This document shows positions 1 to 64,000 of a DNA stretch of 64,000 nt, piece after piece. Each line of letters begins with the position of its first letter. Within the stretch, counting starts at the first letter, position 1. The stretch lies in contig NZ_JAUQOP010000008.1 in NCBI RefSeq assembly GCF_030580855.1, positions 62,001 through 126,000 of the forward strand. The letters run 5' to 3'. Source of the stretch: Pseudomonas citrullilanati. Lineage in GTDB: Bacteria; Pseudomonadota; Gammaproteobacteria; Pseudomonadales; Pseudomonadaceae. The translations under genes and the position numbers were made by a program. The notes under the pieces are model-generated. The model was not told the origin of the DNA. It was given only the letters and a program-made list of their open reading frames with translations, and did no database searches.

Positions 1-57
1 TGGCTGGCAAAGAGCCAGCTCCCACCCGGCGTACGTGGCACGCCACTGGAGCCAAGC

Positions 58-1683
58 ATGAACCTGAGATCCCTCAATATCGCGCGCAGAGCTGCATTCT
101 GCTTCGGTGCCATTACGCTGCTGTTGATCGGGCTGGGAGGGTTCTCCTATGTCCAGATCGACCATCTGCGCGCCGCGGAACAAGACATAGAAGAAAAATC
201 ACTGCCCAGCATTCAAACGGTCGATGACATTCAGATCGCGCTCCTGCACGCCCGCCTCGAGAGCATCCGGATGCTGGCCAGCACCGACCCCTCGGTCAAG
301 AGCGCGTCGCAAGCCAAAGTACGAGAAGCCATGGAAACCCTGCAGTCGCGCAGCGAATTCTATCGGCAGAACCTGATTACCAGCGACAAGGACCGCGCGC
401 AGCTCGATGACGCGCACAACGCGATGAACACCTACATCGACGGGCTGAAGCAAGTCATTACGATGGACACGACCGAGCATGACAAGGCCGTGGCCTTCGC
501 CAACTCGGAACAGGCAAACCGCGCCAGCGCTTACCAGGAAAAGCTCACGGCCATGCGCGAGCTGAATAAACGAGAGACCGAGAAGTCGGGCGCCATCGCC
601 ACCGCCGTGTATAACCACAGCGTCAACATCCTGATGATTGTCGTGGTCGTCGCGCTGCTGCTCACGGTCTTCCTCGCGATCGCCTTGACCCGCAGCATCG
701 TCGATCCGATCAATACCTCGCTGAAGCTGGCCGAAGACATCGCCGAAGGCGATCTGACCCGGCAGTTGGAAGTGACCGGACAGGATGAGGCGTCCCGCCT
801 GATGCAGGCGCTCAACGTCATGTCGCAGAAGCTGCGGCGCACGGTCCTGGAAATCGCCGGGGCGTCGACTCAACTGAGCACGGCCGCCGTCGAGATGACC
901 TCCATCACCGAAGACGCCGACCGTACCTTGCAACAGCAGAACAGCGAGATCGAGCAAGCCGCGACGGCCGTCAACGAGATGAGCGCAGCCGTTGAAGAAG
1001 TGGCGCGCAACGCGACGTCCACTTCCCAGGCCGCCCAGCAATCGAGCCTGTCGGCAGACCTGGGCAATGAACGCGTCGCCGAAACCCTGACAGCCATGCG
1101 CAACCTGACGAGCCTGGTGGAGGGTTCCTCGGCGCAAGTCCTGGCGCTGGCCGGCCAGGCCCAGGACATCAGCAAAGTGCTGAGCGTCATCCGGGGCATT
1201 GCCGAGCAGACCAATCTTTTGGCCCTCAATGCCGCCATCGAAGCGGCACGGGCCGGCGAACAAGGTCGAGGTTTCGCCGTGGTGGCCGACGAAGTCCGCG
1301 CCTTGGCACATCGTACGCAAACGTCGACCCAGGAAATCGAACAGATGATCTCGGCGATACAGGCAGGCTCCTCTGCCACGGTCGAGTCGATGCAAAAAAG
1401 CACCCAGGAGGTGCACAGCACCCGGAAAACCGCGGAAGACGCCGGGCAATCCCTGCAACAAATCACCCATGCCGTCCTGGAGATCAATGAGCGCAACCTG
1501 CAGATCGCGACGGCGTCCGAGCAGCAGGCCCATGTGGCACGGGACGTCGATCGAAGCCTGGTCAGCATTCGCGACCTGGCCACGCAAAGCAGCGAGGGAA
1601 CCCGTCAAACGCTCATTGCCAGCAACGAGCTGTCGCACCTGGCGGTGAACCTGAACAACCTGGTGCTGCGATTCAAGACGTGA
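58..1683 (+). CDS. Methyl-accepting chemotaxis protein with 4-helix-bundle sensor
   Basis: Transmembrane chemoreceptor that would signal through CheW/CheA. The 541-residue protein has a first membrane segment near residues 11-33, a helical periplasmic domain of about 155 residues that looks like a 4HB_MCP sensor, a second membrane segment near 190-210, then HAMP and the cytoplasmic signalling domain. The signalling tip is near-consensus around residues 382-418 ([20 protein letters not shown], then [15 protein letters not shown]). The ATG at 58 is the first in frame. No che genes are nearby, so it is an orphan receptor. The ligand cannot be predicted from sequence. Confidence 0.95.
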
Positions 1684-1738
1684 CGATTGCCGTGTGAGCG
1701 CCTAAGCTGCCTGACACACGGCGCTCAAGGAATTGCCC

Positions 1739-2374
1739 ATGTCAGTTGATTGGCACCACCTTCTACTGGTCTTCACCGTCTACATTGTCGGCGCGGCCAG
1801 CCCCGGCCCGAGCAACATGCGCATCATGGGCGTGGCGATGCATCAGGGCAGGCAGCCTGCGCTGATGCTCGCCGCTGGCGTCATCAGTGGTTCGTTTTTC
1901 TGGGGATCGATGGCGGCCACCGGCGTGTCGGCCATCCTGGCCCAGTACGCACAAGCACTCTTCGCCCTCAAGATCGCTGGCGGGCTTTACCTGCTGTTCC
2001 TGGCCTTCAAGGCCGGGCGCTCCGCCCTGACGCCTGATGAGCGCCTGAAAAAGGAGCTGGCGGCAGCACCCACCGTATCGGGCCTTGGCCTCTATCGACG
2101 CGGCTTGCTGATGCACCTGACAAACCCGAAGGCGCTGCTGGGGTGGATGGCGACGATGACACTGGGGCTGGGACCGCAGGCAACGCCCGCAACGGTGGCG
2201 ATCATCCTGGCGGGCTGTGGGGTATTGAGCATTACCATTTTCTGCGGCTATGCGATCGTTTTCTCCACGGCTGCGATGACCCAGGGTTATCGCAAGGCGC
2301 GGCGATGGATCGAAGGCACCCTGGCATGGGTATTTGGTAGCGCGGGCCTGAAGTTGTTGTTTTCACGGCCTTGA
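1739..2374 (+). CDS. LysE/RhtB family amino-acid exporter
   Basis: Inner-membrane exporter of the LysE/RhtB superfamily, which expels amino acids or derivatives. The family signature near the N-terminus, GAASPGPSNMRIMGVAM, is clear, and the 211-residue hydrophobic protein with about six membrane segments fits the usual length. An upstream TTG at 1733 is in frame, but the ATG at 1739 gives the standard short N-terminus. It stands alone between a chemoreceptor and a convergent hypothetical gene. Substrate unknown. Confidence 0.9.
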   Translation: MSVDWHHLLLVFTVYIVGAASPGPSNMRIMGVAMHQGRQPALMLAAGVISGSFFWGSMAATGVSAILAQYAQALFALKIAGGLYLLFLAFKAGRSALTPDERLKKELAAAPTVSGLGLYRRGLLMHLTNPKALLGWMATMTLGLGPQATPATVAIILAGCGVLSITIFCGYAIVFSTAAMTQGYRKARRWIEGTLAWVFGSAGLKLLFSRP

Positions 2375-2440
2375 TTCAAGGCCAGCGCTGCGCATCGTGG
2401 TGAGCGGGTTGAGGACGGCATCCTTGTAGCTCTGCCCCAC

Positions 2441-3229
2441 TCAGGCCACTTGCAACCCCGCCGCCTGCGCGATCTGCAACCGCCAGTTTTCCGCTTCCTG
2501 CCAGTCATTGCCAAACGACCAGGTGGTCCAGCCAGGCGTACCGGAGCCGATCTGGAACTGGATCTGCAAGGTGTAGCTGTGGTGCGTCGTACTGGAGGTA
2601 TGGGTGGTGGAGCTGGAAGTGCCCTTGCCGATCTCGCCGCCCAAGTAGGTGTTGCGGACCTGTCGCTCGCTGTGGGTGGTGTGGGTGTTGGAGGTGTGCA
2701 CGGTCTGGACTTTCTCATCCACCCGCACTTGGCGAACCACCCGCGCCGCATCGATCAGCGCATGCTGGTAGCCGGACTCTTGCGAATACAGATAGAGCAC
2801 GGCGGTTTCCGGAAACAGCCCGAGCATGTCCTGCCCACGGGAGATCCAGCGGTAGTGCCCCAGGGCCTGCTCGGCGAGAAAGTCCGTGCATGCCTTGTGC
2901 AGCACGATACCGACGTTATCTTGAACGCGCTTGAGTTCGCGGCTTTCCTTGCGCCAGAACAACGCCAGCGGCAGGCTGAAGACCCAGGTTACACACCACA
3001 GCAATCCCGCGAGAATCGGGCCGCCGATGTAGTGCCCCTGGGCCACCCATTTGATCAGGAAATATCCGCAGACCAGCCCCTGGACGATCATGAACGGCTT
3101 GAGCACCACGTGCTTGCGCTGCGCCAGCCGTGCTTCGGCGGGCGGTATCAGCTGGCGCGCCTGTTCGACGCTGGGGGAAAGTGGGAAGTGGGTGATTTCA
3201 GGGCGGGTTGCGATTTCGCCATGGGACAT
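2441..3229 (-). CDS. Hypothetical membrane protein with Thr/Ser/His-rich segment
   Basis: Not recognised. The 262-residue product has two adjacent hydrophobic segments (about residues 45-65 and 68-92), then a soluble part predicted to be cytoplasmic. Around residues 175-220 lies a low-complexity stretch rich in Thr, Ser and His (SNTHTTHSERQ and TSSSTTHTSSTTHHSYT), followed by a Trp-rich tail. Coding preference and an ATG start at 3229 support a real gene. It is convergent with the LysE exporter and 150 bp upstream of the truncated-globin operon end, so no functional link is visible. Confidence 0.7.
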   Translation of the reverse strand: MSHGEIATRPEITHFPLSPSVEQARQLIPPAEARLAQRKHVVLKPFMIVQGLVCGYFLIKWVAQGHYIGGPILAGLLWCVTWVFSLPLALFWRKESRELKRVQDNVGIVLHKACTDFLAEQALGHYRWISRGQDMLGLFPETAVLYLYSQESGYQHALIDAARVVRQVRVDEKVQTVHTSNTHTTHSERQVRNTYLGGEIGKGTSSSTTHTSSTTHHSYTLQIQFQIGSGTPGWTTWSFGNDWQEAENWRLQIAQAAGLQVA

Positions 3230-3380
3230 GTGGAGAGGTTCCTGTGACTGCCGTGTCAGTGCCTGAGCGGCGTAGAGCGCGCACTATAGCGGTTGCCGGG
3301 CGGGCTGCCCATGCACCCGGCCATCAAAAGATCGAATGGGCGCTTGCCTGTGTCGGGGCCCGATGCCCGGACGGCGCCCC

Positions 3381-3800
3381 TCACTTTTCGATGACGTCGC
3401 CGCGCATCGGCGCCAGCCGCTTGATCAGGCGATTCTGCACCGGCACCGGCACGCGCTGGTCATCCATGGCGGCGATCAAGTCCTCCACCAGGGCGTTGAA
3501 ATCGCTGCGGCTGATGCGCTGCCCCTTGTGACTCTCGGCCATGGTGTCGCCGGTGTAGGTGCAGGGACCGCCCGCTTCCACGCAAAACTGCTCGATCAGC
3601 TTGTCACGCAAGCGCTGGATATCAATCTTGCGAAAGCGCTCCACGATGCGCTCATCACGGGCAATGTGCAGCAGCATGCCCTCGACGATCGCGGTAATCC
3701 CCGGCTGGCCGCCCAGGTCGCGGTAGAGGCTGTCGTCCTTGGGCAAGGGCTGCGCGCAGGCCCCCAGGAGCACGATGAGGATCGGCAGGAGGACTCGCAT
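3381..3800 (-). CDS. Truncated haemoglobin, predicted lipoprotein
   Basis: Small 2-on-2 globin that should bind haem and O2 or NO. The 139-residue protein opens with a lipoprotein signal, IVLLGAC, with the lipid Cys near residue 15. The globin part starts SLYRDLGGQPGI, typical of group I truncated globins, and AESHKGQRIS carries the likely proximal His. The export signal is unusual because truncated globins are normally cytosolic. Its ATG overlaps the TGA of the upstream DUF3034 gene by one base (TGATG), so translation is probably coupled. Last gene of a four-gene operon. Confidence 0.85.
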   Translation of the reverse strand: MRVLLPILIVLLGACAQPLPKDDSLYRDLGGQPGITAIVEGMLLHIARDERIVERFRKIDIQRLRDKLIEQFCVEAGGPCTYTGDTMAESHKGQRISRSDFNALVEDLIAAMDDQRVPVPVQNRLIKRLAPMRGDVIEK

Positions 3801-4666
3801 CAGAAACTCCCCTGGATAGAGAGATACAGGCCATTCTGACTGTCGAGGGTCGCGATTTCACCCAGCCGCGCGTAGGCCAGCACCATGGAAACATGCTTGT
3901 TGGGGAAGTAACCCACGAACAGATCGGACCAGTCGCTCTCCCCGCTGAAGGACAGGTTGTCCGGCTTCTGCCGATATTCGGCGCCCAACGCCCAGCGTGG
4001 ATTGAGCAACACCGCCAGCGAGCCTTCCTTCAACACACTGCGGGTGTCGCGACGATCGCCGCCAAAACCCAGCAACCCCAGTTCATTGGCGCGGCTGTAG
4101 CGCAGGCCGCCGTTGACCAGCAGGTTGTAGCCGAACGCGGCGCCCATGAATAAGCGGCTCGCCGCCAGGTAACCTTCGGTGTCGCTGTCGCGCCGGGCGC
4201 CCACCAGGCCGGGGATGAGGAAATTGTTCTGGTGCTTGTATTCCAGGCCTAGGGAAACCTGCGGCAAGGCGTCATAGATCACGTCACCGAACAGGCGCAC
4301 CTTCATGGCGTAGATGTCCTGGCCCAGGCTGTCTTCGGGCAGGCTCAGCTTGTTCACCAGCGACCCCAGGTCGAAGCGCTGGCGGGCGAAGGACAGTTCG
4401 ACCCGGTTGTCATAGGCCACGGCCAACCCGGCGACATCCAGCCGGTAGTCCGGCAATTTGACCGACGTCGCGAACGCGGTAGCGCCCCACTCCCCCTGCT
4501 CACCGTAGCCGGTAAGCATCGCCCAGGGCGTGATCCCGCCGCCCGCCGCGCCTTCCAGGCTGCTGGCGCCGCCCGTGGCGATCAGACGCCCGGCATCGGC
4601 ATACACAGGTTGGAAGGCCAAGGCCATGCAGCAGCCGATCGACAGGAAAAAACGGGAAGCCATCAT
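3800..4666 (-). CDS. DUF3034 family outer-membrane protein
   Basis: Predicted secreted, probably beta-barrel, protein of 288 residues of the uncharacterised DUF3034 family. A signal peptide (MMASRFFLSIGCCMALAFQP, cleaved after about VYADA) is followed by glycine-rich sequence GGASSLEGAAGGGITPWAM, many alternating hydrophobic strands and a C-terminal Phe, as in outer-membrane barrels. The open frame runs further upstream, but the ATG pair at 4666/4663 sits right after the stop of the GGDEF/EAL gene and gives a proper signal peptide. Likely co-translated with both neighbours. Function unknown. Confidence 0.8.
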   Translation of the reverse strand: MMASRFFLSIGCCMALAFQPVYADAGRLIATGGASSLEGAAGGGITPWAMLTGYGEQGEWGATAFATSVKLPDYRLDVAGLAVAYDNRVELSFARQRFDLGSLVNKLSLPEDSLGQDIYAMKVRLFGDVIYDALPQVSLGLEYKHQNNFLIPGLVGARRDSDTEGYLAASRLFMGAAFGYNLLVNGGLRYSRANELGLLGFGGDRRDTRSVLKEGSLAVLLNPRWALGAEYRQKPDNLSFSGESDWSDLFVGYFPNKHVSMVLAYARLGEIATLDSQNGLYLSIQGSF

Positions 4667-4668
4667 CT

Positions 4669-7047
4669 TCAATGAACCAGCGCTGTACGGAAATTCAGGG
4701 GCAGCGCCACCCAGGCCTCGAACGCCGCGGCGGTCAGCGGCCGGCTGATCAGGTAACCCTGGGCGGTATCGCAATGCCAACGTTCGAGCAGGCTCAGGCT
4801 GTGGGCGTATTCGACGCCCTCGGCCACCACCTTGAGCCCCAGGTTATGGCTCATTTCGATCGTCGAGCGGACAATCACTGCGTCTTCACTGGCCTCGTCC
4901 AGGTCGCGGACAAACGACTGGTCGATTTTCAACTCCTGCACCGGCAGCCGCTTGAGGTGCGCCAGGGAAGAATAGCCCGTGCCGAAGTCATCCACCGACA
5001 GGCTGATGCCGCAATCGCGCAACAGGTGAAGGTTCTTCAAGGCCCGCTCGGGCTCGCGCATGACCGCGCTTTCAGTGACCTCGAAAACCAATTGCTCGGC
5101 CGGCAGCCGGTGGGTGCGCAACAACGCCACGACCCGCTTGGGCAAGTCATCGCTGATGAGGTCTTCGGCGGAGATGTTCAACGACAGCTCCAGGCGCAGG
5201 CCACGGTCATTCCACTCCGAGAGCTGACGCATGCCCTCGTTGATCACCCACTGGGTCAGCGTCTGGATGCTTGCGGTGCGCTCCGCCAACGGGATGAACT
5301 CGCCGGGAGAGATCGGGCCCAGTTGCGGATGGTGCCAGCGCAACAGCGCTTCGGCCTGGCGGACATGCTGGTTGAGAAGGTTCAGCTTGGGTTGGTAATG
5401 CAAGAGCAGCTCGCCGTTGTCCGCCGCGTGGCGCAGGTCGCGAATCAAGGTGATCTGGCGCCGATGCGCCAAGTCACGCCCGTGCTGGTAGACCTGCAAA
5501 TGACCCGGCATCTGCGCCGCGTCTTTCATCGCGATCGAGGCGCGCTCCAGCAGGCTCTGGGCACTCTCTCCATCGGCCGGATAGGCCGCGATCCCGAGCC
5601 TGCAGTCCAGCGCCAGGTCATGTCCGTTGATGCGCTGGGGCTTGAGCAGGAACTGCTGCAACTGGTCGGCGACCGCCACCGCCGCATCACTGTCCATCCC
5701 ATCGAGCAGGAGCAGGAATTCCTCGGCGATCAGATGCGCCACGGTGTCACCCGGGCTCAACAGCGCCTGGATGCGTTGGCCGGTCTGGCGAAGCAACCGG
5801 TCGACGGTCTCGGGATCGACCGTTTCATTGATCGCGCGCAGGTTATCGAGGCCCATGAAGATCAGGGTCATCGGCCGTCTTGCCGCAATCGCGCTGCCCA
5901 GGCGCTCCATGGCCAGTGCCCGGTTGGGCAAATCGGTGACGGGGTCATGCAGGGCGTTGTGAGCCAATTGTTGCTCACGTTCGGCAATGCCCCTTTGCAT
6001 GGTGTTGACGGCGTTGGCCAGCAGGCCGAGCTCGTCCTCTCGTTGCAATATCACCGGGGTCTGGTAATCGCCCTGGCCGATGCGTTCCGCCGCCAAGGCC
6101 AGCGATTTCACCGGCCGCGACACCCCGCGCGCCAGGAGCAAGGCGCCGACCAGCGAGGCGATCAGCGCAACCAGGGTGATCGCCAGGATCTTTTCATCCA
6201 GCGGAGCGAAGGCCTGCATGGCCACGTCGAGGGGGCTTTGCAACAGGGCGATCACCTGCCCGTTGTATCCGCCCGAGCCGTCGGCCAGCGTCAGGAGCTG
6301 GCTGAGGTAATTGTGATTCAGGTGCTCCGTCAGCATGGCCTCGCCGCGCAGGGAGGATCCGAGCATCAGGCTGGAAATCGACCCGTGCAACGCGTCGGGT
6401 TGAGTGCTGACCAGTTCCCCCGGCTGCTGTTGATCGACGGCAAGAAACGAAACCTCCAGGTTGGTGAGCGAGCGCAGTTCATTGGCGAAGGCCTTGTCCA
6501 TGCTGAACCCCATCACCACCCTGGCGACGGGCAACGGCGTGAGCACGGGGGTTTCCACCAGCAAATGCGGCTTGCCCTGCAGCGGCACGATGACCATGGA
6601 CTGGCGTGCACGCTGGGCCAGGCGCAGCGCGCCGTCGTACTGGAACGGCGAGCCTGCGGGCATGTGGTCGAGGGTACTGGCGAGTACGGTGCCGTCCATG
6701 CTCAGCAGGATCATGTCGCTGGCGTTGATCCGCTTGCCGTGGTTGATCAGCACCGAGCGGATGGTGGCAGCGTCGCGGCTGGCCACCGCTTCGCGAAAGC
6801 CGAAGTCGGCCGCCAGTAACTGCACGCCATCGGCCAGGCGCCGTCCCTGCGCTTCCAGCAGCCGCTCGAAGATCCGCGTGCCGACGTCCAGTTGCCCGTC
6901 GGCCTGGCTGCGCACCGCCGTACTCGTCGCCGCGTTGACGCTGAAATACAGCAAGCCGATCACCAGCAGCGACAACAGGATCATCACTGCGGCGACTTGT
7001 GCCTGGAAACTATTGCGCAGTTTCACGGGCGGCTCGCTTGAAGGCAT
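4669..7047 (-). CDS. Membrane GGDEF-EAL protein, likely c-di-GMP phosphodiesterase
   Basis: Predicted to degrade cyclic di-GMP in response to a periplasmic cue. The 792-residue protein has a membrane segment at about 18-40, a large periplasmic sensor, a second membrane segment at about 283-305, HAMP, then GGDEF and EAL domains. The GGDEF signature is degenerate (IAEEF near residue 440), so cyclase activity is unlikely. The EAL domain retains EALLRW, FEVTES, DDFGTGYSSL, ELKIDQSF and VAEGVE, so it is probably an active phosphodiesterase. The ATG at 7047 was chosen over a GTG at 7059. It overlaps the cupredoxin gene by 38 bp, which fits an operon. Confidence 0.92.
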   Translation of the reverse strand: MPSSEPPVKLRNSFQAQVAAVMILLSLLVIGLLYFSVNAATSTAVRSQADGQLDVGTRIFERLLEAQGRRLADGVQLLAADFGFREAVASRDAATIRSVLINHGKRINASDMILLSMDGTVLASTLDHMPAGSPFQYDGALRLAQRARQSMVIVPLQGKPHLLVETPVLTPLPVARVVMGFSMDKAFANELRSLTNLEVSFLAVDQQQPGELVSTQPDALHGSISSLMLGSSLRGEAMLTEHLNHNYLSQLLTLADGSGGYNGQVIALLQSPLDVAMQAFAPLDEKILAITLVALIASLVGALLLARGVSRPVKSLALAAERIGQGDYQTPVILQREDELGLLANAVNTMQRGIAEREQQLAHNALHDPVTDLPNRALAMERLGSAIAARRPMTLIFMGLDNLRAINETVDPETVDRLLRQTGQRIQALLSPGDTVAHLIAEEFLLLLDGMDSDAAVAVADQLQQFLLKPQRINGHDLALDCRLGIAAYPADGESAQSLLERASIAMKDAAQMPGHLQVYQHGRDLAHRRQITLIRDLRHAADNGELLLHYQPKLNLLNQHVRQAEALLRWHHPQLGPISPGEFIPLAERTASIQTLTQWVINEGMRQLSEWNDRGLRLELSLNISAEDLISDDLPKRVVALLRTHRLPAEQLVFEVTESAVMREPERALKNLHLLRDCGISLSVDDFGTGYSSLAHLKRLPVQELKIDQSFVRDLDEASEDAVIVRSTIEMSHNLGLKVVAEGVEYAHSLSLLERWHCDTAQGYLISRPLTAAAFEAWVALPLNFRTALVH

Positions 7048-7687
7048 CGCCGAACGCACTGCTGGCGGGTGCGGTCTGCTCGGGTAACGGTTCCAGCGCC
7101 AGCGTGTAGGTGTGCTTGAGCCCGCTCGCGGGGATCTTCAACGAACCGCCATCGACCGCCAGCATGCCCTTGAGCTGGGGGTGCCACAGGGTCACCCGGT
7201 ATTCACCCATCGCCAGATCGCCCAGCGATACGCGGCCCTGCTCGTCACTGACGGCAAACAGGGGATCGTCGGTGACGAACACGTAGCCGAGCATCCGGTC
7301 GTGGATGTTGCAGCCCAGGACCACCACGCCCGGCTTGTCGAACAACACCGGTTCAGAGGGAGTGCCCTCGTACAGACGCAACTCGAAGCGTTTGGCCGGG
7401 GAAAACGAATAGACCTGATGGCGGATGTTGTCGCTATTGGGAAACTTGATCAGGCTGCCGGTGTGCACCGCCAGCACGTGGGGCGCAAACTGCTGGTTGC
7501 GCTGGTCCATGCTCGCGGCCAGTTTGGCCGGCGGTCCGCCGAGGGGGCCTTGCAAGGTAACGACGGCGTCGGTCAATGGCGTGCCCGAGGCCTCATGGAT
7601 CTCGACATCGAGCTTGGCGGCAGCCGCCCATCCGCCAGGGCAAGCGAACAGCAACAGCAGCACGAACAGGGAGTTTTTTGGGGACAT
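7010..7687 (-). CDS. Exported cupredoxin-like (methylamine-utilisation type) protein
   Basis: Predicted periplasmic copper protein of 225 residues. A signal peptide starts at the ATG at 7687 (MSPKNSLFVLLLLFACPGGW). The plastocyanin-like fold carries a plausible type-1 copper set: His in NIRHQVYSF, then Cys, His and Met in GCNIHDRMLGY. The remainder resembles carboxypeptidase-regulatory-like beta domains found in methylamine-utilisation annotated proteins. It heads the operon with the GGDEF/EAL, DUF3034 and truncated-globin genes, so it may supply a redox or copper-dependent signal to the sensor. That role is inference. Confidence 0.82.
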   Translation of the reverse strand: MSPKNSLFVLLLLFACPGGWAAAAKLDVEIHEASGTPLTDAVVTLQGPLGGPPAKLAASMDQRNQQFAPHVLAVHTGSLIKFPNSDNIRHQVYSFSPAKRFELRLYEGTPSEPVLFDKPGVVVLGCNIHDRMLGYVFVTDDPLFAVSDEQGRVSLGDLAMGEYRVTLWHPQLKGMLAVDGGSLKIPASGLKHTYTLALEPLPEQTAPASSAFGDAFKRAARETAQ

Positions 7688-7864
7688 GCCAATTCCACGG
7701 GAAAACGATCGGGCGATTGTCTGGGTGACAAGCCCCGGACGTCGGCACCGGCTGTTATGCACGAGGTACCTGCCAGGGTATCGACCGATTGGCGCAAACC
7801 TGAACAGGTCTTTCGCAAACGTCCCGGCTGCCGCGACACGCCCGTGGTGCGTTGGCCTGCGGCC

Positions 7865-9814
7865 CTAGCCAGGTTGGAAATCCAGGGCGCGGCGAACCTT
7901 TTCAAGCAGTTCGTTGACCTGGAAGGGCTTGACCAGCATGTCCATGCCGCTGCCCAGGAACACCTGGCGGTTGATCGCCGTCTCGGCATAGCCGGTCATG
8001 AACAGGATCGGCAAGTCTTTACGCCAGCTTCGCGCCGCATCCGCCAGCTCCCGGCCGCTCATGCGCGGCAGGCCGACGTCGGTCAGCAGCAAGTGAATCG
8101 TCGGATCGTTCTGCAGACGCTCCAGGGCGGTTTCGATGTCCGCCGCCTGGGTGCAGCGATAGCCCGCGTCCTCCAGCACTTCGGTCACGAACAGGCGCAC
8201 CGCCGGCATGTCTTCGACAATCAGCACATGCTCGCCGGAACCCTGTGCGTCCACCACCAGCGTCGCGGCACCCGTCTGCATCGGACCATTGCTGGCCGGC
8301 AGCATGATCGTCACTTCAGTCCCGCGCCGCAGCACGCTGCGGATGTGCGCATCGCCGCCGGACTGGCGGGCGAAACCGTAGATCATCGACAGACCCAGGC
8401 CGGTGCCCTGCCCCAGCGGCTTGGTGGTGAAGAACGGGTCGAAGACCTTGTCGATCACACTGTGCTCGATGCCGATGCCGTCGTCGCGCACCGACAACGC
8501 CACATACGGGCCATCGGCCAGGTTCGGATCGCCATGGGAATAGGCCGCATAGGTCTTGACCCAGATGTTGCCGCCATTGGGCAATGCGTCCCTGGCGTTG
8601 ATCACCAGGTTCAGCACCGCGCTTTCCAGCTGCACCGGATCGACCAGCGCAACGGCCGGCTTGGTGGTCAGTTCAAGCTTGAGGTTGATGCGTTCGCCAA
8701 TGGTGCGCACCAGCAATTCTTCCAGTGAGCGCGCCTGCTCGTTGATGTCCACCGGACGCGTATCGAGGGGCTGCTGGCGTGCGAAAGCCAGCAGGCGATG
8801 CGTGAGGGACGCCGCGCTCATCGCCGAACTCAAGGCCGCTTCGGCGTAGAACTGGACCTTGTCCGGGCGCGCATCGGCCATGCGTTTCTGGATCAATTCG
8901 AGGCTGGTAATGATGCCGGTCAACAGGTTGTTGAAGTCATGGGCGATGCCGCCGGTGAGCTTGCCCAGGGCGTCCATCTTCTGCACTTGCAGCAACTGCG
9001 TTTCGGCGCGCACCCGCTCGGCGACTTCCTTGGCCAGTTGCGTGGTGGTGTCGTCCAGCCGCGCCAGGTGGGAACGCTCGCGGTGGCGGTGCTCGGTGAC
9101 GTCCTCGATGAACACCAGGCTCAGCTGGGGCGTGCGGTACGGTGAAAGCTGCCACTCGGTTTCGCGAATCTCGCCCTGCACCCGCAGGTTCAAGGTGCCT
9201 TTCCAGCGCTCGCCGTCCACCAGCCGGCGGCGCAGCTCGTCGAGGATCGCATCCTGGCCGTCGTCGAAGCATTCGCTGAGGGTGTCCTCGGCGTGGTTGT
9301 CCTGGATCATCTGCGCGAAGGCATGATTGCACTCGTGCACTTTCAGTTGGGCATCGAGCACGGCGATCGGCGCCGAGACGTTGACGAAGATCTCGCGGAA
9401 CCGGGCCTCGCTCTCGCGCAGCGCGTTCTCGGTGTCGCGCACCCGCAGCAAGGTGCGCAGGGTCGCCAGCAGCACGTCCGGGTCCACCGGGTGGATCAGG
9501 TAGGCGTCGGCGCCGGCGTTGAGGCCGGTGATGATGTCGCCGGTCTGGATCGACGCGGCGGAGACATGGATCACCGGCAGCAGCGCGGTACGCGGGTCGG
9601 CGCGCAGGATGCGCACGATGTCGAAGCCGCTCATGTCCGGCAGGTTGACATCGAGGATGAGCGCATCCAGCGGCTCGCTGTCGATCTGCGCCAGGCCCTC
9701 GCTGCCGGTGCCGGCCTCCAGCACCTTGTAGCCATGGCGCTCCAGGCGCCGGCGCAAGGCGTAGCGGGTGGCAATGTTGTCGTCGACGATCAGTAGACGA
9801 GTGTCACGATTCAT
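7865..9814 (-). CDS. Hybrid histidine kinase REC-PAS-HisKA-HATPase-REC
   Basis: Soluble hybrid kinase of 649 residues. Order: N-terminal receiver (acceptor Asp55 in LILDVNLPDMSG), PAS-like domain, coiled region, HisKA with phosphorylated His292 in GGIAHDFNNLLTG, HATPase (NLVINARDA, DDGIGI, GTGLGLS) and a C-terminal receiver with Asp579 in LLLTDVGLPRMSG. No membrane segment is visible. It is the last gene of the stressosome operon and overlaps the preceding kinase by 11 bp. No DNA-binding output regulator is encoded beside it, so its phosphotransfer partner is elsewhere or the receivers act as protein switches. Confidence 0.92.
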   Translation of the reverse strand: MNRDTRLLIVDDNIATRYALRRRLERHGYKVLEAGTGSEGLAQIDSEPLDALILDVNLPDMSGFDIVRILRADPRTALLPVIHVSAASIQTGDIITGLNAGADAYLIHPVDPDVLLATLRTLLRVRDTENALRESEARFREIFVNVSAPIAVLDAQLKVHECNHAFAQMIQDNHAEDTLSECFDDGQDAILDELRRRLVDGERWKGTLNLRVQGEIRETEWQLSPYRTPQLSLVFIEDVTEHRHRERSHLARLDDTTTQLAKEVAERVRAETQLLQVQKMDALGKLTGGIAHDFNNLLTGIITSLELIQKRMADARPDKVQFYAEAALSSAMSAASLTHRLLAFARQQPLDTRPVDINEQARSLEELLVRTIGERINLKLELTTKPAVALVDPVQLESAVLNLVINARDALPNGGNIWVKTYAAYSHGDPNLADGPYVALSVRDDGIGIEHSVIDKVFDPFFTTKPLGQGTGLGLSMIYGFARQSGGDAHIRSVLRRGTEVTIMLPASNGPMQTGAATLVVDAQGSGEHVLIVEDMPAVRLFVTEVLEDAGYRCTQAADIETALERLQNDPTIHLLLTDVGLPRMSGRELADAARSWRKDLPILFMTGYAETAINRQVFLGSGMDMLVKPFQVNELLEKVRRALDFQPG

Positions 9815-10679
9815 CGGCGTTCTCCAGGGCGAGCGCCAGTGGAATGATCACGAAGAAGTTCGAACCGATCCCCGGGGTACTGTCCATCCCGACCTCGCCA
9901 CCGAGCAATTCGGCGAAGCGTTTGCACAACGACAGGCCGAGGCCGGTACCCCGCAGGCGTTTCTGCAACGGCGAGTCGACCTGGGAGAAGTCTTCGAACA
10001 AGGCACCGTGCAGCTCCGGCGCGATCCCGATGCCGGTGTCGCTGACGGCGAAGCGCACCCGATCCTGCCCCTCGAGACGCGCCGAGACCCGCACTTCACC
10101 ACGGGTGGTGAACTTCAGCGAGTTGGAAATGAAGTTGCGCAGGATCTGCGCGAGCTTCTTGTCGTCGGTGTACAGGCGCGGAAGGCCGACTGGTTCTTCG
10201 AAGATCAGGTCCACCGCCGACGCGTCGACGATGGGCCGGAACATGCCTCGCAAGGCCGAGAACAGGTCGAACATGTCGAACCACGCCGGGGAAATGCTGA
10301 TCCGCCCGGCTTCGATTTTCGCCAGGTCGAGCAAGTCATCGACCATGTCGCTGAGTTCGCGGGCGGCGCTGCTGACGAACGCCACCTGCTTGTGCTGCTC
10401 GAGGCTGAGGGGGCCGTCGAGTTCGTCGGCGAGCAAGCTGTTGATGCTCAGGATCGAGCCCAGCGGCGTGCGGAACTCGTGGCTCATGTACGACAGGAAG
10501 CGGCTTTTCAAGTCCGAGGCCTGGCGCAGTTGCTCGGCCTGGGTGTCGAGTTCGGCGTAGAGCGCCAGCACGCCCTGGTTGGTTTCATCGAGTTCCTCGC
10601 GCAAGGCGGCGGTCTCGCTTTGCAACTGGGCGATCAGCGCGGCCTGTTCGGCCGGGTTCAGGGTAGGCGACTCAGCCAT
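9804..10679 (-). CDS. Soluble sensor histidine kinase of the stressosome operon
   Basis: Histidine kinase of 291 residues with an N-terminal coiled coil (about 10-60), HisKA with His67 in YMSHEFRTPLG, and a HATPase domain (NFISNSLKF, DTGIGI, GTGLGLSL). It has no separate sensory or membrane domain, so its input must come from a partner protein. The upstream RsbX-like gene overlaps the ATG at 10679 by 8 bp and the downstream hybrid kinase overlaps by 11 bp. A role as the target of RsbT or of the phosphatase is inferred from context. Confidence 0.9.
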   Translation of the reverse strand: MAESPTLNPAEQAALIAQLQSETAALREELDETNQGVLALYAELDTQAEQLRQASDLKSRFLSYMSHEFRTPLGSILSINSLLADELDGPLSLEQHKQVAFVSSAARELSDMVDDLLDLAKIEAGRISISPAWFDMFDLFSALRGMFRPIVDASAVDLIFEEPVGLPRLYTDDKKLAQILRNFISNSLKFTTRGEVRVSARLEGQDRVRFAVSDTGIGIAPELHGALFEDFSQVDSPLQKRLRGTGLGLSLCKRFAELLGGEVGMDSTPGIGSNFFVIIPLALALENADES

Positions 10680-11688
10680 GGGCGGCCTCCAAGGCAACGA
10701 CCAGCACCGTCACATCGTCCCGTCCACGGCAGAAGTCACGATGCAGGACCGTGGCTATCACGGCGGGATGGCGGTGCACCAGGCCGGGGTAGTCTTGAAG
10801 ATTCCAACGGGACTGCAAACCGTCGCTGTACATGATCAATAGGTGTCCGTTTACGTGAGCATAGTCAAAGGGCTGGGCTTTGCGGTATTGGCCGCCGACG
10901 ATGCCCGGGTTCGACGCCAGGCCCCGCGACTTGTCCGCGGTGACCAGGGTGGCGCCAATATTGCCAACGCCGGTGAAGGTCAGGCCATCGCGCGGCGCAT
11001 TGAACTGGGCGATGGCCGCCGCGCCGCCGCGCGTGCCGATCATGTCGCGGTGCATGTCTTCCATCAACAGCACCGGCGTGGCGAAGGGGCCGCGGGCGAA
11101 TGTCCGCTCCCCCGCCTTGGCCGCGCGTTCGGCGTCCTCACCGTGGCCGAGGCCGTCGATCACCAGCGCGCTGACGCTGCTGCCGTTGTACGCCAGGTGC
11201 CAGGTGTCGCCACAGGCCGGATCATCGTTGAGCGAGTGCTGGCTGACGCCGTAGCGCAGGTCCGCCTGGCGGTTGCCGCGCGGGTACAGACGCGCCAGCA
11301 ACACCGCGCCACGGGCATCGGCGTAGACATCGAACACTTCGGCCTGGCGCGCCACGGCGCCAAGGCCGATACCCTGGGTACCCCCCGTGGAAAACCCATC
11401 GGTCAGGCAGGCATCCAGGTCAAAGCCCTGGGCGCGGTCCACCGCGAGCAGCTCGATGCCAAACCCGCCGGGACACGCAAGCACGCGCACATGGAGCTCG
11501 CCGCGGGTGGCGTGCTTGAGCACGTTGCTGGCCAGCTCGGTGGTGACCAGCGCCACACGTCCGGCATCGGTCTCATCGAAGCCGTGCAGCTCGGCGAGCC
11601 TTTGCGTGGTGCGCCGGGCATAGCCGATCTGGCTGATGTCTTCGATCAGCAGCACCTGGGTCAGCGACCCGGCGATCGTCATGTCCAT
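10672..11688 (-). CDS. RsbX-like PP2C phosphatase fused to RsbT-like ATPase domain
   Basis: Two-domain regulator of 338 residues. Residues 1-135 form an anti-sigma-type HATPase domain with an intact N-box (Glu51 and Asn55 in ELASN) and GTQGIGLG. Residues 145-335 form a SpoIIE/RsbX PP2C phosphatase with metal-binding Asp178 (VIDGLGHGE), Asp289 (MYSDGL) and Asp324/325 (RDDVTVLV). In Bacillus stressosomes RsbX dephosphorylates RsbR and RsbS, and the same reset role is inferred here. The N-terminal kinase-like domain is extra compared with classical RsbX. Overlaps rsbT by 10 bp. Confidence 0.88.
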   Translation of the reverse strand: MDMTIAGSLTQVLLIEDISQIGYARRTTQRLAELHGFDETDAGRVALVTTELASNVLKHATRGELHVRVLACPGGFGIELLAVDRAQGFDLDACLTDGFSTGGTQGIGLGAVARQAEVFDVYADARGAVLLARLYPRGNRQADLRYGVSQHSLNDDPACGDTWHLAYNGSSVSALVIDGLGHGEDAERAAKAGERTFARGPFATPVLLMEDMHRDMIGTRGGAAAIAQFNAPRDGLTFTGVGNIGATLVTADKSRGLASNPGIVGGQYRKAQPFDYAHVNGHLLIMYSDGLQSRWNLQDYPGLVHRHPAVIATVLHRDFCRGRDDVTVLVVALEAAHG

Positions 11689-12083
11689 CGGGTGATCGTG
11701 ATGCGGGTGCCCTTGCCAGGCTCGGTGTCGAGCTCGAACTCATCGACCAGGCGCTTGGCACCGGTCAGCCCCAGCCCCAGGCCACCGCCCGAGGTCCAGC
11801 CGTCGGTCATCGCCAGCTTGATGTCGGCAATGCCCGGCCCTTCGTCGCGAAAGACCAAGCGCAGGCCGACACGGCCGCCCTCGTCGAGGATCTCCCAGTC
11901 CATGTCGCCGCCACCGCCATAGACCATGGTATTGCGCGCCAGCTCGCTGACGGCGGTCACCAGTTTGGTCAGGTCGATCAGGCGCATGCCGCATTCGGTG
12001 GCCAGCTTGCGCGCCGTTTGCCGGGCGAGCACCACATCCTGCTCGATGTTGATCGGTTGAGTGCCGCTGCTGCGCACGGTCAT
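11679..12083 (-). CDS. rsbT: RsbT-like switch serine/threonine kinase
   Basis: GHKL-fold kinase of 134 residues. In characterised stressosomes RsbT phosphorylates RsbR and RsbS and is then released to activate a downstream target. The ATP-lid motifs are intact: ELARN (Glu47, Asn51), DEGPGI and GLGLGL. It overlaps rsbS by 4 bp (ATGA) and the RsbX-like gene by 10 bp, showing tight co-translation. The gene symbol rests on gene order and motif match. The released target is not RsbU, since no such gene is present. The downstream histidine kinases are candidates. Confidence 0.9.
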   Translation of the reverse strand: MTVRSSGTQPINIEQDVVLARQTARKLATECGMRLIDLTKLVTAVSELARNTMVYGGGGDMDWEILDEGGRVGLRLVFRDEGPGIADIKLAMTDGWTSGGGLGLGLTGAKRLVDEFELDTEPGKGTRITITRWT

Positions 12084-12442
12084 TGGTGGCGTACTCGTTC
12101 CTGCAGCAGTTTCATTCCGCGCTCGACGTTCAGCGCGGTGCTGACGCCGGGCAGCGTCAGGCCGAGCTCGACCAAGGTGATCGCCACCGCCGGTTGCATG
12201 CCGACCAGCATGGTTTCGGCGTCCATGATCTTCGACAGGCCGGAGATGGTCGCGATCATCCGGCCGATGAACGAATCGACCATGTCCAATGCGGAAATGT
12301 CGATCAACACCCCGCGCGCCGATGTCTTGCTGATGCGCTCGGACAGGTCGTCCTGCAGGGTCAGGGCCAGTTGGTCATGCATGTCGACCTGAATGGTGAC
12401 GAGCAGGAACTCGCCCATCTGTAGAATCGGGATACGTTCCAT
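12080..12442 (-). CDS. rsbS: RsbS-like STAS-domain antagonist
   Basis: Single STAS domain of 120 residues, the stressosome scaffold protein that holds RsbT. The acceptor region IDISALDMVDSFIGRM places Ser57 at the position equivalent to the phosphorylated Ser59 of Bacillus RsbS. Length is standard for the family. It lies 4 bp downstream of rsbR and overlaps rsbT by 4 bp. Assignment is firm because STAS proteins ending this way and followed directly by an RsbT kinase are typical of rsbRST modules. Confidence 0.92.
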   Translation of the reverse strand: MERIPILQMGEFLLVTIQVDMHDQLALTLQDDLSERISKTSARGVLIDISALDMVDSFIGRMIATISGLSKIMDAETMLVGMQPAVAITLVELGLTLPGVSTALNVERGMKLLQERVRHQ

Positions 12443-12446
12443 CGGC

Positions 12447-13298
12447 TCAGGCCGTCTTGCCGAGGCTGACGCCCAGGCGCGTCAGGGCCAGCTTGAGCGC
12501 ATCGGCCAGGTTGGCCTTGGTCACCACGCCTTGCAGGTCGAGGCCCAGGTGCACGATGGTCTGGGCGATTTGCGGGCGCACGCCGCTGATGATGCAGTCG
12601 GCGCCCATCAGGCGGATGGCGGTCACGGTTTTGAGCAGGTGCTGGGCCACCAGGGTGTCGACGGTCGGTACGCCGGTGATGTCGATGATGGCGATTTCCG
12701 AACCGGTGTCGACGATACGCTGCAGCAGCGATTCCATCACGACCTGGGTGCGTTGCGAATCGAGGGTGCCGATCATCGGCAGCGCCAGCACGCCGTCCCA
12801 CAGCTTGACGACCGGGGTGGACAGTTCCAGCAGTTCTTCCTGCTGACGCTTGATCACCGCCTCGCGGGATTTCTGGAAGGTGCGGATGGTGTGCAGGCCG
12901 AACGCGTCGAACAGCTCGGAGATCTCCCAGAGTTGTTCGGCGAGCAACGCCGGTTGCTCGCGGTAATGCGTTTGCAGCAGGGCAAACAGCGGCCCCTTGA
13001 GGGCGAAGATGAAACTGGCGGTTTGCTGGGAATCGTGTCCGAGCTGGGCGCGGCTGTGGGACAGTTTCTCCAGGAACTGGCGGGTGGACTCCCAGCCCGG
13101 CGCATTGATGTTGCTGCCGTTGTTGTTCTGCAGGCCGCTGATCACCAGTTGCAGGAATTCGCTGGTCTGTTGTTGCAGGTCCTGGTTCTTGAGGTTACGG
13201 GTCGCACCGCTGGTTTCCAACCCATTGGTCCATTCGCCCAGCAGCTGTGCCTGTTTGTCTTTGATCGCCTCGAGGGTGGTGTTCTGCAGTGCTGCCAT
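12447..13298 (-). CDS. rsbR: RsbR-like stressosome sensor co-antagonist
   Basis: Stressosome sensor of 283 residues: an N-terminal helical domain (about 1-150) of the RsbR_N globin-like type but without an obvious haem ligand, then a C-terminal STAS domain. The STAS part has DITGVPTVDTLVAQH and GVRPQIAQTIVHLG. Thr215 and Thr247 align with the RsbT target threonines of Bacillus RsbRA (Thr171 and Thr205), by memory of the family. The ATG at 13298 was preferred over a TTG at 13316 because GAGGAG lies 10 bases upstream. First gene of the six-gene operon. Confidence 0.92.
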   Translation of the reverse strand: MAALQNTTLEAIKDKQAQLLGEWTNGLETSGATRNLKNQDLQQQTSEFLQLVISGLQNNNGSNINAPGWESTRQFLEKLSHSRAQLGHDSQQTASFIFALKGPLFALLQTHYREQPALLAEQLWEISELFDAFGLHTIRTFQKSREAVIKRQQEELLELSTPVVKLWDGVLALPMIGTLDSQRTQVVMESLLQRIVDTGSEIAIIDITGVPTVDTLVAQHLLKTVTAIRLMGADCIISGVRPQIAQTIVHLGLDLQGVVTKANLADALKLALTRLGVSLGKTA

Positions 13299-13529
13299 GT
13301 ATGCGTTGCTCCTCAACGTAGGGGGACCGGTAACCAGGGACGGCCGGTGCGAATTGAATGACCCTGGCCATCAGAAATAGTTTTGCCAGTCGTTTCGCGA
13401 ATTTACAGGGGCTGCGTCGCTCGTGCTCGTAATATTTGATTACCGTGCCGGGATGACGCTTATAGCCGCAGAAATCGCGTGACTGGGCGTTACACTTTGG
13501 CGAGCGCTGCCGGGTGAATCGTTTGCCAG

Positions 13530-14399
13530 CTAAACCTGCGCGGGCGAGCCCAGGGTCTTGATCAAAAAGCTGCGCAGCCCGTCCACGGCGATGGATCCTT
13601 GCGAGGCGCGGCTGCGATAGACCGCCACGCTCATGGACTCCAGGGCGCCCAGGCCATGTTCCTGGCCCAGCACCTGCAAATTGGCCGGGGTGCAGCAGCG
13701 GGTCAGCACCGCCACCGCCACCCCGCTTTCCACCGCGGCGATCTGCCCGGCCAGGCTCGAACTGTTGTACACGACCTTGTAGCGGCGTCCTTGCCGGGCC
13801 AGTGTTTCGACCGCGGTGCGGCGGGCCAGGCTCTCTTCGTCGTAGACCGCGATGGGCAGCGGGTCGCGGCGCCAGAGTTCGAATTGCGGCGAGCCGACCC
13901 AGACCATCGGTTCATGGAACAGGAAGGCGCCGCGCCGCGGGCTGTCGCGCGAGACCAGGGCCAGGTCCAGCTCGCCGCTGGCCACCCGGGGAATGAGCGC
14001 GGTGGATTGTTCGCAGGTCAACTCGATATCGACGCTGGCGTAGCGCGCCGAAAACCGTTTCAACACCGGTGTCAGGTAGGGCCCGGCATAGTCCTCCGCC
14101 ACCCCGAGGCGGATCCGCCCGCTCAACTGCTCGCCCCAGAACGCCCCCAGTGTTTCCGCGTGCAAGGCCAGCATGCGCCGGGCATAGCCGAGCAGCGCTT
14201 CGCCGTCGCTGGTGAGCTGGAAGTGTCGCGGGCCGCGGCTCAAGACCTGGCGACCAAGGGCCGACTCGAGTTTCTTGAGCTGCATGCTGACGGCCGACTG
14301 CGACTTATTGATCTCGAGGGCGGCGCTCGACAGCGAGCCGGTATCGACGGCGGCGACGAAGCACTTGAGCCAATCGATCTGAAGATCCCTGGGGGTCAT
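13530..14399 (-). CDS. LysR family regulator, divergent from LysE exporter
   Basis: LysR-type regulator of 289 residues. The N-terminal winged helix-turn-helix reads FVAAVDTGSLSSAALEINKS then SAVSMQLKKLE. The C-terminal part is a substrate-binding effector domain (RIRLGVAEDYAGPYLTPVL). The ATG at 14399 was chosen because it gives the canonical LysR N-terminus; the frame runs further upstream. Divergent from the LysE exporter at 14511, with a palindromic T-N11-A box between, so it probably controls that exporter and itself. Confidence 0.92.
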   Translation of the reverse strand: MTPRDLQIDWLKCFVAAVDTGSLSSAALEINKSQSAVSMQLKKLESALGRQVLSRGPRHFQLTSDGEALLGYARRMLALHAETLGAFWGEQLSGRIRLGVAEDYAGPYLTPVLKRFSARYASVDIELTCEQSTALIPRVASGELDLALVSRDSPRRGAFLFHEPMVWVGSPQFELWRRDPLPIAVYDEESLARRTAVETLARQGRRYKVVYNSSSLAGQIAAVESGVAVAVLTRCCTPANLQVLGQEHGLGALESMSVAVYRSRASQGSIAVDGLRSFLIKTLGSPAQV

Positions 14400-14414
14400 G
14401 GTGGAAATCCCTGC

Positions 14415-14429
14415 ATTCGATAATCGAAT
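14415..14429. promoter_or_regulatory. Palindromic LysR-type operator
   Basis: Perfect 15-bp palindrome ATTCGAT-A-ATCGAAT in the 111-bp gap between the divergent LysR gene and the LysE exporter. It contains the T-N11-A pattern expected of LysR boxes (T at 14416, A at 14428). It lies 16 bp from the regulator start and about 80 bp from the exporter start. Confidence 0.6.
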
Positions 14430-14510
14430 ACCTGAGTGCCACAATATGCGCTTTTCGTCCAGGCCTTCTCGCGCCAACATCAGCCCCAGTGATCACGCCC
14501 CGGAGCCCCC

Positions 14511-15116
14511 ATGTCCCTCGACGCCTGGCTGTTCTACCTGTTGACCTGTTGCGGCATCGCCCTGGTGCCGGGCCCCAACGCCCTGCTGGTGTTGACCCAC
14601 GGGGCGATCCATGGCCACCGCAAGACCCTGTTCACCATCACCGGCGGTGTCCTCGGCTTCGCCGTCGTCATTGCCTTGTGCGTCCTGGGCCTTGGCGCCC
14701 TGCTCCAAGCGTCGCTGCACTGGCTGACCGCACTGAAGATCATCGGCGGGCTCTACCTGATCTGGCTCGGATTGGGGCTTTGGCGCTCGGAGGCGATGAC
14801 CCTCGCAGTCGATGGGGCGACGCCATCCGCCGACTGGTCGCTGTTTCGCCAGGGGCTGCTGTCGGCGGTCTCCAATCCCAAGGCGCTGCTGCTGTTCACC
14901 GCCTTCATCACGCCTTTCATCGACGCCCAGCGCAACCTGCTCCTGCAGGCGGCGATCATGGCGCTGACCTACGCATTCGTCGAATTCACCGTGGAGTTCG
15001 GCGTGGCGAGCGCGGCGAACCGGGTCCGGCCATGGCTGGCACGCATGGGCCGGCGCTTCAATCGCATTTGCGGTGGGTTTTTCGTTGCGTTCGGGGCGCT
15101 GCTGCCGGTTCGCTAG
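14511..15116 (+). CDS. LysE family translocator
   Basis: Amino-acid exporter of 201 residues, LysE/RhtB type. The signature GIALVPGPNALLVLTHGAIHG near residue 20 and about six hydrophobic segments fit the family. It is divergent from the LysR regulator, the classic regulator-exporter layout. The TAG stop at 15114-15116 lies in the CTAG flanking a MITE-like element that follows immediately, so the insertion sits exactly at the gene end without shortening the protein. Substrate unknown. Confidence 0.92.
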   Translation: MSLDAWLFYLLTCCGIALVPGPNALLVLTHGAIHGHRKTLFTITGGVLGFAVVIALCVLGLGALLQASLHWLTALKIIGGLYLIWLGLGLWRSEAMTLAVDGATPSADWSLFRQGLLSAVSNPKALLLFTAFITPFIDAQRNLLLQAAIMALTYAFVEFTVEFGVASAANRVRPWLARMGRRFNRICGGFFVAFGALLPVR

Positions 15117-15254
15117 GCTCTGTCTGAAATGTGTCTGCTCGAAGGCCAGACAAGGCGAAACGGGGCGAGGAAGCGCAGTGTACTGGAGTACATGAGCATT
15201 CCGAACCCCGTTTCAACGCAGTATGGGCGAGTGCAGACACATTTCAGACAGAGC
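15117..15254. mobile_element. MITE-like element with terminal inverted repeats
   Basis: 138-bp non-coding element. Left end GCTCTGTCTGAAATGTGTCTGC (15117-15138) is the exact reverse complement of the right end (15233-15254). CTAG flanks both sides (15113-15116 and 15255-15258). This can be read as a 4-bp target duplication of the YTAR type made by IS5-family transposases, although CTAG is itself palindromic. An inner imperfect dyad involves GAAACGGGG and CCCCGTTTC. No transposase is encoded, so it would be mobilised in trans. Confidence 0.7.
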
Positions 15255-15298
15255 CTAGGCATCAGCCCGCCCGATCTGCGGTGCCTATCCGGGCCCCT

Positions 15299-16066
15299 TC
15301 AGACCCTGTCCGATTCATCCGCACGCAGCGTCAGCACCGAGACTCCCGATGACGTCACCGCAACGGTGTGCTCGAATTGCGCCGAGAGCGTCCCGTCCTG
15401 GGTCACGACCGTCCAGCCATCAGCCTGGGTCCTGACATGGCGGGCGCCCTGGTTGAGCATCGGTTCGATGGTGAACACCATCCCCTCGCGCAGCACCAGG
15501 CCGGTGCCGGGCTTGCCGAAATGCAAGACCTGGGGCTCCTCGTGCATCTGCTGGCCGATTCCATGGCCGCAGTATTCACGCACCACGCAGTACCCATTTT
15601 CCCTGGCATGGCGCTCGATGGCCGCCCCCACATCCCCCAGGCGCGCGCCCGGTCGTACGGTGCGGATACCTTGCCACATCGCCTCGTACGTAACCCGGAC
15701 CAGGCGCCGGGCAGTGGCGCTGACATTGCCGATCAGGTAAGTCTTGCTGGAGTCGGCGATATAGCCGTTCTTTTCCAGGGTGATGTCGAAATTGACGATA
15801 TCGCCCTCGCGCAAAATCCTGGAAGGTGACGGCACCCCGTGGCAGACCTCCTCGTTCACCGAGCAATTGAGCACGAACCCAAAACCATACTGGCCCTTGC
15901 TCGCCGGTCGGGCCTTGAGATCGTCGACGATGAACCGCTCCACCCTGGCATCGACTTGAAGGGTCGACATCCCCGCCAGTGGGGTCTTGTCCAACAATTC
16001 GAACACCGAGGCCAGGAGTCGGCCAGACTCTGCCAGCAGGGCAACCTGCTCCGGACTCTTGATCAT
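15299..16066 (-). CDS. map: Type I methionine aminopeptidase
   Basis: Removes N-terminal methionine from nascent proteins using two metal ions. The 255-residue protein has family motifs in order: ELSVNEEVCHGVP-like (here NCSVNEEVCHGVPS), NFDITLEKNGYIADSS (first metal Asp pair), YCGHGIGQQMHEEP (metal and catalytic His) and MVFTIEPML (metal Glu), ending FEHTVAVT. The ATG at 16066 lies two bases after the stop of the ParD-like gene; a TTG at 16072 is possible. It is not in the usual map context next to rpsB, so it is likely a second, accessory copy. Confidence 0.93.
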   Translation of the reverse strand: MIKSPEQVALLAESGRLLASVFELLDKTPLAGMSTLQVDARVERFIVDDLKARPASKGQYGFGFVLNCSVNEEVCHGVPSPSRILREGDIVNFDITLEKNGYIADSSKTYLIGNVSATARRLVRVTYEAMWQGIRTVRPGARLGDVGAAIERHARENGYCVVREYCGHGIGQQMHEEPQVLHFGKPGTGLVLREGMVFTIEPMLNQGARHVRTQADGWTVVTQDGTLSAQFEHTVAVTSSGVSVLTLRADESDRV

Positions 16067-16068
16067 GC

Positions 16069-16275
16069 TCAACCCACCACCAGCGGCTGGGCACGCACGC
16101 CCACGCTGTCGAGCTCGCGACGCATGACCTCATTGAAAGTCAGATCGGGATTCATTTCGCACAGCAGGCCGACCTTGATCCAGAAAGCCGCCTGCGCGTT
16201 GATGGAGCGGCAGGACACCTTGGTGGCCCGCCGCAGTTGGTCATGCAGTTCGTCGTCGATGTTCACAATGCCCAA
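16069..16275 (-). CDS. ParD-like antitoxin family protein
   Basis: Small protein of 68 residues resembling the ParD-like ribbon-helix-helix antitoxin family (NIDDELHDQLRRATKVSCRS near the N-terminus, then INAQAAFWIKVG). A TTG start at 16275 is supported by AGGAG 6 bases upstream. No ParE-type toxin follows. Instead the methionine aminopeptidase gene begins two bases after the stop, indicating one transcript. It may act as a DNA-binding autoregulator of map or as an antitoxin without a classical toxin. That interpretation is inference. Confidence 0.75.
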   Translation of the reverse strand: MGIVNIDDELHDQLRRATKVSCRSINAQAAFWIKVGLLCEMNPDLTFNEVMRRELDSVGVRAQPLVVG

Positions 16276-16376
16276 TGGCTTCTCCTAAATACGTTTCGTA
16301 TATGCTTAGCATATAGTTCGTATGCAGAAAAACCAAGGCCCGTTGTCCGCATGCTTTGCCGACGTTTGCGCCATGG

Positions 16377-16586
16377 TCAGCTGGACGAAGCCGCTTTTCC
16401 CTTCCCGGCTGCGGGCGCGCCGGCCTTGGTGCCATGGCCACCCGCCGGGTGTCCACTCAGGTATGTCGGCGCTTGCCTGGAAGCCTGTTGCCGGCGTTCC
16501 AGCGCATCAGCGCCATCCGATGCCTGGGCGACCCAGGGGGCAGCCACGAATAAGCCGAACAGCGTCCAGATCAGCAGTGGTTTCAT
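16377..16586 (-). CDS. Small secreted protein of the efflux operon
   Basis: Unrecognised 69-residue product with a signal peptide (MKPLLIWTLFGLFVAAPWVA, cleavage near AQA-SD) and a mature part of about 46 residues rich in Ala, Gly, Lys and Ser. A good ribosome site (GAGGTG) precedes the ATG at 16586. It starts 20 bp after the stop of the FUSC efflux protein on the same strand, so it is probably the last gene of that operon. It may be periplasmic; no function is proposed. Confidence 0.6.
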   Translation of the reverse strand: MKPLLIWTLFGLFVAAPWVAQASDGADALERRQQASRQAPTYLSGHPAGGHGTKAGAPAAGKGKAASSS

Positions 16587-16605
16587 TTCAGTTCACCTCG
16601 GTTGG

Positions 16606-18549
16606 TTAGCGAAAGCTTGTGCGGGTATCCGCCGTCGTGACGCGTGCGTACTCTTCCAGCAGGCTTGCCAGCTCCAGGTAGCCCGCCGCCAGTTCATGGG
16701 CGCCGAGCCGGGCCAGAGCGCGAGATGTCCGACGGGCCTGGGCCGCGCCGAGCGCCGGCTGGGAGGCGTGCCGGGCAATTCGCCGCTCGCCCTGCCGCGC
16801 GCATTGGCCAAGCGATGATCCGGGTGCCAGGTCGCGGGCCTTGTGTTGCAGCCAGAGCCACTGTCGGCTCAGTTGCAGGGACACCGAGCCGGCCCGCGTC
16901 ACCTGCGGGTGATCGGCACCCAGCAGCGCTTGCAAGGCAACCCACCGGTGCTGCTGCCTGGCCTGCCACTTCAGAGGGTTCATGCGACGCCCATGGCGAA
17001 GCAATCGCCGGGTGTCCTGGTGAATCGCCTTGCTCAACGCGTGCGGGTGGCGCTCGGGTTTTCCGGGCAGTAGTTGGAAGACCAACAGGCACAGGGCAAG
17101 CGCCACGAGCCAGGCGAGGGCCTGGTTGGCGAAATCGGCGAAGTCGTACCGGGCCGCCGCGCCCGTGCCGACCAGCGTATTGAAGGCAATCAGGTAGGCG
17201 ATGCCTTGCAGGGCATGGCGCGGGCGGGTCGTGGCATGAATCCCCACGGCCCAGAAAGCCATCAGCACCACCGTGAGCAAGGCGAACCCACTGAGGTGTG
17301 GCAGCACCAGGAACTTGCACCCCGCTGCCGCTACTATCCCGTAGAGGGTTCCCTCGAAAAAGCGCGCCAGGCCCTGGACGGGCGCTGGGCTGGTGGCCAG
17401 CAACGTGCAGCACGGCCCCAGTACCGCCAGCAACGTGGGCCCTTGGTCCCAGGCCGTCAGGTACCAGAAAGCCGCCGTTGCCAGCGTGGCCAACAACGCG
17501 CGCAGGCCGTTGCGCAGCGCGTCGGCATAGTGTCGGTGGAATGCCACCGGCCGAGCGGGTGCCTGGGTCCCCTGTTCCAGGCTGGCGAAGCTCAGCAAGG
17601 CGCTGACCAAGTCGGCCAACTGTTCCTGCAAGCGCTGCTGGCTTACGCCGCCTCCAGGCGCTTGCGCGAGACGGCGGCGCACTTCCTGGAGACGTTCAGC
17701 CGTCCTGGAGAAGCCAGGCATTGCCCCGGCCAACTGCTGCAGGTCCGAGCCGGCTTGGGCAAAGGCAGGCCAAGCAATCCCATCGGTTGCGCGCTCGTCC
17801 AGGACCACGGCGTGCAGGTACGCCAGCCCTGCCTGCAAGGACGCGAGCCTGGAACGGATCAGGAACGACTCGCCTCGCCCGATCCCGAGCAGCTCGTCCA
17901 CCTTGCTGATGTCGAGGGCGAGTGTGCGCGGTGCAATCGCCGGCTCCGCGCCGTGCGCATCGTTGAACCGTGCCGACAGCAACCGCAGGGTGCGGCAACA
18001 GAGGTCCTGGAGGGCCAGGTTCAGCTTGGGCTCGACGGTCTTGCGGCTGAACAGCGTGGCCACCAGGTTCAGGCTCAATACCCCAAGTACCACCGCCGTG
18101 CACCGCGCCACGATGTGATCGAAACCCAGTTGCGGCGCGACGATGGCCGGGCCCAGGGCCAGGCAAACGGTGTAGCCGGCGACGACTGCCGCCGTGGCGT
18201 GGTAGTGCCGAAGCACGGTCATGGCGCCGACACAGAGGCCGAGCCATACCCCGATCCCGACAATGAACAGCAGCATTTTCTGGGCGAACAAGCCGGTCAG
18301 GAGCAAGGCGACGGCCAGCCCCACCACGGTCCCCAACACCCGGTGCAACCCCTTGCCCACCACCGCGCCCTGGAGCGGGTGGATCAGCAACAACACCGTC
18401 GAAGCCGCCGAGAACGGCGCCTCCAGGTGCAGTTGGAAACCCAGCCACAGTGCCAGCGCGGCCGCCGCAAGGCTGCGCAGCACGTAGCCCGCGACGTGGG
18501 GGCTCCATGACCCGGCCAGTGCACCGAGCCTTCCCAACGCCCGGGTCAT
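16606..18549 (-). CDS. FUSC family (AaeB-like) efflux transporter
   Basis: Inner-membrane transporter of 647 residues resembling AaeB, which exports aromatic carboxylic acids together with a membrane-fusion partner. Two blocks of hydrophobic helices (about 10-160 and 340-500) separated by soluble segments match the fusaric-acid-resistance (FUSC) layout. The ATG at 18549 overlaps the TGA of the HlyD gene by one base (TGATG) and was chosen over the ATG at 18570. Gene order DUF1656-HlyD-FUSC is that of aaeXAB. Confidence 0.9.
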   Translation of the reverse strand: MTRALGRLGALAGSWSPHVAGYVLRSLAAAALALWLGFQLHLEAPFSAASTVLLLIHPLQGAVVGKGLHRVLGTVVGLAVALLLTGLFAQKMLLFIVGIGVWLGLCVGAMTVLRHYHATAAVVAGYTVCLALGPAIVAPQLGFDHIVARCTAVVLGVLSLNLVATLFSRKTVEPKLNLALQDLCCRTLRLLSARFNDAHGAEPAIAPRTLALDISKVDELLGIGRGESFLIRSRLASLQAGLAYLHAVVLDERATDGIAWPAFAQAGSDLQQLAGAMPGFSRTAERLQEVRRRLAQAPGGGVSQQRLQEQLADLVSALLSFASLEQGTQAPARPVAFHRHYADALRNGLRALLATLATAAFWYLTAWDQGPTLLAVLGPCCTLLATSPAPVQGLARFFEGTLYGIVAAAGCKFLVLPHLSGFALLTVVLMAFWAVGIHATTRPRHALQGIAYLIAFNTLVGTGAAARYDFADFANQALAWLVALALCLLVFQLLPGKPERHPHALSKAIHQDTRRLLRHGRRMNPLKWQARQQHRWVALQALLGADHPQVTRAGSVSLQLSRQWLWLQHKARDLAPGSSLGQCARQGERRIARHASQPALGAAQARRTSRALARLGAHELAAGYLELASLLEEYARVTTADTRTSFR

Positions 18550-19457
18550 CAGAGGAACGCCTGGAGCCATTGCACCAGCCTCCAGCGTGGTGCCGCCCCT
18601 GCCTCGGAGACCTCGATGCTGGCGGTCATCCCAGCCGCCAGTTCCACGTCCGGCGGGACCTTGTCCAGTTCGATGCGCACCGGCACGCGCTGGGCCAGGC
18701 GTATCCAGCTGAATGTCGGAGCCACCTGAGGCAAGCCGTCGTTGCTGCGCAGTTCGTTGCCATCGGCAATGCCCCGGCCAATGCTTGCGACATGCCCTTC
18801 GAGCAACGCGGCAAACCCCATCAGCTTGATCGACGCCGTGGCGCCCACCCGGATGCTGGACAGCTTGGTCTCTTCGAAGTAACCGGTGACCCAGAAACTA
18901 TGGCTATCGACCACGAAGATATTGGTCTCGCCCGCCGAAGCGTAGTCGCCCGGCTGCAACCGCAACTGGGTCACGTACCCGTCGACCGGTGAACGAACAG
19001 TCGTGCGATCCAGGTCGAGCCGCGCCTGGGCCAATTGGCTCTGGGCGGCATCCAGGCGCGAACGGGCCACCGCCAGGTCCCGCGCCGCGTTGTCGATTTC
19101 CTCCCGGGCGATGGCCTCGCCCAACTGGCTGCGCCGCTTGAACTGGGCGCTGCGCTGCTCGAAGACACTGCGTGCCTCGGCCAGCTCGGCCGTTCGCTGT
19201 TGTTGGGCAAGCAGGTAGGCGCTGCGGTCGATCTGATACAGCAAGTCCCCTTTGGCGACCCACTGGTTGTCCCCCACCAGCAGTTGTTCGACCTGGCCGG
19301 ACACCTGCGGGGCAATGCGGATAACGTGGGCGCTCACACGCCCGTCCCGCGTCCAGGGGGCCAGCTCGTAGGCGCGCCACAACTGCGTGCAGAACACCAC
19401 GGCGATCAGGCCGAGAACCAGGGTGACGAGGGTCTTGAGGAATTGTTCGATGGTCAT
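18549..19457 (-). CDS. HlyD-type membrane-fusion protein (AaeA-like)
   Basis: Periplasmic adaptor of 302 residues that would bridge the FUSC transporter to an outer-membrane channel. One membrane anchor near residues 6-26, then biotinyl-lipoyl half-motifs (RIAPQVSGQVEQLLVGDNQ and VRSPVDGYVTQLRLQPG) flanking an alpha-helical hairpin (about 75-135), then beta-barrel sequence. Length and order fit AaeA/EmrA-type proteins. It lies 10 bp after the DUF1656 gene and is coupled to the FUSC gene. Confidence 0.92.
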   Translation of the reverse strand: MTIEQFLKTLVTLVLGLIAVVFCTQLWRAYELAPWTRDGRVSAHVIRIAPQVSGQVEQLLVGDNQWVAKGDLLYQIDRSAYLLAQQQRTAELAEARSVFEQRSAQFKRRSQLGEAIAREEIDNAARDLAVARSRLDAAQSQLAQARLDLDRTTVRSPVDGYVTQLRLQPGDYASAGETNIFVVDSHSFWVTGYFEETKLSSIRVGATASIKLMGFAALLEGHVASIGRGIADGNELRSNDGLPQVAPTFSWIRLAQRVPVRIELDKVPPDVELAAGMTASIEVSEAGAAPRWRLVQWLQAFL

Positions 19458-19467
19458 GCCGCTGCCC

Positions 19468-19656
19468 TCACCCCTTCAGGACCAGGACCGAGAGCACAAT
19501 CAGCGACACGAAAAAGCGCGCCAGCTCCGGGTGCCAGGCCCAATCCAGCCAGCGCCGCAGCACGCGCGCCAGCAACCCGTACACCAGGGCTGCAACGCCA
19601 ACATAGAGCAACAAGGGCGGCAGGTAGAGGTGGGCAATCGTGACTTCACTCAGCAT
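19468..19656 (-). CDS. DUF1656 small membrane protein (AaeX-like)
   Basis: Protein of 62 residues with two membrane helices (about 11-30 and 45-60), matching DUF1656/AaeX, which always accompanies aaeAB-type efflux genes. The ATG at 19656 is preferred although the frame extends upstream, because MLSEVTIAHLYLPPLLLYVG is the typical start. First gene of the efflux operon and 95 bp from the divergent AraC regulator. Its exact role in the pump is unknown. Confidence 0.85.
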   Translation of the reverse strand: MLSEVTIAHLYLPPLLLYVGVAALVYGLLARVLRRWLDWAWHPELARFFVSLIVLSVLVLKG

Positions 19657-19750
19657 CGGTCGTATCTCGCAGTCGGCAATCACCTCGATCGCCTCGATGA
19701 CGATGTTAGGAGCTGCACGGTGCTGCCGATATTGAGTATGCTGCCAACTT

Positions 19751-20578
19751 ATGATCAATTTCAGACAATCCGAGTGCAACGGCATGGGCGAGGCGAATCT
19801 CTCTGCGGTGGATCAATTCGAACTGGACCGTTTCCAACAGCCTGCCGTCGCGCTGATGCTCGGGAGCCAGCGCCACGACACCGAGTTCCCCGTGCACAGC
19901 CACCGCAAAGGCCAACTGGTGGTGGCTTATCACGGGGGCATCGTATGCACCGTGGAGGATGGTGTCTGGATGGTGCCATCGGGGTTCGGCGTGTGGATTC
20001 CGGGTGGCGTCGCCCACAGCAACCGGGTGACCGCCAACGGCAAGATCGGCTATCTGTTCATCGAGCCCGGCGCCGCTGCGCTACCGCAGAAGTGCTGCAC
20101 GCTGGTGCTTTCCCCGCTGGTCCTGGAAATGATCCTGCACCTGAGCGCCCAGCCCCAGGACTACCCGCCAACCAGTCGCCACGCGCGGTTGGCGAGCGTG
20201 CTTCTTGAACAACTGGAACTGGCCCCCTCGGAACAGTTGTACCTGCCGCTTCCCGCCTCGACGCAACTGCGCTTCATCGCCCGCGGCCTGGCCCAGGACC
20301 CGGCGAATCGTTGCACCATGGCCCAATGGGCCCGCCAGGTCGCCATGAGCGAGCGATCCCTGGCACGCCTGGTCAAGCATGAAACCGGGCTGACATTTGG
20401 CCAATGGCGCAAGCAATGGCAAATCATCGTGGCCTTGCAAAGCCTGGCCGAAGGCGAGTCCGTGCAACGCACCGCCGAGGCCCTGGGGTACGAATCGGTC
20501 AGTTCGTTCATCAGCATGTTTCGCAAGACATTGGGGGCATCGCCGGCTCGGTATATCCGCAATACCGTGACGCGTTAG
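19751..20578 (+). CDS. AraC family regulator of the efflux operon
   Basis: Regulator of 275 residues with an N-terminal cupin-like sensing domain (HSHRKGQLVVAYHGGI with VPSGFGVWIPGGVAH) and a C-terminal AraC DNA-binding domain (MAQWARQVAMSERSLARLVK then RTAEALGYESVSSFISMFRK). It is divergent from the DUF1656-HlyD-FUSC operon with a 94-bp gap, so it is probably that operon's activator. The inducer is likely an aromatic acid by analogy to aaeR-type systems, although AaeR itself is LysR-type, so this is only inference. Confidence 0.9.
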   Translation: MINFRQSECNGMGEANLSAVDQFELDRFQQPAVALMLGSQRHDTEFPVHSHRKGQLVVAYHGGIVCTVEDGVWMVPSGFGVWIPGGVAHSNRVTANGKIGYLFIEPGAAALPQKCCTLVLSPLVLEMILHLSAQPQDYPPTSRHARLASVLLEQLELAPSEQLYLPLPASTQLRFIARGLAQDPANRCTMAQWARQVAMSERSLARLVKHETGLTFGQWRKQWQIIVALQSLAEGESVQRTAEALGYESVSSFISMFRKTLGASPARYIRNTVTR

Positions 20579-20795
20579 CGAGATGGGCCTCTCCGAGAAA
20601 CTGACTGTGGCGAAATAGGTTTCCATCAGGCGAACTTCTCGGGCCGATGGCGGCAAATGCTGGTTGAGAACAGAAGTCCCCCGCTGAAGACGGCATTTCC
20701 CCATTCCCGCCAGGAATGCCCCCATGAAAAACATGAATTTTACTTGAACCACCACCTCCCCTAGCGTGGTCCTTCCTGCCTATGGAGATAACGCT

Positions 20796-21428
20796 ATGAA
20801 CGCCCCCAGCCTGCGCCTCTACGTCGACGCGCAATTCACCAGCCCCTACGCGCTGTCCTGCTTCGTGGCCCTTCGGGAAAAGGGCATCGAGTTCGAGATG
20901 GTCACCGTGAACCTGGACAAGCTGGAAAACCAGTCGGGCGACTATGCCCGTCTTTCCCAGACCCAGAGAGTCCCCAGCCTCGTCCATGGCGACTTTGCGT
21001 TGTCGGAATCATCGGCAATCACCGAGTACCTGGAAGACGTATTCCCCCAGGTACCGGTTTACCCACGACAGCCACGGATGCGTGCCAAGGCGAGGCAAGT
21101 CCAGGCGTGGCTGCGCAGTGATTTGCTCCCCATCCGCCAGGAGCGCTCGACCCTGGTGGTGTTCTACGGCGTCAAGTACGGGCCTTTGTCTGCCTCGGCG
21201 CAAGCGGCCACGCAAAAGTTGATCGAGGTCGCTCAACAGCTGCTGGCCGACAGTCCTGACTGTCTCTTCGGTGAGTGGTCGATCGCCGATGTCGATCTCG
21301 CATTGATGCTTAACCGGTTGATACTCAATGGCGACACGGTACCGACTCGATTGGAGGATTACGCGCGGCGCCAGTGGCAGCGTCCGACGGTGCAAGAATG
21401 GGTCAAGCTGCAACGACCGTCCCTGTAG
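20796..21428 (+). CDS. yfcF: Glutathione S-transferase, YfcF-like
   Basis: Glutathione transferase of 210 residues. The N-terminal thioredoxin-like domain has LRLYVDAQFTSPYALSCFV with a candidate active Ser, and the proline and ESSAITEYLEDV glutathione-binding elements follow. The C-terminal helical domain contains FGEWSIADVDLALMLNRL, the N-capping motif. Overall it matches YfcF, a glutathione peroxidase/transferase. TGGAG precedes the ATG at 20796 by about nine bases; the frame extends further up. It stands as a single gene upstream of the FAD monooxygenase. Confidence 0.88.
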   Translation: MNAPSLRLYVDAQFTSPYALSCFVALREKGIEFEMVTVNLDKLENQSGDYARLSQTQRVPSLVHGDFALSESSAITEYLEDVFPQVPVYPRQPRMRAKARQVQAWLRSDLLPIRQERSTLVVFYGVKYGPLSASAQAATQKLIEVAQQLLADSPDCLFGEWSIADVDLALMLNRLILNGDTVPTRLEDYARRQWQRPTVQEWVKLQRPSL

Positions 21429-21472
21429 CGACACTTCCCCCAATCGAATCGTTGACATCCCAAGCCTTCAAG

Positions 21473-21503
21473 AATACTAATGACCCAAAAGTCATTTAGT
21501 ATT
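21473..21503. promoter_or_regulatory. Palindromic operator and promoter of the monooxygenase-TetR operon
   Basis: Near-perfect dyad: AATACTAATGAC (21473-21484) and GTCATTTAGTATT (21491-21503). A TTGACA box at 21452-21457 lies upstream and ACTAAT, overlapping the left arm, is a plausible -10 with 18-bp spacing. The dyad is of TetR-operator type, and a TetR gene ends this two-gene operon. A repressor bound here would block RNA polymerase. Confidence 0.6.
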
Positions 21504-21518
21504 CGCGAGGCCCAGCCC

Positions 21519-23045
21519 ATGCCACAGACTCAGGTCCTGATTGTCGGAGCCGGCCCTACCGGATTGACGCTGGCGCTCTGGCTCCACCAGCAAGGCGTTG
21601 CCGTAAGGATCGTGGACAAGAGCAGTGGCCCGGGCGAAACATCCCGTGCCATGGCGCTGCAGGCACGTACGTTGGAGTTCTACCGCCAGCTCGACATGGC
21701 CGAAGCGGTCGTGGACGCCGGCTACAAGACGCCCGCCATGAACATGTGGGCCCGGGGCAATCGCAAGGCGCGGATCCCGTTGATCGATGCGGGCGAGGCG
21801 ATTTCGCCCTACCCGTTTGTCCTGATCTACCCCCAGGATCGCCATGAGCGGCTGCTGATCGAGCGTCTCCAGTCACTGGGCATCGAGGTCGAGCGCCAGA
21901 CTGAACTGGCGTCTTTCGAGGACGCAGCAGACCAGGTCACGGCCCGCTTGCGCCATGCCGATGGGCAGGAGGAAACGTTCACGGCGGCTTACCTGGCCGG
22001 ATGCGACGGTGCCCGCTCCCTCGTGCGTCACGGGATCGGCAGTGGCTTCGAAGGCGGGACCTACAAGCAGCTTTTCTATGTCGCCGATGTCACCGCCAGC
22101 GGCGTCGAGCCCGCTGGGGAGGCGCATGTGGCGTTCGACAAGTCCGAGTTCGTGCTCGTGCTGTCCTACGGCGAGGCGGATCGCTACCGCCTGATCGGCA
22201 CCGCCCTGGACGAACGTACCGAGCCGGCACACACCCTGACGTTTGCGGACGTCGGCCACGAGGCGATCGATGGCCTGGGCATCAAGGTCAGCGCAGTCAA
22301 CTGGTTCTCGACCTATCGCGTCCATCATCGCGTCACCGACCGGTTCCGGCATGGCCGGTCGTTCCTGCTCGGAGACGCCGCCCACGTCCACAGCCCGGCG
22401 GGTGGCCAAGGCATGAACACGGGGATCCTGGATGCGATCAACCTGGCGTGGAAACTGGCGGCCGTCTTGAAGGGCAAGGCCGGCGATGCCTTGCTCGACA
22501 GCTACCCGGTCGAACGCCAGGCCTTTGCCCGCAAGCTGGTCGAGACCACGGACAAACTGTTCACCTTCGCGACCGCGCAAGGCGGGTTTGCCGATTTCGT
22601 GCGAACCCGCATCGCACCGGTCTTCGCGAGCGTCGCCTACAAGAGCGAAAACGTGCGCGAGTATTTGTTCCGCATGATCTCGCAGACCACGCTCAACTAC
22701 CACGAGAGCCCGTTGAGCGAGGGCAAGGCCGGTGAAGTCCAGGCCGGTGACCGGCTGCCATGGGTGCCGGTGCCCGGGTCGGACAACTACGAGCCCCTGC
22801 GGGCCATCCAGTGGCAGGTTCATGTCTACGGTGAAGCCAAGGCAGAGCTGGTGGATGGGTGCAAGGCGCACGGCCTGCCGCTGCATGTCTTCGCCTGGCA
22901 GCCTGGGCACCGCAAGGCCGGCTTGGCCAGGGACGCGGCGTACCTGTTGCGCCCGGACACCTACGTGGCGCTGGCCGACCCCCATGCCGATCCCGCGACG
23001 CTGAGCCGCTATTTCAGTGAGCGCGGCTTTATACTGCCGGTTTGA
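21519..23045 (+). CDS. FAD-dependent aromatic monooxygenase
   Basis: Flavin hydroxylase of 508 residues in the PheA/TetX/phenol-hydroxylase-like class (group A). Motifs: GAGPTG at residues 10-15 for FAD, CDGARSLVR (DG motif), and FLLGDAAHVHSPAGGQGMN with Asp286 (GD motif). A thioredoxin-like C-terminal domain seems present (about 390-508). The ATG at 21519 was chosen because the upstream ATG at 21480 lies inside the operator palindrome. It probably hydroxylates an aromatic substrate using NAD(P)H and is followed by a TetR gene that likely represses the pair. Confidence 0.9.
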   Translation: MPQTQVLIVGAGPTGLTLALWLHQQGVAVRIVDKSSGPGETSRAMALQARTLEFYRQLDMAEAVVDAGYKTPAMNMWARGNRKARIPLIDAGEAISPYPFVLIYPQDRHERLLIERLQSLGIEVERQTELASFEDAADQVTARLRHADGQEETFTAAYLAGCDGARSLVRHGIGSGFEGGTYKQLFYVADVTASGVEPAGEAHVAFDKSEFVLVLSYGEADRYRLIGTALDERTEPAHTLTFADVGHEAIDGLGIKVSAVNWFSTYRVHHRVTDRFRHGRSFLLGDAAHVHSPAGGQGMNTGILDAINLAWKLAAVLKGKAGDALLDSYPVERQAFARKLVETTDKLFTFATAQGGFADFVRTRIAPVFASVAYKSENVREYLFRMISQTTLNYHESPLSEGKAGEVQAGDRLPWVPVPGSDNYEPLRAIQWQVHVYGEAKAELVDGCKAHGLPLHVFAWQPGHRKAGLARDAAYLLRPDTYVALADPHADPATLSRYFSERGFILPV

Positions 23046-23062
23046 AACAGTCAGGCCAGGCA

Positions 23063-23689
23063 ATGGACGTTACCCAGAGCAAACCCAAATGGAGCCGGCG
23101 CAAGGACGCTCGCCCCGCCGAGATCATCGAGGCGGCGCTGGATGTGTTTGCCGAATGTGGCTTCGCGGCGGCCAAGCTGGGCGACGTGGCGCAGCGCGCT
23201 GGCGTAGTCAAGGGCACGCTTTATCGCTACTTCGACACCAAGGAAGACCTGTTTCGTGCCGTGGTGCAGCACGCTGTCGCAATCAACCTGCAAGGCATCG
23301 AGCAAGCATCGGCAGGCGATCAAGGAACGCTGCGCGAACGGGTGCCCCTGATGCTCGATGCCGCTGCCGGACGCCTGGGCGACCGCCGCGTCCCGGCCCT
23401 CGCCCGGCTGGTGATCGGCGAAAGCCGGACCTTCCCCGACCTCGCGACGATCTGGCACGACAACGTCGTGGCCCACCTGCTGAAGTTGCTGACAGGCGTC
23501 ATTGGCGAAGCGCAACAGCGCGGTGAAGTTCGCCCCGGCGACCCGACCCTCTACGCGTTTTCCGTGTTGGGCCCGTTGATCGCCGGCGCGCTGTTCAAGG
23601 AGGTATTTGGCTCGTTCAGCCCCTATGCGCCGGACCTCCAGGGCCTGGCCCGGCAGCATGCCGAGACGGTGACCCGGGGGATGACCTAG
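23063..23689 (+). CDS. TetR family repressor
   Basis: TetR-type regulator of 208 residues. The N-terminal helix-turn-helix is clear: IIEAALDVFAECGFAAAKLG then DVAQRAGVVKGTLYRYFDTK. The C-terminal part, with LARLVIGESRTFPDLATIWH, matches the TetR C-terminal domain found in AefR-like regulators. It starts 17 bp after the monooxygenase gene, and the palindrome at 21473-21503 is a likely binding site, giving autoregulated control of both genes. Confidence 0.92.
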   Translation: MDVTQSKPKWSRRKDARPAEIIEAALDVFAECGFAAAKLGDVAQRAGVVKGTLYRYFDTKEDLFRAVVQHAVAINLQGIEQASAGDQGTLRERVPLMLDAAAGRLGDRRVPALARLVIGESRTFPDLATIWHDNVVAHLLKLLTGVIGEAQQRGEVRPGDPTLYAFSVLGPLIAGALFKEVFGSFSPYAPDLQGLARQHAETVTRGMT

Positions 23690-23810
23690 AGGTCATCCGG
23701 CCAGTTCTGCCATTTGACCTCGTTGAATTGCGCCAGGCGTCAGGCAAGCCGTCCAGCCGCCGTCGGCGCGATGACACCGGCACCCTTAACATCACCGGCC
23801 CCGCCAGACC

Positions 23811-23907
23811 GCTATCGCGAGTAGGCTCACTCCCACAATTTGATCCGGGGTCATTTCAGGTTCTGAGCCCATCACCCATCCCGTGTGGGAGCGAGCCTGC
23901 TCGCGAA
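23811..23907. repeat. Pair of inverted REP elements
   Basis: Two REP copies in opposite orientation: 23811-23836 (CGCGAGTAGGCTCACTCCCAC, slightly diverged) and 23883-23907 (GTGGGAGCGAGCCTGCTCGC). They fill the gap between the convergent TetR gene and the gamma-glutamylcyclotransferase-like gene. Such pairs can act as BIMEs, limiting supercoiling or transcription run-through. Confidence 0.8.
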
Positions 23908-23914
23908 GGGGGCA

Positions 23915-24445
23915 TCAGTGCCAACCTAACCTTCTGACCAACTCGCGACGGTACGGCGTATCGATCTGTTCGGGGGTCATCCGTATGTACTCACGGGCAT
24001 GATCACGGGCCTCGCCAGTCAGGTTGGCAAGGTAGGCGATGGCTTCGTCGGCAGAAGGAACCTGGCCTTCCATGCCGTTGAAGCGCGGTGGCAGGGCTGT
24101 CCATATAACGGCATCCAATTGCCGGGCGCGGGCCCATTCAGCGATCGTGCCGACCGCCATCTTCGAGGTGCGCAATACCCCGATGCCATCCCGCCGGTCT
24201 TCGGGGATCTGCTCGCGCCTGCGTAGCGCCGCACAAGCGTCTTCCAATGTCTGAGCATCCAAGACAGCCCAGAGAACCTTGCATAGGGGCGCATTCGCAC
24301 AAACCACGGTGGCGAGCTCTCCACCGTCGCCGACCCTCGAAAACTCGATAGGCAGCGTGGGACCGTCCATGAACCATTCACTGGCGAGCGGCAAGGCGTC
24401 TGGCTTCCAGATCAACGAACCCCATCCAAGACACGCGATCAACAT
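23915..24445 (-). CDS. Gamma-glutamylcyclotransferase-like protein, uncharacterised
   Basis: Protein of 176 residues. The start MLIACLGWGSLIWKP resembles the YGSL loop that opens gamma-glutamylcyclotransferase folds, with GWGSL in place of YGSN/YGSL, and a predicted beta-alpha fold follows (LPIEFSRVGDGGELATVVC). The catalytic Glu of the family could not be assigned with confidence. The ATG at 24445 was chosen since the upstream extension is Arg-rich and overlaps the divergent protease region. Function unknown; a gamma-glutamyl hydrolytic role is tentative. Confidence 0.65.
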   Translation of the reverse strand: MLIACLGWGSLIWKPDALPLASEWFMDGPTLPIEFSRVGDGGELATVVCANAPLCKVLWAVLDAQTLEDACAALRRREQIPEDRRDGIGVLRTSKMAVGTIAEWARARQLDAVIWTALPPRFNGMEGQVPSADEAIAYLANLTGEARDHAREYIRMTPEQIDTPYRRELVRRLGWH

Positions 24446-24593
24446 TTTTCGATCCTTGAGAAATACGCGGCAGCGGCGTGATAGTCGATGGACAACCAAG
24501 CGAGCGGAGGAGTTTCGGCGCGCGCACGCCCTGGAACGTAACGGTCGATCCGGCAGTCGGAGCAATCAGGCCCCTTCCCGAGGAAACCACCCC

Positions 24594-26360
24594 ATGTCCC
24601 TGCGTTCCGCCGCCCTCGCCGCCCTGCTTGCGTTGGCAACCCATCCCGCGATCGCTGCACAGGAACCGTTGCGCCTGGAGGGTCTCAAGCGTTGCGGCGA
24701 TCTGCTGGACAGCCAGCACCAGGAGTGGTGCTTGGCCGTGCGCGGTCTGGGCGAGGCGGTGCCGACGCTGCAATTGGGCGCCAAGGCGCTGCCGGCGGAC
24801 GCTGTCCGGCGCGACGGGAACACCTTGCGGCTCAGCCTGGCCAGCGCTCGCTACCAGAGCGGCCCGCTATGGCTGCGGGACGGGTCGCGCCAGAGCAACG
24901 CCGCCTGGTTGAGCCTGCGCAACAGCCATGTGCTGGCCGCAGGGCCCGGTGAAGTGGCGGACAATATGGACGGACTGTCCACCTACGTCGACCTGGTCAG
25001 CCTGTTGATCGAAGAAGATCACGACGGCCGCCAGGAAGCCGAGCGCCTTGCCCGCAAGTACGGGGCGCAGGTGGTTGGCAGCATCGCCCCGCTGAACCTG
25101 TACCAGCTCCGCCTGCCAGCCAAGGACCTGGTCCAGCGTGATGCGCTGGTGCTGCGCCTGGGCAGCGAGACCAGTGTCGATGCGGTGGTGGTCGAGGAGT
25201 CCGCGGCCGAAGAGAGCGAACAGGCGCCCGCCCGTACCGAGGAACCGCGCAAGCCGTCCCCGGACTCGGACGAATGGGCCGCCAACCGCTTCCTCGATGC
25301 GGTGAACTACTACCGGCGGCGCATCCCCGGGCGCCAGGCGCCCGTCCCCGTGCAACCGGTGCGCATCGGCCTGATCGAACGGAACGTCGATTTCGATACC
25401 GCCGATTTCGCCGATTACCTCGGGCCTTGCACGCTGCCACGCACCTGCGTGTATGCCCGCGACGCGGACAAGCCGGACAACCACGGCACCACCGTCGCCG
25501 GGATTCTCGCGGCGGGCTGGAACGACGGCGGCAACAGCGGTTTGCTGCGCGGCCTGGACAAGGCCAGCGGAGGCTTCGAGGTCATCGTCGAACGCGATTC
25601 CGATGCTGGCATCACTGCCAACATCGCCGCCTCGGTCAACCTGGTGGAAGACGGCGTGCGCGTGCTCAACTGGAGCTGGGGCATCCACCGCGTCGGCGCC
25701 AAGGACGTCAAGGGCGATGAGGTGGACTCCCTGCTGCGCTCGGGCATCGCCATGGGCGGCTACGAGGAACTGCTGGAAGAGTTTTTCCTCTGGCTGCGCA
25801 AGGAACACCCCGATGTGGTCGTGGTGAACTCCGCTGGCAATGGCGCCTCGTTCTCGGGCACCGATGAGTATCGCCTGCCGTCCTCCTTCATCACCGAACA
25901 ACTGTTGGTAGTCGGCGGGCACCAACGCAGCGAGCGCGCCGACGTCGCCGTGGATGACCCCGGCTATGCGGTCAAGCGCAGCTCCTCGAACATCGACATG
26001 CGCGTCGACATCACGGCGGCCGCCTGTGCCCACGCCTCGACCAGCCGCGCCGGCGAGACCGGCGCCGTGCATTGCGGCACCTCCTACGCCACGCCGATGG
26101 TCGCCGGCCTGCTGGCGGCGATGCTGTCCATCAACCCGCAGCTGCAACCCGAGCAATTGCGCATGCTGCTGCGTCGCAGCGCCATGACCATCGGCGACAA
26201 TCACGACTTCGAAAGGATGGATGCGGAGGACCTCACCGCGCCCATCCTGCCGTCGGAGCGCCGTTACCAGCTCAACGACCGGGACGTTGGCCGTTCGGCA
26301 CGGTTGGACATGCAAAAGGCGCTGGACCTGGCGGTGCAGAGCCGCGAGCGCGTGCGCTGA
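24594..26360 (+). CDS. Exported subtilase-like (S8) protein with atypical catalytic Asp
   Basis: Predicted secreted serine peptidase of 588 residues. A signal peptide (MSLRSAALAALLALATHPAI, cleaved near AIAA-QE) precedes about 225 residues of unassigned N-terminal sequence, then a peptidase_S8 domain. His297 is in NHGTTVAGILAA, Asn416 in VVNSAGNGAS and Ser497 in HCGTSYATPMVAG, all well preserved. The Asp position reads RIGLIERNVD, so Glu262 replaces the catalytic Asp. The enzyme may be inactive or altered. The ATG at 24594 has GAGGA upstream; the longer frame runs into the neighbouring gene. Confidence 0.85.
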   Translation: MSLRSAALAALLALATHPAIAAQEPLRLEGLKRCGDLLDSQHQEWCLAVRGLGEAVPTLQLGAKALPADAVRRDGNTLRLSLASARYQSGPLWLRDGSRQSNAAWLSLRNSHVLAAGPGEVADNMDGLSTYVDLVSLLIEEDHDGRQEAERLARKYGAQVVGSIAPLNLYQLRLPAKDLVQRDALVLRLGSETSVDAVVVEESAAEESEQAPARTEEPRKPSPDSDEWAANRFLDAVNYYRRRIPGRQAPVPVQPVRIGLIERNVDFDTADFADYLGPCTLPRTCVYARDADKPDNHGTTVAGILAAGWNDGGNSGLLRGLDKASGGFEVIVERDSDAGITANIAASVNLVEDGVRVLNWSWGIHRVGAKDVKGDEVDSLLRSGIAMGGYEELLEEFFLWLRKEHPDVVVVNSAGNGASFSGTDEYRLPSSFITEQLLVVGGHQRSERADVAVDDPGYAVKRSSSNIDMRVDITAAACAHASTSRAGETGAVHCGTSYATPMVAGLLAAMLSINPQLQPEQLRMLLRRSAMTIGDNHDFERMDAEDLTAPILPSERRYQLNDRDVGRSARLDMQKALDLAVQSRERVR

Positions 26361-26396
26361 ACCGGCTGGCCCTGCCAGATCCGGTCGCGGCCTGGA

Positions 26397-28007
26397 TCAC
26401 CATACCGCAATGTGCGAATCCGCCCGTGGCTCGGTCCCGCCACACAGCACGCCACTGACCGGGTCGCGGAGGATGATCTGGCCGCGACCGTAGTGGGTCA
26501 GGTCGCTGCTGACCTGCACCTGGTGCCCGCGCCGGGCCAGGGCGTTGACCAGGTCCGGCGACGCGCCGTGCTCGATGCCGACGTTCATCCCGCCCAGCCA
26601 TTGCCAGCGTGGTGCGTCCAGGGCAGCCTGGGGATTCAAGCCGAAATCCACCAAGTTCATGACCATTTGCACGTGCCCCTGGGGCTGCATGTAGCCGCCC
26701 ATCACGCCAAAGGGCCCAAGGGCCTGGCCGTTTTGGGTGAGAAAACCGGGGATGATGGTGTGGAAGGTTTTCTTGCCCGGCGCCAGGCTGTTGGCGTGGG
26801 CCGGATCGAGGCTGAATTCCTGCCCGCGATTCTGCAGGGCGATGCCACTGTCGGGCAGCACCACGCCGGAGCCGAAGCCGTGGTAGTTGCTCTGGATGAA
26901 CGAGACCATGTTGCCTTGCGCGTCGGCGGTCGCCAGGTACACCGTGCCGCTGGCGTGGGGGTCGCCAGGCGTGGGGGGCTGGGCCTGCTCGCCAATCTCC
27001 TGGCGGCGCCGGGCGCTGTAGTCGTCGCTGAGCAGGTCGGCCACGGCCACGCGCATGTGCAAGGGGTCGGTGATGTAGTGCAGGCCGTCGCTGTAGGCCA
27101 ACTTCATCGCTTCGAGCTGGCGATGCCAGGTCTGCTGGCTGTCACGGTGATCGAAGCGAAAACCTTCGAGCAACTTCAGCGCCATCAAGGCCACGAGGCC
27201 TTGCCCGCTCGGCGGGATCTCCCAGACATCCACGCCCCGATAGTTGACGTGGATCGGCTCGACCCACTGGGCGCGATAATCCTTGAGGTCGGCGCTGCGC
27301 AAATAGCCGCCGCTGGCGCGCGAATGGGCGTCCAGGCGCTCGGCCAGGGCTCCGCGATAGAAGCTTTCGCAGCGGCTGGCGGCAAGTTCTTCCAGGGTGC
27401 GGGCCTGGGCCGGGTTGCAGAACACCTCCCCGGCCCGAGGCGCCCGGCCGTCAATCAGGAAGGTTTCGAACCACGCCTCCAGCACGGAGTCGCGATGGGG
27501 CGTGAACTCGTCCAGGGCCGCTTGCCATTGCCGGGCAACCACCGGCGACAGCGCAAAGCCGTCCCGCGCCAGGCTGATCGCCGGTTGCAGCAACTCGGCA
27601 AAGGGCAACTTGCCGAAGCGCTGCGACAGCTCGGCCCAGGCCGACGGACACCCCGGCACGGTCACCGGCGTCCAGCCATAGAGCGGCATCTGCCCATGGC
27701 CGGCGGCCTTGACCGCGTCGATATCCAGGGCCGCCGGCGCGTGGCCGTTGCCATTGAGGCCGTGCAGTTGCCCCTTGCACCAGACCAGGGCGAAGGCGTC
27801 GCCGCCAAGGCCGCAGCCGGTGGGCTCGACCACCGTCAGCGCCGCCGCCGTGGCGATGGCCGCATCGATGGCGTTGCCGCCCTTCTGCAAGATCTCGATA
27901 CCGGCCTGGGCGGCCAGGGGCTGGGAGGCCGCCACCATGCCGCGACGGGCAAAGACGCTCTGGCGTTGCGAGGGGTAAGGGTATTCATGAGCCGAAAATT
28001 TCAACAT
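26397..28007 (-). CDS. Gamma-glutamyltransferase family hydrolase, cytoplasmic
   Basis: Ntn-hydrolase of 536 residues that self-cleaves into two subunits. The processing/nucleophile site is HASGTVYLATADAQGN, with Thr355 as the likely new N-terminus. GCGLGGDAF near residue 65 and a C-terminal GGYMQPQGHVQMVMN region are typical of the family. There is no signal peptide, unlike periplasmic Ggt. It ends an operon behind an amino-acid ABC transporter, 28 bp after the ATPase gene, so it may hydrolyse an imported gamma-glutamyl compound. The substrate is inference. Confidence 0.88.
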   Translation of the reverse strand: MLKFSAHEYPYPSQRQSVFARRGMVAASQPLAAQAGIEILQKGGNAIDAAIATAAALTVVEPTGCGLGGDAFALVWCKGQLHGLNGNGHAPAALDIDAVKAAGHGQMPLYGWTPVTVPGCPSAWAELSQRFGKLPFAELLQPAISLARDGFALSPVVARQWQAALDEFTPHRDSVLEAWFETFLIDGRAPRAGEVFCNPAQARTLEELAASRCESFYRGALAERLDAHSRASGGYLRSADLKDYRAQWVEPIHVNYRGVDVWEIPPSGQGLVALMALKLLEGFRFDHRDSQQTWHRQLEAMKLAYSDGLHYITDPLHMRVAVADLLSDDYSARRRQEIGEQAQPPTPGDPHASGTVYLATADAQGNMVSFIQSNYHGFGSGVVLPDSGIALQNRGQEFSLDPAHANSLAPGKKTFHTIIPGFLTQNGQALGPFGVMGGYMQPQGHVQMVMNLVDFGLNPQAALDAPRWQWLGGMNVGIEHGASPDLVNALARRGHQVQVSSDLTHYGRGQIILRDPVSGVLCGGTEPRADSHIAVW

Positions 28008-28035
28008 GACAAAATCTCTTCACCAACGAAATGAG

Positions 28036-28815
28036 TCAAAGCACGCGACTGAGAAAAGCCCGGGTACGCGGATGGCTGGGATGGCTGAAGATCTGCTCGG
28101 GCGGTCCCTGCTCGATCAGTTCGCCCTGATCCAGCACCACCACGCGGTCGGCCACTTCGCGGGCAAAGCCCATTTCGTGGGTAACCACCACCATGGTCAT
28201 GCCCTCCTCCGCCAGCTCCTTCATCACCTCCAGGACTTCGCCCACGGTTTCCGGGTCGAGGGCACTGGTGGGCTCATCGAACAGCATCGCCTGGGGCTTC
28301 ATCGCCAAGGCCCGGGCGATCGCCACGCGCTGCTGTTGGCCGCCGGAGAGCATCGACGGGTAGTGGTCGGCCTTGTCCGCCAGGCCGACCCGTTCCAGCA
28401 GGCCGCGGGCCTGCTCCAGGGCCGCGCCGCGTGGCGTGCCGAGCACCTGGATCGGCGCTTCGATGATGTTCTCCAGGGCGGTCATGTGGGGGAACAGGTT
28501 GAAGCGCTGGAACACCATGCCGATGTCCCGGCGCTGGCGGGCGATGTTGCGTTCCGAATCCCGCACCAGGCTGCCATCGGCACGCTCGCGGTAGCCCATG
28601 GCCCGGCCGTTGACGCGGATGCGTCCGGCCTGGATGTCTTCCAGCAGGTTGATGCAACGGATGAAGGTGGTCTTGCCGGAGCCGGACGCCCCGATCAGCA
28701 CCACCACCTCGCCACGTCGCACCTGCAGGGAGATGCCCTTGAGAATCTGTAGGTCGCCGAAGGACTTGTGCACGTCCAGCGCCTCGATGATCAGTTCTTC
28801 GCTCTTGTGCGCCAT
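28036..28815 (-). CDS. Polar amino-acid ABC transporter ATPase
   Basis: ATP-binding subunit of 259 residues. Walker A is GASGSGKTT, the Q-loop region follows with [12 protein letters not shown], signature [15 protein letters not shown], Walker [13 protein letters not shown] and the switch His in VVVTHEMGF. This is the HisP/GlnQ class of amino-acid importers. It begins 2 bp after the permease gene and precedes the gamma-glutamyltransferase gene in the same operon. Confidence 0.95.
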
Positions 28816-28817
28816 GG

Positions 28818-29594
28818 TTAACGTTCCCTCAGCAATTTCAGGCTGCTGCGCCCGAACATCCGGGTCGCGGCGGGTGGCGGTGACGACGGTCGGTCGGATT
28901 GACCGAAACGGGCCTCCAGCCAGCGCTGGAAGAAGCCCCAGAGGGTCGTCAGCAACAGGAAATAAATCGCCACCACCAGGTACAACTCGAACACCCGGAA
29001 CGTCGCGGAAGTCACCATCTGGGTACTGAGCAGCAGCTCTTGCACACCGATCACGCTGACCAGCGTGGTGTTCTTGAGCATCACGTTGAACTCGTTGCCC
29101 AGCGGCGGAACGATGACCCGGAACGCCTGGGGCAGGATGACCCGGCGCATCAGCTTGGCGAACGTCATGCCCAGTGAACGCCCGGCCTCATACTGGCCCT
29201 TGTCGACCGCACCGATGCCGGCCCGGATGATCTCGGCCATGTAGGCGCCTTCATTGAGGCCCAGAGCAATGATCGCGGCCTGGATATTGCCGGGGATCAC
29301 CAGGCCGAACAGCTCGATGTCTTCGAAACGGAAGACCCCGCCGGCGGCCAGTGCGGTGTAGAGAAAGACGATCTGCACCAGCAATGGCGTGCCACGCATC
29401 AGCCACACGTAGAAGCGCACCGGCATGTGCAGCAACGGGTTCTTCGACAACCGCAGCAGCGCTGCCGCCAACCCGAGCACGCAGCCCAGCAGCATCGCCA
29501 GCACGCTGATCACGCAGGTCAGCCAGAGCCCGGTGAGGTAGACCCCACTGGGCTGCAGCAGATACTGCCAGAACACATCCCAATTGAAATTCAT
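28818..29594 (-). CDS. Polar amino-acid ABC transporter permease
   Basis: Integral membrane subunit of 258 residues, HisMQ family, with about five membrane helices. The EAA loop is visible as [20 protein letters not shown], which contacts the ATPase, and [12 protein letters not shown] is a typical upstream motif. Only one permease gene is present, so the channel is probably a homodimer. Situated between the binding-protein and ATPase genes with gaps of 12 and 2 bp. Confidence 0.94.
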
Positions 29595-29606
29595 CGACGC
29601 CTTCCC

Positions 29607-30413
29607 TCAATCGAGTGTGTCACTGGCGACGTGCCAATGATCGAGCAATTGGCGGTAGCTGCCGTCGCTGCGCATGTCGTTGATCACCTGCTGCACCGCG
29701 GCGCTCAATTGCGGGTCGTCCTTGCGGATGCCGAGGCCGGTGAGGATCCGGCTGAAGGCCGGGACACCCTCCTCGAACAGGTCGGGGGCCATGGCGGCGT
29801 AGTAACCGGCGGTTTCCACGGTGGTGCCGTAGGCATCGACCTGGCTGATGCGCAGCGCCTGGAACGCATCGGTGTCGGTGTTGTAGACCACCAGCTTCAT
29901 CGGCGGCTTGCCGGCCTTGGCGAGCGTCTCGTTCTCGGCGTCGAGCAGGGTCTTGATGGTAGAGCCATTGAGTACCGCGACCTTGCGGGTGGACAGGTCC
30001 GCCAGCGTCTTGATGCCCTTCGGGTTGCCCTTGGGCACCACCACCGCCTGGCTGGAGTACATGTAGTTGACGATGTCGATGACTTCGCGGCGCTCGGGCT
30101 TGTCGAACAGCTGGTCGACGATCATGTCGCATTGCTTGGCCAACAGCGCCGGGAGCAACCCGGAGAACGGAATCACCCGCCATTCCACCTTCTTGTTCCC
30201 CAGGCGCTTGGCGATTTCCAGGCCCAGGTCGACCGTCAGCCCCCTGGGCTTCTGCGCCTCATCGAAGGCCACCAGCGGCGGTGAATCCATACCGGAGCAA
30301 TAGACCAGTTTGTCGACCTGGAGCAAACGCTCCGGCACAACCGGGGCGGCCTGCGCCCACTGAGTACAGAATCCCAAGGATATTGCGGCGATCAACAGGC
30401 GAGGCTTATGCAT
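29607..30413 (-). CDS. Amino-acid ABC transporter substrate-binding protein
   Basis: Periplasmic binding protein (family 3) of 268 residues with a signal peptide (MHKPRLLIAAISLGFCTQWA, cleaved after AQA). The solute-binding family signatures include PRGLTVDLGLEIAKRLG and CDMIVDQLFDKPERRE. It delivers a substrate to the permease/ATPase pair encoded next. The GntR regulator gene 74 bp upstream on the same strand and the gamma-glutamyltransferase at the operon end suggest an amino-acid derivative as ligand, which remains untested. Confidence 0.93.
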   Translation of the reverse strand: MHKPRLLIAAISLGFCTQWAQAAPVVPERLLQVDKLVYCSGMDSPPLVAFDEAQKPRGLTVDLGLEIAKRLGNKKVEWRVIPFSGLLPALLAKQCDMIVDQLFDKPERREVIDIVNYMYSSQAVVVPKGNPKGIKTLADLSTRKVAVLNGSTIKTLLDAENETLAKAGKPPMKLVVYNTDTDAFQALRISQVDAYGTTVETAGYYAAMAPDLFEEGVPAFSRILTGLGIRKDDPQLSAAVQQVINDMRSDGSYRQLLDHWHVASDTLD

Positions 30414-30487
30414 GACCAGACACTCCAGTTCGGTGGGTAACGGGCAGTACTCAGCGTCAAAACACGGCAGGCTCGGGCCTGCTCTGG

Positions 30488-31156
30488 TTATTTTTTCGAT
30501 TGCAGGAAACGGATCAGTTCAGGAACTGTGCCTTCGATGTGCGCACGCACGACCGCCTCGGCCTTTTCTGCATCGCCGGCGCGGATCGCCTCCAGGATCA
30601 CCGCGTGTTCCTGGCGCGCGCTCAAGGGCTTGTCGACATGCTGCAGCCACAGGCGCATGGGCGCCTCCACCAGCGCGTAGAGGGCACTGATCTGCTTCAG
30701 CAATCGAGGGCGACCGCTGAGGCTGCACAGGTATTCATGGAACGCGCGATGCCGGCTGACCCACTCGGCGCTTTCGTCGCGGTAGTCATCCATTTCATCC
30801 AGCAGGCGCTCCAGGGCCGCCAGTTGCCGGGGCCCAATGCGCCCGACCGCGACACGCATCGCCAGGCCTTCGAGGGCGCTGCGCATTTCGAAGACTTCCT
30901 GCAGTTCGTCGATGTCCAGGCCACTGACGACCGCCCCGCGATTGGGCCGCAGCGTCACCAGGCCCTGGGCATCGAGGCGGCGAAACGCCTCGCGCACCGG
31001 CATCCGGCTCATGCCGATCTCGCTGGCGATGTCCTCGGCGATCAACCGGTCACCCTTGCGAAAGCGCCCGCCGCAAATGGCTTCCAACAGGAAGTTGTAC
31101 GCCTCTTCCTCGGCGGTCATCGGTGGACGCTCGGCGAACGTCGGAGCGAATTGCAT
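30488..31156 (-). CDS. GntR (FadR/FCD) family regulator
   Basis: Regulator of 222 residues. N-terminal winged helix (KGDRLIAEDIASEIGMSRMP then VREAFRRLDAQGLV) and a C-terminal all-helical FCD ligand domain (FEMRSALEGLAMRVAVGRI; SRHRAFHEYLCSLSGRP with metal-type His). It lies 74 bp upstream of the ABC-transporter operon on the same strand and probably represses it. The ATG at 31156 was chosen because the upstream extension overlaps a likely operator. Confidence 0.9.
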   Translation of the reverse strand: MQFAPTFAERPPMTAEEEAYNFLLEAICGGRFRKGDRLIAEDIASEIGMSRMPVREAFRRLDAQGLVTLRPNRGAVVSGLDIDELQEVFEMRSALEGLAMRVAVGRIGPRQLAALERLLDEMDDYRDESAEWVSRHRAFHEYLCSLSGRPRLLKQISALYALVEAPMRLWLQHVDKPLSARQEHAVILEAIRAGDAEKAEAVVRAHIEGTVPELIRFLQSKK

Positions 31157-31176
31157 GGCGGCACCCTCTGTATTTT

Positions 31177-31200
31177 TGTATCCAATTATCCATGGATTCA
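31177..31200. promoter_or_regulatory. Possible GntR operator
   Basis: Imperfect dyad TGTATCCA (31177-31184) and TGGATTCA (31193-31200), seven of eight bases paired, located 20 bp upstream of the GntR start. FCD-type regulators commonly bind short dyads near their own promoters. No experimental match is claimed. Confidence 0.4.
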
Positions 31201-31387
31201 AAAAAGCAGAATGCGTGCCAATCTACCCACCCCTCTAGGTAAATGACTGATTTGCTTGAAAAGCTCATCGCTGGCAGGGAACAGAGGACGGATTCTATTT
31301 GGCCGCGAGGTGCTACCGAATGGCTCAGGCCTGCCTCTTGAGTGTGCAGCACGGTAGCCAAGTAACACCGTGCCAACGCCGAGAACA

Positions 31388-31418
31388 TTGCGACATCCGG
31401 ATAATTAGCTATAGCTAA
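31388..31418 (+). promoter_or_regulatory. Candidate promoter with palindrome upstream of the antiporter-decarboxylase operon
   Basis: TTGCGA (31388-31393) and TATAGC (31410-31415) spaced by 16 bp form a possible sigma70 promoter. The -10 lies in a perfect 14-bp palindrome TTAGCTATAGCTAA (31405-31418), a potential operator, 31 bp before the start of the antiporter gene. Weak prediction; the rest of the 293-bp gap shows nothing else recognisable. Confidence 0.35.
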
Positions 31419-31449
31419 ACCTTTACTCCGGGATCGAGTGAGGCATGGA

Positions 31450-32859
31450 ATGTCAGTCGCTAAGAAAATGACGGTGGCGCAGTTGACCCTATTGACCGCC
31501 GTCAACATGCTGGGCTCGGGCATTGTGCTGTTACCGACCAAACTGGCCGAAGTGGGCGCCATTTCCATCCTGTCATGGCTCGTCACCGCCACCGGTTCCC
31601 TGGCGCTGGCCTACGCGTTCGCCCGCTGTGGGATGCTCAGTCGCAAGACAGGCGGCATGGGGGGCTATGCCGAATACACCTTCGGCAAGGCCGGCAACTA
31701 CATCACCAACTACACCTACGGCCTGTCGCTGTTGATTGCCAACGTGGCGATCAGCATCACCGCCGTCGGCTACATCCAGGAGCTGTTCCAGCTCAAGCTC
31801 GACTCATTGCAAGTGGGGCTGGCGACCATTGCGCTGCTGTGGATCACCACCTTCGCCAACTTCGGCGGTGCGCGGATCACCGGGCGGATCGGCGCCGTCA
31901 CCGTGTGGGGGGTGATCGCGCCGGTGGTGCTGGTCTCGACCATCGGTTGGTTCTGGTTCGACAGCAGTGTCTACGCCGCCGGTTGGAACCCCCACGACAA
32001 GAGCTGGTACGAAGCGGCCGGCGCGTCGGTGGCGATCACCTTGTGGGCGTTCCTCGGGCTGGAGTCGGCCTGCGCCAACACCGATGCGGTGGAAAACCCC
32101 GAAAGGAACGTGCCGATCGCCGTGCTGGGCGGGACCCTGGGGGCGGCCGTGCTCTATATCGTGTCCACCAACGTGATCGCGGGCATCGTCGACAACGCCG
32201 AACTGGCGGCGTCCACGGCGCCATTTGGGTTGGCGTTCGCCAAGATGTTCAACCCAATGGTGGGCAACGTCGTGATGGGGCTGATGGTGCTGGCGTGCGT
32301 CGGCTCGCTGCTTGGTTGGCAGTTCACCATTGCCCAGGTCTACAAGAGCTCGGCGGACACCGGGTATTTCCTGGCGATCTTCGCCAAGGCCAACAAGGCC
32401 GGTACGCCGATCGTCGGCATGCTGGTGTTGCTCGCCGCGCAGACGGCCCTGGGGCTGCTGACCATCAGCCCGGACCTGAGCAAGCAGTTCGACACCCTCG
32501 TCAACCTCGCGGTGGTCACCAACCTGGTGCCCTACATCCTGTCCATGGCGGCCCTGATGACCTTGCAGAAGGTTTCCAACGTGCCGCCTGGCAAGGCCCT
32601 GGTCACCAACATCATTGCCTGGGTCGCGGCCGCCTACAGCTACCTCGCGCTGTACAGCTCAGGCGAGCAGGCGCTGATGCTCGGCGGCGTGGCGACCATC
32701 TTCGGCTACACCCTGTTCGGCTTCGTCAACAACCGGCTCATTCGCCTTGAAGCCCTCAACAACAGCGTTCCGACGCAAACCGTCAGCGCGCAGCACCTGG
32801 TGGGTGACCCCGTACCGGTGAACCATCTGAACAAAGGCATCCTGGAGGCTCAATCATGA
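31450..32859 (+). CDS. APC-family amino acid/polyamine antiporter (PotE/CadB-like)
   Basis: Twelve-helix exchanger of 469 residues that would import a basic amino acid in exchange for its decarboxylated amine. Family motifs include NMLGSGIVLLPTKLAEVG at the N-terminus and WAFLGLESACANTDAVENPE in the middle. The ATG at 31450 has TGAGG upstream; another ATG at 31438 is in frame. The stop overlaps the decarboxylase start by 4 bp (ATGA). In P. aeruginosa a homologous pair (ldcA region) serves lysine-to-cadaverine conversion under ArgR control, which is the closest model by memory. Confidence 0.92.
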   Translation: MSVAKKMTVAQLTLLTAVNMLGSGIVLLPTKLAEVGAISILSWLVTATGSLALAYAFARCGMLSRKTGGMGGYAEYTFGKAGNYITNYTYGLSLLIANVAISITAVGYIQELFQLKLDSLQVGLATIALLWITTFANFGGARITGRIGAVTVWGVIAPVVLVSTIGWFWFDSSVYAAGWNPHDKSWYEAAGASVAITLWAFLGLESACANTDAVENPERNVPIAVLGGTLGAAVLYIVSTNVIAGIVDNAELAASTAPFGLAFAKMFNPMVGNVVMGLMVLACVGSLLGWQFTIAQVYKSSADTGYFLAIFAKANKAGTPIVGMLVLLAAQTALGLLTISPDLSKQFDTLVNLAVVTNLVPYILSMAALMTLQKVSNVPPGKALVTNIIAWVAAAYSYLALYSSGEQALMLGGVATIFGYTLFGFVNNRLIRLEALNNSVPTQTVSAQHLVGDPVPVNHLNKGILEAQS

Positions 32860-35162
32860 CGGAAAGTACCCACACCCTCGGGATGCTCACCCTGCTGGTC
32901 AGCAGCCCGCCGGACAAGCGCACGGTGTTCGGCCGTGCCCTGAACCAGTTGATCAGCGACGTCGAGCAGCGCGCCATCAGCGTGCTGGTGTCGGAGTCCC
33001 TGGCCGATGCGACATCGATCCTCAATTCCGACCCGGCCATCCAATGCGTCCTGCTCAGTTGGGAAATGGACACCAGCGAAAGCCACGAGGAGTGCATCAA
33101 GCTGCTGACCAACCTGCGCGAACGCAATACCCGGGTACCGGTGTTCCTGATCAGCGATCGCAGCACCGCGTCCAGCATCCCGCTGGTGGTGATGCAGCAC
33201 GCCGACGACTTCATCTGGCTGCCGGAGGACACCAGCCGGTTCCTCAGCGGGCGGATCCTGGCGGCCATCGAACGCTACCGCAAGGCGGCCCTGCCACCGA
33301 TGTTCGGTGCCCTGGTCAAGTTCGCCCGGTCCTACGAGTATTCCTGGCACACGCCCGGGCATGCCGGCGGCACGGCGTTCCTGAAAAGTACCGCCGGGCG
33401 AGCGTTCTACGAGTTCTTCGGGGAAAACCTGCTGCGTTCGGACCTGTCCATCTCGGTCGGCGAGCTGGGGTCGCTGCTGGACCACAGCGGCCCCATCGGC
33501 CAGGGCGAGCGCTACGCCGCCAAGGTGTTCGGTGCCCACCGCACCTACTACGTCACCAACGGTTCGTCGATGTCCAACCGGGTGATCCTGATGGCCAGCG
33601 TCACACGCAACCAGATCGCCCTTTGCGACCGCAACTGCCACAAGTCCGCCGAGCATGCGATGACCCTGTCCGGCGCCCTGCCCACCTACCTGGTGCCGAC
33701 CCGCAACCGCTACGGCATCATCGGCCCGATCCTGCCGCAGACGCTGAGTGCCGAAGGGGTCAAGGCGGCCATCGCGAACAACCCGATGGTCAAGGCCGGC
33801 ATCGACCCGACGCCGGTGCACGCGATCATCACCAACTCCACCTACGACGGCCTGACCTACAACGTCACCCGCGTCGAAGAACTGCTCGGGCAGAGCGTCG
33901 ACCGCCTGCATTTCGATGAAGCCTGGTACGGCTATGCGCGTTTCAACCCGCTGTATCGCGAGCGCTTCGCCATGCACGGCAGCCCCGACGACCACGATGA
34001 TTCCAAGCCGACCGTGTTCGCCACCCAGTCGACGCACAAGCTGCTGGCCGCCCTGTCCCAGGCCTCGATGATCCACGTGCGCAATGGTCGCAACCCGATC
34101 GAGCACGGACGTTTCAACGAGTCGTTCATGATGCACGCCTCGACCTCGCCCAACTACGCGATCATGGCGTCCTGCGACGTCAGTTCGGCCATGATGGAAG
34201 CGCCGAACGGGCGGATCCTCACCAGCGAATCCATCGAGGAAGCCGTCGCGTTCCGCCAGGTCCTGTCGCGCATGCACAATGAGATGCAGGGCAAGGACGA
34301 GTGGTTCTTCACCTGCTGGCAGCCGCCATCGGTGCGGGTGGACGGCGCCCAAGTGCCGTTCCATGCCGCCGACCCGGCGATGCTGCGGACCGACCCGGAC
34401 TGTTGGGTGCTGCACCCGAACGAAGTCTGGCACGGCTTCGGCGACATCGAGGACGGCTACTGCATGCTCGACCCGATCAAGGTGTCGGTGCTGAGCCCGG
34501 GCATGGGTGATGACGGCCAGCTGCAGGATTTCGGCATACCGGCCTGCGTCGTCACCGCCTACCTCGGGACCCAGGGCATCGTGGTGGAGAAAACCACCGA
34601 TTTCACCATCCTGTTCCTGTTCTCCATCGGCATCACCAAAGGCAAATGGGGCACCCTGGTCAACGCCCTGCTCGACTTCAAGCGCGACTATGACGAAAAC
34701 CTCGAACTGGAGCTGTGCCTGCCGGACCTGCTGGCCGCCAACCAGCAGCGCTACGCCGGCATGGGCCTCAAGGACCTGGCCGATGAGATCTTCGCCGCCA
34801 TGAAGAAACACAAGACCACCGCCTCCATGGCCCAGGCGTTCGGCATGCTGCCCCAAGCCCAGTACAGCCCGGTCGAGGCCTACGAGAAACTGGTGCGCAA
34901 CGACATCGAGAAGGTCACCCTGGAGCACGCCGCCGGACGCATCGCCGCCACCGGGATCGTGCCGTACCCACCAGGGATTCCCCTACTGATGCCGGGCGAA
35001 AATGCCGGCCCGGCGGACGGACCGCTGCTGGCCTACCTGAAAGCGCTGGAAGCCTTCGACCGGTCCTTTCCCGGCTTCACCCATGACACCCACGGGATCG
35101 AGGCAGAGGACGGCGTCTATCACCTGTTGGTGCTCAAAGGCGATGGCGGGGTTATCGATTGA
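32856..35162 (+). CDS. Lysine/ornithine/arginine-type PLP decarboxylase
   Basis: Fold-I PLP decarboxylase of 768 residues: N-terminal wing/receiver-like domain (about 1-145), linker, PLP core with TPGHAGGTAF and the cofactor Lys395 in QSTHKLLAALSQAS, and a C-terminal domain. The length fits the inducible class of basic amino-acid decarboxylases. Coupled by a 4-bp overlap to the antiporter gene. Which of lysine, ornithine or arginine is used cannot be read from sequence alone; lysine (ldcA-like) is favoured by Pseudomonas precedent. It yields a polyamine and consumes a proton. Confidence 0.92.
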   Translation: MTESTHTLGMLTLLVSSPPDKRTVFGRALNQLISDVEQRAISVLVSESLADATSILNSDPAIQCVLLSWEMDTSESHEECIKLLTNLRERNTRVPVFLISDRSTASSIPLVVMQHADDFIWLPEDTSRFLSGRILAAIERYRKAALPPMFGALVKFARSYEYSWHTPGHAGGTAFLKSTAGRAFYEFFGENLLRSDLSISVGELGSLLDHSGPIGQGERYAAKVFGAHRTYYVTNGSSMSNRVILMASVTRNQIALCDRNCHKSAEHAMTLSGALPTYLVPTRNRYGIIGPILPQTLSAEGVKAAIANNPMVKAGIDPTPVHAIITNSTYDGLTYNVTRVEELLGQSVDRLHFDEAWYGYARFNPLYRERFAMHGSPDDHDDSKPTVFATQSTHKLLAALSQASMIHVRNGRNPIEHGRFNESFMMHASTSPNYAIMASCDVSSAMMEAPNGRILTSESIEEAVAFRQVLSRMHNEMQGKDEWFFTCWQPPSVRVDGAQVPFHAADPAMLRTDPDCWVLHPNEVWHGFGDIEDGYCMLDPIKVSVLSPGMGDDGQLQDFGIPACVVTAYLGTQGIVVEKTTDFTILFLFSIGITKGKWGTLVNALLDFKRDYDENLELELCLPDLLAANQQRYAGMGLKDLADEIFAAMKKHKTTASMAQAFGMLPQAQYSPVEAYEKLVRNDIEKVTLEHAAGRIAATGIVPYPPGIPLLMPGENAGPADGPLLAYLKALEAFDRSFPGFTHDTHGIEAEDGVYHLLVLKGDGGVID

Positions 35163-35289
35163 TCGGCCCCCACCCCCTGACGGCAGGCCTGGCCCGTCCC
35201 AGGCAAGGATGCAACTTTGCTGAATTCGTGAACGCGAGCGCGGTCGGAACAGTTAAGCCTGTGGCATGATGCCCATAGGATTTTCCCTG

Positions 35290-36312
35290 ATGTCCAACCC
35301 TTGGCGAGCGTCTCCTGTGTCAGTGATTCCCCTAGTGGTATGCGATGACTCCAACATGGCCCGCAAGCAGGTACTGCGGGCACTGCCGGCGGATTGGCCG
35401 GTTTCCATCACCGAAGCAACCAATGGCCGCCAGGCCATGGAGGCTATCCGCCAGGGCTTGGGACAGGTGGTGCTGCTCGACCTGACCATGCCGGAAATGG
35501 ACGGCTACCAGGTCCTGGGTGCCCTGCGCGATGAGGGCCTCAAGGCCCAGGTCATCGTGATCTCCGGTGACGTCCAGGAAGAAGCGGTGCGCCGCGTGCA
35601 CGAACTGGGCGCGCTGGCGTTCCTGAAAAAACCCTTCGACGAAGCCGAATTGCGCCGCACCCTGGGCAAGCTGGGGCTCCTGGCGAAACCCGGGCAGTTG
35701 CCGCCGCCGCGCGCGGTAGCGAACACGGCGATCAGTTTCCACGATGCATTCCGCGAGACGGTCAACGTCGCCATCGGCCGCGCCGCCGCCCTCATCGCCA
35801 GGGTGCTCGGAGTGTTCGTGCAATTGCCGGTACCCAACGTGAACATCCTCGAAGTCGGCGAACTGCACATGGCCCTGGCCGATGCCAGCAACTCCCAGCA
35901 ACTGACCGCGATCTGCCAGGGTTTCATCGGCGGTGGCATTGCCGGCGAGGCGCTGCTGATGTTCCACGACTCGGAGATCACCGACATCGCCCAGCTGATG
36001 CAGCGCGAAAGTGCCGATTATTCCGACCTGGAAATGCTGCTGGACCTCTCCAGCGTGCTGATCGGCGCCTGCCTGAGCAGCATCGCCGAACAGGTCGACG
36101 TGGGCTTTTCCCAGGGCCACCCGCAGATTCTTGGCCAGCACGCGGCCATCGACGAGCTGATCCGGGTCAACCGCAAGCGCTGGAAAAAGACCCTGGCCGT
36201 GGAAATCAGCTACAGCCTGGAGGGCCACGATATCCGCTTCGACCTGTTGCTGCTGTTCACCGAGGATTCCATCCCCCGGTTGACCCACAAACTCGCCTAC
36301 TTGATGAACTGA
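35290..36312 (+). CDS. Response regulator with C-terminal CheC/CheX-like domain
   Basis: Protein of 340 residues: N-terminal receiver with acceptor Asp64 (VVLLDLTMPEMDGYQ) and Lys in FLKKPFDEAEL, then a CheC/CheX-like domain (about 145-340) with LDLSSVLIGACLSSIAEQ. The Asn of the usual ExxN phosphatase motif is not apparent, so phosphatase activity is doubtful. AGGA nine bases before the ATG at 35290 favours that start over ATGs at 35266/35269. The diguanylate cyclase gene starts 3 bp after its stop, so the two probably form one signalling unit. Confidence 0.85.
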   Translation: MSNPWRASPVSVIPLVVCDDSNMARKQVLRALPADWPVSITEATNGRQAMEAIRQGLGQVVLLDLTMPEMDGYQVLGALRDEGLKAQVIVISGDVQEEAVRRVHELGALAFLKKPFDEAELRRTLGKLGLLAKPGQLPPPRAVANTAISFHDAFRETVNVAIGRAAALIARVLGVFVQLPVPNVNILEVGELHMALADASNSQQLTAICQGFIGGGIAGEALLMFHDSEITDIAQLMQRESADYSDLEMLLDLSSVLIGACLSSIAEQVDVGFSQGHPQILGQHAAIDELIRVNRKRWKKTLAVEISYSLEGHDIRFDLLLLFTEDSIPRLTHKLAYLMN

Positions 36313-36315
36313 GCC

Positions 36316-37269
36316 ATGAACGATTCTATCGATCTGAACGAATTCCACTGGTTGTTGGCCGTCGTCCAGAGCATTGACGTCGGGGTGGTGGTGCTCGACC
36401 GCGACTACCGCGTGCAGGTCTGGAACACCTTCATGGAGAACCGTTCCGGCATACAGCCCAAGGATGCCCAGAACCAGCACTTCTTCAGCCTGTTTCCGGA
36501 AGTCGACCGGCAATGGTTCAGCCGCAAGGTGGAAAGTGTCGCCACCCTGGGCACGCCGGCGTTCACCATCTGGGAACAGCGCCCGTACCTGGTGCGCTTC
36601 ATGAACTACCAGCCGATCACCGGCGAAGAAGAGTTCATGTACCAGAACACCACGCTGCTGCCACTGCACTCCCCCGACAGCAAGATCAACCACATCTGCC
36701 TGGTGATCTACGACGTCACCGACGTCGCCACCAATCGCCATCAACTGCAGGCCGCCAATGCCCAACTGCAGCAGCTCTCCAGCATCGACCGCCTGACCGG
36801 CCTGTACAACCGCGGCCACTGGGAGGAAAACCTCAAGGCCGCCTACGCCAGGCACCTGCGCTATGGCAACGCGCTGAGCCTGGTGATGTTCGACATCGAT
36901 CATTTCAAGCGGGTCAACGACACCTACGGTCACCAGGCCGGCGACAAGGTGATCGAGCAGGTCGCCCGGGTCCTGCGCGAACACGTGCGCGACTCAGATG
37001 CGGCCGGGCGCTACGGCGGCGAAGAATTCGGCGTGGTGCTGTCCGACACCGACAAGGCCGGCGCCCAAGTGTTTGCCGAGCGCCTGCGCAAGGCGATCGA
37101 AGGCCTGGAGGTGCTGCACGGCGACCAGAGCATCCGCTTCACCATCAGCCTCGGCGTCGCCGACCTCAGCCAGCCCGCCAACAGCCATGCGGACCTGATC
37201 GCCTGGTCGGACCACGCGTTGTACACGTCCAAGGAGACCGGGCGCAATCGGGTCACGGTGTATGGGTAA
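36316..37269 (+). CDS. PAS-GGDEF diguanylate cyclase
   Basis: Makes cyclic di-GMP from two GTP. The 317-residue soluble protein has an N-terminal PAS domain (about 12-130) and a GGDEF domain with the active motif GGEEF at residues 234-238. An I-site RDSD (Arg225 to Asp228) lies five residues upstream, so product inhibition is expected. FDIDHFKRVNDTYGHQAGD carries the metal and substrate residues. It starts 3 bp after the receiver-CheX gene, which is the likely controller. Confidence 0.95.
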   Translation: MNDSIDLNEFHWLLAVVQSIDVGVVVLDRDYRVQVWNTFMENRSGIQPKDAQNQHFFSLFPEVDRQWFSRKVESVATLGTPAFTIWEQRPYLVRFMNYQPITGEEEFMYQNTTLLPLHSPDSKINHICLVIYDVTDVATNRHQLQAANAQLQQLSSIDRLTGLYNRGHWEENLKAAYARHLRYGNALSLVMFDIDHFKRVNDTYGHQAGDKVIEQVARVLREHVRDSDAAGRYGGEEFGVVLSDTDKAGAQVFAERLRKAIEGLEVLHGDQSIRFTISLGVADLSQPANSHADLIAWSDHALYTSKETGRNRVTVYG

Positions 37270-37325
37270 CACGACGGCTCAAAGGCCTCAGCCCTCAGGA
37301 CTTGAGGCATAGGCCGAACCGGCTT

Positions 37326-37675
37326 TCAACCCAGGTCGCCACCGCCCACCGGCAACGTGACGCCGGTGATGTACGAGGCTTCATCGCAGGCCAGGAACAG
37401 GATCGCCGCCGCCTGTTCGTCCAGGGTGCCGTAGCGTTTCATCAAGCTGCTGTCCAGGGTCTGGTCGACGATCTGCTGGTACCAGACTTTTTCCTCCGGG
37501 CTCTGCTCGGCGCCGTTTCGTGGAATCAACCGCGGCGGTGCCTCGGTGCCGCCGGGCGCCGTGGCGTTGACCCGTATGCCGCGTCCCGCCGTTTCGAAGG
37601 CCAGGCAGGCGGTCAACGCGTTGACCCCGCCCTTCGCGGCGCCGTAAGGCACCCGATTGACACTGCGGGTGGGCC
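37326..37675 (-). pseudogene. benD: Remnant of benD (benzoate diol dehydrogenase), C-terminal part only
   Basis: About 115 codons of the C-terminal half of an SDR enzyme that closely resembles BenD (1,2-dihydro-1,2-dihydroxybenzoate dehydrogenase): VNRVPYGAAKGGVNALTACL with the YxxxK site, NATAPGGTEAPPR, and the C-terminus TLPVGGGDLG. The Rossmann GxxxGxG half is missing; homology stops near 37675 and is followed by a REP element and the end of pvdQ. No other ben gene is near. It looks like the scar of a deletion or rearrangement. The frame itself is intact. Confidence 0.8.
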
Positions 37676-37702
37676 CAGGTGTCGTGACCACGACACCGGC
37701 CC

Positions 37703-37728
37703 AGTGTGGGAGCGAGTTTGCTCGCGAA
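37703..37728. repeat. REP element between benD remnant and pvdQ
   Basis: Single REP copy (GTGGGAGCGAGTTTGCTCGC) at the junction of the benD remnant and the pvdQ stop codon at 37729. Its position suggests recombination or transposition at the REP shaped this junction. Confidence 0.8.
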
Positions 37729-40077
37729 CTAGTGCGTGGCCACCCGGCCTGTCTCGTCACGCTCGCGAATGATCAGGGCCTGGTAATGCGGATCGGCCTT
37801 GATCTGTTGCTCGGTGAACGGCAGCACGCTCCATTGTTTCTGCGAAAACGCCCGGGTCTGGTCGGCCGAGTACGGCGATGCCGGGTCGCTGGACAGGGAG
37901 AATGCCAGCAATCCCTGGGCCTGGGGGCCCTTGCCGTCGAACGTCACCACTTGCAGGTAGCTGGTGCCGCTGACCACTTCGCGCTTGCCATTCGCCGCCG
38001 GCACGCTCTGGATGGCGTTGTAGATGCCCAGCTCTCCCGGCCCGCCGTGGATCGGTGTCTGCCGGTCGCCGCTGCTGGCGACTTGAATGTCTTGCCACTG
38101 GTGATCCCTGGACCAGTGCGCCGCTTTCACCGCTTCCACCGAAGCGAGCATGGCTTCGCGCACGGCCTTGAGCACCGGCGGCCGCTCGACTGCCAGGCCT
38201 CGCGGCGTGTGTTGCGGGTCTTTCGGATCGAACGCGACGCGCCACGCGTCAGGCATCGCCTGCACCCGCGCCATGATCTGCTGAAAGTGGACGAAGCCCA
38301 GCCCGCTATGCAGTCCGGCGGTGCGGTCCCAGGCCTTGAGGCTGGCGCAGGCCTCGGCCAATGCCGCCGCGCCCGCCCCGGCCTCGGCGGCGCACGCGCC
38401 AAGCAAGTCCGGCACGACCTGGTCGGCCAGGTAGACCCGATCGTCCATGACCATGCGCTGCAGGTCCTGCACCTTCACCGGGCCTTGCTTGGCCAGGGCG
38501 CCCAGGCGATCCAGGGCGAACCGCGACCGCAGGCCCAGCGGCTGGCCCTGTTGGCTGATCAGCGGCGAGTAGCCGGACAGTGGCTGCGCGGGGTTGACCA
38601 TCCAGGCCGAATCGTTGGAGTTCTGCACGTAGTCGCGCCGCAGCAGCTGCGGCAATCGATCAGCGGCATAGATACCCGGCTGCGCGGCCTTCGGATCGAC
38701 GTCCCAGGCACACTCACTGCGCGAACCGTCCAGCACGATCAGCTGCAGCCCGGCCCGGGGATCGCTGCACCGCGCCAGCTTGGCGGCATCGACGTTCGGC
38801 ACCACCGACAGGTTCATGTAGAGGCTCTCCCCCTGGTCGTCCACCGCCAGGGTGTTGACCCAGGGGATGCCCTGGATCCGGTGCACGGCGTCCTGCAGGT
38901 CCTTGAGCGTGACCGCCTGGTTCATGGCGCGCCACTGCTCCAGCACGCGATCATTGTCCAGGTTGGCGTCCCGCAGGCTGAAGGCGAAGCGGTTGTCCCA
39001 ATCCAGCCGGCCCGGCCATTGGACGATCGGACCAAACTGCGAGGCGTAGACCACCCGGGACACCGTCCGCACCTGGCCGTCGGGCTGCTTGACGTCCACC
39101 GTGACCGTTTGCTGGCTCATCGGCACCGACTGCCCGTCGATCAGGTAGCGGGTCGGGTCCTTCGGGTCGAGTTGCAGGCGGTACAGGGTGAAATGCTTGG
39201 AGGTGTCGACGGTGTGGGTCCAGGCCAGGTGCTGGCTGAAGCCGATATTGATCACCGGCAGGCCTGGCAGCGCCGCGCCCATCACATCCAGCTTGCCGGG
39301 AATGGTCAGGTGCATCTGGTAGAAACGCATGCCGCCCATCCAGGGGAAATGCGGGTTGGCCAGCAGCATGCCGCGACCGTTGAACGAGCGCTCGCTGCCG
39401 ATGGCCAGCGCATTGCTGCCGCGTTCCAGGGCGAAGCGCTGCTGCCGCGCCGCGGCCCCGGCGAAACCGTTGGCGGCCGAACCTTCGAGTGCCGTGGCCT
39501 GGGGTGGCTGTGCACCGGCCAGGGCCTCGGCGAACTGGCCGACACCGCCTTCCACCAACAAGCGCCGGGTCAACTTGACCAGATCCAGCGCCGTGATCGG
39601 CCGTACCCACTCGCTGGCGCACTGCTCGGGCAGGCCCTTGGCCTTGCGTTCGGCCAGCGCCCGGTTGTAGCCCGCCACGTAGCCTTCGATCCGTTGCTGG
39701 ACCGGCGGCGTCTGGGCCTGCCAGAAGCCGGACACCGCCTGCGGCGTGTTGAGCCAACTGAAGAACACATCGCTGACGCGGTTCTCCCGCTGCTCCAGCG
39801 TGAGCTGTTCGGGCCCGAAATAGCGCGAGCGCTGGGCATTGACGGTGACGATCTCGTTCGCCAGCAGGCAGAGATTGTCCTGGGCGTACGCATAGCCGAT
39901 GCCGTAGCCCAGGCCCCGCTCATCCTGGGCGCGAATATGCGGCACGCCAAACTGGGTACGGCGGATCTCGGCGCTGGCCTGCGCCAGGTCATCCTGCGCA
40001 TCGACCACCGGGCTGAGCCCCAGGGCCACGCCCATCACCGCGCCCGCGAGGGCCATCCTCGATAACTGCCCGGACAT
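37729..40077 (-). CDS. pvdQ: PvdQ-type N-acyl-homoserine-lactone/pyoverdine acylase
   Basis: Periplasmic Ntn-hydrolase of 782 residues that removes fatty acyl chains from pyoverdine precursors and from long-chain AHLs. A signal peptide (LAGAVMGVALGLSPVVDA) leads into the alpha subunit; the nucleophile is Ser221 in ERGSNALAIGSER, preceded by the autoprocessing spacer. ANPHFPWMGGMRFYQMHL and WTHTVDTSKHFTLYRL are typical PvdQ beta-subunit sequence. Start is ambiguous among GTG at 40089, GTG at 40083 and ATG at 40077; GGAG fits all. No other pvd gene is nearby. Confidence 0.9.
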   Translation of the reverse strand: MSGQLSRMALAGAVMGVALGLSPVVDAQDDLAQASAEIRRTQFGVPHIRAQDERGLGYGIGYAYAQDNLCLLANEIVTVNAQRSRYFGPEQLTLEQRENRVSDVFFSWLNTPQAVSGFWQAQTPPVQQRIEGYVAGYNRALAERKAKGLPEQCASEWVRPITALDLVKLTRRLLVEGGVGQFAEALAGAQPPQATALEGSAANGFAGAAARQQRFALERGSNALAIGSERSFNGRGMLLANPHFPWMGGMRFYQMHLTIPGKLDVMGAALPGLPVINIGFSQHLAWTHTVDTSKHFTLYRLQLDPKDPTRYLIDGQSVPMSQQTVTVDVKQPDGQVRTVSRVVYASQFGPIVQWPGRLDWDNRFAFSLRDANLDNDRVLEQWRAMNQAVTLKDLQDAVHRIQGIPWVNTLAVDDQGESLYMNLSVVPNVDAAKLARCSDPRAGLQLIVLDGSRSECAWDVDPKAAQPGIYAADRLPQLLRRDYVQNSNDSAWMVNPAQPLSGYSPLISQQGQPLGLRSRFALDRLGALAKQGPVKVQDLQRMVMDDRVYLADQVVPDLLGACAAEAGAGAAALAEACASLKAWDRTAGLHSGLGFVHFQQIMARVQAMPDAWRVAFDPKDPQHTPRGLAVERPPVLKAVREAMLASVEAVKAAHWSRDHQWQDIQVASSGDRQTPIHGGPGELGIYNAIQSVPAANGKREVVSGTSYLQVVTFDGKGPQAQGLLAFSLSSDPASPYSADQTRAFSQKQWSVLPFTEQQIKADPHYQALIIRERDETGRVATH

Positions 40078-40203
40078 TCTCACGTTCACTCCAGATTCCT
40101 GCTTCAGAAACCCAGGCGGCTACCGGCAATCGCGACGATCACCGGCGGCCCGCCTGGAACACCCACATACCGCCCGTTGCAGCGCAATGTGCCTCCCCTG
40201 AAA

Positions 40204-40227
40204 ACGAACCGGATGAAAAAAAATTAA
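40204..40227 (-). promoter_or_regulatory. Weak PvdS-like promoter of pvdQ
   Basis: On the minus strand TTAAT (40227-40223) and CGT (40206-40204) are separated by exactly 16 bp, close to the TAAAT-N16-CGT iron-starvation box read by PvdS sigma factors, with one mismatch and without the usual CCC after TAAAT. It lies about 115-150 bp upstream of pvdQ. Otherwise the 296-bp gap shows nothing identifiable. Confidence 0.3.
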
Positions 40228-40373
40228 TCGCCCGACCGGCGCCCGATCACAAGCGTTGACGAAACCTGGGCAATTTTTTCACATCCCGACCTTCATGATT
40301 GCCCGCCCTCGTTCGTCCTATTACAGGAGAGTATCCGTGACCTTTTCTGAACAGGCTGGTAAGGAGTTTCTGC

Positions 40374-40754
40374 ATGCGTAACGCGCAACTGCCCATGGAG
40401 GGCAAGCCACGAGCGACCGGCGTCTCGCTGGGCGCCCACCCTCCCGTCTTCGCCCGGCCCGCCGAGCGAGCCGGCAATGAACAGATCCGGCGCCTGCTCA
40501 AGAGCTTCGGGCTCAGGACCAGCCTGATTCGCCTCAAGGTGATCGATGCGCTGCTCAAGGCGGCCGACGAGAATCAAGGCCTGGGCGTGCGGGGCGTACA
40601 CAGCCAATTGCTGGGGCTGGACATTCCGTTGTCCTTCCTCAGCGTGCGCGAGGTCTTGAAGCGCCTGTGCAGCGAGGGGGTGATCGTCCTCAATCCCGAC
40701 AAGAGCTATTGCCTGCACCCCAAGGCCATGGCCGTGATCGAGGCAGGCGAATGA
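40374..40754 (+). CDS. Fur-fold winged-helix protein
   Basis: Protein of 126 residues whose middle part (about 37-105) resembles the Fur DNA-binding domain: LLKSFGLRTSLIRLKVIDAL then LSVREVLKRLCSEGVIVL. The metal-binding dimerisation domain of Fur, with its HHxHxxC-type residues, is absent, so it cannot be a normal iron sensor. AAGGAG upstream of the ATG at 40374 is strong. It is divergent from pvdQ; any regulation of that gene is speculative. Confidence 0.75.
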   Translation: MRNAQLPMEGKPRATGVSLGAHPPVFARPAERAGNEQIRRLLKSFGLRTSLIRLKVIDALLKAADENQGLGVRGVHSQLLGLDIPLSFLSVREVLKRLCSEGVIVLNPDKSYCLHPKAMAVIEAGE

Positions 40755-40763
40755 CGCCTGGCC

Positions 40764-40952
40764 TCAGGGCTTGACCTTGCGCCGCATCACGCCGTTGATC
40801 ACCACCACGATGACCGCCACGGCAATGGCGATGTACTGAAACAGCTGCTCGCTGATCATGCCCTTGCCCTGCATCCAGGACAGGCCCAGCATGATCGCCA
40901 GGACCACGACGACGATCAGAATCGAGTATTTCAAGCGTTGTGAATGAGTCAT
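40764..40952 (-). CDS. Small two-helix membrane protein
   Basis: Protein of 62 residues with two hydrophobic helices (about 10-27 and 38-55), basic N- and C-termini (MTHSQRLKYS; MRRKVKP). The ATG at 40952 is chosen; the longer frame upstream is Ala/Gly-rich and unlikely. It is convergent with the Fur-like gene. Conserved-looking but unrecognised; function unknown. Confidence 0.6.
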   Translation of the reverse strand: MTHSQRLKYSILIVVVVLAIMLGLSWMQGKGMISEQLFQYIAIAVAVIVVVINGVMRRKVKP

Positions 40953-41213
40953 TGCCAATTTCCTGAATGTTTCCGTTCTGTAGCCCGGGCCTGCCGGGCC
41001 GGCACCGCATCGAGCGACGATGGGCAGCGCACGGGCGGCCCATGGTACAGCCCCACCTGCCTCTTCGCCTATGCCACCGGTGGCGATCATTGCCCGCAGG
41101 CCCACCGCCCCGCCGATGCGCGGTATTCAAGCTTGGCACCAGCCAGCCGATACAAACTGGTACGTTCATACCAATTGTCCTAGAAAGACGCCTCCGTGCA
41201 AGGAACCACCCCC

Positions 41214-43208
41214 ATGCCCGCATTCCGAACGATTCAGGCTCGCTACACGCTGTTCCTGGTTCTATTCATCCTGGTGCTGTCCATCCTGACGGTCGTGGGC
41301 ATCAGTTACCTGGTCGCGCCCAAGTTGCGCCATACCGAAGAACAGGTGGTCCTCAACCGCATTGGCGAAGTCGCCGGGCAGATCCAGGGCGAACTGAACA
41401 AGGTGCAGGCCCAGCAACGCAGCATCACCCAGACCATTCCATTGCTCGACAGCGATGCCATCGACAAGGTCCTGCCAGGGCTGGTGGACCAGTACGGCGA
41501 ACTGAAAGTGTTCGGCGGCGGGATCTGGCCGCTGCCGAACCAGCGCGCCGAGGGGCGCAGCAAGTTCAGTACGTTCTGGCACCGCGATGCCTCCGGCAAG
41601 CTGATGGTCAACACCTTCTGGAACAGCGACGCCGCGCCGAACTACTACGAGCAACCCTGGCACAAGGGCGGCATGGCCACGCCACCGGGCAAATGTGCCT
41701 GGGCCGCGGCCTACAAGGACGACGCCAGCGCCGAGCCGCGCACCAACTGCGCCATGGCCATCCAGAAGAACGGCGTGCCCTACGGCGTGTCGACCATCGA
41801 CGTGACCCTGGGCTTCTTCAACGACCTGGTGGCGCGCAAGGAAGCCGACCTGAGCGCCGAGATGTTGATCGTCGAAGGCGACGGCAAGATCATCAGCAAC
41901 AGCACGCGTATCAACGGGCCGATTGTCCTGAAGAACATCAGCGAACTGGCCGCCAGCTCGCCATTCGCCGCCCAGGTCCAGGCCGGCCTGGCCCATCGTG
42001 ACCAGCCGCTGCAACGGGTCGAGTTCGACAACAACGGCGAGGCCAGCACCTTTTTCATGCGCCCCATCGAAGGTTCGCCGTGGTTCCTGGCGACGGCATT
42101 GCCCACCCGCCTGATCACCGCCCAGCGCGACGACGTGTTGAACACCCTGAGCCTGCTGCAGATCCCGATGGTGATCCTGCTGGTGCTGATGCAGTTGTAC
42201 GCGATCCGTCAACTGACCCACCGCATGAAGATCCTCAAGGGCAACATCGACGCCTTGTCCACGGGCGATGCCGACCTGACCCGGCGCATCACCATCCGCG
42301 CCGAAGATGAACTGGGCGCCATCGGCCACTCGGTCAACGGCTTCATCGCCTACCTGCAGAACATGATTGGCGAAGTCACCCAGGCCACCGGTGCCATGGC
42401 TTCGAGCCTGGAAAACCTGCAACGGACCTCGGCCCATACCAGCGAGATCCTGATGCGCCACGCCTCGGAAACCGACCAGACCGTGACCGCCATCACCCAG
42501 ATGAGCTCCACGGCCGACAGCGTGGCACAGAATGCCGCCGAGACCGCCGCCTTCACCCAGCGCGCCAACGAGCACGCCGATCGCTCCCGCGTGGTGGTCG
42601 GCGAGGCGTCCAACAGCGTCGTGGCGCTGATCGACGAAGTGTCCAGCGCGACCCGCAAGGTCGAGAGCATGCAGCAGGACGCCCAGCGCATCACCGAGAT
42701 CCTCGGCGTGATCGGCGCCATTGCCGGGCAGACCAACCTGCTGGCCCTGAACGCGGCCATCGAGGCCGCCCGGGCCGGCGAGCAGGGTCGTGGCTTCGCG
42801 GTGGTGGCCGACGAGGTCCGCGCCCTCGCCGCCCGCACCCAGGCCAGCACCTCGGAGATCAACGAAATGCTGACCCGGTTGACCCAGGGCGTGAGTTCGT
42901 CGGTGCAGGCGATGGAAAACACCCAGGCCAGTTGCCAGTCGGCCGCCGATGCGACCTCCCGGGTCAACTCCGGCCTGGACGAAATGGCCGGCTCCGTCAG
43001 CCAGATCAACAGCCTGAGCACCCAGATCGCCACCGCCGCCGAACAGCAAAGCGCGGTGACCGAGGAAATCAACCGCAGCATGGTGCAGATCCGCCACATG
43101 GTGGAGGAACTGGTGGAAAGCGGCCTGGCCAGCGAAAACAACACCCGCCAACTGCTGGATGCGAACAGCCGGGTGAATGCGATCATGGGCCGGTTCAAGG
43201 TGCGCTGA
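41214..43208 (+). CDS. Methyl-accepting chemotaxis protein with Cache-type sensor
   Basis: Chemoreceptor of 664 residues. Membrane segment near residues 12-32, a large periplasmic domain of about 270 residues resembling dCache (with [14 protein letters not shown] and [16 protein letters not shown]), a second segment near 310-330, HAMP and a signalling domain with [20 protein letters not shown]. The ATG at 41214 was chosen over an upstream start at 41196. Orphan receptor, ligand unknown; Cache receptors often bind amino acids or organic acids. Confidence 0.94.
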
Positions 43209-43408
43209 CAGGCGCGTCTACCCGGTTGAACCCAGTGGGCGCCTGCTCCCACTGGGTTTGCTTCGCAAAGGGCTCATGCCCGCCAGGGCTTTCTACCCTC
43301 CCCGTCCCGCCAAGCTGACAATTCTGTCATCCGCCCCTCAGCCCCCTGTCAGCTGCCCCTTGCTACTCTGCTATCCTCCCGCCATTCGTTCGACATGAGA
43401 GCCCTCCC

Positions 43409-43855
43409 ATGGCCAAGCCCCTGCACCTGCTCGCCTTGAGCGCCTTGCTCCTGACCACCCTGGCCCAGGCCGCCGAACCGATAACCATCGACGTGCACCG
43501 CGATGCCAATTGTGGTTGCTGCAAAAAGTGGATCTCGCACCTGCAAGACAACGGCTTCAAGGTCAACGACCACGTCGAGGCCGACATGAGTTCGGTCAAG
43601 CAACGCCTGAGCGTGGCGCCCAACCTGCGCTCCTGCCACACCGCCGAGATCAACGGCAAATTCGTCGAGGGCCATGTCCCGGCCGACCAGGTGCTGGCGC
43701 TGAGCAAGCGTGATGATTTGCTCGGGGTCGCCGCGCCCGGCATGCCCATGGGGTCGCCCGGCATGGAAATGGACGGCATGGGCGATGCCTATCAGGTGAT
43801 CGGCCTGAAGAAGGACGGGACGCAAACCGTGGTGGCGGACTACCCGGCCCAATAA
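43409..43855 (+). CDS. DUF411 exported metal-binding-type protein
   Basis: Protein of 148 residues with a signal peptide (LLALSALLLTTLAQA, cleaved after AQA) and a DUF411 domain. The motif VHRDANCGCCKKWISHL, with three close cysteines, and YTAEI-like (here CHTAEINGKFVEGHVPAD) are the family hallmarks. The C-terminal tail is Met/Gly-rich (GMPMGSPGMEMDGMGD), suggesting copper or silver handling. DUF411 proteins are often found with copper resistance genes, but none is adjacent here. Confidence 0.88.
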   Translation: MAKPLHLLALSALLLTTLAQAAEPITIDVHRDANCGCCKKWISHLQDNGFKVNDHVEADMSSVKQRLSVAPNLRSCHTAEINGKFVEGHVPADQVLALSKRDDLLGVAAPGMPMGSPGMEMDGMGDAYQVIGLKKDGTQTVVADYPAQ

Positions 43856-43953
43856 GGGCGCAGGGGAACGTTCGGACGGTTCGGTTGCCTGTGGTTAATG
43901 TCGCCATAATCGGGCCGCCCCAGGATCGGCGCTGGCCCCCAAGGAGATTGACC

Positions 43954-44985
43954 ATGCCGCGTTCCCCCACCCGCTGGCTGCCAAGCCTGCTGCTGACCGT
44001 CGCGCTGCCTGGGCTCGCCCAGGCGGCCAATCCGCCGGAAGGCCCCGCCTACGGCGCGCAGCTGGAGGGGTTCGAATACCCCTATACGCTCAAGCACTTC
44101 GCCTTCCAGTCCCAGGGCCAATCCTTGCAGATGGGCTACATGGACGTGCCCGCCCAAGGCAAGGTCAATGGCCACACGGTGGTGCTGATGCACGGCAAGA
44201 ACTTCTGCGCCGCCACCTGGGGCGACTCGATCAAGGCCCTCAGCGAGCACGGCTACCGGGTGATCGCGCCGGACCAGATCGGCTTCTGCACGTCGAGCAA
44301 ACCCGACCATTACCAATACAGTTTCCAGCAGCTGGCGAGCAACACCCAGACCCTGCTCAAGACCCTCGGCGTGCAGAAAGCCAGCGTGCTGGGCCACTCC
44401 ACCGGCGGCATGCTCGCCACCCGCTATGCCTTGCAGTTTCCCGAGCAGGTCGAGCGCCTGGCGCTGGTCAACCCCATTGGCCTGGAAGACTGGAAGGCCC
44501 TCGGCGTGCCCTACCGCAGCGTCGACCAGTGGTACCAGCGCGAGCTCAAGCTCAGCGCCGAGGGCATCCGCGAGTACGAACGCAAGACTTATTACGATGG
44601 CCGCTGGAAGCCTGAATTCGATCGCTGGGTAGACATGCTCGCCGGCTTGAACAAGGGCCCCGGGCACGCGCAAGTGGCGTGGAACTCGGCGCTGATCTAC
44701 GACATGATCTTCACCCAGCCGGTCTATTACGAGTTCAAGGACCTGAGCGTCCCGACCCTGCTGCTGATCGGCACCGCCGACACCACGGCCATCGGCAGCG
44801 ACATCGCGCCGCCCGCGGTGAAGGCCCGGCTGGGCCGCTATGAGGTGCTGGGCAAGCAGGTCGCGCAACTGATTCCACGCTCGACCCTGGTGGAGTTCCC
44901 CAACCTGGGGCACGCGCCGCAGATGGAAGAGCCGGCGCGCTTCCACCAGGCCTTGCTCGGCTGGCTGGACAAACCCATTCCCTGA
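43954..44985 (+). CDS. Exported alpha/beta hydrolase
   Basis: Hydrolase of 343 residues with a signal peptide (PSLLLTVALPGLAQAA). The nucleophile elbow is GHSTGG (Ser in LGHSTGGML), preceded by the oxyanion region VVLMHGKNFCAATW; the acid is probably in LLIGTADTTA and the His in FPNLGHAPQMEEP. The ATG at 43954 follows AAGGAG. Family substrates vary (esters, epoxides, lactones), so none is assigned. The 2-hydroxyacid dehydrogenase gene starts 11 bp downstream, likely one operon. Confidence 0.9.
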   Translation: MPRSPTRWLPSLLLTVALPGLAQAANPPEGPAYGAQLEGFEYPYTLKHFAFQSQGQSLQMGYMDVPAQGKVNGHTVVLMHGKNFCAATWGDSIKALSEHGYRVIAPDQIGFCTSSKPDHYQYSFQQLASNTQTLLKTLGVQKASVLGHSTGGMLATRYALQFPEQVERLALVNPIGLEDWKALGVPYRSVDQWYQRELKLSAEGIREYERKTYYDGRWKPEFDRWVDMLAGLNKGPGHAQVAWNSALIYDMIFTQPVYYEFKDLSVPTLLLIGTADTTAIGSDIAPPAVKARLGRYEVLGKQVAQLIPRSTLVEFPNLGHAPQMEEPARFHQALLGWLDKPIP

Positions 44986-44996
44986 CGAGGTGTTCC

Positions 44997-45953
44997 ATGA
45001 CGGTGCAGATAGCAGTCATCGACGATTGGCAAGACGTGGCCCGGGACGTGGTCGACTGGTCGCTGTTGGACGAGGTGGGCCAGGTGACCTTCCTCCACGA
45101 TTACCCGGCCGACCGCGACACCCTGGCCGAGCGCTTTCAGCCCTTCGAGGTGATCTGCGTGATGCGCGAGCGCACCCTCTTCGACGAAGCCCTGCTGCGA
45201 CGCCTGCCCCGTCTCAAGCTGTTGCTCACCGGCGGCATGCGCAACGCCGCCCTCGACCTCGAAGCCGCCGCCGCGCTGGGCATCCAGGTGTGTGGCACGG
45301 AAAGCTACAAGCACGCCGCGCCCGAACTGACCTGGACGCTGATCATGGCGCTGACCCGCAACCTGGTACAGGAAGCCAATGCCCTGCGCGCCGGCGCGTG
45401 GCAGCAAGGCCTGGGTGGCGATCTGCATGGCAAGACCCTGGGGATCCTTGGCCTGGGCAGCATCGGCACGCGGGTGGCGCAGTTCGGCCAGGTGTTCGGC
45501 ATGCGGGTGATTGCCTGGAGCCAACACCTCACGGCGGAACGCGCCGCCGAAGCGGGCGTGACCTATGTGAGCAAGCAGGCGTTGTTCGAACAGGCCGACG
45601 TCCTGTCGATCCACCTGGTGCTCAGCGAGCGCAGCCGCGGCCTGGTGGATGCGCAGGCCCTGGATTGGATGAAGCCCTCGGCGCTGCTGGTCAATACCGC
45701 CCGTGGGCCGATCGTCGATGAGGCCGCGCTGATCGAGGCCCTCCGACACAAGCGCCTGGCTGGTGCCGCCCTCGACGTCTTCGCCCAAGAACCCCTGCCC
45801 GCCGACCACCCCTTCCGCCGCCTGGACAACGTACTGGCCACCCCGCACGTGGGCTACGTCACCCGACAGAACTACCAGCGCTTCTACTCCCTGATGATCG
45901 AAGACCTCCTGGCCTGGGCCGCCGGCAACCCCATCCGCCTGCTGACCCCATGA
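44997..45953 (+). CDS. D-2-hydroxyacid dehydrogenase
   Basis: NAD(P)-dependent dehydrogenase of 318 residues. The Rossmann motif is GILGLGSIGTRVA, the catalytic Arg lies in LLTGGMRNAA, the acidic residue in LDVFAQEPLPADHPF and the catalytic His in TPHVGYVTRQNY; NTARGPIVDE is the third signature. It reduces a 2-oxo acid to a D-2-hydroxy acid or the reverse; the substrate is not predictable. Eleven bp follow the hydrolase gene, suggesting co-transcription. Confidence 0.92.
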   Translation: MTVQIAVIDDWQDVARDVVDWSLLDEVGQVTFLHDYPADRDTLAERFQPFEVICVMRERTLFDEALLRRLPRLKLLLTGGMRNAALDLEAAAALGIQVCGTESYKHAAPELTWTLIMALTRNLVQEANALRAGAWQQGLGGDLHGKTLGILGLGSIGTRVAQFGQVFGMRVIAWSQHLTAERAAEAGVTYVSKQALFEQADVLSIHLVLSERSRGLVDAQALDWMKPSALLVNTARGPIVDEAALIEALRHKRLAGAALDVFAQEPLPADHPFRRLDNVLATPHVGYVTRQNYQRFYSLMIEDLLAWAAGNPIRLLTP

Positions 45954-45966
45954 CCTGAATCCGCTG

Positions 45967-46745
45967 GGCCTGCTCAAGATGGCGGTGGGTCAGTTTGCAT
46001 TGATGTCGCCTGGGCCGACGCCTTCGCGGGCAAGCCCGCTCCCACAGGGGGATTTGTGCTGGGCCGCAGGTTTGTGAACAACCGAGATCCACTGTGGGAG
46101 CGAGCCTGCTCGCGATGGCGGTGGGCCAGCTTGCATCGATATCGCCTGTGCCGCCGCCTTCGCGGGCAAGCCCGCTCCCACAGGGGATTTGCGGTGGGCC
46201 GCAGGTTTGTGAGCAACCGACATCCAGTGTGGGAGCGAGCTTGCTCGCGAAAGCGGTAGGTCAGCTTGCATTGATGTCGCCTGGGCCGACGCCTTCGCGG
46301 GCAGGCCCGCTCCCACAGGGGGATTTGCGGTGGGCCGCAGGTTTGTGAGCAACCGACATCCCGTGTGGGAGCGAGCTTGCTCGCGATGGCGGTGGGTCAG
46401 CTTACATCGATGCCGCCTGGGCCGACGCCTTCGCGGGCAGGCCCGCTCCCACAGGGGATTTGTGCTGGGCCGCAGGTTTGTAAGCAACCGAGATCCCGTG
46501 TGGGAGCGAGCTTGCTCGCGATGGCGGTGGGTCAGCTTGCCTCGATGTCCCCTGTACCGCCGCCTTCGCGGGCAAGCCCGCTCCCACAGGGGATTTGCGG
46601 TGGGCCGCAGGTTTGTGAGCAACCGACATCCAGTGTGGGAGCGAGCTTGCTCGCGAAAGCGGTAGGTCAGCTTGCATTGATGTCGCCTGGGCCCGACGCC
46701 TTCGCGGGCAGGCCCGCTCCCACAGGGGATTTGTGCTGGGCCGGG
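45967..46745. repeat. Array of eleven REP elements in alternating orientation (BIME cluster)
   Basis: This occupies most of the 970-bp gap before cptA. Forward copies (GTGGGAGCGAGCTTGCTCGC) begin near 46093, 46228, 46363, 46498 and 46633; reverse copies (GCGGGCAAGCCCGCTCCCAC) near 46021, 46155, 46291, 46426, 46561 and 46697. The period is about 135 bp, giving five near-identical tandem units. A diverged forward half-copy seems to begin the array at 45967-45985. Spacers are also conserved (GGGCCGCAGGTTTGTGAGCA), so the unit as a whole was duplicated. No gene is seen in it. Confidence 0.92.
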
Positions 46746-46923
46746 TTTGGCGCCCCCATCGAATTCCTGTGTGCCTGCGCCCAAGTCAGCATTTTATAAG
46801 CAAAAAACTCACGAAGTTTTCACAAGCGGCTCGCGATACTTCCCGCCTTTAGGGTTGCTCGGCGGGCGCTGCGGTCACCAATCCGGTACCGGCAGGCTCG
46901 TCGATAACAGGCTGGAGCGCTTG

Positions 46924-48669
46924 ATGAGTGTGTTCAAACGCAGCACAACGACTGCGAAAGGTTTCGACTGGGCCGGGCTTGGCTGGCTGTTCCTGTTCTT
47001 CTGGTATTTTTCGGGCATTACCCAGCTGCTCATCCTGCTCAGCGACACGTCCGGCTTCACCGGGTTTCGCCAGGCCTTCGTGATGAGCGCCCTGTGGCTG
47101 GCGCCCATGCTGCTCTTCCCCAACCGCACCCGCCTGCTCGCGGCACTGATCGGGATCGTGCTGTGGGCTTGCTCCATGGCGAGCCTGGGGTATTTCTTCA
47201 TTTACCAGCAGGAATTTTCCCAGAGCGTCATCTTCATCATGTTCGAATCGAACGTGGCCGAAGCCGGCGAATACATGACCCAGTACTTTGCCTGGTGGAT
47301 GGTGCCGGCGTTCCTCGCCCATACCGTCGTCGGCTACCTGCTCTGGACCCGCCTGCGCCCGGTGCACTTGCCACGTGGGCAAGCCATGGTCGCGGCGGCG
47401 GCCATCGTGGTAGCCGTGGTCGGCTATCCGCTGATCAAGCAGACCCAGCGCACCGGCAGCTTCGCCGGTGGCCTGGAGAAATTCGAAGACCGCATCGAGC
47501 CCGCCGTGCCGTGGCAGATGGTCGTGGCGTACCGTCGCTATGGCGAACAGCTGGAAAACATGCAGGGCATGTTGCACAGCGCCAGCAAGATCGCGCCCCT
47601 GAACAACCTCAAGGACGCCATGGCCAACCAGCCGGCAACCCTGGTGCTGGTGATCGGTGAATCCACCAACCGCCAGCGCATGAGCCTCTACGGCTACCCG
47701 CGGGAAACCACCCCGGAACTGGACAAGCTCAAGGACCAGCTCTCGGTGTTCGACAACGTCATCACCCCGCGCCCCTATACCATCGAAGCGTTGCAGCAGG
47801 TGCTGACCTTCGCCGACGAGCAGAACCCGGACCTGTACCTGAGCACGCCGTCGCTGGTGAGCATGATGAAGCAGGCCGGCTACAAGACCTTCTGGATCAC
47901 CAACCAGCAGACCATGACCAAGCGCAACACCATGCTCACGACCTTTTCCCAGCAGGCCGACGAGCAGGTGTACCTCAACAACAACCGCAACCAGAACGCC
48001 GCCCAGTATGACGGCGACGTGATCGAGCCCTTCAACAAGGCCCTGGCCGACAGCGCCCCGCGCAAGCTGATCGTGGTGCACCTGCTCGGCACCCACATGA
48101 GCTACCAGTACCGGTATCCGCCAACGTTCGACAAGTTCACCGACCGCCAGGGCGTGCCGGCCGGTGTACGCGACGACCAGTTGCCGACCTACAACAGCTA
48201 CGACAACGCGGTGCTGTACAACGACTTCGTGGTGTCCAGCCTGATCAAGGACTACGCCAAGAGCGATCCCAACGGCTTCCTGCTGTACCTGTCGGACCAC
48301 GGCGAGGACGTCTTCGATTCCCAGGGCCATGACACCCTGGGTCGCAACGAAGCCAAGCCCACCGCGCCGATGTACACCATCCCGTTCATGGCCTGGGCCT
48401 CGCCCAAGTGGCGCGAAAGCCATGATTGGAACTTTGCCGGCGACCTGTCGCGGCCCTACAGCAGTTCTCAGCTGATCCACACCTGGGCCGACCTGGCGGG
48501 CCTGAGCTTCGACGAGCTGGACCACAGCAAGAGCCTGGTCAGCGATCAGTTCAAGGCGCGCCCGCTGATGATCGGCAATCCCTACGAAGGCCAGCACAAG
48601 GGCCTGATCGATTTCAGCCTGATCAAGCCAAAACCCAAGGCACCGGCGGCTGAAATCGTCCAGAAGTGA
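46924..48669 (+). CDS. cptA: Phosphoethanolamine transferase for LPS core
   Basis: Inner-membrane sulfatase-fold enzyme of 581 residues that transfers phosphoethanolamine from phosphatidylethanolamine to LPS core, as CptA does. Five membrane helices occupy residues 15-170; the periplasmic catalytic domain has VIGESTNRQRMSLYGYPRET with Thr248 as nucleophile, KTFWITNQQTMTKRNTM, HLLGTHMSYQYRYP and YLSDHGEDVFDSQG with metal ligands. The match to CptA/YijP is extended, including QEFSQSVIFIMFESN. The ATG at 46924 follows GGAGCG. Its promoter must lie between the REP array and 46924. Confidence 0.9.
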   Translation: MSVFKRSTTTAKGFDWAGLGWLFLFFWYFSGITQLLILLSDTSGFTGFRQAFVMSALWLAPMLLFPNRTRLLAALIGIVLWACSMASLGYFFIYQQEFSQSVIFIMFESNVAEAGEYMTQYFAWWMVPAFLAHTVVGYLLWTRLRPVHLPRGQAMVAAAAIVVAVVGYPLIKQTQRTGSFAGGLEKFEDRIEPAVPWQMVVAYRRYGEQLENMQGMLHSASKIAPLNNLKDAMANQPATLVLVIGESTNRQRMSLYGYPRETTPELDKLKDQLSVFDNVITPRPYTIEALQQVLTFADEQNPDLYLSTPSLVSMMKQAGYKTFWITNQQTMTKRNTMLTTFSQQADEQVYLNNNRNQNAAQYDGDVIEPFNKALADSAPRKLIVVHLLGTHMSYQYRYPPTFDKFTDRQGVPAGVRDDQLPTYNSYDNAVLYNDFVVSSLIKDYAKSDPNGFLLYLSDHGEDVFDSQGHDTLGRNEAKPTAPMYTIPFMAWASPKWRESHDWNFAGDLSRPYSSSQLIHTWADLAGLSFDELDHSKSLVSDQFKARPLMIGNPYEGQHKGLIDFSLIKPKPKAPAAEIVQK

Positions 48670-48705
48670 TCGAAAACGGTTGGCAGCCCGCTGGCAGGAT
48701 CCAGG

Positions 48706-49827
48706 TCAGGCGGGCTGGCCAAAACGTTGCATCTGCATTTCCTGGAGGCGACTGAGGGTGCGCCGGAACGGAAACTGCAGGTAGCCCTCGGTGTACAACC
48801 CCTCCATCGGCACCTCGGCGCACAGGTACAGCGGCACCTTGCGGTCATAGCACTCGTCCACCAGGGCGATGAAGCGCCGCACGCCGTCGTCATGGACGGA
48901 CAATTGCGGCAGTTCGCGGTCACCGGCCTCGACCCGCTCGACACCGTCCTCGGTGCCACGGGCGATGCGCCCTTCGCGCTGCTCGGCGCTCAGGCACGGC
49001 ACGTCGCCGAGCAGGATAACGCCGAAGCGGTCGCACAAAGCCATGAAATCCACCGCCGAGAACGGTTGTTCACACAGGTCGGCGTAACGGCTCCAGAGCA
49101 CCGTGTCGCTCGCCCGGACCGGTTCGAGCAGGCGATGGCCGACTTCGATCGGCCCGGCGGCGACGGCTTGCCCGGCGGCCAACTGATCGAAGACCGCGGC
49201 CAGCGGGTCGGGTTGCCCGGGGTTACGTACCCAGTAGCGCTGCTGCACCGCGCCCGGGTGCTGGCGATGGTCTTGCCATCCATTCACCGGCACCACTTGC
49301 ATGTGTTGCTTGATCGCGGTAATGGTCGGCAGGAAGCGGTCACGGTTGTGTCCGTTGGCATAGAGCTCTTCCGGCGGCAGGTTGGACGTGCTCACCACCA
49401 CCATGCCTAGATCGAACATCACCTGGAACAGCCGCCCGAGAATCATCGCATCGCCAATGTCAGAGACGAATAACTCGTCGAAGCACAGCACCCGCACTTC
49501 GGCACTCAATTCCCGGGCCAGGGCCTGCAAGGGGTCCGGCGTGCCGGTCAGTTGGAACGAGCGCTGGTGCACCCAGGCCATGAAGTGATGGAAGTGCTGA
49601 CGGCGCGCCGGCACTTTGAGGCTTTCATGGAAACGGTCCATCAGCCAGGTCTTGCCACGGCCCACCGGGCCCCAGAGGTAGACGCCCTTGATCGACTTGC
49701 GACCCTCGCCCAACGCCTGGTGGCATTGCTCCAGGGTCATGATCGCCAATTCCTGGGCCTCGTCCTGGACGAAGCCGTGGTGTTCGATGGCGTGCTGCCA
49801 GGCATTCAAGGGGGAGTCGAAAGTCAT
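48706..49827 (-). CDS. zapE: ZapE-like AFG1 family ATPase
   Basis: P-loop ATPase of 373 residues of the AFG1/ZapE family, linked in E. coli to Z-ring constriction. Walker A GPVGRGKT at residues 53-60 and Walker B VLCFDELFVSDIGD are intact; VVVSTSNLPPEELYANGHNR is a family hallmark. The ATG at 49827 was chosen although the frame extends 40 codons upstream, since MTFDSPLNAWQHAIE is the usual start. Many Pseudomonas carry more than one AFG1-type gene, so this may be a second paralogue. Confidence 0.87.
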   Translation of the reverse strand: MTFDSPLNAWQHAIEHHGFVQDEAQELAIMTLEQCHQALGEGRKSIKGVYLWGPVGRGKTWLMDRFHESLKVPARRQHFHHFMAWVHQRSFQLTGTPDPLQALARELSAEVRVLCFDELFVSDIGDAMILGRLFQVMFDLGMVVVSTSNLPPEELYANGHNRDRFLPTITAIKQHMQVVPVNGWQDHRQHPGAVQQRYWVRNPGQPDPLAAVFDQLAAGQAVAAGPIEVGHRLLEPVRASDTVLWSRYADLCEQPFSAVDFMALCDRFGVILLGDVPCLSAEQREGRIARGTEDGVERVEAGDRELPQLSVHDDGVRRFIALVDECYDRKVPLYLCAEVPMEGLYTEGYLQFPFRRTLSRLQEMQMQRFGQPA

Positions 49828-49971
49828 ACGGCCCAGGTCCGGAAAACGAAGGTGGGGAGTATGCCATGTTGATGAGCCAGCGATCACGCTGGCCTCATGA
49901 ACAACGCAGCCCCCCGTGGCGAGGGGCCTGTTGGTGCTGGGTTGCACGGCTACCGCAAACGCCGGTAGCTG

Positions 49972-50313
49972 CTAGATCGAGATATCCAGCCGGCTGATCT
50001 TGCCTTGCGCATCAAGGCGGAAGGTGTAGCGTAACTCCAGCGGGCTGCCGGGGAACGTGCCGGAGATCAGGTTCTGCACCAGCACCTTGCCGGTGCGCTG
50101 CTGCACGTTGAGCACCTCCACCCGCGGTTGGTAACGCTGGGCGGTGTCTTCCATCCATTGGGCGATGGCCTGGGCACCGAGGCGGTGGTGGCCCTCATCG
50201 AACACGCTGGCGTCTTCGGCGAAGAAACGCGTCGCCGCCGAGCTGTCACGGGCATTGGCGGCCGCAATGTAGCCGGCGATGGCCGGGGCCAGGGTAGAGA
50301 CGGGGTTGGACAT
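49972..50313 (-). CDS. SnoaL/NTF2-like domain protein
   Basis: Small protein of 113 residues with a cone-shaped NTF2/SnoaL fold predicted from the sequence: helical ATRFFAEDASVFDEGHHRLG then strand-rich RYTFRLDAQGKISRLDISI. Similar proteins act as polyketide cyclases, dehydratases or simple binding proteins, so the role is open. The ATG at 50313 was chosen since 50319 would be TTG. It lies downstream of the WYL regulator gene on the same strand by 53 bp and may be its target. Confidence 0.82.
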   Translation of the reverse strand: MSNPVSTLAPAIAGYIAAANARDSSAATRFFAEDASVFDEGHHRLGAQAIAQWMEDTAQRYQPRVEVLNVQQRTGKVLVQNLISGTFPGSPLELRYTFRLDAQGKISRLDISI

Positions 50314-50365
50314 TGGCAAGGCTCCTTGTTTTATCGATCTGGCCTCATCCTAAAACAGCGTTGTG

Positions 50366-51082
50366 TCAGTTTTTGTCAGGAGTGAACCGCCCGGTTTCAT
50401 CCAGTTGCATCAGCGCGAACCAGGCGCGCAACAGGTCGCTGCGGCGGCCCGGATAGCGCTCGCCCTGTGCGGTGGCCGAGGCAATCCGGTCGGTGCGGAA
50501 GGTCCGGTAGGCGCCACGCAATTCGCACCAGGCCACCACCACCCGTGCTTCGTTGAAAAAGCCCAGGGCCAGAGGCCAGATCAGCCGTTGGCTGGGGGTC
50601 TTGTTGACGTCGGCGTAATCGATGTGCAGCTTGGATTGGGCGCGAATGGCCTGGCGATACACGTTCAATTCCACGGTGTTCTGCGGATAGCCGTAGCCCG
50701 GCGGCCCCGGCAGCACCGTGGGATTGCGCAAGGCGTCGCGCACGTCGGGGGCCAGCACCGCGGCCACTTTCGCCAGCGCGTCGGCGGCGGCCTTGCCCAG
50801 CACGTCGTCGCCACGCTGGTCCACGTAGCGCAGCCCCAACACGATGGCCTCGATTTCATCGGCGGTGAACATCAACGGCGGCAAGAACAGGCCACTGCGC
50901 AAGACATAACCGATGCCCGCCTCGCCCTGGATCGGCGCGCCAAGGGCCGTCAGCTCGGCAATGTCGCGGTACAAGGTGCGCTCGGACACCTTCAGCTCGA
51001 CGGCCAGTGTCGCGGCGGTAACCGGGCAACGCTTGCCCCGCAAGACTTGCAGCAAAGTGAGCAGCCGGGTAGTACGCGACAC
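50366..51082 (-). CDS. YafY-type HTH regulator with WYL domain
   Basis: Regulator of 238 residues with a DeoR-like winged helix at the N-terminus (VSRTTRLLTLLQVLRGKRCP then TLYRDIAELTALGAPI) and a C-terminal WYL ligand-sensing domain. The GTG at 51082 gives the canonical YafY start; the upstream extension of 27 residues is unlikely. WYL proteins respond to small ligands or nucleic acids. Probably controls the NTF2-like gene just downstream. Confidence 0.88.
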   Translation of the reverse strand: MSRTTRLLTLLQVLRGKRCPVTAATLAVELKVSERTLYRDIAELTALGAPIQGEAGIGYVLRSGLFLPPLMFTADEIEAIVLGLRYVDQRGDDVLGKAAADALAKVAAVLAPDVRDALRNPTVLPGPPGYGYPQNTVELNVYRQAIRAQSKLHIDYADVNKTPSQRLIWPLALGFFNEARVVVAWCELRGAYRTFRTDRIASATAQGERYPGRRSDLLRAWFALMQLDETGRFTPDKN

Positions 51083-51228
51083 GATGGAGGATCCGCCGGA
51101 AATAAATTGCCGCAGATTAGCAGAGGCTGGTGTCAGAAATTGACAGGAGCCCAGCATTTTCATGATCAGCTACCTGTCCCATTCACTACGGTAGTGCTTC
51201 CCCCTGATAGCCATCGCGAGAGTTGACC

Positions 51229-51699
51229 ATGCGCAAGATCCTCGGCTTGTCCGCCCTACTGATGCTGCTCAGCCTGAGCGCCTGTGCCCTTTTCCCGCAG
51301 CGCGACCCGGTGAACATCAACGTGGTGGGCATCGAGCCTCTTCCCAGCCAGGAGCTGGAGATGCGCTTTGCCGTGAAGCTGCGGGTGCAGAACCCCAACG
51401 AAACCACGATCGACTACAACGGCGTGGCGCTGGACCTGGAGGTCAACGGTCGGGCCCTGGCCTCGGGAGTCAGCGACCAGAGCGGCTCCCTCCCACGGTT
51501 TTCCGAAACGATCGTGAGCGTGCCGGTGAGCATCTCGGCGTTTTCCGTACTGCGCCAGACCCTGGGCCTGAGCCAGACCCAGCGCCTGGACAACCTGCCC
51601 TATGTGCTCAGGGGCAAGCTCGCCGGCGGAGTGTTCGGCACCGTGCGCTTCGTCGACCGCGGTACCCTCGACTTGCGCGGTTCCACGGCCACCTGGTGA
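51229..51699 (+). CDS. LEA14-like lipoprotein
   Basis: Lipoprotein of 156 residues: signal with lipobox LSLSACALFP, then a LEA type 2 (WHy-like) beta-sandwich domain (VNINVVGIEPLPSQELEMRF; LRVQNPNETTIDYNGVAL). Such domains are found in desiccation-related plant and bacterial proteins; in Pseudomonas the role is unknown. The ATG at 51229 was taken over a TTG at 51223. It is convergent with the nitrilase gene, with only one base between their stops. Confidence 0.9.
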   Translation: MRKILGLSALLMLLSLSACALFPQRDPVNINVVGIEPLPSQELEMRFAVKLRVQNPNETTIDYNGVALDLEVNGRALASGVSDQSGSLPRFSETIVSVPVSISAFSVLRQTLGLSQTQRLDNLPYVLRGKLAGGVFGTVRFVDRGTLDLRGSTATW

Positions 51700-51700
51700 T

Positions 51701-52624
51701 TCAGTGGGTGAAGCGCACACCCGGTTTGGGCCGTTCATCCACCACCAGCTCGAAGATGTCCGGCCGGGCGTAGTGCCCGACCACATCGTAGTCGTACCGG
51801 GCGCGCACCAATTCATCGGTGTCGATTTCAGCGCTGAGCAAGCCAGCGCAGCCCTTCAAGGGCCCGGCCAACACATCGCCCATGGGCCCGACGATCACGC
51901 TGCCGCCAGCGATCAGCGGCCGCTCGGCAGGCCAGTTCGCCACCTCGATGCCCAACGCCTGCGGCGAGTCCTGCACCTGGCAGGCACTGACCACGAAACA
52001 GCGTCCTTCGTGGGCGATATGACGCATGGTCACCTGCCACATCTCGCGCTCGTCCACCGTCGGCGCACACCAGACGTCCACGCCTTTGGCGTACATCGCG
52101 GTGCGCAGCAGCGGCATCATGTTTTCCCAGCACACCGCCGCCCCCACGCGACCGACCTGGCTGTCGATCACCGGCAGCGTCGAGCCATCGCCCTTGCCCC
52201 AGATCAAGCGCTCGGTGCCCGTCGGCATCAGCTTGCGATGCTGGGCCACCAGGCCTGCCTCGGGTTCGAAATACAGCGCCGTGCAGTACAAGGTATTGCC
52301 GGAGCGTTCGATCACCCCCAGCACCAGGCTGGCGCCCGTGCGCGCCGACAGTCCCGCCAGCGCCTCGGTTTCCGCCCCGGGCACGTCGATGGCATTGGCG
52401 AAGTAGCGGGCGAACGCTTCGCGCCCTTCCGGCAGGCGATAACCCAGCTGAGTGCCGAAGCCCTCGCCCTTGGGATAGCCGCCCAGCAACGCCTCCGGCA
52501 TCACCACCAGGCGTGCGCCCGCCTCGCGAATCGCCGCTTCATAGGAAAGGATCTGCGCCAGGGTGTCCCCCTTGCCGCCAGGCAATGAACCGATTTGCAG
52601 GGCCGCCACAATGGATTTGGGCAT
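51701..52624 (-). CDS. Nitrilase
   Basis: Carbon-nitrogen hydrolase of 307 residues, nitrilase branch, converting nitriles to carboxylic acids and ammonia. The catalytic triad is Glu44 ([10 protein letters not shown]), Lys131 ([14 protein letters not shown]) and Cys165 ([12 protein letters not shown]); CWENMMPL is typical of true nitrilases rather than amidases. The ATG at 52624 gives the standard start [12 protein letters not shown]. It is divergent from a LysR gene 85 bp away, its likely regulator. Confidence 0.9.
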
Positions 52625-52709
52625 GGTGTTCAACTCCGTCGTCAACAAGTGTTGCCGATTCTCGGGCGTCGACCGATCATGAATAAAGCCCCGTACGCTG
52701 CTAAATGAT

Positions 52710-53618
52710 ATGAGCCCTATGAATATCGCCGAGATCGACCTCAACCTGCTCAAGACCTTCGAAGCGCTGCATGACGAATCCAGCGCCAGCCGCGCCGCGC
52801 TGCGCCTGGGGGTGACCCAGTCGGCCATCAGCGCCGCGCTGCGCAGGCTGCGAAGCGTGTACGACGATCAATTGTTCGTACGAACAGGACGGGGCCTGGC
52901 GCCGACCTTGCGGGCCAACCAATTGAAACCGGTGATCAGCGAAGCGTTGGACAAATGCCGCCAGAGCCTGGCGATGGTCGACCCGCAAGCCGGCCATTAC
53001 CAGGGCCGTTCGGTCATCGTCGGGATGTCCGACGATTTCGAGATTGCCTACGGAAGACGCCTGGTGGAGGAAGTGGCGCAGCGCGCACCGGGCCTGCGGC
53101 TGATCTTTCGCCAGACCCATAGCCAGATCGTCGGCCTGGCGCTGATGGAGCGCCACCTCGACCTGGCGATCACGGCGGGCGGTTTTGCCCAGCGGCTGCT
53201 CAGCCGCCAGGTGCTGGGGGAAGGTGACTACGCTTGCCTGGTGGACCCGGCCAGCCTGGCGGATAGCCCGCAGGCCCTGAGCCTGGAAGCGTTCGTGGCC
53301 CGCGAGCACCTGCTGGTGTCTTCCGGGGGATTTATCGGCATCACCGACGAAGGGTTGGCCGGGCTCGGCCTGAGCCGCCGGGTGTGTGCCTCGACCACCC
53401 ATTTTGCCGCGCTGCCCTTCCTGCTCAAGGGCAGCCAGGCCGTGGCGACCATCCCGACCCACGCCGCCCGGGCCATCGCCGACCTCAGCGGCCTGGCATT
53501 GCTGCCCTGCCCCCTGGCCCTGCCCCGCTACCCCATTGAACTGGGCTGGCGAACCCACCTGCCGATGGATCCGGCCGTGATCAAGGTCCGCGAGGCCATT
53601 GTCGCCGCGTTCGCGTGA
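52710..53618 (+). CDS. LysR family regulator adjacent to nitrilase
   Basis: LysR regulator of 302 residues: wHTH with [20 protein letters not shown] and [20 protein letters not shown], then a NodD-like effector-binding domain. It starts at an ATG at 52710 (another at 52719). Divergent from the nitrilase gene with an 85-bp gap, suggesting it controls that gene. Confidence 0.9.
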
Positions 53619-53620
53619 GG

Positions 53621-53875
53621 TTACTTGTTGGCCGCCATCAGGCGATTGACTTCACTGCGCACCATGTTGGCGTATTCCGGCGGCGACATACCGTCCAGTT
53701 CGGCGCGCACCCACTCGGCCCATTTGCCCTTGCGCTTGGAACGCTCGCCGAACAACCGGGCAGCATCGCCCTTGGCCTTGCCCAGGTTATTTTGCCACAG
53801 TTCAAAGAGTCGGGATTTTTCGTCTTCCAGCGCAGCGCGCTCGGCCAGGGGCCTGTCAGCCAGATTGAAGCTCAT
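53621..53875 (-). CDS. Conserved hypothetical basic protein
   Basis: Protein of 84 residues, charged and predicted mostly helical (LEDEKSRLFELWQNNLGKAK; WAEWVRAELDGMSPPEYANM). No family recognised. It is convergent with the LysR gene, its stop lying two bases after that gene's end, and it starts 159 bp before the DUF883 gene on the other strand. The codon use looks genuine and it has an ATG start at 53875. Confidence 0.65.
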   Translation of the reverse strand: MSFNLADRPLAERAALEDEKSRLFELWQNNLGKAKGDAARLFGERSKRKGKWAEWVRAELDGMSPPEYANMVRSEVNRLMAANK

Positions 53876-54034
53876 GGGAATTACCTGTTGCGTAAATAGG
53901 CGACATCTTACACCTTGCGGCGAACCGCCTTAACCAGGTTTTCGGAATCAACCGGTTGGGCCCATCCACGGCGCAACTTTTAAGCCTGCGCGGCACTCCA
54001 TAGTTCACTGCCATCATTCACAAGGAGACACACC

Positions 54035-54352
54035 ATGGCGCGTAAAAGCACCGTGCAAGCGAACGGCGAGCAAATCAAGGACCAGGCGTTCAGCGAGCTG
54101 AAGGCGTTGATCGAAGAATCGGAAAAGCTGCTCAAGAACAGCGCCGCGCTGGTCGGCGAAGACGCGGAGAACCTGCGCGGGCAGATCTCCCAGAAACTGC
54201 AACAGGCCCTGGACTCCCTCGCCAGCGCACGGGAACGCACCCGTCCCATGGTCGACGCCACCGAAACCTACATCGGCGGCCACCCATGGCAAACCGTGGC
54301 CATCTCCGCCGGGTTCGGGCTGGTGGTGGGGTTGTTGCTGGGACGGCGCTGA
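54035..54352 (+). CDS. DUF883 (ElaB/YqjD) family membrane-anchored protein
   Basis: Protein of 105 residues: long amphipathic helices (about 10-75) and one C-terminal membrane segment (VAISAGFGLVVGLLLGRR). This is the ElaB/YqjD/DUF883 layout; E. coli YqjD anchors ribosomes to the inner membrane in stationary phase. AAGGAG precedes the ATG at 54035. It stands alone. Confidence 0.93.
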   Translation: MARKSTVQANGEQIKDQAFSELKALIEESEKLLKNSAALVGEDAENLRGQISQKLQQALDSLASARERTRPMVDATETYIGGHPWQTVAISAGFGLVVGLLLGRR

Positions 54353-54399
54353 GCCCACCGCAGGGTTGATCCGCCCACCGAGTTTCAACGCCGCTATGG

Positions 54400-54495
54400 C
54401 CTGTGGGAGTGAGCCTGCTCGCGATTGCGGTGGATCAGTCAGCGTCTTCGTCATTGACAGGCCGCCTTCGCGAGCAGGCTCGCTCCCGCAAGGGA
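54400..54495. repeat. Inverted pair of REP elements
   Basis: Forward copy near 54402-54427 (TGTGGGAGTGAGCCTGCTCG) and reverse copy near 54465-54490 (CGCGAGCAGGCTCGCTCCCG). They lie between the convergent DUF883 and AraC genes and may form a termination or topology-modulating hairpin. Confidence 0.8.
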
Positions 54496-54567
54496 TTGGT
54501 GGTGTACATCATTCTGGGACACGCCAGTCGCTGCGGTTGCTGAAGAAGGTTTACCAGGCATAAGGCA

Positions 54568-55491
54568 TCAGCCGTCCACGCGCTCCCGTGTCGATCGCGC
54601 CCACTCGCCCCGGCGATACTCGCTGGGCGTCTGGTTCATCTCGATGCGAAAGTGCCGGTTGAAATTGGAAAGGTTGTTGTACCCCACCTCGAAACAGATC
54701 TCGGTCACCGGCAGTTCGCTGTGCAACAGCAACCGGCAGGCGCGCTGGACCCGCAACTTGCGCATCAGGTCGACAAAGCCATGCCCGGTGATGCGCTTGA
54801 AGAAACGCGAGAAGCCGGGTTCGCTCATGTTCAGTTGCCGGGCGATCTCCGACAGGCGCAAATCCCCGGTGAGCTCGGCGTGCAGGTATTCGAAAGCCTT
54901 GTGGATGCGTTCGCAACTGCGGGCATCCAGGGTCGGCGCGTAGCACGGGCTCGCCAGGCTCAGGACCTCGGCCTCGGGGGCCTGGCCCAGGGTTTCGAGC
55001 AGTTGGAGAAACAGCGCCAGGCGCGCCAGGCCCCGGGCCGGGCCAATGGCTTCGATCAGGTGCGCGGCGCGCGATGCGGTGTCGCCACTGAAGGCCAGGC
55101 CACGACGGGCGCGCTCGAACAACCCCCGCAGGTTCCCCAGCTCGGGCAAGGTCCGGCGCAGGGCCAGCCAGGCGGCGCCGTCGAACTGCACGACCACGTC
55201 GCGCCCGGGCAGGTATTCGCCAGGCGCCAGGTCGCCCATCCAGTCGTGGGGTAGATCGGGGCCGATCATGGCCACATGGCCGGGACCGAAAGGCCCGATG
55301 TAGTCCCCCGCCAGCAATTTCCCGCTGCCTTGGCGAATGAGGTGAATCTCGAACTCGGGATGATGGTTCCAGCGCGCCAGGGCATACGGATAGTCGTGCT
55401 CGTACCAGCGAAAACTGTGCTCGGGCTCGGGCAGGATGACCTCCAGCTCGGCCGGCCGCTGCTCGAACAGGGGCGTTTGGTGATCAGGCAT
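54568..55491 (-). CDS. AraC family regulator, divergent from SDR gene
   Basis: AraC regulator of 307 residues: cupin sensing domain (HHPEFEIHLIRQGSGKLLAG; GPGHVAMIGPDLPHDWMG) and a C-terminal double HTH (LRLSEIARQLNMSEPGFSRF; TEICFEVGYNNLSNFNRHFR). The ATG at 55491 is used. It is divergent from the sorbitol-dehydrogenase-like SDR, with a perfect 14-bp inverted repeat in the gap, so that SDR is the likely target. Confidence 0.92.
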   Translation of the reverse strand: MPDHQTPLFEQRPAELEVILPEPEHSFRWYEHDYPYALARWNHHPEFEIHLIRQGSGKLLAGDYIGPFGPGHVAMIGPDLPHDWMGDLAPGEYLPGRDVVVQFDGAAWLALRRTLPELGNLRGLFERARRGLAFSGDTASRAAHLIEAIGPARGLARLALFLQLLETLGQAPEAEVLSLASPCYAPTLDARSCERIHKAFEYLHAELTGDLRLSEIARQLNMSEPGFSRFFKRITGHGFVDLMRKLRVQRACRLLLHSELPVTEICFEVGYNNLSNFNRHFRIEMNQTPSEYRRGEWARSTRERVDG

Positions 55492-55570
55492 GTCGCGTCT
55501 CGTCTAGCGTCATGACGGCACTTTACGCCGGACGACCCGCGTCTCGCCAACCGCCACTTGACCACCCACC

Positions 55571-55611
55571 GATACTTTTTTAACCCCGGCGACCTGCGTT
55601 AAAAAAGTATC
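55571..55611. promoter_or_regulatory. Perfect inverted repeat in the AraC-SDR intergenic region
   Basis: Arms GATACTTTTTTAAC (55571-55584) and GTTAAAAAAGTATC (55598-55611) are exact reverse complements, separated by 13 bp. They lie between the AraC start (55491) and the SDR start (55723). This is a strong operator candidate, though a symmetrical full dyad is less common for AraC proteins, which usually bind direct repeats. Confidence 0.6.
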
Positions 55612-55722
55612 ACCCGAGGATGCCCGCCGCGTTTGTCCGAGTTTGGGGTCGCTGCTGTAATCGAACTGCCGCCTCCATGGCGACCCCATCCCCTTTTGCG
55701 CAACCGAACACAGGACCCTCCC

Positions 55723-56496
55723 ATGAAACGACTGCAAGGAAAAAGCGCCCTGGTCACCGGTGCCGCCCGCGGCATCGGCAAGGCATTCGCCCAGGCCTAT
55801 ATCGACGAAGGCGCCACGGTGGCGATTGCCGATATCGACCTGGAGCGGGCCCGGGCCACCGCCACCGAGCTGGGCGACGGCGCCTACGCGGTCAGGCTCG
55901 ACGTGACCGACCAGGCGTCGATCGACGCGGCCATGGCGGCGGTGGTCGCCCGGGCCGGCAAGCTGGACATCCTGGTCAACAACGCGGCGCTGTTCGACCT
56001 GGCCCCCATCGTCGAGATCACGCGGGAGAGCTATGAGCGGCTGTTCTCGATCAATGTCGCCGGCACGCTGTTCACCCTCCAGGCGGCGGCCCGGCAGATG
56101 ATTCGCCAGGGCCAGGGCGGTCGCATCATCAACATGGCGAGCCAGGCCGGACGCCGTGGCGAAGCCCTGGTGGGCGTCTATTGCGCCACCAAGGCCGCGG
56201 TGATCAGCCTGACCCAGTCTGCCGGCCTGGACCTGATCAAGCACCGGATCAACGTCAACGCCATCGCCCCCGGCGTGGTGGATGGAGAGCACTGGGACGG
56301 CGTGGACGCGCTGTTTGCCCGCCATGAAAACCTGCCACTGGGGGAAAAGAAACGCCAGGTCGGCCAGCAGGTTCCTTATGGCCGGATGGGCACCGCCCAG
56401 GACCTGACGGGCATGGCGATTTTCCTCGCCTCGGCGGACAGCGAATACGTGGTGGCACAGACCTACAACGTCGACGGCGGCAACTGGATGAGCTGA
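55723..56496 (+). CDS. SDR oxidoreductase, sorbitol dehydrogenase-like
   Basis: Short-chain dehydrogenase of 257 residues. NAD-binding TGAARGIGKA near residue 13, NNAA, and the catalytic Ser-Tyr-Lys in NMASQAGRRG and VYCATKAAV. The sequence resembles polyol (L-iditol/sorbitol) dehydrogenases of the PolS type, with NAIAPGVVDGEHWDGVDALF as a shared feature. The ATG at 55723 was chosen as the frame continues upstream across the inverted repeat. AraC control is likely. Polyol as substrate is probable but unproven. Confidence 0.88.
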   Translation: MKRLQGKSALVTGAARGIGKAFAQAYIDEGATVAIADIDLERARATATELGDGAYAVRLDVTDQASIDAAMAAVVARAGKLDILVNNAALFDLAPIVEITRESYERLFSINVAGTLFTLQAAARQMIRQGQGGRIINMASQAGRRGEALVGVYCATKAAVISLTQSAGLDLIKHRINVNAIAPGVVDGEHWDGVDALFARHENLPLGEKKRQVGQQVPYGRMGTAQDLTGMAIFLASADSEYVVAQTYNVDGGNWMS

Positions 56497-56688
56497 AGAT
56501 CGACGGATTTGCACCTTGGAACGCCGGTAATGGACTTATTTGCCTGAAAATTGATCCCAGTACTTGAGGATTGTCCCGAACGGTGCCGCGCGGCACCGAT
56601 CAGGGAATTTCAAGAGAGCGTGAATACCGTTGCCCCAGCGGGGCAAAAATTGCGCATCATAGGCGCCGTCCGCTCAAGGGAGATTTAC

Positions 56689-57540
56689 ATGCGTGCCATT
56701 TCATCCGTCATGCGTCTCGTCGTGCTGTCACTGGGGCTGGTGTTCGCCGCCAGCGCCACGGCCACCGAGGAGACGCAACTGGTCGAGTCCATCAACCTTT
56801 ACCGCAGCCAGTCCCAAAGCTGCTCCGGCCAGGCTTCGCTGGAGTTGCCGCCGCTGGCGATGGACTCGCGGCTGATCCTGTCGGCCAATGGCATCGGCGA
56901 CCTGCAGCAAGCGCTGGCACGCACGGCTTACCCGATGGTCAATGTGCAGGCCATCAGCCTGTCCGGCCCACGGGATGCGCAAGGCGCGATGAAGGCCATC
57001 CAGGAAAGCTTCTGCCAAGTGGTGCTGGACCCACAATTCGTCGACATCGGCGTCAGTCGCATGGACCGCGAATGGCGGATCGTGGTGGCACGCCCTCTCC
57101 TGTCCGCTCGCCTTGGCGACTGGCAGGCCGAAGGCCAGAAACTGCTGAAGCTGATCAACAGCGCCCGGGCCCAGCCGCGCCGCTGCGGTACCGAGACCTT
57201 TGCCGCCACCACGCCGCTGAGCTGGAACGCGACCCTGGCCCTGGCCGCCGTGACCCACACCCGCGCCATGGCCAACAACAATTTTTTCGACCACAAGGAC
57301 CGTGACAACCGCATGCCCGGCGACCGTGCCGAGCTCGCCGGTTACCTGGGCCAGTTGATCGGCGAGAACATCGCCGCCGGGCAGGACACCGCCCTCAAGG
57401 TGGTGGACGGTTGGCTCGCCAGCCCGGGGCACTGCGCCAACCTGATGAACCCGCAATTCCGCGAGCTGGGCGCCGGTTACGCCACCGACCCGAAAAGCGA
57501 TGCGGGCATCTACTGGACAGCGCTGTTCGGCACCCAGTGA
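56689..57540 (+). CDS. Exported CAP-domain protein
   Basis: Protein of 283 residues: signal peptide (LVVLSLGLVFAASATA), an N-terminal region with two cysteines, and a C-terminal CAP/SCP domain (about 150-283). CAP signatures include LAAVTHTRAMANNNFFDHKD, LIGENIAAG and GWLASPGHCANLMNPQFREL. Bacterial CAP proteins are secreted and poorly understood; some bind lipids. The ATG at 56689 has AAGGGAGA upstream. Neither neighbour explains its role. Confidence 0.88.
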   Translation: MRAISSVMRLVVLSLGLVFAASATATEETQLVESINLYRSQSQSCSGQASLELPPLAMDSRLILSANGIGDLQQALARTAYPMVNVQAISLSGPRDAQGAMKAIQESFCQVVLDPQFVDIGVSRMDREWRIVVARPLLSARLGDWQAEGQKLLKLINSARAQPRRCGTETFAATTPLSWNATLALAAVTHTRAMANNNFFDHKDRDNRMPGDRAELAGYLGQLIGENIAAGQDTALKVVDGWLASPGHCANLMNPQFRELGAGYATDPKSDAGIYWTALFGTQ

Positions 57541-57570
57541 ACCGGCCGGGCCGTCCTGCGGCCCTCCCCC

Positions 57571-58467
57571 TCAATCCTCGGCGAATATCAACGAGCGGTG
57601 CACCCCGGACCCGGCGCGCACGCCGTCACCGACGGCCAGCGCGACCGAGCCGAACGGCATCGCCGCGTCCCCACAAGCAAAGACACCTGGCATCCGGGTT
57701 TCCCGGGTCATCGCGTCGCTCTGGATGAAAGCCCCGAGCGGCCCTTCTTCGAAGGCACACCCCAGGGACGCCGCCAATGGGCTGGACACCCGGGTCTGCG
57801 GCAGGACGAACAAACCGTCGATGCGCACCGCGCGTCCGTCCGCCAGCACAACGTCGGCCCGCTCGCCCTCGATGCGCATGACACGCTCCGCCTCCAGCGT
57901 CACCCCCCGCCGCGCCAGGCTGGCCCGCTGCTCGGGGTCGGGTTCGAACACGCCCTGGGTGAAAAAGGTGGTCGGCCCCCAGTCTGGAAGCATCAAGGCG
58001 TGATGCAGGGACATTTGCGACGTGGCCAGCACCCCGATCGGCCCTTGCTCCAGCTCATAACCGTGGCAATAGGGGCAATGGAAGACGCTTTTGCCCCAGC
58101 GCTCCGCCAGCCCTTCCACCGGTGGCAAATCATCGATTACGCCAGTGGCCAGTAACAGGCGCCGGGCCCTATGGCGGTTGCCGTCGGCGGTGTCCACGGT
58201 GAACCCGCCGGTCCCCTGGCGGGCAGCGATTGCCATGCTCGCCAGCCATTGCACGGTGGGATAGGCCATGAGCTGGCGCCGGGCGTCCTCGGCTATGTCT
58301 CCGGGCGCGCGGCCATCCTGCCCGAGAAAACCATGGGAGCTGGCCGCGAAGCGGTTGCGCCGCTGACCCGCGTCGATGACCAGGACGTTGCGCCGGGCCC
58401 GCGCCAATTGCAGCGCCGCGGACAGGCCGGCGTAGCTGCCGCCTGCGATGATGACGTCGTAGAGCAT
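57571..58467 (-). CDS. Thioredoxin reductase-like FAD oxidoreductase
   Basis: NAD(P)/FAD flavoprotein of 298 residues. FAD motif GGSYAGLSAA near residue 10, ATG motif LLLATGVIDDLP, redox pair Cys131-Cys134 in HCPYCHGYE and the C-terminal ACGDAAMPFG. Length and CPYC place it in the thioredoxin reductase-like group, but not the housekeeping TrxB (usually CATC). Partner thioredoxin unknown. The ATG at 58467 was selected over an upstream start. It is divergent from an Rrf2 regulator. Confidence 0.9.
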   Translation of the reverse strand: MLYDVIIAGGSYAGLSAALQLARARRNVLVIDAGQRRNRFAASSHGFLGQDGRAPGDIAEDARRQLMAYPTVQWLASMAIAARQGTGGFTVDTADGNRHRARRLLLATGVIDDLPPVEGLAERWGKSVFHCPYCHGYELEQGPIGVLATSQMSLHHALMLPDWGPTTFFTQGVFEPDPEQRASLARRGVTLEAERVMRIEGERADVVLADGRAVRIDGLFVLPQTRVSSPLAASLGCAFEEGPLGAFIQSDAMTRETRMPGVFACGDAAMPFGSVALAVGDGVRAGSGVHRSLIFAED

Positions 58468-58609
58468 GGTCGATCCTCCTGGGTGAGTGGCCGGATGAAA
58501 GTCTCGACACATCGTAAGTTCCTTGAAAAGCCAGTGTCAACGATCTCGTAACTTTTGCGATTACAGGCGATACTTTCGCTCGTCCCGACCACCGAACGCC
58601 TTGCCGATC

Positions 58610-59047
58610 ATGAGAACCGACACCCGCCTGTCCCGTATGCTCCATGTGCTGATCCACATGGACCGCCACCAGCAATCCGTCACGTCCGACACCCTCGCCC
58701 AGATGCTGGGGACCAACCCGGTGGTGGTGCGCCGGACCATGGCCCTGCTCAAGGAACAGGGTTACGTCACGTCGGAGAAAGGCCACCGAGGTGGCTGGGC
58801 CCTGAGCAAGCCCTTGTCGGAAATGACCCTGCTGGACATCCATCAAGCCTTGGGCAGCTCCTCGATCTTTTCCATCGGCCTGTCCACCGACCACCCGCAG
58901 TGCCTGGTCGAGCAGGCGGTGAATGCGGCGCTTACCGAAGCGTTCGATGAAGCCCAGGCGTTGTTGCTCAAGCGGTTGGGCAGCATCACGCTGGCGCAGT
59001 TGGCGGACGACTTCGACCAGCGCTTCCACGGGGTCACCGGCGACTGA
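58610..59047 (+). CDS. Rrf2 family regulator
   Basis: Regulator of 145 residues: an N-terminal winged HTH (LSRMLHVLIHMDRHQQSVTS then NPVVVRRTMALLKEQGYV) and GHRGGWALSKPLSEMTLLDI as the wing. No [2Fe-2S] Cys triad is seen, so it probably senses something other than iron-sulphur status, or a cysteine-independent signal. Divergent from the thioredoxin reductase-like gene across 142 bp and probably its repressor. The ATG at 58610 was chosen over a longer frame. Confidence 0.88.
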   Translation: MRTDTRLSRMLHVLIHMDRHQQSVTSDTLAQMLGTNPVVVRRTMALLKEQGYVTSEKGHRGGWALSKPLSEMTLLDIHQALGSSSIFSIGLSTDHPQCLVEQAVNAALTEAFDEAQALLLKRLGSITLAQLADDFDQRFHGVTGD

Positions 59048-59063
59048 TCGCGCGGGGCCCGGC

Positions 59064-59092
59064 GTCTTCGCGAGCAGGCTCGCGCCCGCGGG
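59064..59092. repeat. REP element after the Rrf2 gene
   Basis: Single, slightly diverged REP copy (CGCGAGCAGGCTCGCGCCCG) between the Rrf2 stop and the mqo terminator. Confidence 0.65.
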
Positions 59093-59143
59093 TGCCGCGA
59101 GTCATTCTTGCGGATGCGCTGCAGCAGCTTTATCGCAGGCCAT

Positions 59144-59170
59144 AAAAAAACGCCGCTCAATGAGCGGCGT
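59144..59170 (-). terminator. Intrinsic terminator of mqo
   Basis: On the minus strand a 10-bp GC-rich stem (arms 59161-59170 and 59150-59159, with core CGCCGCTCA paired to TGAGCGGCG) is followed by a run of seven T (59150-59144). It sits about 29 bp after the mqo stop, as expected of a Rho-independent terminator. Confidence 0.9.
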
Positions 59171-59198
59171 TCCTGTACCTCACCCGGCAACGCCAGGT

Positions 59199-60839
59199 TT
59201 ACAGCGCCATGTCAGCCGCCGGGTTGGCTTCGCGGGCAGCCGCTGGCTGGGCCGGAGCCGGGGCACCGGGCTTGCCGATCACCGGTGGCGTGTCCAGTTG
59301 CAGGACTTCGCTGGTGTACGCCCACTCCTGGGCTACGCGCTCAGGGCTGTCGTTGAGCTTGGTGCCGTAGCTCGGCACGATCTGGTGCAGCTTTTCCTGC
59401 CAGGCCGGGCTCGCGACCTTATCCTTGAAGACCTTCTCCAGCACGGTCAGCATGATCGGCGCAGCGGTCGAGGCGCCTGGGGAAGCACCCAGCAGGCCGG
59501 CGATGCTGCCGTCCTGGGACGCGACCACTTCGGTGCCGAGTTTCAGCACGCCGCCCTTCTCTTCGTCACGCTTGATGATCTGCACGCGCTGGCCGGCTTG
59601 CCACAGGCGCCAGTCTTCCTGCTTGGCCTCCGGGAAGTATTCCTTCAGGGCGTTGAAGCGATCTTCATCCGACAGCATCAGTTGGCCGGCCAGGTACTCG
59701 ACCAGCGGGTACTGTTCGATACCGACCTTGGTCATCGGCCACACGTTGTGGGTGGTGGTGCTGGTCAGCAGGTCGAAATACGAACCGTTCTTCAGGAACT
59801 TGGTGGAGAACGTCGCGAATGGGCCAAACAGGATCACGCGCTTGCCATCCAGCACGCGGGTGTCCAGGTGCGGCACCGACATCGGCGGCGCGCCGACCGA
59901 AGCCTTGCCGTAGGCCTTGGCCAGGTGCAGTTGGGCCACGGTCGGGTTCTCGGTCACCAGGAACGAGCCGCCCACCGGGAAACCGGCATACTCACGGGCT
60001 TCCGGAATGTCGGACTTCTGCAGCAGGTGCAAGGCACCGCCACCGGCACCGATGAACACGAACTTGGCGTCGGTCTCGGTTTCGGTCCCGTCCTTCAGGT
60101 TCTTGTACGACACGCGCCAGGTGCCGTCTTCGTTGCGCGTGATGTCTTCCACTTCGCTGGACAGTTTCAGCGAGAAGTTCGGCTTGGTCTGCAGGTAGGC
60201 CGCGAACTGGCGGGTGATTTCGCCGAAGTTCACGTCGGTGCCCAGGGGGCTCCAGGTCGCCGCGACTTTCTGGCTCGGGTCACGCCCTTGCATCATCAGC
60301 GGCACCCACTTGCCGATCTGCGCGGGGTCTTCGGAATACTGCATGCCGGCGAACAGCGGGCTGGCCTGGAGCGCTTCGTAGCGCTTCTTCAGGAACGCGA
60401 TGTTGTCGTCGCCCCACAGGAAGCTCATGTGCGGCGTGGAGTTGATGAACGAGCGCGGGTTCTTCAGCACGCCGTTCTTGACCTGCCAAGACCAGAACTG
60501 GCGGGAGATCTGGAAGGCTTCGTTGATTTCGATGGCCTTGGAGATATCGACCTTGCCGTTCTTGTCTTCCGGCGTGTAGTTCAGCTCCGCCAGCGCGGAG
60601 TGACCGGTACCGGCGTTGTTCCAGCCGTTGGAACTCTCTTCGGCAACACCGTCAAGGCGCTCGACCATTTCCATGGTCCAGCCCGGCTCCAGCTCATTGA
60701 GCCAGACGCCGAGCGTCGAGCTCATGATGCCCCCACCGATGAGCAGGACGTCCACTTTTTTTGCCTCGGCGGCGTGCGTGGTCGCAAGACCCATCGCCAT
60801 CGCCAGGCCCAGTAGCGCCGTGTGTGTTTTCTTCAACAT
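59199..60839 (-). CDS. mqo: Malate:quinone oxidoreductase
   Basis: Membrane-associated flavoenzyme of 546 residues that oxidises malate to oxaloacetate and passes electrons to quinone. FAD-binding [15 protein letters not shown] near residue 27 follows a signal-like hydrophobic N-terminus ([20 protein letters not shown]). Typical Mqo stretches: [26 protein letters not shown], and [16 protein letters not shown]. The Ala/Pro-rich C-terminal tail is common in Pseudomonas Mqo. The ATG at 60839 fits; the N-terminal hydrophobic stretch may target the membrane. A strong terminator follows. Confidence 0.95.
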
Positions 60840-61291
60840 GTGTGTATCCCTAGGATGGAACGCCATTCCGCCCCCCAGCCCTGATCAAGGATAAATCGCG
60901 TCCATCGCCGGCGGCGCCAGCGTGACAGGTTCGATAGGACTGGAGGATGGACCTACAGGACCGAGCAATCGTCGGCCTCACGTTTATGTCTCTCCGGCGC
61001 TGACTTCTTGTAGGTCTTGGCTTCAGCTGAGTGAGGGACACTGCAAAACGGTTGTGTTCGGGCCAGGCGTGGCCGTGCCCGATTGTCGCAGCGGGGGGAG
61101 TTTACATAATGAAATAACCAGACCGAAGCGTCTTTTTACATTCCCGACAAAAACACTGGGTAAACGAACCCGGATAAAGGTGGCTTCCGAGCCTCCGTCA
61201 TCACGACGGCATCGGCCCACCGTGGCTTATCTGGAAACATCCGTTGCCATGTGGGACCACTCGCCCGCGAAGACAAGGGCCCTGGCGCCCG
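60840..61291. other. Intergenic region upstream of mqo
   Basis: 452 bp without a convincing gene. It holds the start region of mqo on the minus strand and is relatively AT-rich at 61105-61160. A badly diverged REP-like sequence occurs near 61249-61279 (TGTGGGACCACTCGCCCGCG). Short frames in it lack ribosome sites. No other structure was recognised. Confidence 0.6.
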
Positions 61292-62662
61292 CTAGCCGAG
61301 CAACTGGCTCAATACCGCCCGCAACTTGCCGGGCTTGACCGGTTTGTTGAGCAGCGGCGCCTCCAGTTTGCGCAGGGCCCGGCGGCACTGGTCGCTGCGG
61401 TCGGCGGTGATGATCACGGCCGGGATTGCCTGGCGGAAATGCTCGCGCAGCTGCCTGACCACGTCACAGCCCACCACCCCGTGATCGAGGTGGAAGTCCG
61501 CCAGGATCAGCTCCGGCGCCTGGCCTTGCAACACGTCGAGGGCGCCCGCTGCGTCGGTGGCGGTCAACACTTCGCAGCCCCACTGGCCGAGCAGCGCGGC
61601 CATGCTTTGCAGGATGCTCAGTTCGTTGTCGATCACCAACAGCCGACGCCCCGGCAGCGGATTGCCGGTCATCGCCTGGGCAGGCAGCTGGGTGGCAGGC
61701 AGCGGTTTCTCAGTGCAGAGCGGCACCTCGATGCTGAACACCGAGCCTCGTCCCGGTCGCGAACGGACCTGGACCCGGTAGCCGAGGATATGGGCGATGC
61801 GTTCGACGATCGCCAGGCCCAGGCCAACGCCCTTGCGATCCGCCGCCCGGCCGACATCCAGTTGGTTGAACTCGAGGAAAATCGACTCCAGGCAATCGGC
61901 GGCAATGCCGCGCCCGGTGTCCCAGACCTCCAGGCTCAGCCGCCCTCCCCGGCGCCGGGCCGCCAGGAGAATGCCGCCCTGGTCGGTGTAGCGACAGGCA
62001 TTGCTGAGCAGGTTGCGCAGGATCCGGGTCAACAACCGCAGGTCGGTCGTCACCGCTTCATCGGGAAACCGCACCCGCAGCTCCAGCCCCGCCGCCCCGG
62101 CCACCGACTGGAACTCCGAGGCCAGTGGCGCGAGCAGCTCATCCAGCCGATACGGCGCCAGGTCGGGCCTGACGGCGGCCTGGTCCAGCCGGGAGATGTC
62201 CAGCAGGTCGGTGAGCAGGTCTTCGGCGCCTTCCAGGGCCTGGTGCGTGCGCTCCACCAGCACGCGCTCGGTGCCGGGCAGTTGCCGTTCGCGCAGCGTG
62301 GCGATCAGCAGGCGCGCGGCGTTGAGCGGTTGCAACAGGTCATGGCTGGCGGCGGCCAGGTATTTGTCCTTGCTGCGGTTGGCGGCCTGGGCCGCGTCCC
62401 GGGCGTCGCGCAACTGCTGCTCGACCAACTCGCGCTGGGCGATCTGCTGTTGCAGGTTGTGGTTGGCTTCCAGCAGCGCATCGGTGCGCTCGGCCACCCG
62501 CTGCTCCAGTTGGTCATTGAGCTGCTGCAGGCGTTGCCGGGCCAACTCCAGCTCTTCGAGACGCGCCGCCAGCTCCGGGTAATGGCTCTTGCGCGTGGAG
62601 TGATTGCCCAACCCGAGCAAGCCGGCCAGGGCCTTTTGCTGCTCGTCAGAGGGCTTCGCCAT
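61292..62662 (-). CDS. ercS: Hybrid sensor histidine kinase of the ethanol-oxidation cascade
   Basis: Soluble hybrid kinase of 456 residues: long coiled coil (about 25-95), HisKA with His107 in AAASHDLLQPLNAAR, HATPase (LSNACRYT, DTGRGI, GVGLGLAI) and a C-terminal receiver with Asp389 (ELILADFHLDHGV). It overlaps ercA by 17 bp. In P. aeruginosa ErcS, beside ercA, belongs to a cascade controlling PQQ-dependent ethanol oxidation. The symbol rests on this gene order and overall domain similarity. The ATG at 62662 is chosen over earlier in-frame starts inside ercA. Confidence 0.8.
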   Translation of the reverse strand: MAKPSDEQQKALAGLLGLGNHSTRKSHYPELAARLEELELARQRLQQLNDQLEQRVAERTDALLEANHNLQQQIAQRELVEQQLRDARDAAQAANRSKDKYLAAASHDLLQPLNAARLLIATLRERQLPGTERVLVERTHQALEGAEDLLTDLLDISRLDQAAVRPDLAPYRLDELLAPLASEFQSVAGAAGLELRVRFPDEAVTTDLRLLTRILRNLLSNACRYTDQGGILLAARRRGGRLSLEVWDTGRGIAADCLESIFLEFNQLDVGRAADRKGVGLGLAIVERIAHILGYRVQVRSRPGRGSVFSIEVPLCTEKPLPATQLPAQAMTGNPLPGRRLLVIDNELSILQSMAALLGQWGCEVLTATDAAGALDVLQGQAPELILADFHLDHGVVGCDVVRQLREHFRQAIPAVIITADRSDQCRRALRKLEAPLLNKPVKPGKLRAVLSQLLG

Positions 62663-63824
62663 AGACGACCTCGACATCCCGTTGGCTCGACTCCCGAGGG
62701 TTGGTGAGGATGCAGGGGTCGTGCATCGCATGTTGCGACAGGAACGGGATGTCCGAGGTGCTCACGCCGTGCAGGCCCAGGGTTTCGTGAAAACCGATGG
62801 TGCGCTTGAGGGCGATCAGGTGCTCCACCAGGCGGGTGCGGATCTGCCGGTGGTTGAGCCCGCGGCAATCGATGCCCAGTGTCTCGGCGATCACCTTGAA
62901 GCGCTCCGGCGCCGAGGTGTAGTTGAACGCCACGACATGCTCCACCAGCACCGCGTTGCACAGCCCGTGGGGCAAGTCGAGGAAACCGCCCAGGCTATGG
63001 GACATCGCGTGGACCGCGCCGAGGATCGCGTTGGAGAACGCCAGCCCGGCCTGCATGCTGCCGAGCATGATCTTTTCCCGCAGGGCGACGTCCGCCGGGT
63101 TGGCGATCATCGGCACCAGGTTGGTGTTGATCAGGCGCATCGCTTCCAGCGCATGGGGATCGGTCAGCGGCCCGTGACCGGTGGACACGAACGCCTCAAT
63201 GGCGTGCACCAGCGCATCGATGCCGGTACAGGCCGACAGGAACGGGTCCATGCTCAGGGTGGTTTCTGGATCGATCAGCGACACGTCCGGCACCGCCGCC
63301 TTGCTGACGATGGAAAACTTCATGCGCTCTTGCTGGTTGGAGATGATCACGAACTGCGACACATCGGCCGAGGTCCCGGCCGTGGTGGGAATCAGGATCA
63401 ACGGCGGGCTGGGCACATGGAGGGTATCGACGCCCTCGAACTCGAGGATGCTGCGGCCATGGGCGACAACGATGCCGATGGCCTTGCCGCAGTCCATCGG
63501 GCTGCCGCCACCGACCGCGACGATGACGTCGCAGTGGTTCTCCCGATACAACTCGGCGCCGAGCATCACTTCCTCGACCCGAGGGTTGGGCGAGACGGCG
63601 CTGTAGAGGGCATAGTCGATGGCCTGGGCCTGGAGGCTGGCCTCGACATCGGCGACCCAGCCGGCGGCGATCACGCCGGGATCGGTCACGATCAGGACCT
63701 TGCGCGCACCGAAGGTTTTGGCGTAATTGCCGACATTGTGACGGCATCCGGCGCCGAACATGATTTCAGGGGAAACGAACTTGCGCAGCGGGCTGAGACT
63801 CATCTTTGCAGGGGCGTGGCTCAT
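62646..63824 (-). CDS. ercA: Iron-containing alcohol dehydrogenase
   Basis: Fe-ADH of 392 residues. FGAGCRHNVG and AVGGGSPMDCGKAIG are NAD-binding landmarks; metal ligands come from TAGTSADVSQFVII, DALVHAIEAF, HAMSHSLGG and DLPHGLCNAV. In P. aeruginosa ErcA is needed for induction of ethanol oxidation rather than as the main dehydrogenase. The ATG at 63824 was chosen over a longer start at 63887. It lies between the hairpin after pqqA and the overlapping ercS gene. Confidence 0.87.
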   Translation of the reverse strand: MSHAPAKMSLSPLRKFVSPEIMFGAGCRHNVGNYAKTFGARKVLIVTDPGVIAAGWVADVEASLQAQAIDYALYSAVSPNPRVEEVMLGAELYRENHCDVIVAVGGGSPMDCGKAIGIVVAHGRSILEFEGVDTLHVPSPPLILIPTTAGTSADVSQFVIISNQQERMKFSIVSKAAVPDVSLIDPETTLSMDPFLSACTGIDALVHAIEAFVSTGHGPLTDPHALEAMRLINTNLVPMIANPADVALREKIMLGSMQAGLAFSNAILGAVHAMSHSLGGFLDLPHGLCNAVLVEHVVAFNYTSAPERFKVIAETLGIDCRGLNHRQIRTRLVEHLIALKRTIGFHETLGLHGVSTSDIPFLSQHAMHDPCILTNPRESSQRDVEVVYGEAL

Positions 63825-63902
63825 TGGTAAGCCTGTTGTTATTGTCCGGGGATACTCTGAGCCTAAAGCATCCCGCCGTGAATGCAATCAGACCAATGGG
63901 TA

Positions 63903-63929
63903 GCCCGGCCTGGACGCCCCAGGCCGGGC
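63903..63929 (-). terminator. Strong hairpin between pqqA and ercA
   Basis: Perfect 11-bp GC-rich stem (GCCCGGCCTGG at 63903-63913 with CCAGGCCGGGC at 63919-63929) and a 5-base loop, just after the pqqA stop. No T-run follows, so it may be a partial terminator, an attenuator or an RNA stabiliser that lets pqqA be expressed far above ercA. Confidence 0.65.
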
Positions 63930-63935
63930 CGGCAC

Positions 63936-64000
63936 TCATCGGTTGGCGAAGTACATCGTCACTTCAAAGCCAATACGCAGGTCGGTGTAAGCGGGTTTAG
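63936..64000 (-). CDS. pqqA: PqqA precursor peptide (partial, C-terminal end)
   Basis: The last 20 codons of a PqqA peptide are visible, ending KPAYTDLRIGFEVTMYFANR. The Glu and Tyr of EVTMY are the residues joined to make pyrroloquinoline quinone. The N-terminus (likely MxWT) lies beyond the window. It is too short to appear as a normal gene call. Unusually, pqqB does not follow: the next gene on this strand is ercA. It is therefore likely an orphan or second pqqA copy, with pqqB-E elsewhere. Confidence 0.88.
   Translation of the reverse strand, partial: KPAYTDLRIGFEVTMYFANR

Follow-up and report, generated by a model that had tools for sequence, protein, structure and literature searches.

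A stressosome operon of Pseudomonas citrullilanati with a possible histidine kinase output, and RsbT-like fusions in related operons

The window, a 64,000-nucleotide stretch of Pseudomonas citrullilanati DNA, contains an operon that encodes stressosome proteins together with two histidine kinases:

13298-7865, minus strand: six-gene operon in the order rsbR, rsbS, rsbT, T2-RsbX, HK1, HK2
12447..13298, minus strand: rsbR (283 aa), RsbRD_N sensor domain and STAS domain, with Thr215 (12654-12656) and Thr247 (12558-12560)
12080..12442, minus strand: rsbS (120 aa), STAS domain, acceptor Ser57 (12272-12274)
11679..12083, minus strand: rsbT (134 aa), GHKL switch kinase
10672..11688, minus strand: T2-RsbX fusion (338 aa), RsbT-like GHKL domain (T2) and PP2C domain
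9804..10679, minus strand: HK1 (291 aa), coiled-coil linker, HisKA (H67) and HATPase
10545..10595, minus strand: conserved HK1 linker, residues 29-45, ELDETNQGVLALYAELD, proposed RsbT contact site
7865..9814, minus strand: HK2 (649 aa), REC-PAS-HisKA-HATPase-REC hybrid kinase

Gene order, domains and acceptor residues confirm the initial annotation of the locus as a complete RsbR-RsbS-RsbT-RsbX-like set with two soluble histidine kinases on the minus strand; the acceptors it had named, Ser57 of RsbS and Thr215 and Thr247 of RsbR, are present in the alignments. The STAS domain of RsbR was matched in Pfam at E 6e-14, with both conserved threonines in place, and solved RsbR chains align with residues 17-277 of the window protein. 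RsbS is a single STAS domain that aligns with solved RsbS at E 2.5e-31, the aligned stretch including Ser57. RsbT is a stand-alone GHKL protein with an intact ATP site (N-box Asn51; G1 box Asp80-Gly82-Gly84), and its Asp94 aligns with Asp92 of Bacillus subtilis RsbT, which contacts the RsbU linker.

The fourth gene had been described as encoding an RsbX-type phosphatase. The PP2C domain (about residues 142-336) bears this out, whereas a second RsbT-like domain in the same protein (T2, about residues 17-135) had been overlooked; with this N-terminal HATPase_c_2 domain joined to it, the window RsbX is not a single-domain protein. In the G1 box of T2, the first glycine is replaced by Ala86. The VIA table of the RsbX model spans the PP2C half only, so the fold assigned to T2 rests on sequence.

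HK1 consists of linker and kinase, with neither sensor domain nor receiver, and its predicted structure (mean pLDDT 57.9) is too poor for contacts to be read from it. In HK2, no HPt or DNA-binding domain was detected by Pfam. Matches to RsbU_N (PF08673) were found neither in HK1 and HK2 nor anywhere else in the genome, in agreement with the earlier statement that only kinases lie downstream in the operon and that RsbU is missing. The operon, which includes overlapping genes, encodes no output regulator, and a promoter scan 5' of rsbR yielded nothing.

The kinases are consistently co-located with rsbRST, a point on which the initial annotation had made its proposal depend: all 80 other named Pseudomonas loci carry the six genes in this order. 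The downstream neighbours (7010-7762 and 4669-7059) and the upstream LysR gene were rejected as parts of the operon, being found beside it in none of these 80 loci at 50% identity and 70% coverage. Among 95 genomes, HK1 was detected in 32 of the 33 that carry rsbS vs none of the 62 without it (E<=1e-60, with at most 25 candidates scored per genome), and in all 32 it lies within about 2.3 kb of rsbS. The one rsbS-bearing genome without an HK1 match (G023) has a kinase of the T3 type described below.

Coupling of a stressosome to two-component proteins is an already published idea. Many stressosomes do not belong to the SigB pathway. Heinz et al. 2022 (PMC9237108) described Gram-negative RSTX modules after which HisKA/REC proteins are encoded, and a two-component system lies downstream of the Vibrio vulnificus stressosome locus (PMC10014275). 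The V. vulnificus rsbRSTX-VvD1-VvD2 operon resembles that of the window in having rsbR, rsbS, rsbT and rsbX closely followed by histidine kinase and receiver genes, with no RsbU gene. It differs in that the window RsbX is fused to T2, whereas the phosphatases of RSTX modules are described as single-domain (PMC9237108), and possibly in the T-N-x-G-V linker of window HK1. A globin-coupled heme RsbR sensor counts among the traits of RSTX modules; the N-terminus of window RsbR is RsbRD_N by its Pfam name. Heinz et al. (PMC9237108) report no positive interaction between V. vulnificus RsbT and VvD1, a kinase of another class. The B. subtilis sigB stressosome (RsbRST-RsbU-RsbVW-SigB) shares the RsbR, RsbS and RsbT acceptor residues and an RsbX-type feedback phosphatase with the window, but the window genome lacks an RsbU_N match and the downstream genes of its operon are kinases.

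A survey of 81 operon loci included 47 with a separate rsbT, a T2-RsbX gene and a visible output. In 30 of these 47, a third RsbT-like domain (T3) is fused to the output, which is a kinase in 28 operons and a PP2C phosphatase in two from Streptomyces; the T3 set includes two loci (L188 and L193) with a contig-end cut or a weak match in the kinase part. The T3 domains form one clade (SH-aLRT 98), separate from RsbT and T2. When the T3-linker stretch was searched against the database, 7989 proteins matched at E<=1e-3, and the best 120 of these all combine PF13581 with kinase domains. The T3 kinases orthologous to HK1, for example Deinococcus radiodurans MP1 (locus L109), share with it the place in the operon, the linker and the H-box distance; unlike them, window HK1 lacks T3, and it also lacks the receiver found at the C-terminus of many. 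T3 was probably lost in the window lineage, in which case RsbT would act in trans. The N-box asparagine is missing from 9 of 31 aligned T3 domains (7/25 plus those of L188 and L189), so catalysis in the fused domain is apparently dispensable.

HK1 and the T3 outputs have in common a linker of the form T-N-[RQK]-G-V-x-A-L-Y-x-E-L, which in HK1 places T33 34 residues from the phospho-accepting H67. The T-N-x-G-V motif occurs, at a constant distance from the H-box, in 119 of the 120 best-listed T3 kinases. Among the surveyed operons it was found in 25 of 30 T3 outputs, the other five lacking it, and in 16 of 17 T3-less outputs, where the PAS-GGDEF-EAL protein of L152 is a loose match and the output of L194, in which a GGDEF-like stretch comes after a coil, retains a degenerate linker only. 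RsbU_N kinases and cyclases downstream of stressosome genes, known from PMC9237108 and PMC12143880, are a different arrangement: none of the 10 surveyed RsbU_N outputs has the HK1 linker, and HK1 has no RsbU_N. Neither has HK2; the proposal that a kinase here works like RsbU rests on the linker. In the B. subtilis RsbU linker, T89-L90-R91-G92, R91 contacts D92 of RsbT (PMC12143880). The T-x-R-G likeness extends over three positions, with Gln in the window where RsbU has Arg, and could be due to chance. No description of RsbT-kinase fusions or of the T-N-x-G-V linker was found in the literature searched by titles and abstract openings.

Our leading, still tentative reading, to which we assign a probability of roughly 0.45, is that the stressosome output is likely a two-component phosphorelay, in which released RsbT would bind the HK1 linker and alter the state of the kinase. 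As in Bacillus, RsbT would phosphorylate Ser57 of RsbS and Thr215 and Thr247 of RsbR and leave the core upon stress. In HK1 it would then turn the linker's T-N-Q-G hinge into ordered coiled coil, much as B. subtilis RsbT acts on the RsbU linker (T89, R91, G92). HK1 would hand phosphate to HK2 at its first receiver, and the last receiver of HK2 would relay it further, possibly with an HPt protein as the step before a distant regulator; the genome encodes an HptB-like protein. T2 would bring the RsbX phosphatase onto the STAS core and so reset the system. In line with this reading, the genome encodes no RsbU_N protein that could receive RsbT otherwise.

The initial annotation had proposed that either RsbT or the RsbX-like protein controls the kinases. 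Co-location and the RsbT-like fusions to the HK1 orthologue support the link as such; of the two actors we favour RsbT, though the sequence evidence does not speak against the RsbX-like protein. One candidate for discriminating between them was position 63 of RsbT, which came top in a scan of all columns. The window has Trp63, common to its clade, and an aromatic residue occupies the position in 29 of 31 T3 domains (L196, whose T3 is degenerate, excluded), in one of 30 RsbTs from T3 operons and in 15 of 17 from T3-less operons (a clade of 14 plus L152). The tree yields only two to four independent contrasts, L194 not yet being counted as T3-less, and a test on it has no power. All 15 T3-less operons of the first set were aromatic; L191 and L194, fetched after the marker idea had formed, have Leu and Val, respectively, which rules out Trp63 as a general marker of RsbT acting in trans. 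This failure in two independent lineages lowers confidence in RsbT over T2. The Asp92 equivalent, retained in window RsbT and 14 of 17 RsbTs from T3-less operons, is kept, along with the N-box asparagine, in all 41 T2 domains and does not choose between the two. Action of T2 on HK1, with the RsbX-like protein shuttling between core and kinase linker once the stressosome is phosphorylated, would fit this conservation and the failed marker, as well as the 8-bp overlap of rsbX and hk1 and the association of fused T2 with T3 or linker outputs and of single-domain RsbX with RsbU_N outputs. We nevertheless consider it less likely: T2 is present with or without an output T3, so it is not a replacement for T3, and its obvious role is delivery of the phosphatase to STAS substrates.

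Beyond the choice between RsbT and T2, the stressosome and the kinases might be merely co-transcribed from one promoter, the kinases sensing elsewhere, for example through the PAS domain of HK2, and RsbT targeting another protein; the genome does encode other partner-switching phosphatases with receiver domains. Co-inheritance, the overlapping genes, the T3 fusions, the linker common to kinase and phosphatase outputs and the lack of an RsbU_N protein make this quite improbable. Least probable is phosphorylation of HK1 or HK2 on Ser/Thr by RsbT or T2, which Heinz et al. suggested for RsbU_N-less kinases (PMC9237108) and which the retained ATP-binding residues of RsbT would allow, but against which stand the T3 domains without the N-box asparagine and the activation of RsbU by B. 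subtilis RsbT through binding (PMC12143880).

The N-termini of Vibrio-type hybrid kinases (L159, L179, L181-L183 and L185, six loci picked by eye) were compared with T3. Profile comparison gave P 1.4e-4 to 3.1e-4 and HHalign probabilities of 17-53%; against the RsbT profile, P was 3e-4 to 2.6e-3, and other controls gave 0.075 to 0.98. Among single sequences, L179 and L182 only matched the T3 profile, and a database search with one of the N-termini returned itself and one further protein. Their identification as decayed T3 was not accepted and is a weak lead.

On a broader and more speculative view, the window operon may represent a large and seemingly undescribed stressosome class that uses the RsbT fold three times: as the switch kinase, as T2 docking RsbX on the STAS core, and as T3 within the output protein, be it kinase or phosphatase. 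Their receiver, equivalent to the RsbU linker and used by RsbU-less stressosomes, would be the T-N-[RQ]-G-V linker; the window would be a stripped form in which free RsbT replaces T3, and the Vibrio-type N-termini may be T3 in decay. The common linker and the T3 fusions suggest how outputs without RsbU_N get the RsbT signal, a question raised by PMC9237108. In Deinococcus radiodurans as in Pseudomonas, the linker is a concrete target for mutation and for simple binding assays.

The six minus-strand genes of the stressosome operon (7865-13298) overlap or nearly adjoin, and no output regulator is encoded among them:

RsbR, minus strand, RsbRD_N + STAS
RsbS, minus strand, stressosome gene after rsbR
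RsbT, minus strand, stressosome gene after rsbS
RsbX, minus strand, two-domain protein that includes T2, a second RsbT-like domain
HK1, minus strand, soluble kinase, linker-HisKA-HATPase
HK2, minus strand, soluble kinase, REC-PAS-HisKA-HATPase-REC

The acceptor residues named in the initial annotation (RsbS Ser57; RsbR Thr215 and Thr247) were correct on checking. The start of HK1 was set at ATG 10679 because homologues among the matches listed are 291 aa long.

The gene order R-S-T-X-HK1-HK2 is kept in 80/80 named Pseudomonas loci fetched via RsbT, a count that includes L046, with X in two pieces, and L081, with HK1 in two pieces, and leaves outside it 22 loci from genome searches that were too short or had unscored kinases. 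Among 95 relatives, rsbS is present in 33 and HK1 (E<=1e-60, up to 25 candidates scored per genome) in 32, all belonging to the 33 rsbS genomes, with HK1 on the same contig and within ~2.3 kb of rsbS. The 59 same-genus genomes, window included, comprise 28 with HK1 of the window type, 4 with a fused type and 27 with neither. Pseudomonas has two operon types, one with a kinase fused to T3, a third RsbT-like domain (G013, G023, G028, G054), the other with a linker-only kinase. The entire six-gene operon is also aboard pXVH29, a 29 kb plasmid of Xanthomonas vasicola typed as non-mobilizable (L104).

The neighbours of the window operon adjoin it in none of the 80 other loci. Two of them lie ~100 bp beyond HK2, also on the minus strand: an open frame of 250 aa at 7010-7762, which has no Pfam match and resembles a plastocyanin/methylamine-utilisation protein, and a dCache-HAMP-GGDEF-EAL gene at 4669-7059. 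Elsewhere in the genome, adjoining STAS, REC-PP2C-HATPase and HPt-like genes (L169, contig C12) resemble the hsbA-hsbR-hptB set of P. aeruginosa; a relay from HK2 to this set would be a guess. On contig C78, near 113358, a STAS gene comes after a REC-PP2C gene, a pair that resembles rssB and its antagonist.

Stressosome loci were surveyed in a set of 81, window included, drawn from several searches (fetched shares 9/22 other genomes with a match, 34/39, 10/32 and 11/11, and 16/99 plasmid records), with clear rsbS matches preferred. Near-duplicates (L103, L127, L147), own-genome loci (L161-L171) and L001-L102 were excluded from the counts, which do not represent independent events because many loci are close relatives. 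Script-assigned classes were corrected by hand for L110 (fused T2) and L128 (no separate rsbT), and the output of L194 was added by eye. This gave 47 operons in which rsbT is a gene of its own, T2 is fused to RsbX and an output can be seen. L132, the sequence of which ends too early, is not among them. T3 is fused to the output in 30/47, 25 of which carry the linker motif. Another 16 have the motif without T3, namely 15 kinases including that of the window and, as a loose match, the PAS-GGDEF-EAL protein of L152. In L194 the output that comes after T2-RsbX (5417-6847, minus) has a coil and then a GGDEF-like stretch; its linker is degenerate, and it lacks both T3 and the motif. None of the 47 operons matches RsbU_N, the domain of RsbU-type RsbT receivers.

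Operons with a single-domain RsbX include 10 with RsbU_N outputs, none of which contains the linker motif; nine were Pfam-scanned (L150 falls short of the curated cut-off, the other 8 exceed it), and L195 was found with a custom model built from eight of the nine. Five of these operons have a second free RsbT-like gene upstream of rsbX, and L158 has one after the kinase. Hybrid kinases lacking both RsbU_N and the motif occur in L159, L181-L183 and L196. In L128, L174, L175, L179, L180, L184 and L185, the sole RsbT-like domain detected beside RsbS is fused to RsbX, and no separate rsbT was detected. The remaining loci have no visible output, have no detected RsbX or are odd. In L159, L179, L181, L182, L183 and L185 the N-terminus of the Vibrio-type hybrid kinase resembles an RsbT-like domain in decay; profile comparison with T3 gives P values between 1.4e-4 and 3.1e-4.

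The linker, mostly [EDN]-T-N-[RQKA]-G-[VI]-x-A-L-[YH]-[AS]-E-[LIV], precedes a kinase or phosphatase domain; the survey pattern was permissive, and it had no match in other reading frames of the surveyed loci. The T3-linker stretch has 7989 database matches. Among the best 120, the T3-kinase architecture is apparent as Pfam strings, and the linker begins 34 residues before the phospho-His in 119, the exception having Met in place of the linker Val; T33 and H67 of HK1 have identical spacing. The output kinase of L113 (Embleya plasmid) carries two tandem motif copies, 18 residues apart. As described in PMC12143880, the B. subtilis RsbU linker changes T89A, G92E/R and Q94L suppress an RsbT-binding defect, and R91 contacts RsbT D92. 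T89-x-R91-G92 of that linker is in register with T-N-[RQ]-G of the HK1-type linker. The window RsbT retains the equivalent of Asp92 as Asp94. These likenesses are suggestive, not proof.

In a tree of 128 RsbT-like domains, which has few columns and many unresolved forks, one branch sets off T3 (SH-aLRT 98), T2 forms nearly a single group (2 changes), and RsbT is separate from both. Of the free second RsbT-like proteins, those of L115 and L116 place beside T2 and those of L117, L118 and L148 elsewhere; the position of the first two suggests that T2-RsbX arose when two older genes fused. RsbTs from most T3-less operons nest among those from T3 operons, so that loss of T3 in the window lineage is the simplest reading. 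The N-box Asn is kept in every aligned RsbT and T2 domain and lost in 7/25 T3 domains and, additionally, in T3 of L188 and L189; catalysis therefore does not seem to be required of T3. P0151 (1034 aa) combines T3, kinase, receiver and SpoIIE phosphatase in a single chain (Pfam).

PMC9237108 and PMC10014275 describe stressosome genes followed by two-component or c-di-GMP proteins, with coupling proposed, and PMC12143880 mentions RsbU_N kinases adjoining stressosome genes. A literature search, with most subscription papers beyond its reach, listed no publication naming RsbT-kinase fusions or the HK1-type linker.

A serious rival has T2 of RsbX, instead of RsbT, acting on HK1. Aromatic residue 63 of RsbT, the clearest would-be discriminator from T2, held in the first set and failed in L191 and L194, which keeps T2 in contention. 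T2 occurs both with and without T3, which favours RsbT, as do the lack of any RsbU_N in the genome and the position of T3, the cousin of RsbT, which occupies the HK1-type linker in cis in most surveyed relatives. The reading we favour, at slightly below even odds (roughly 0.45), is that RsbT would act in trans on the HK1 linker, and HK1, as we infer from domain content, would hand phosphate to HK2.
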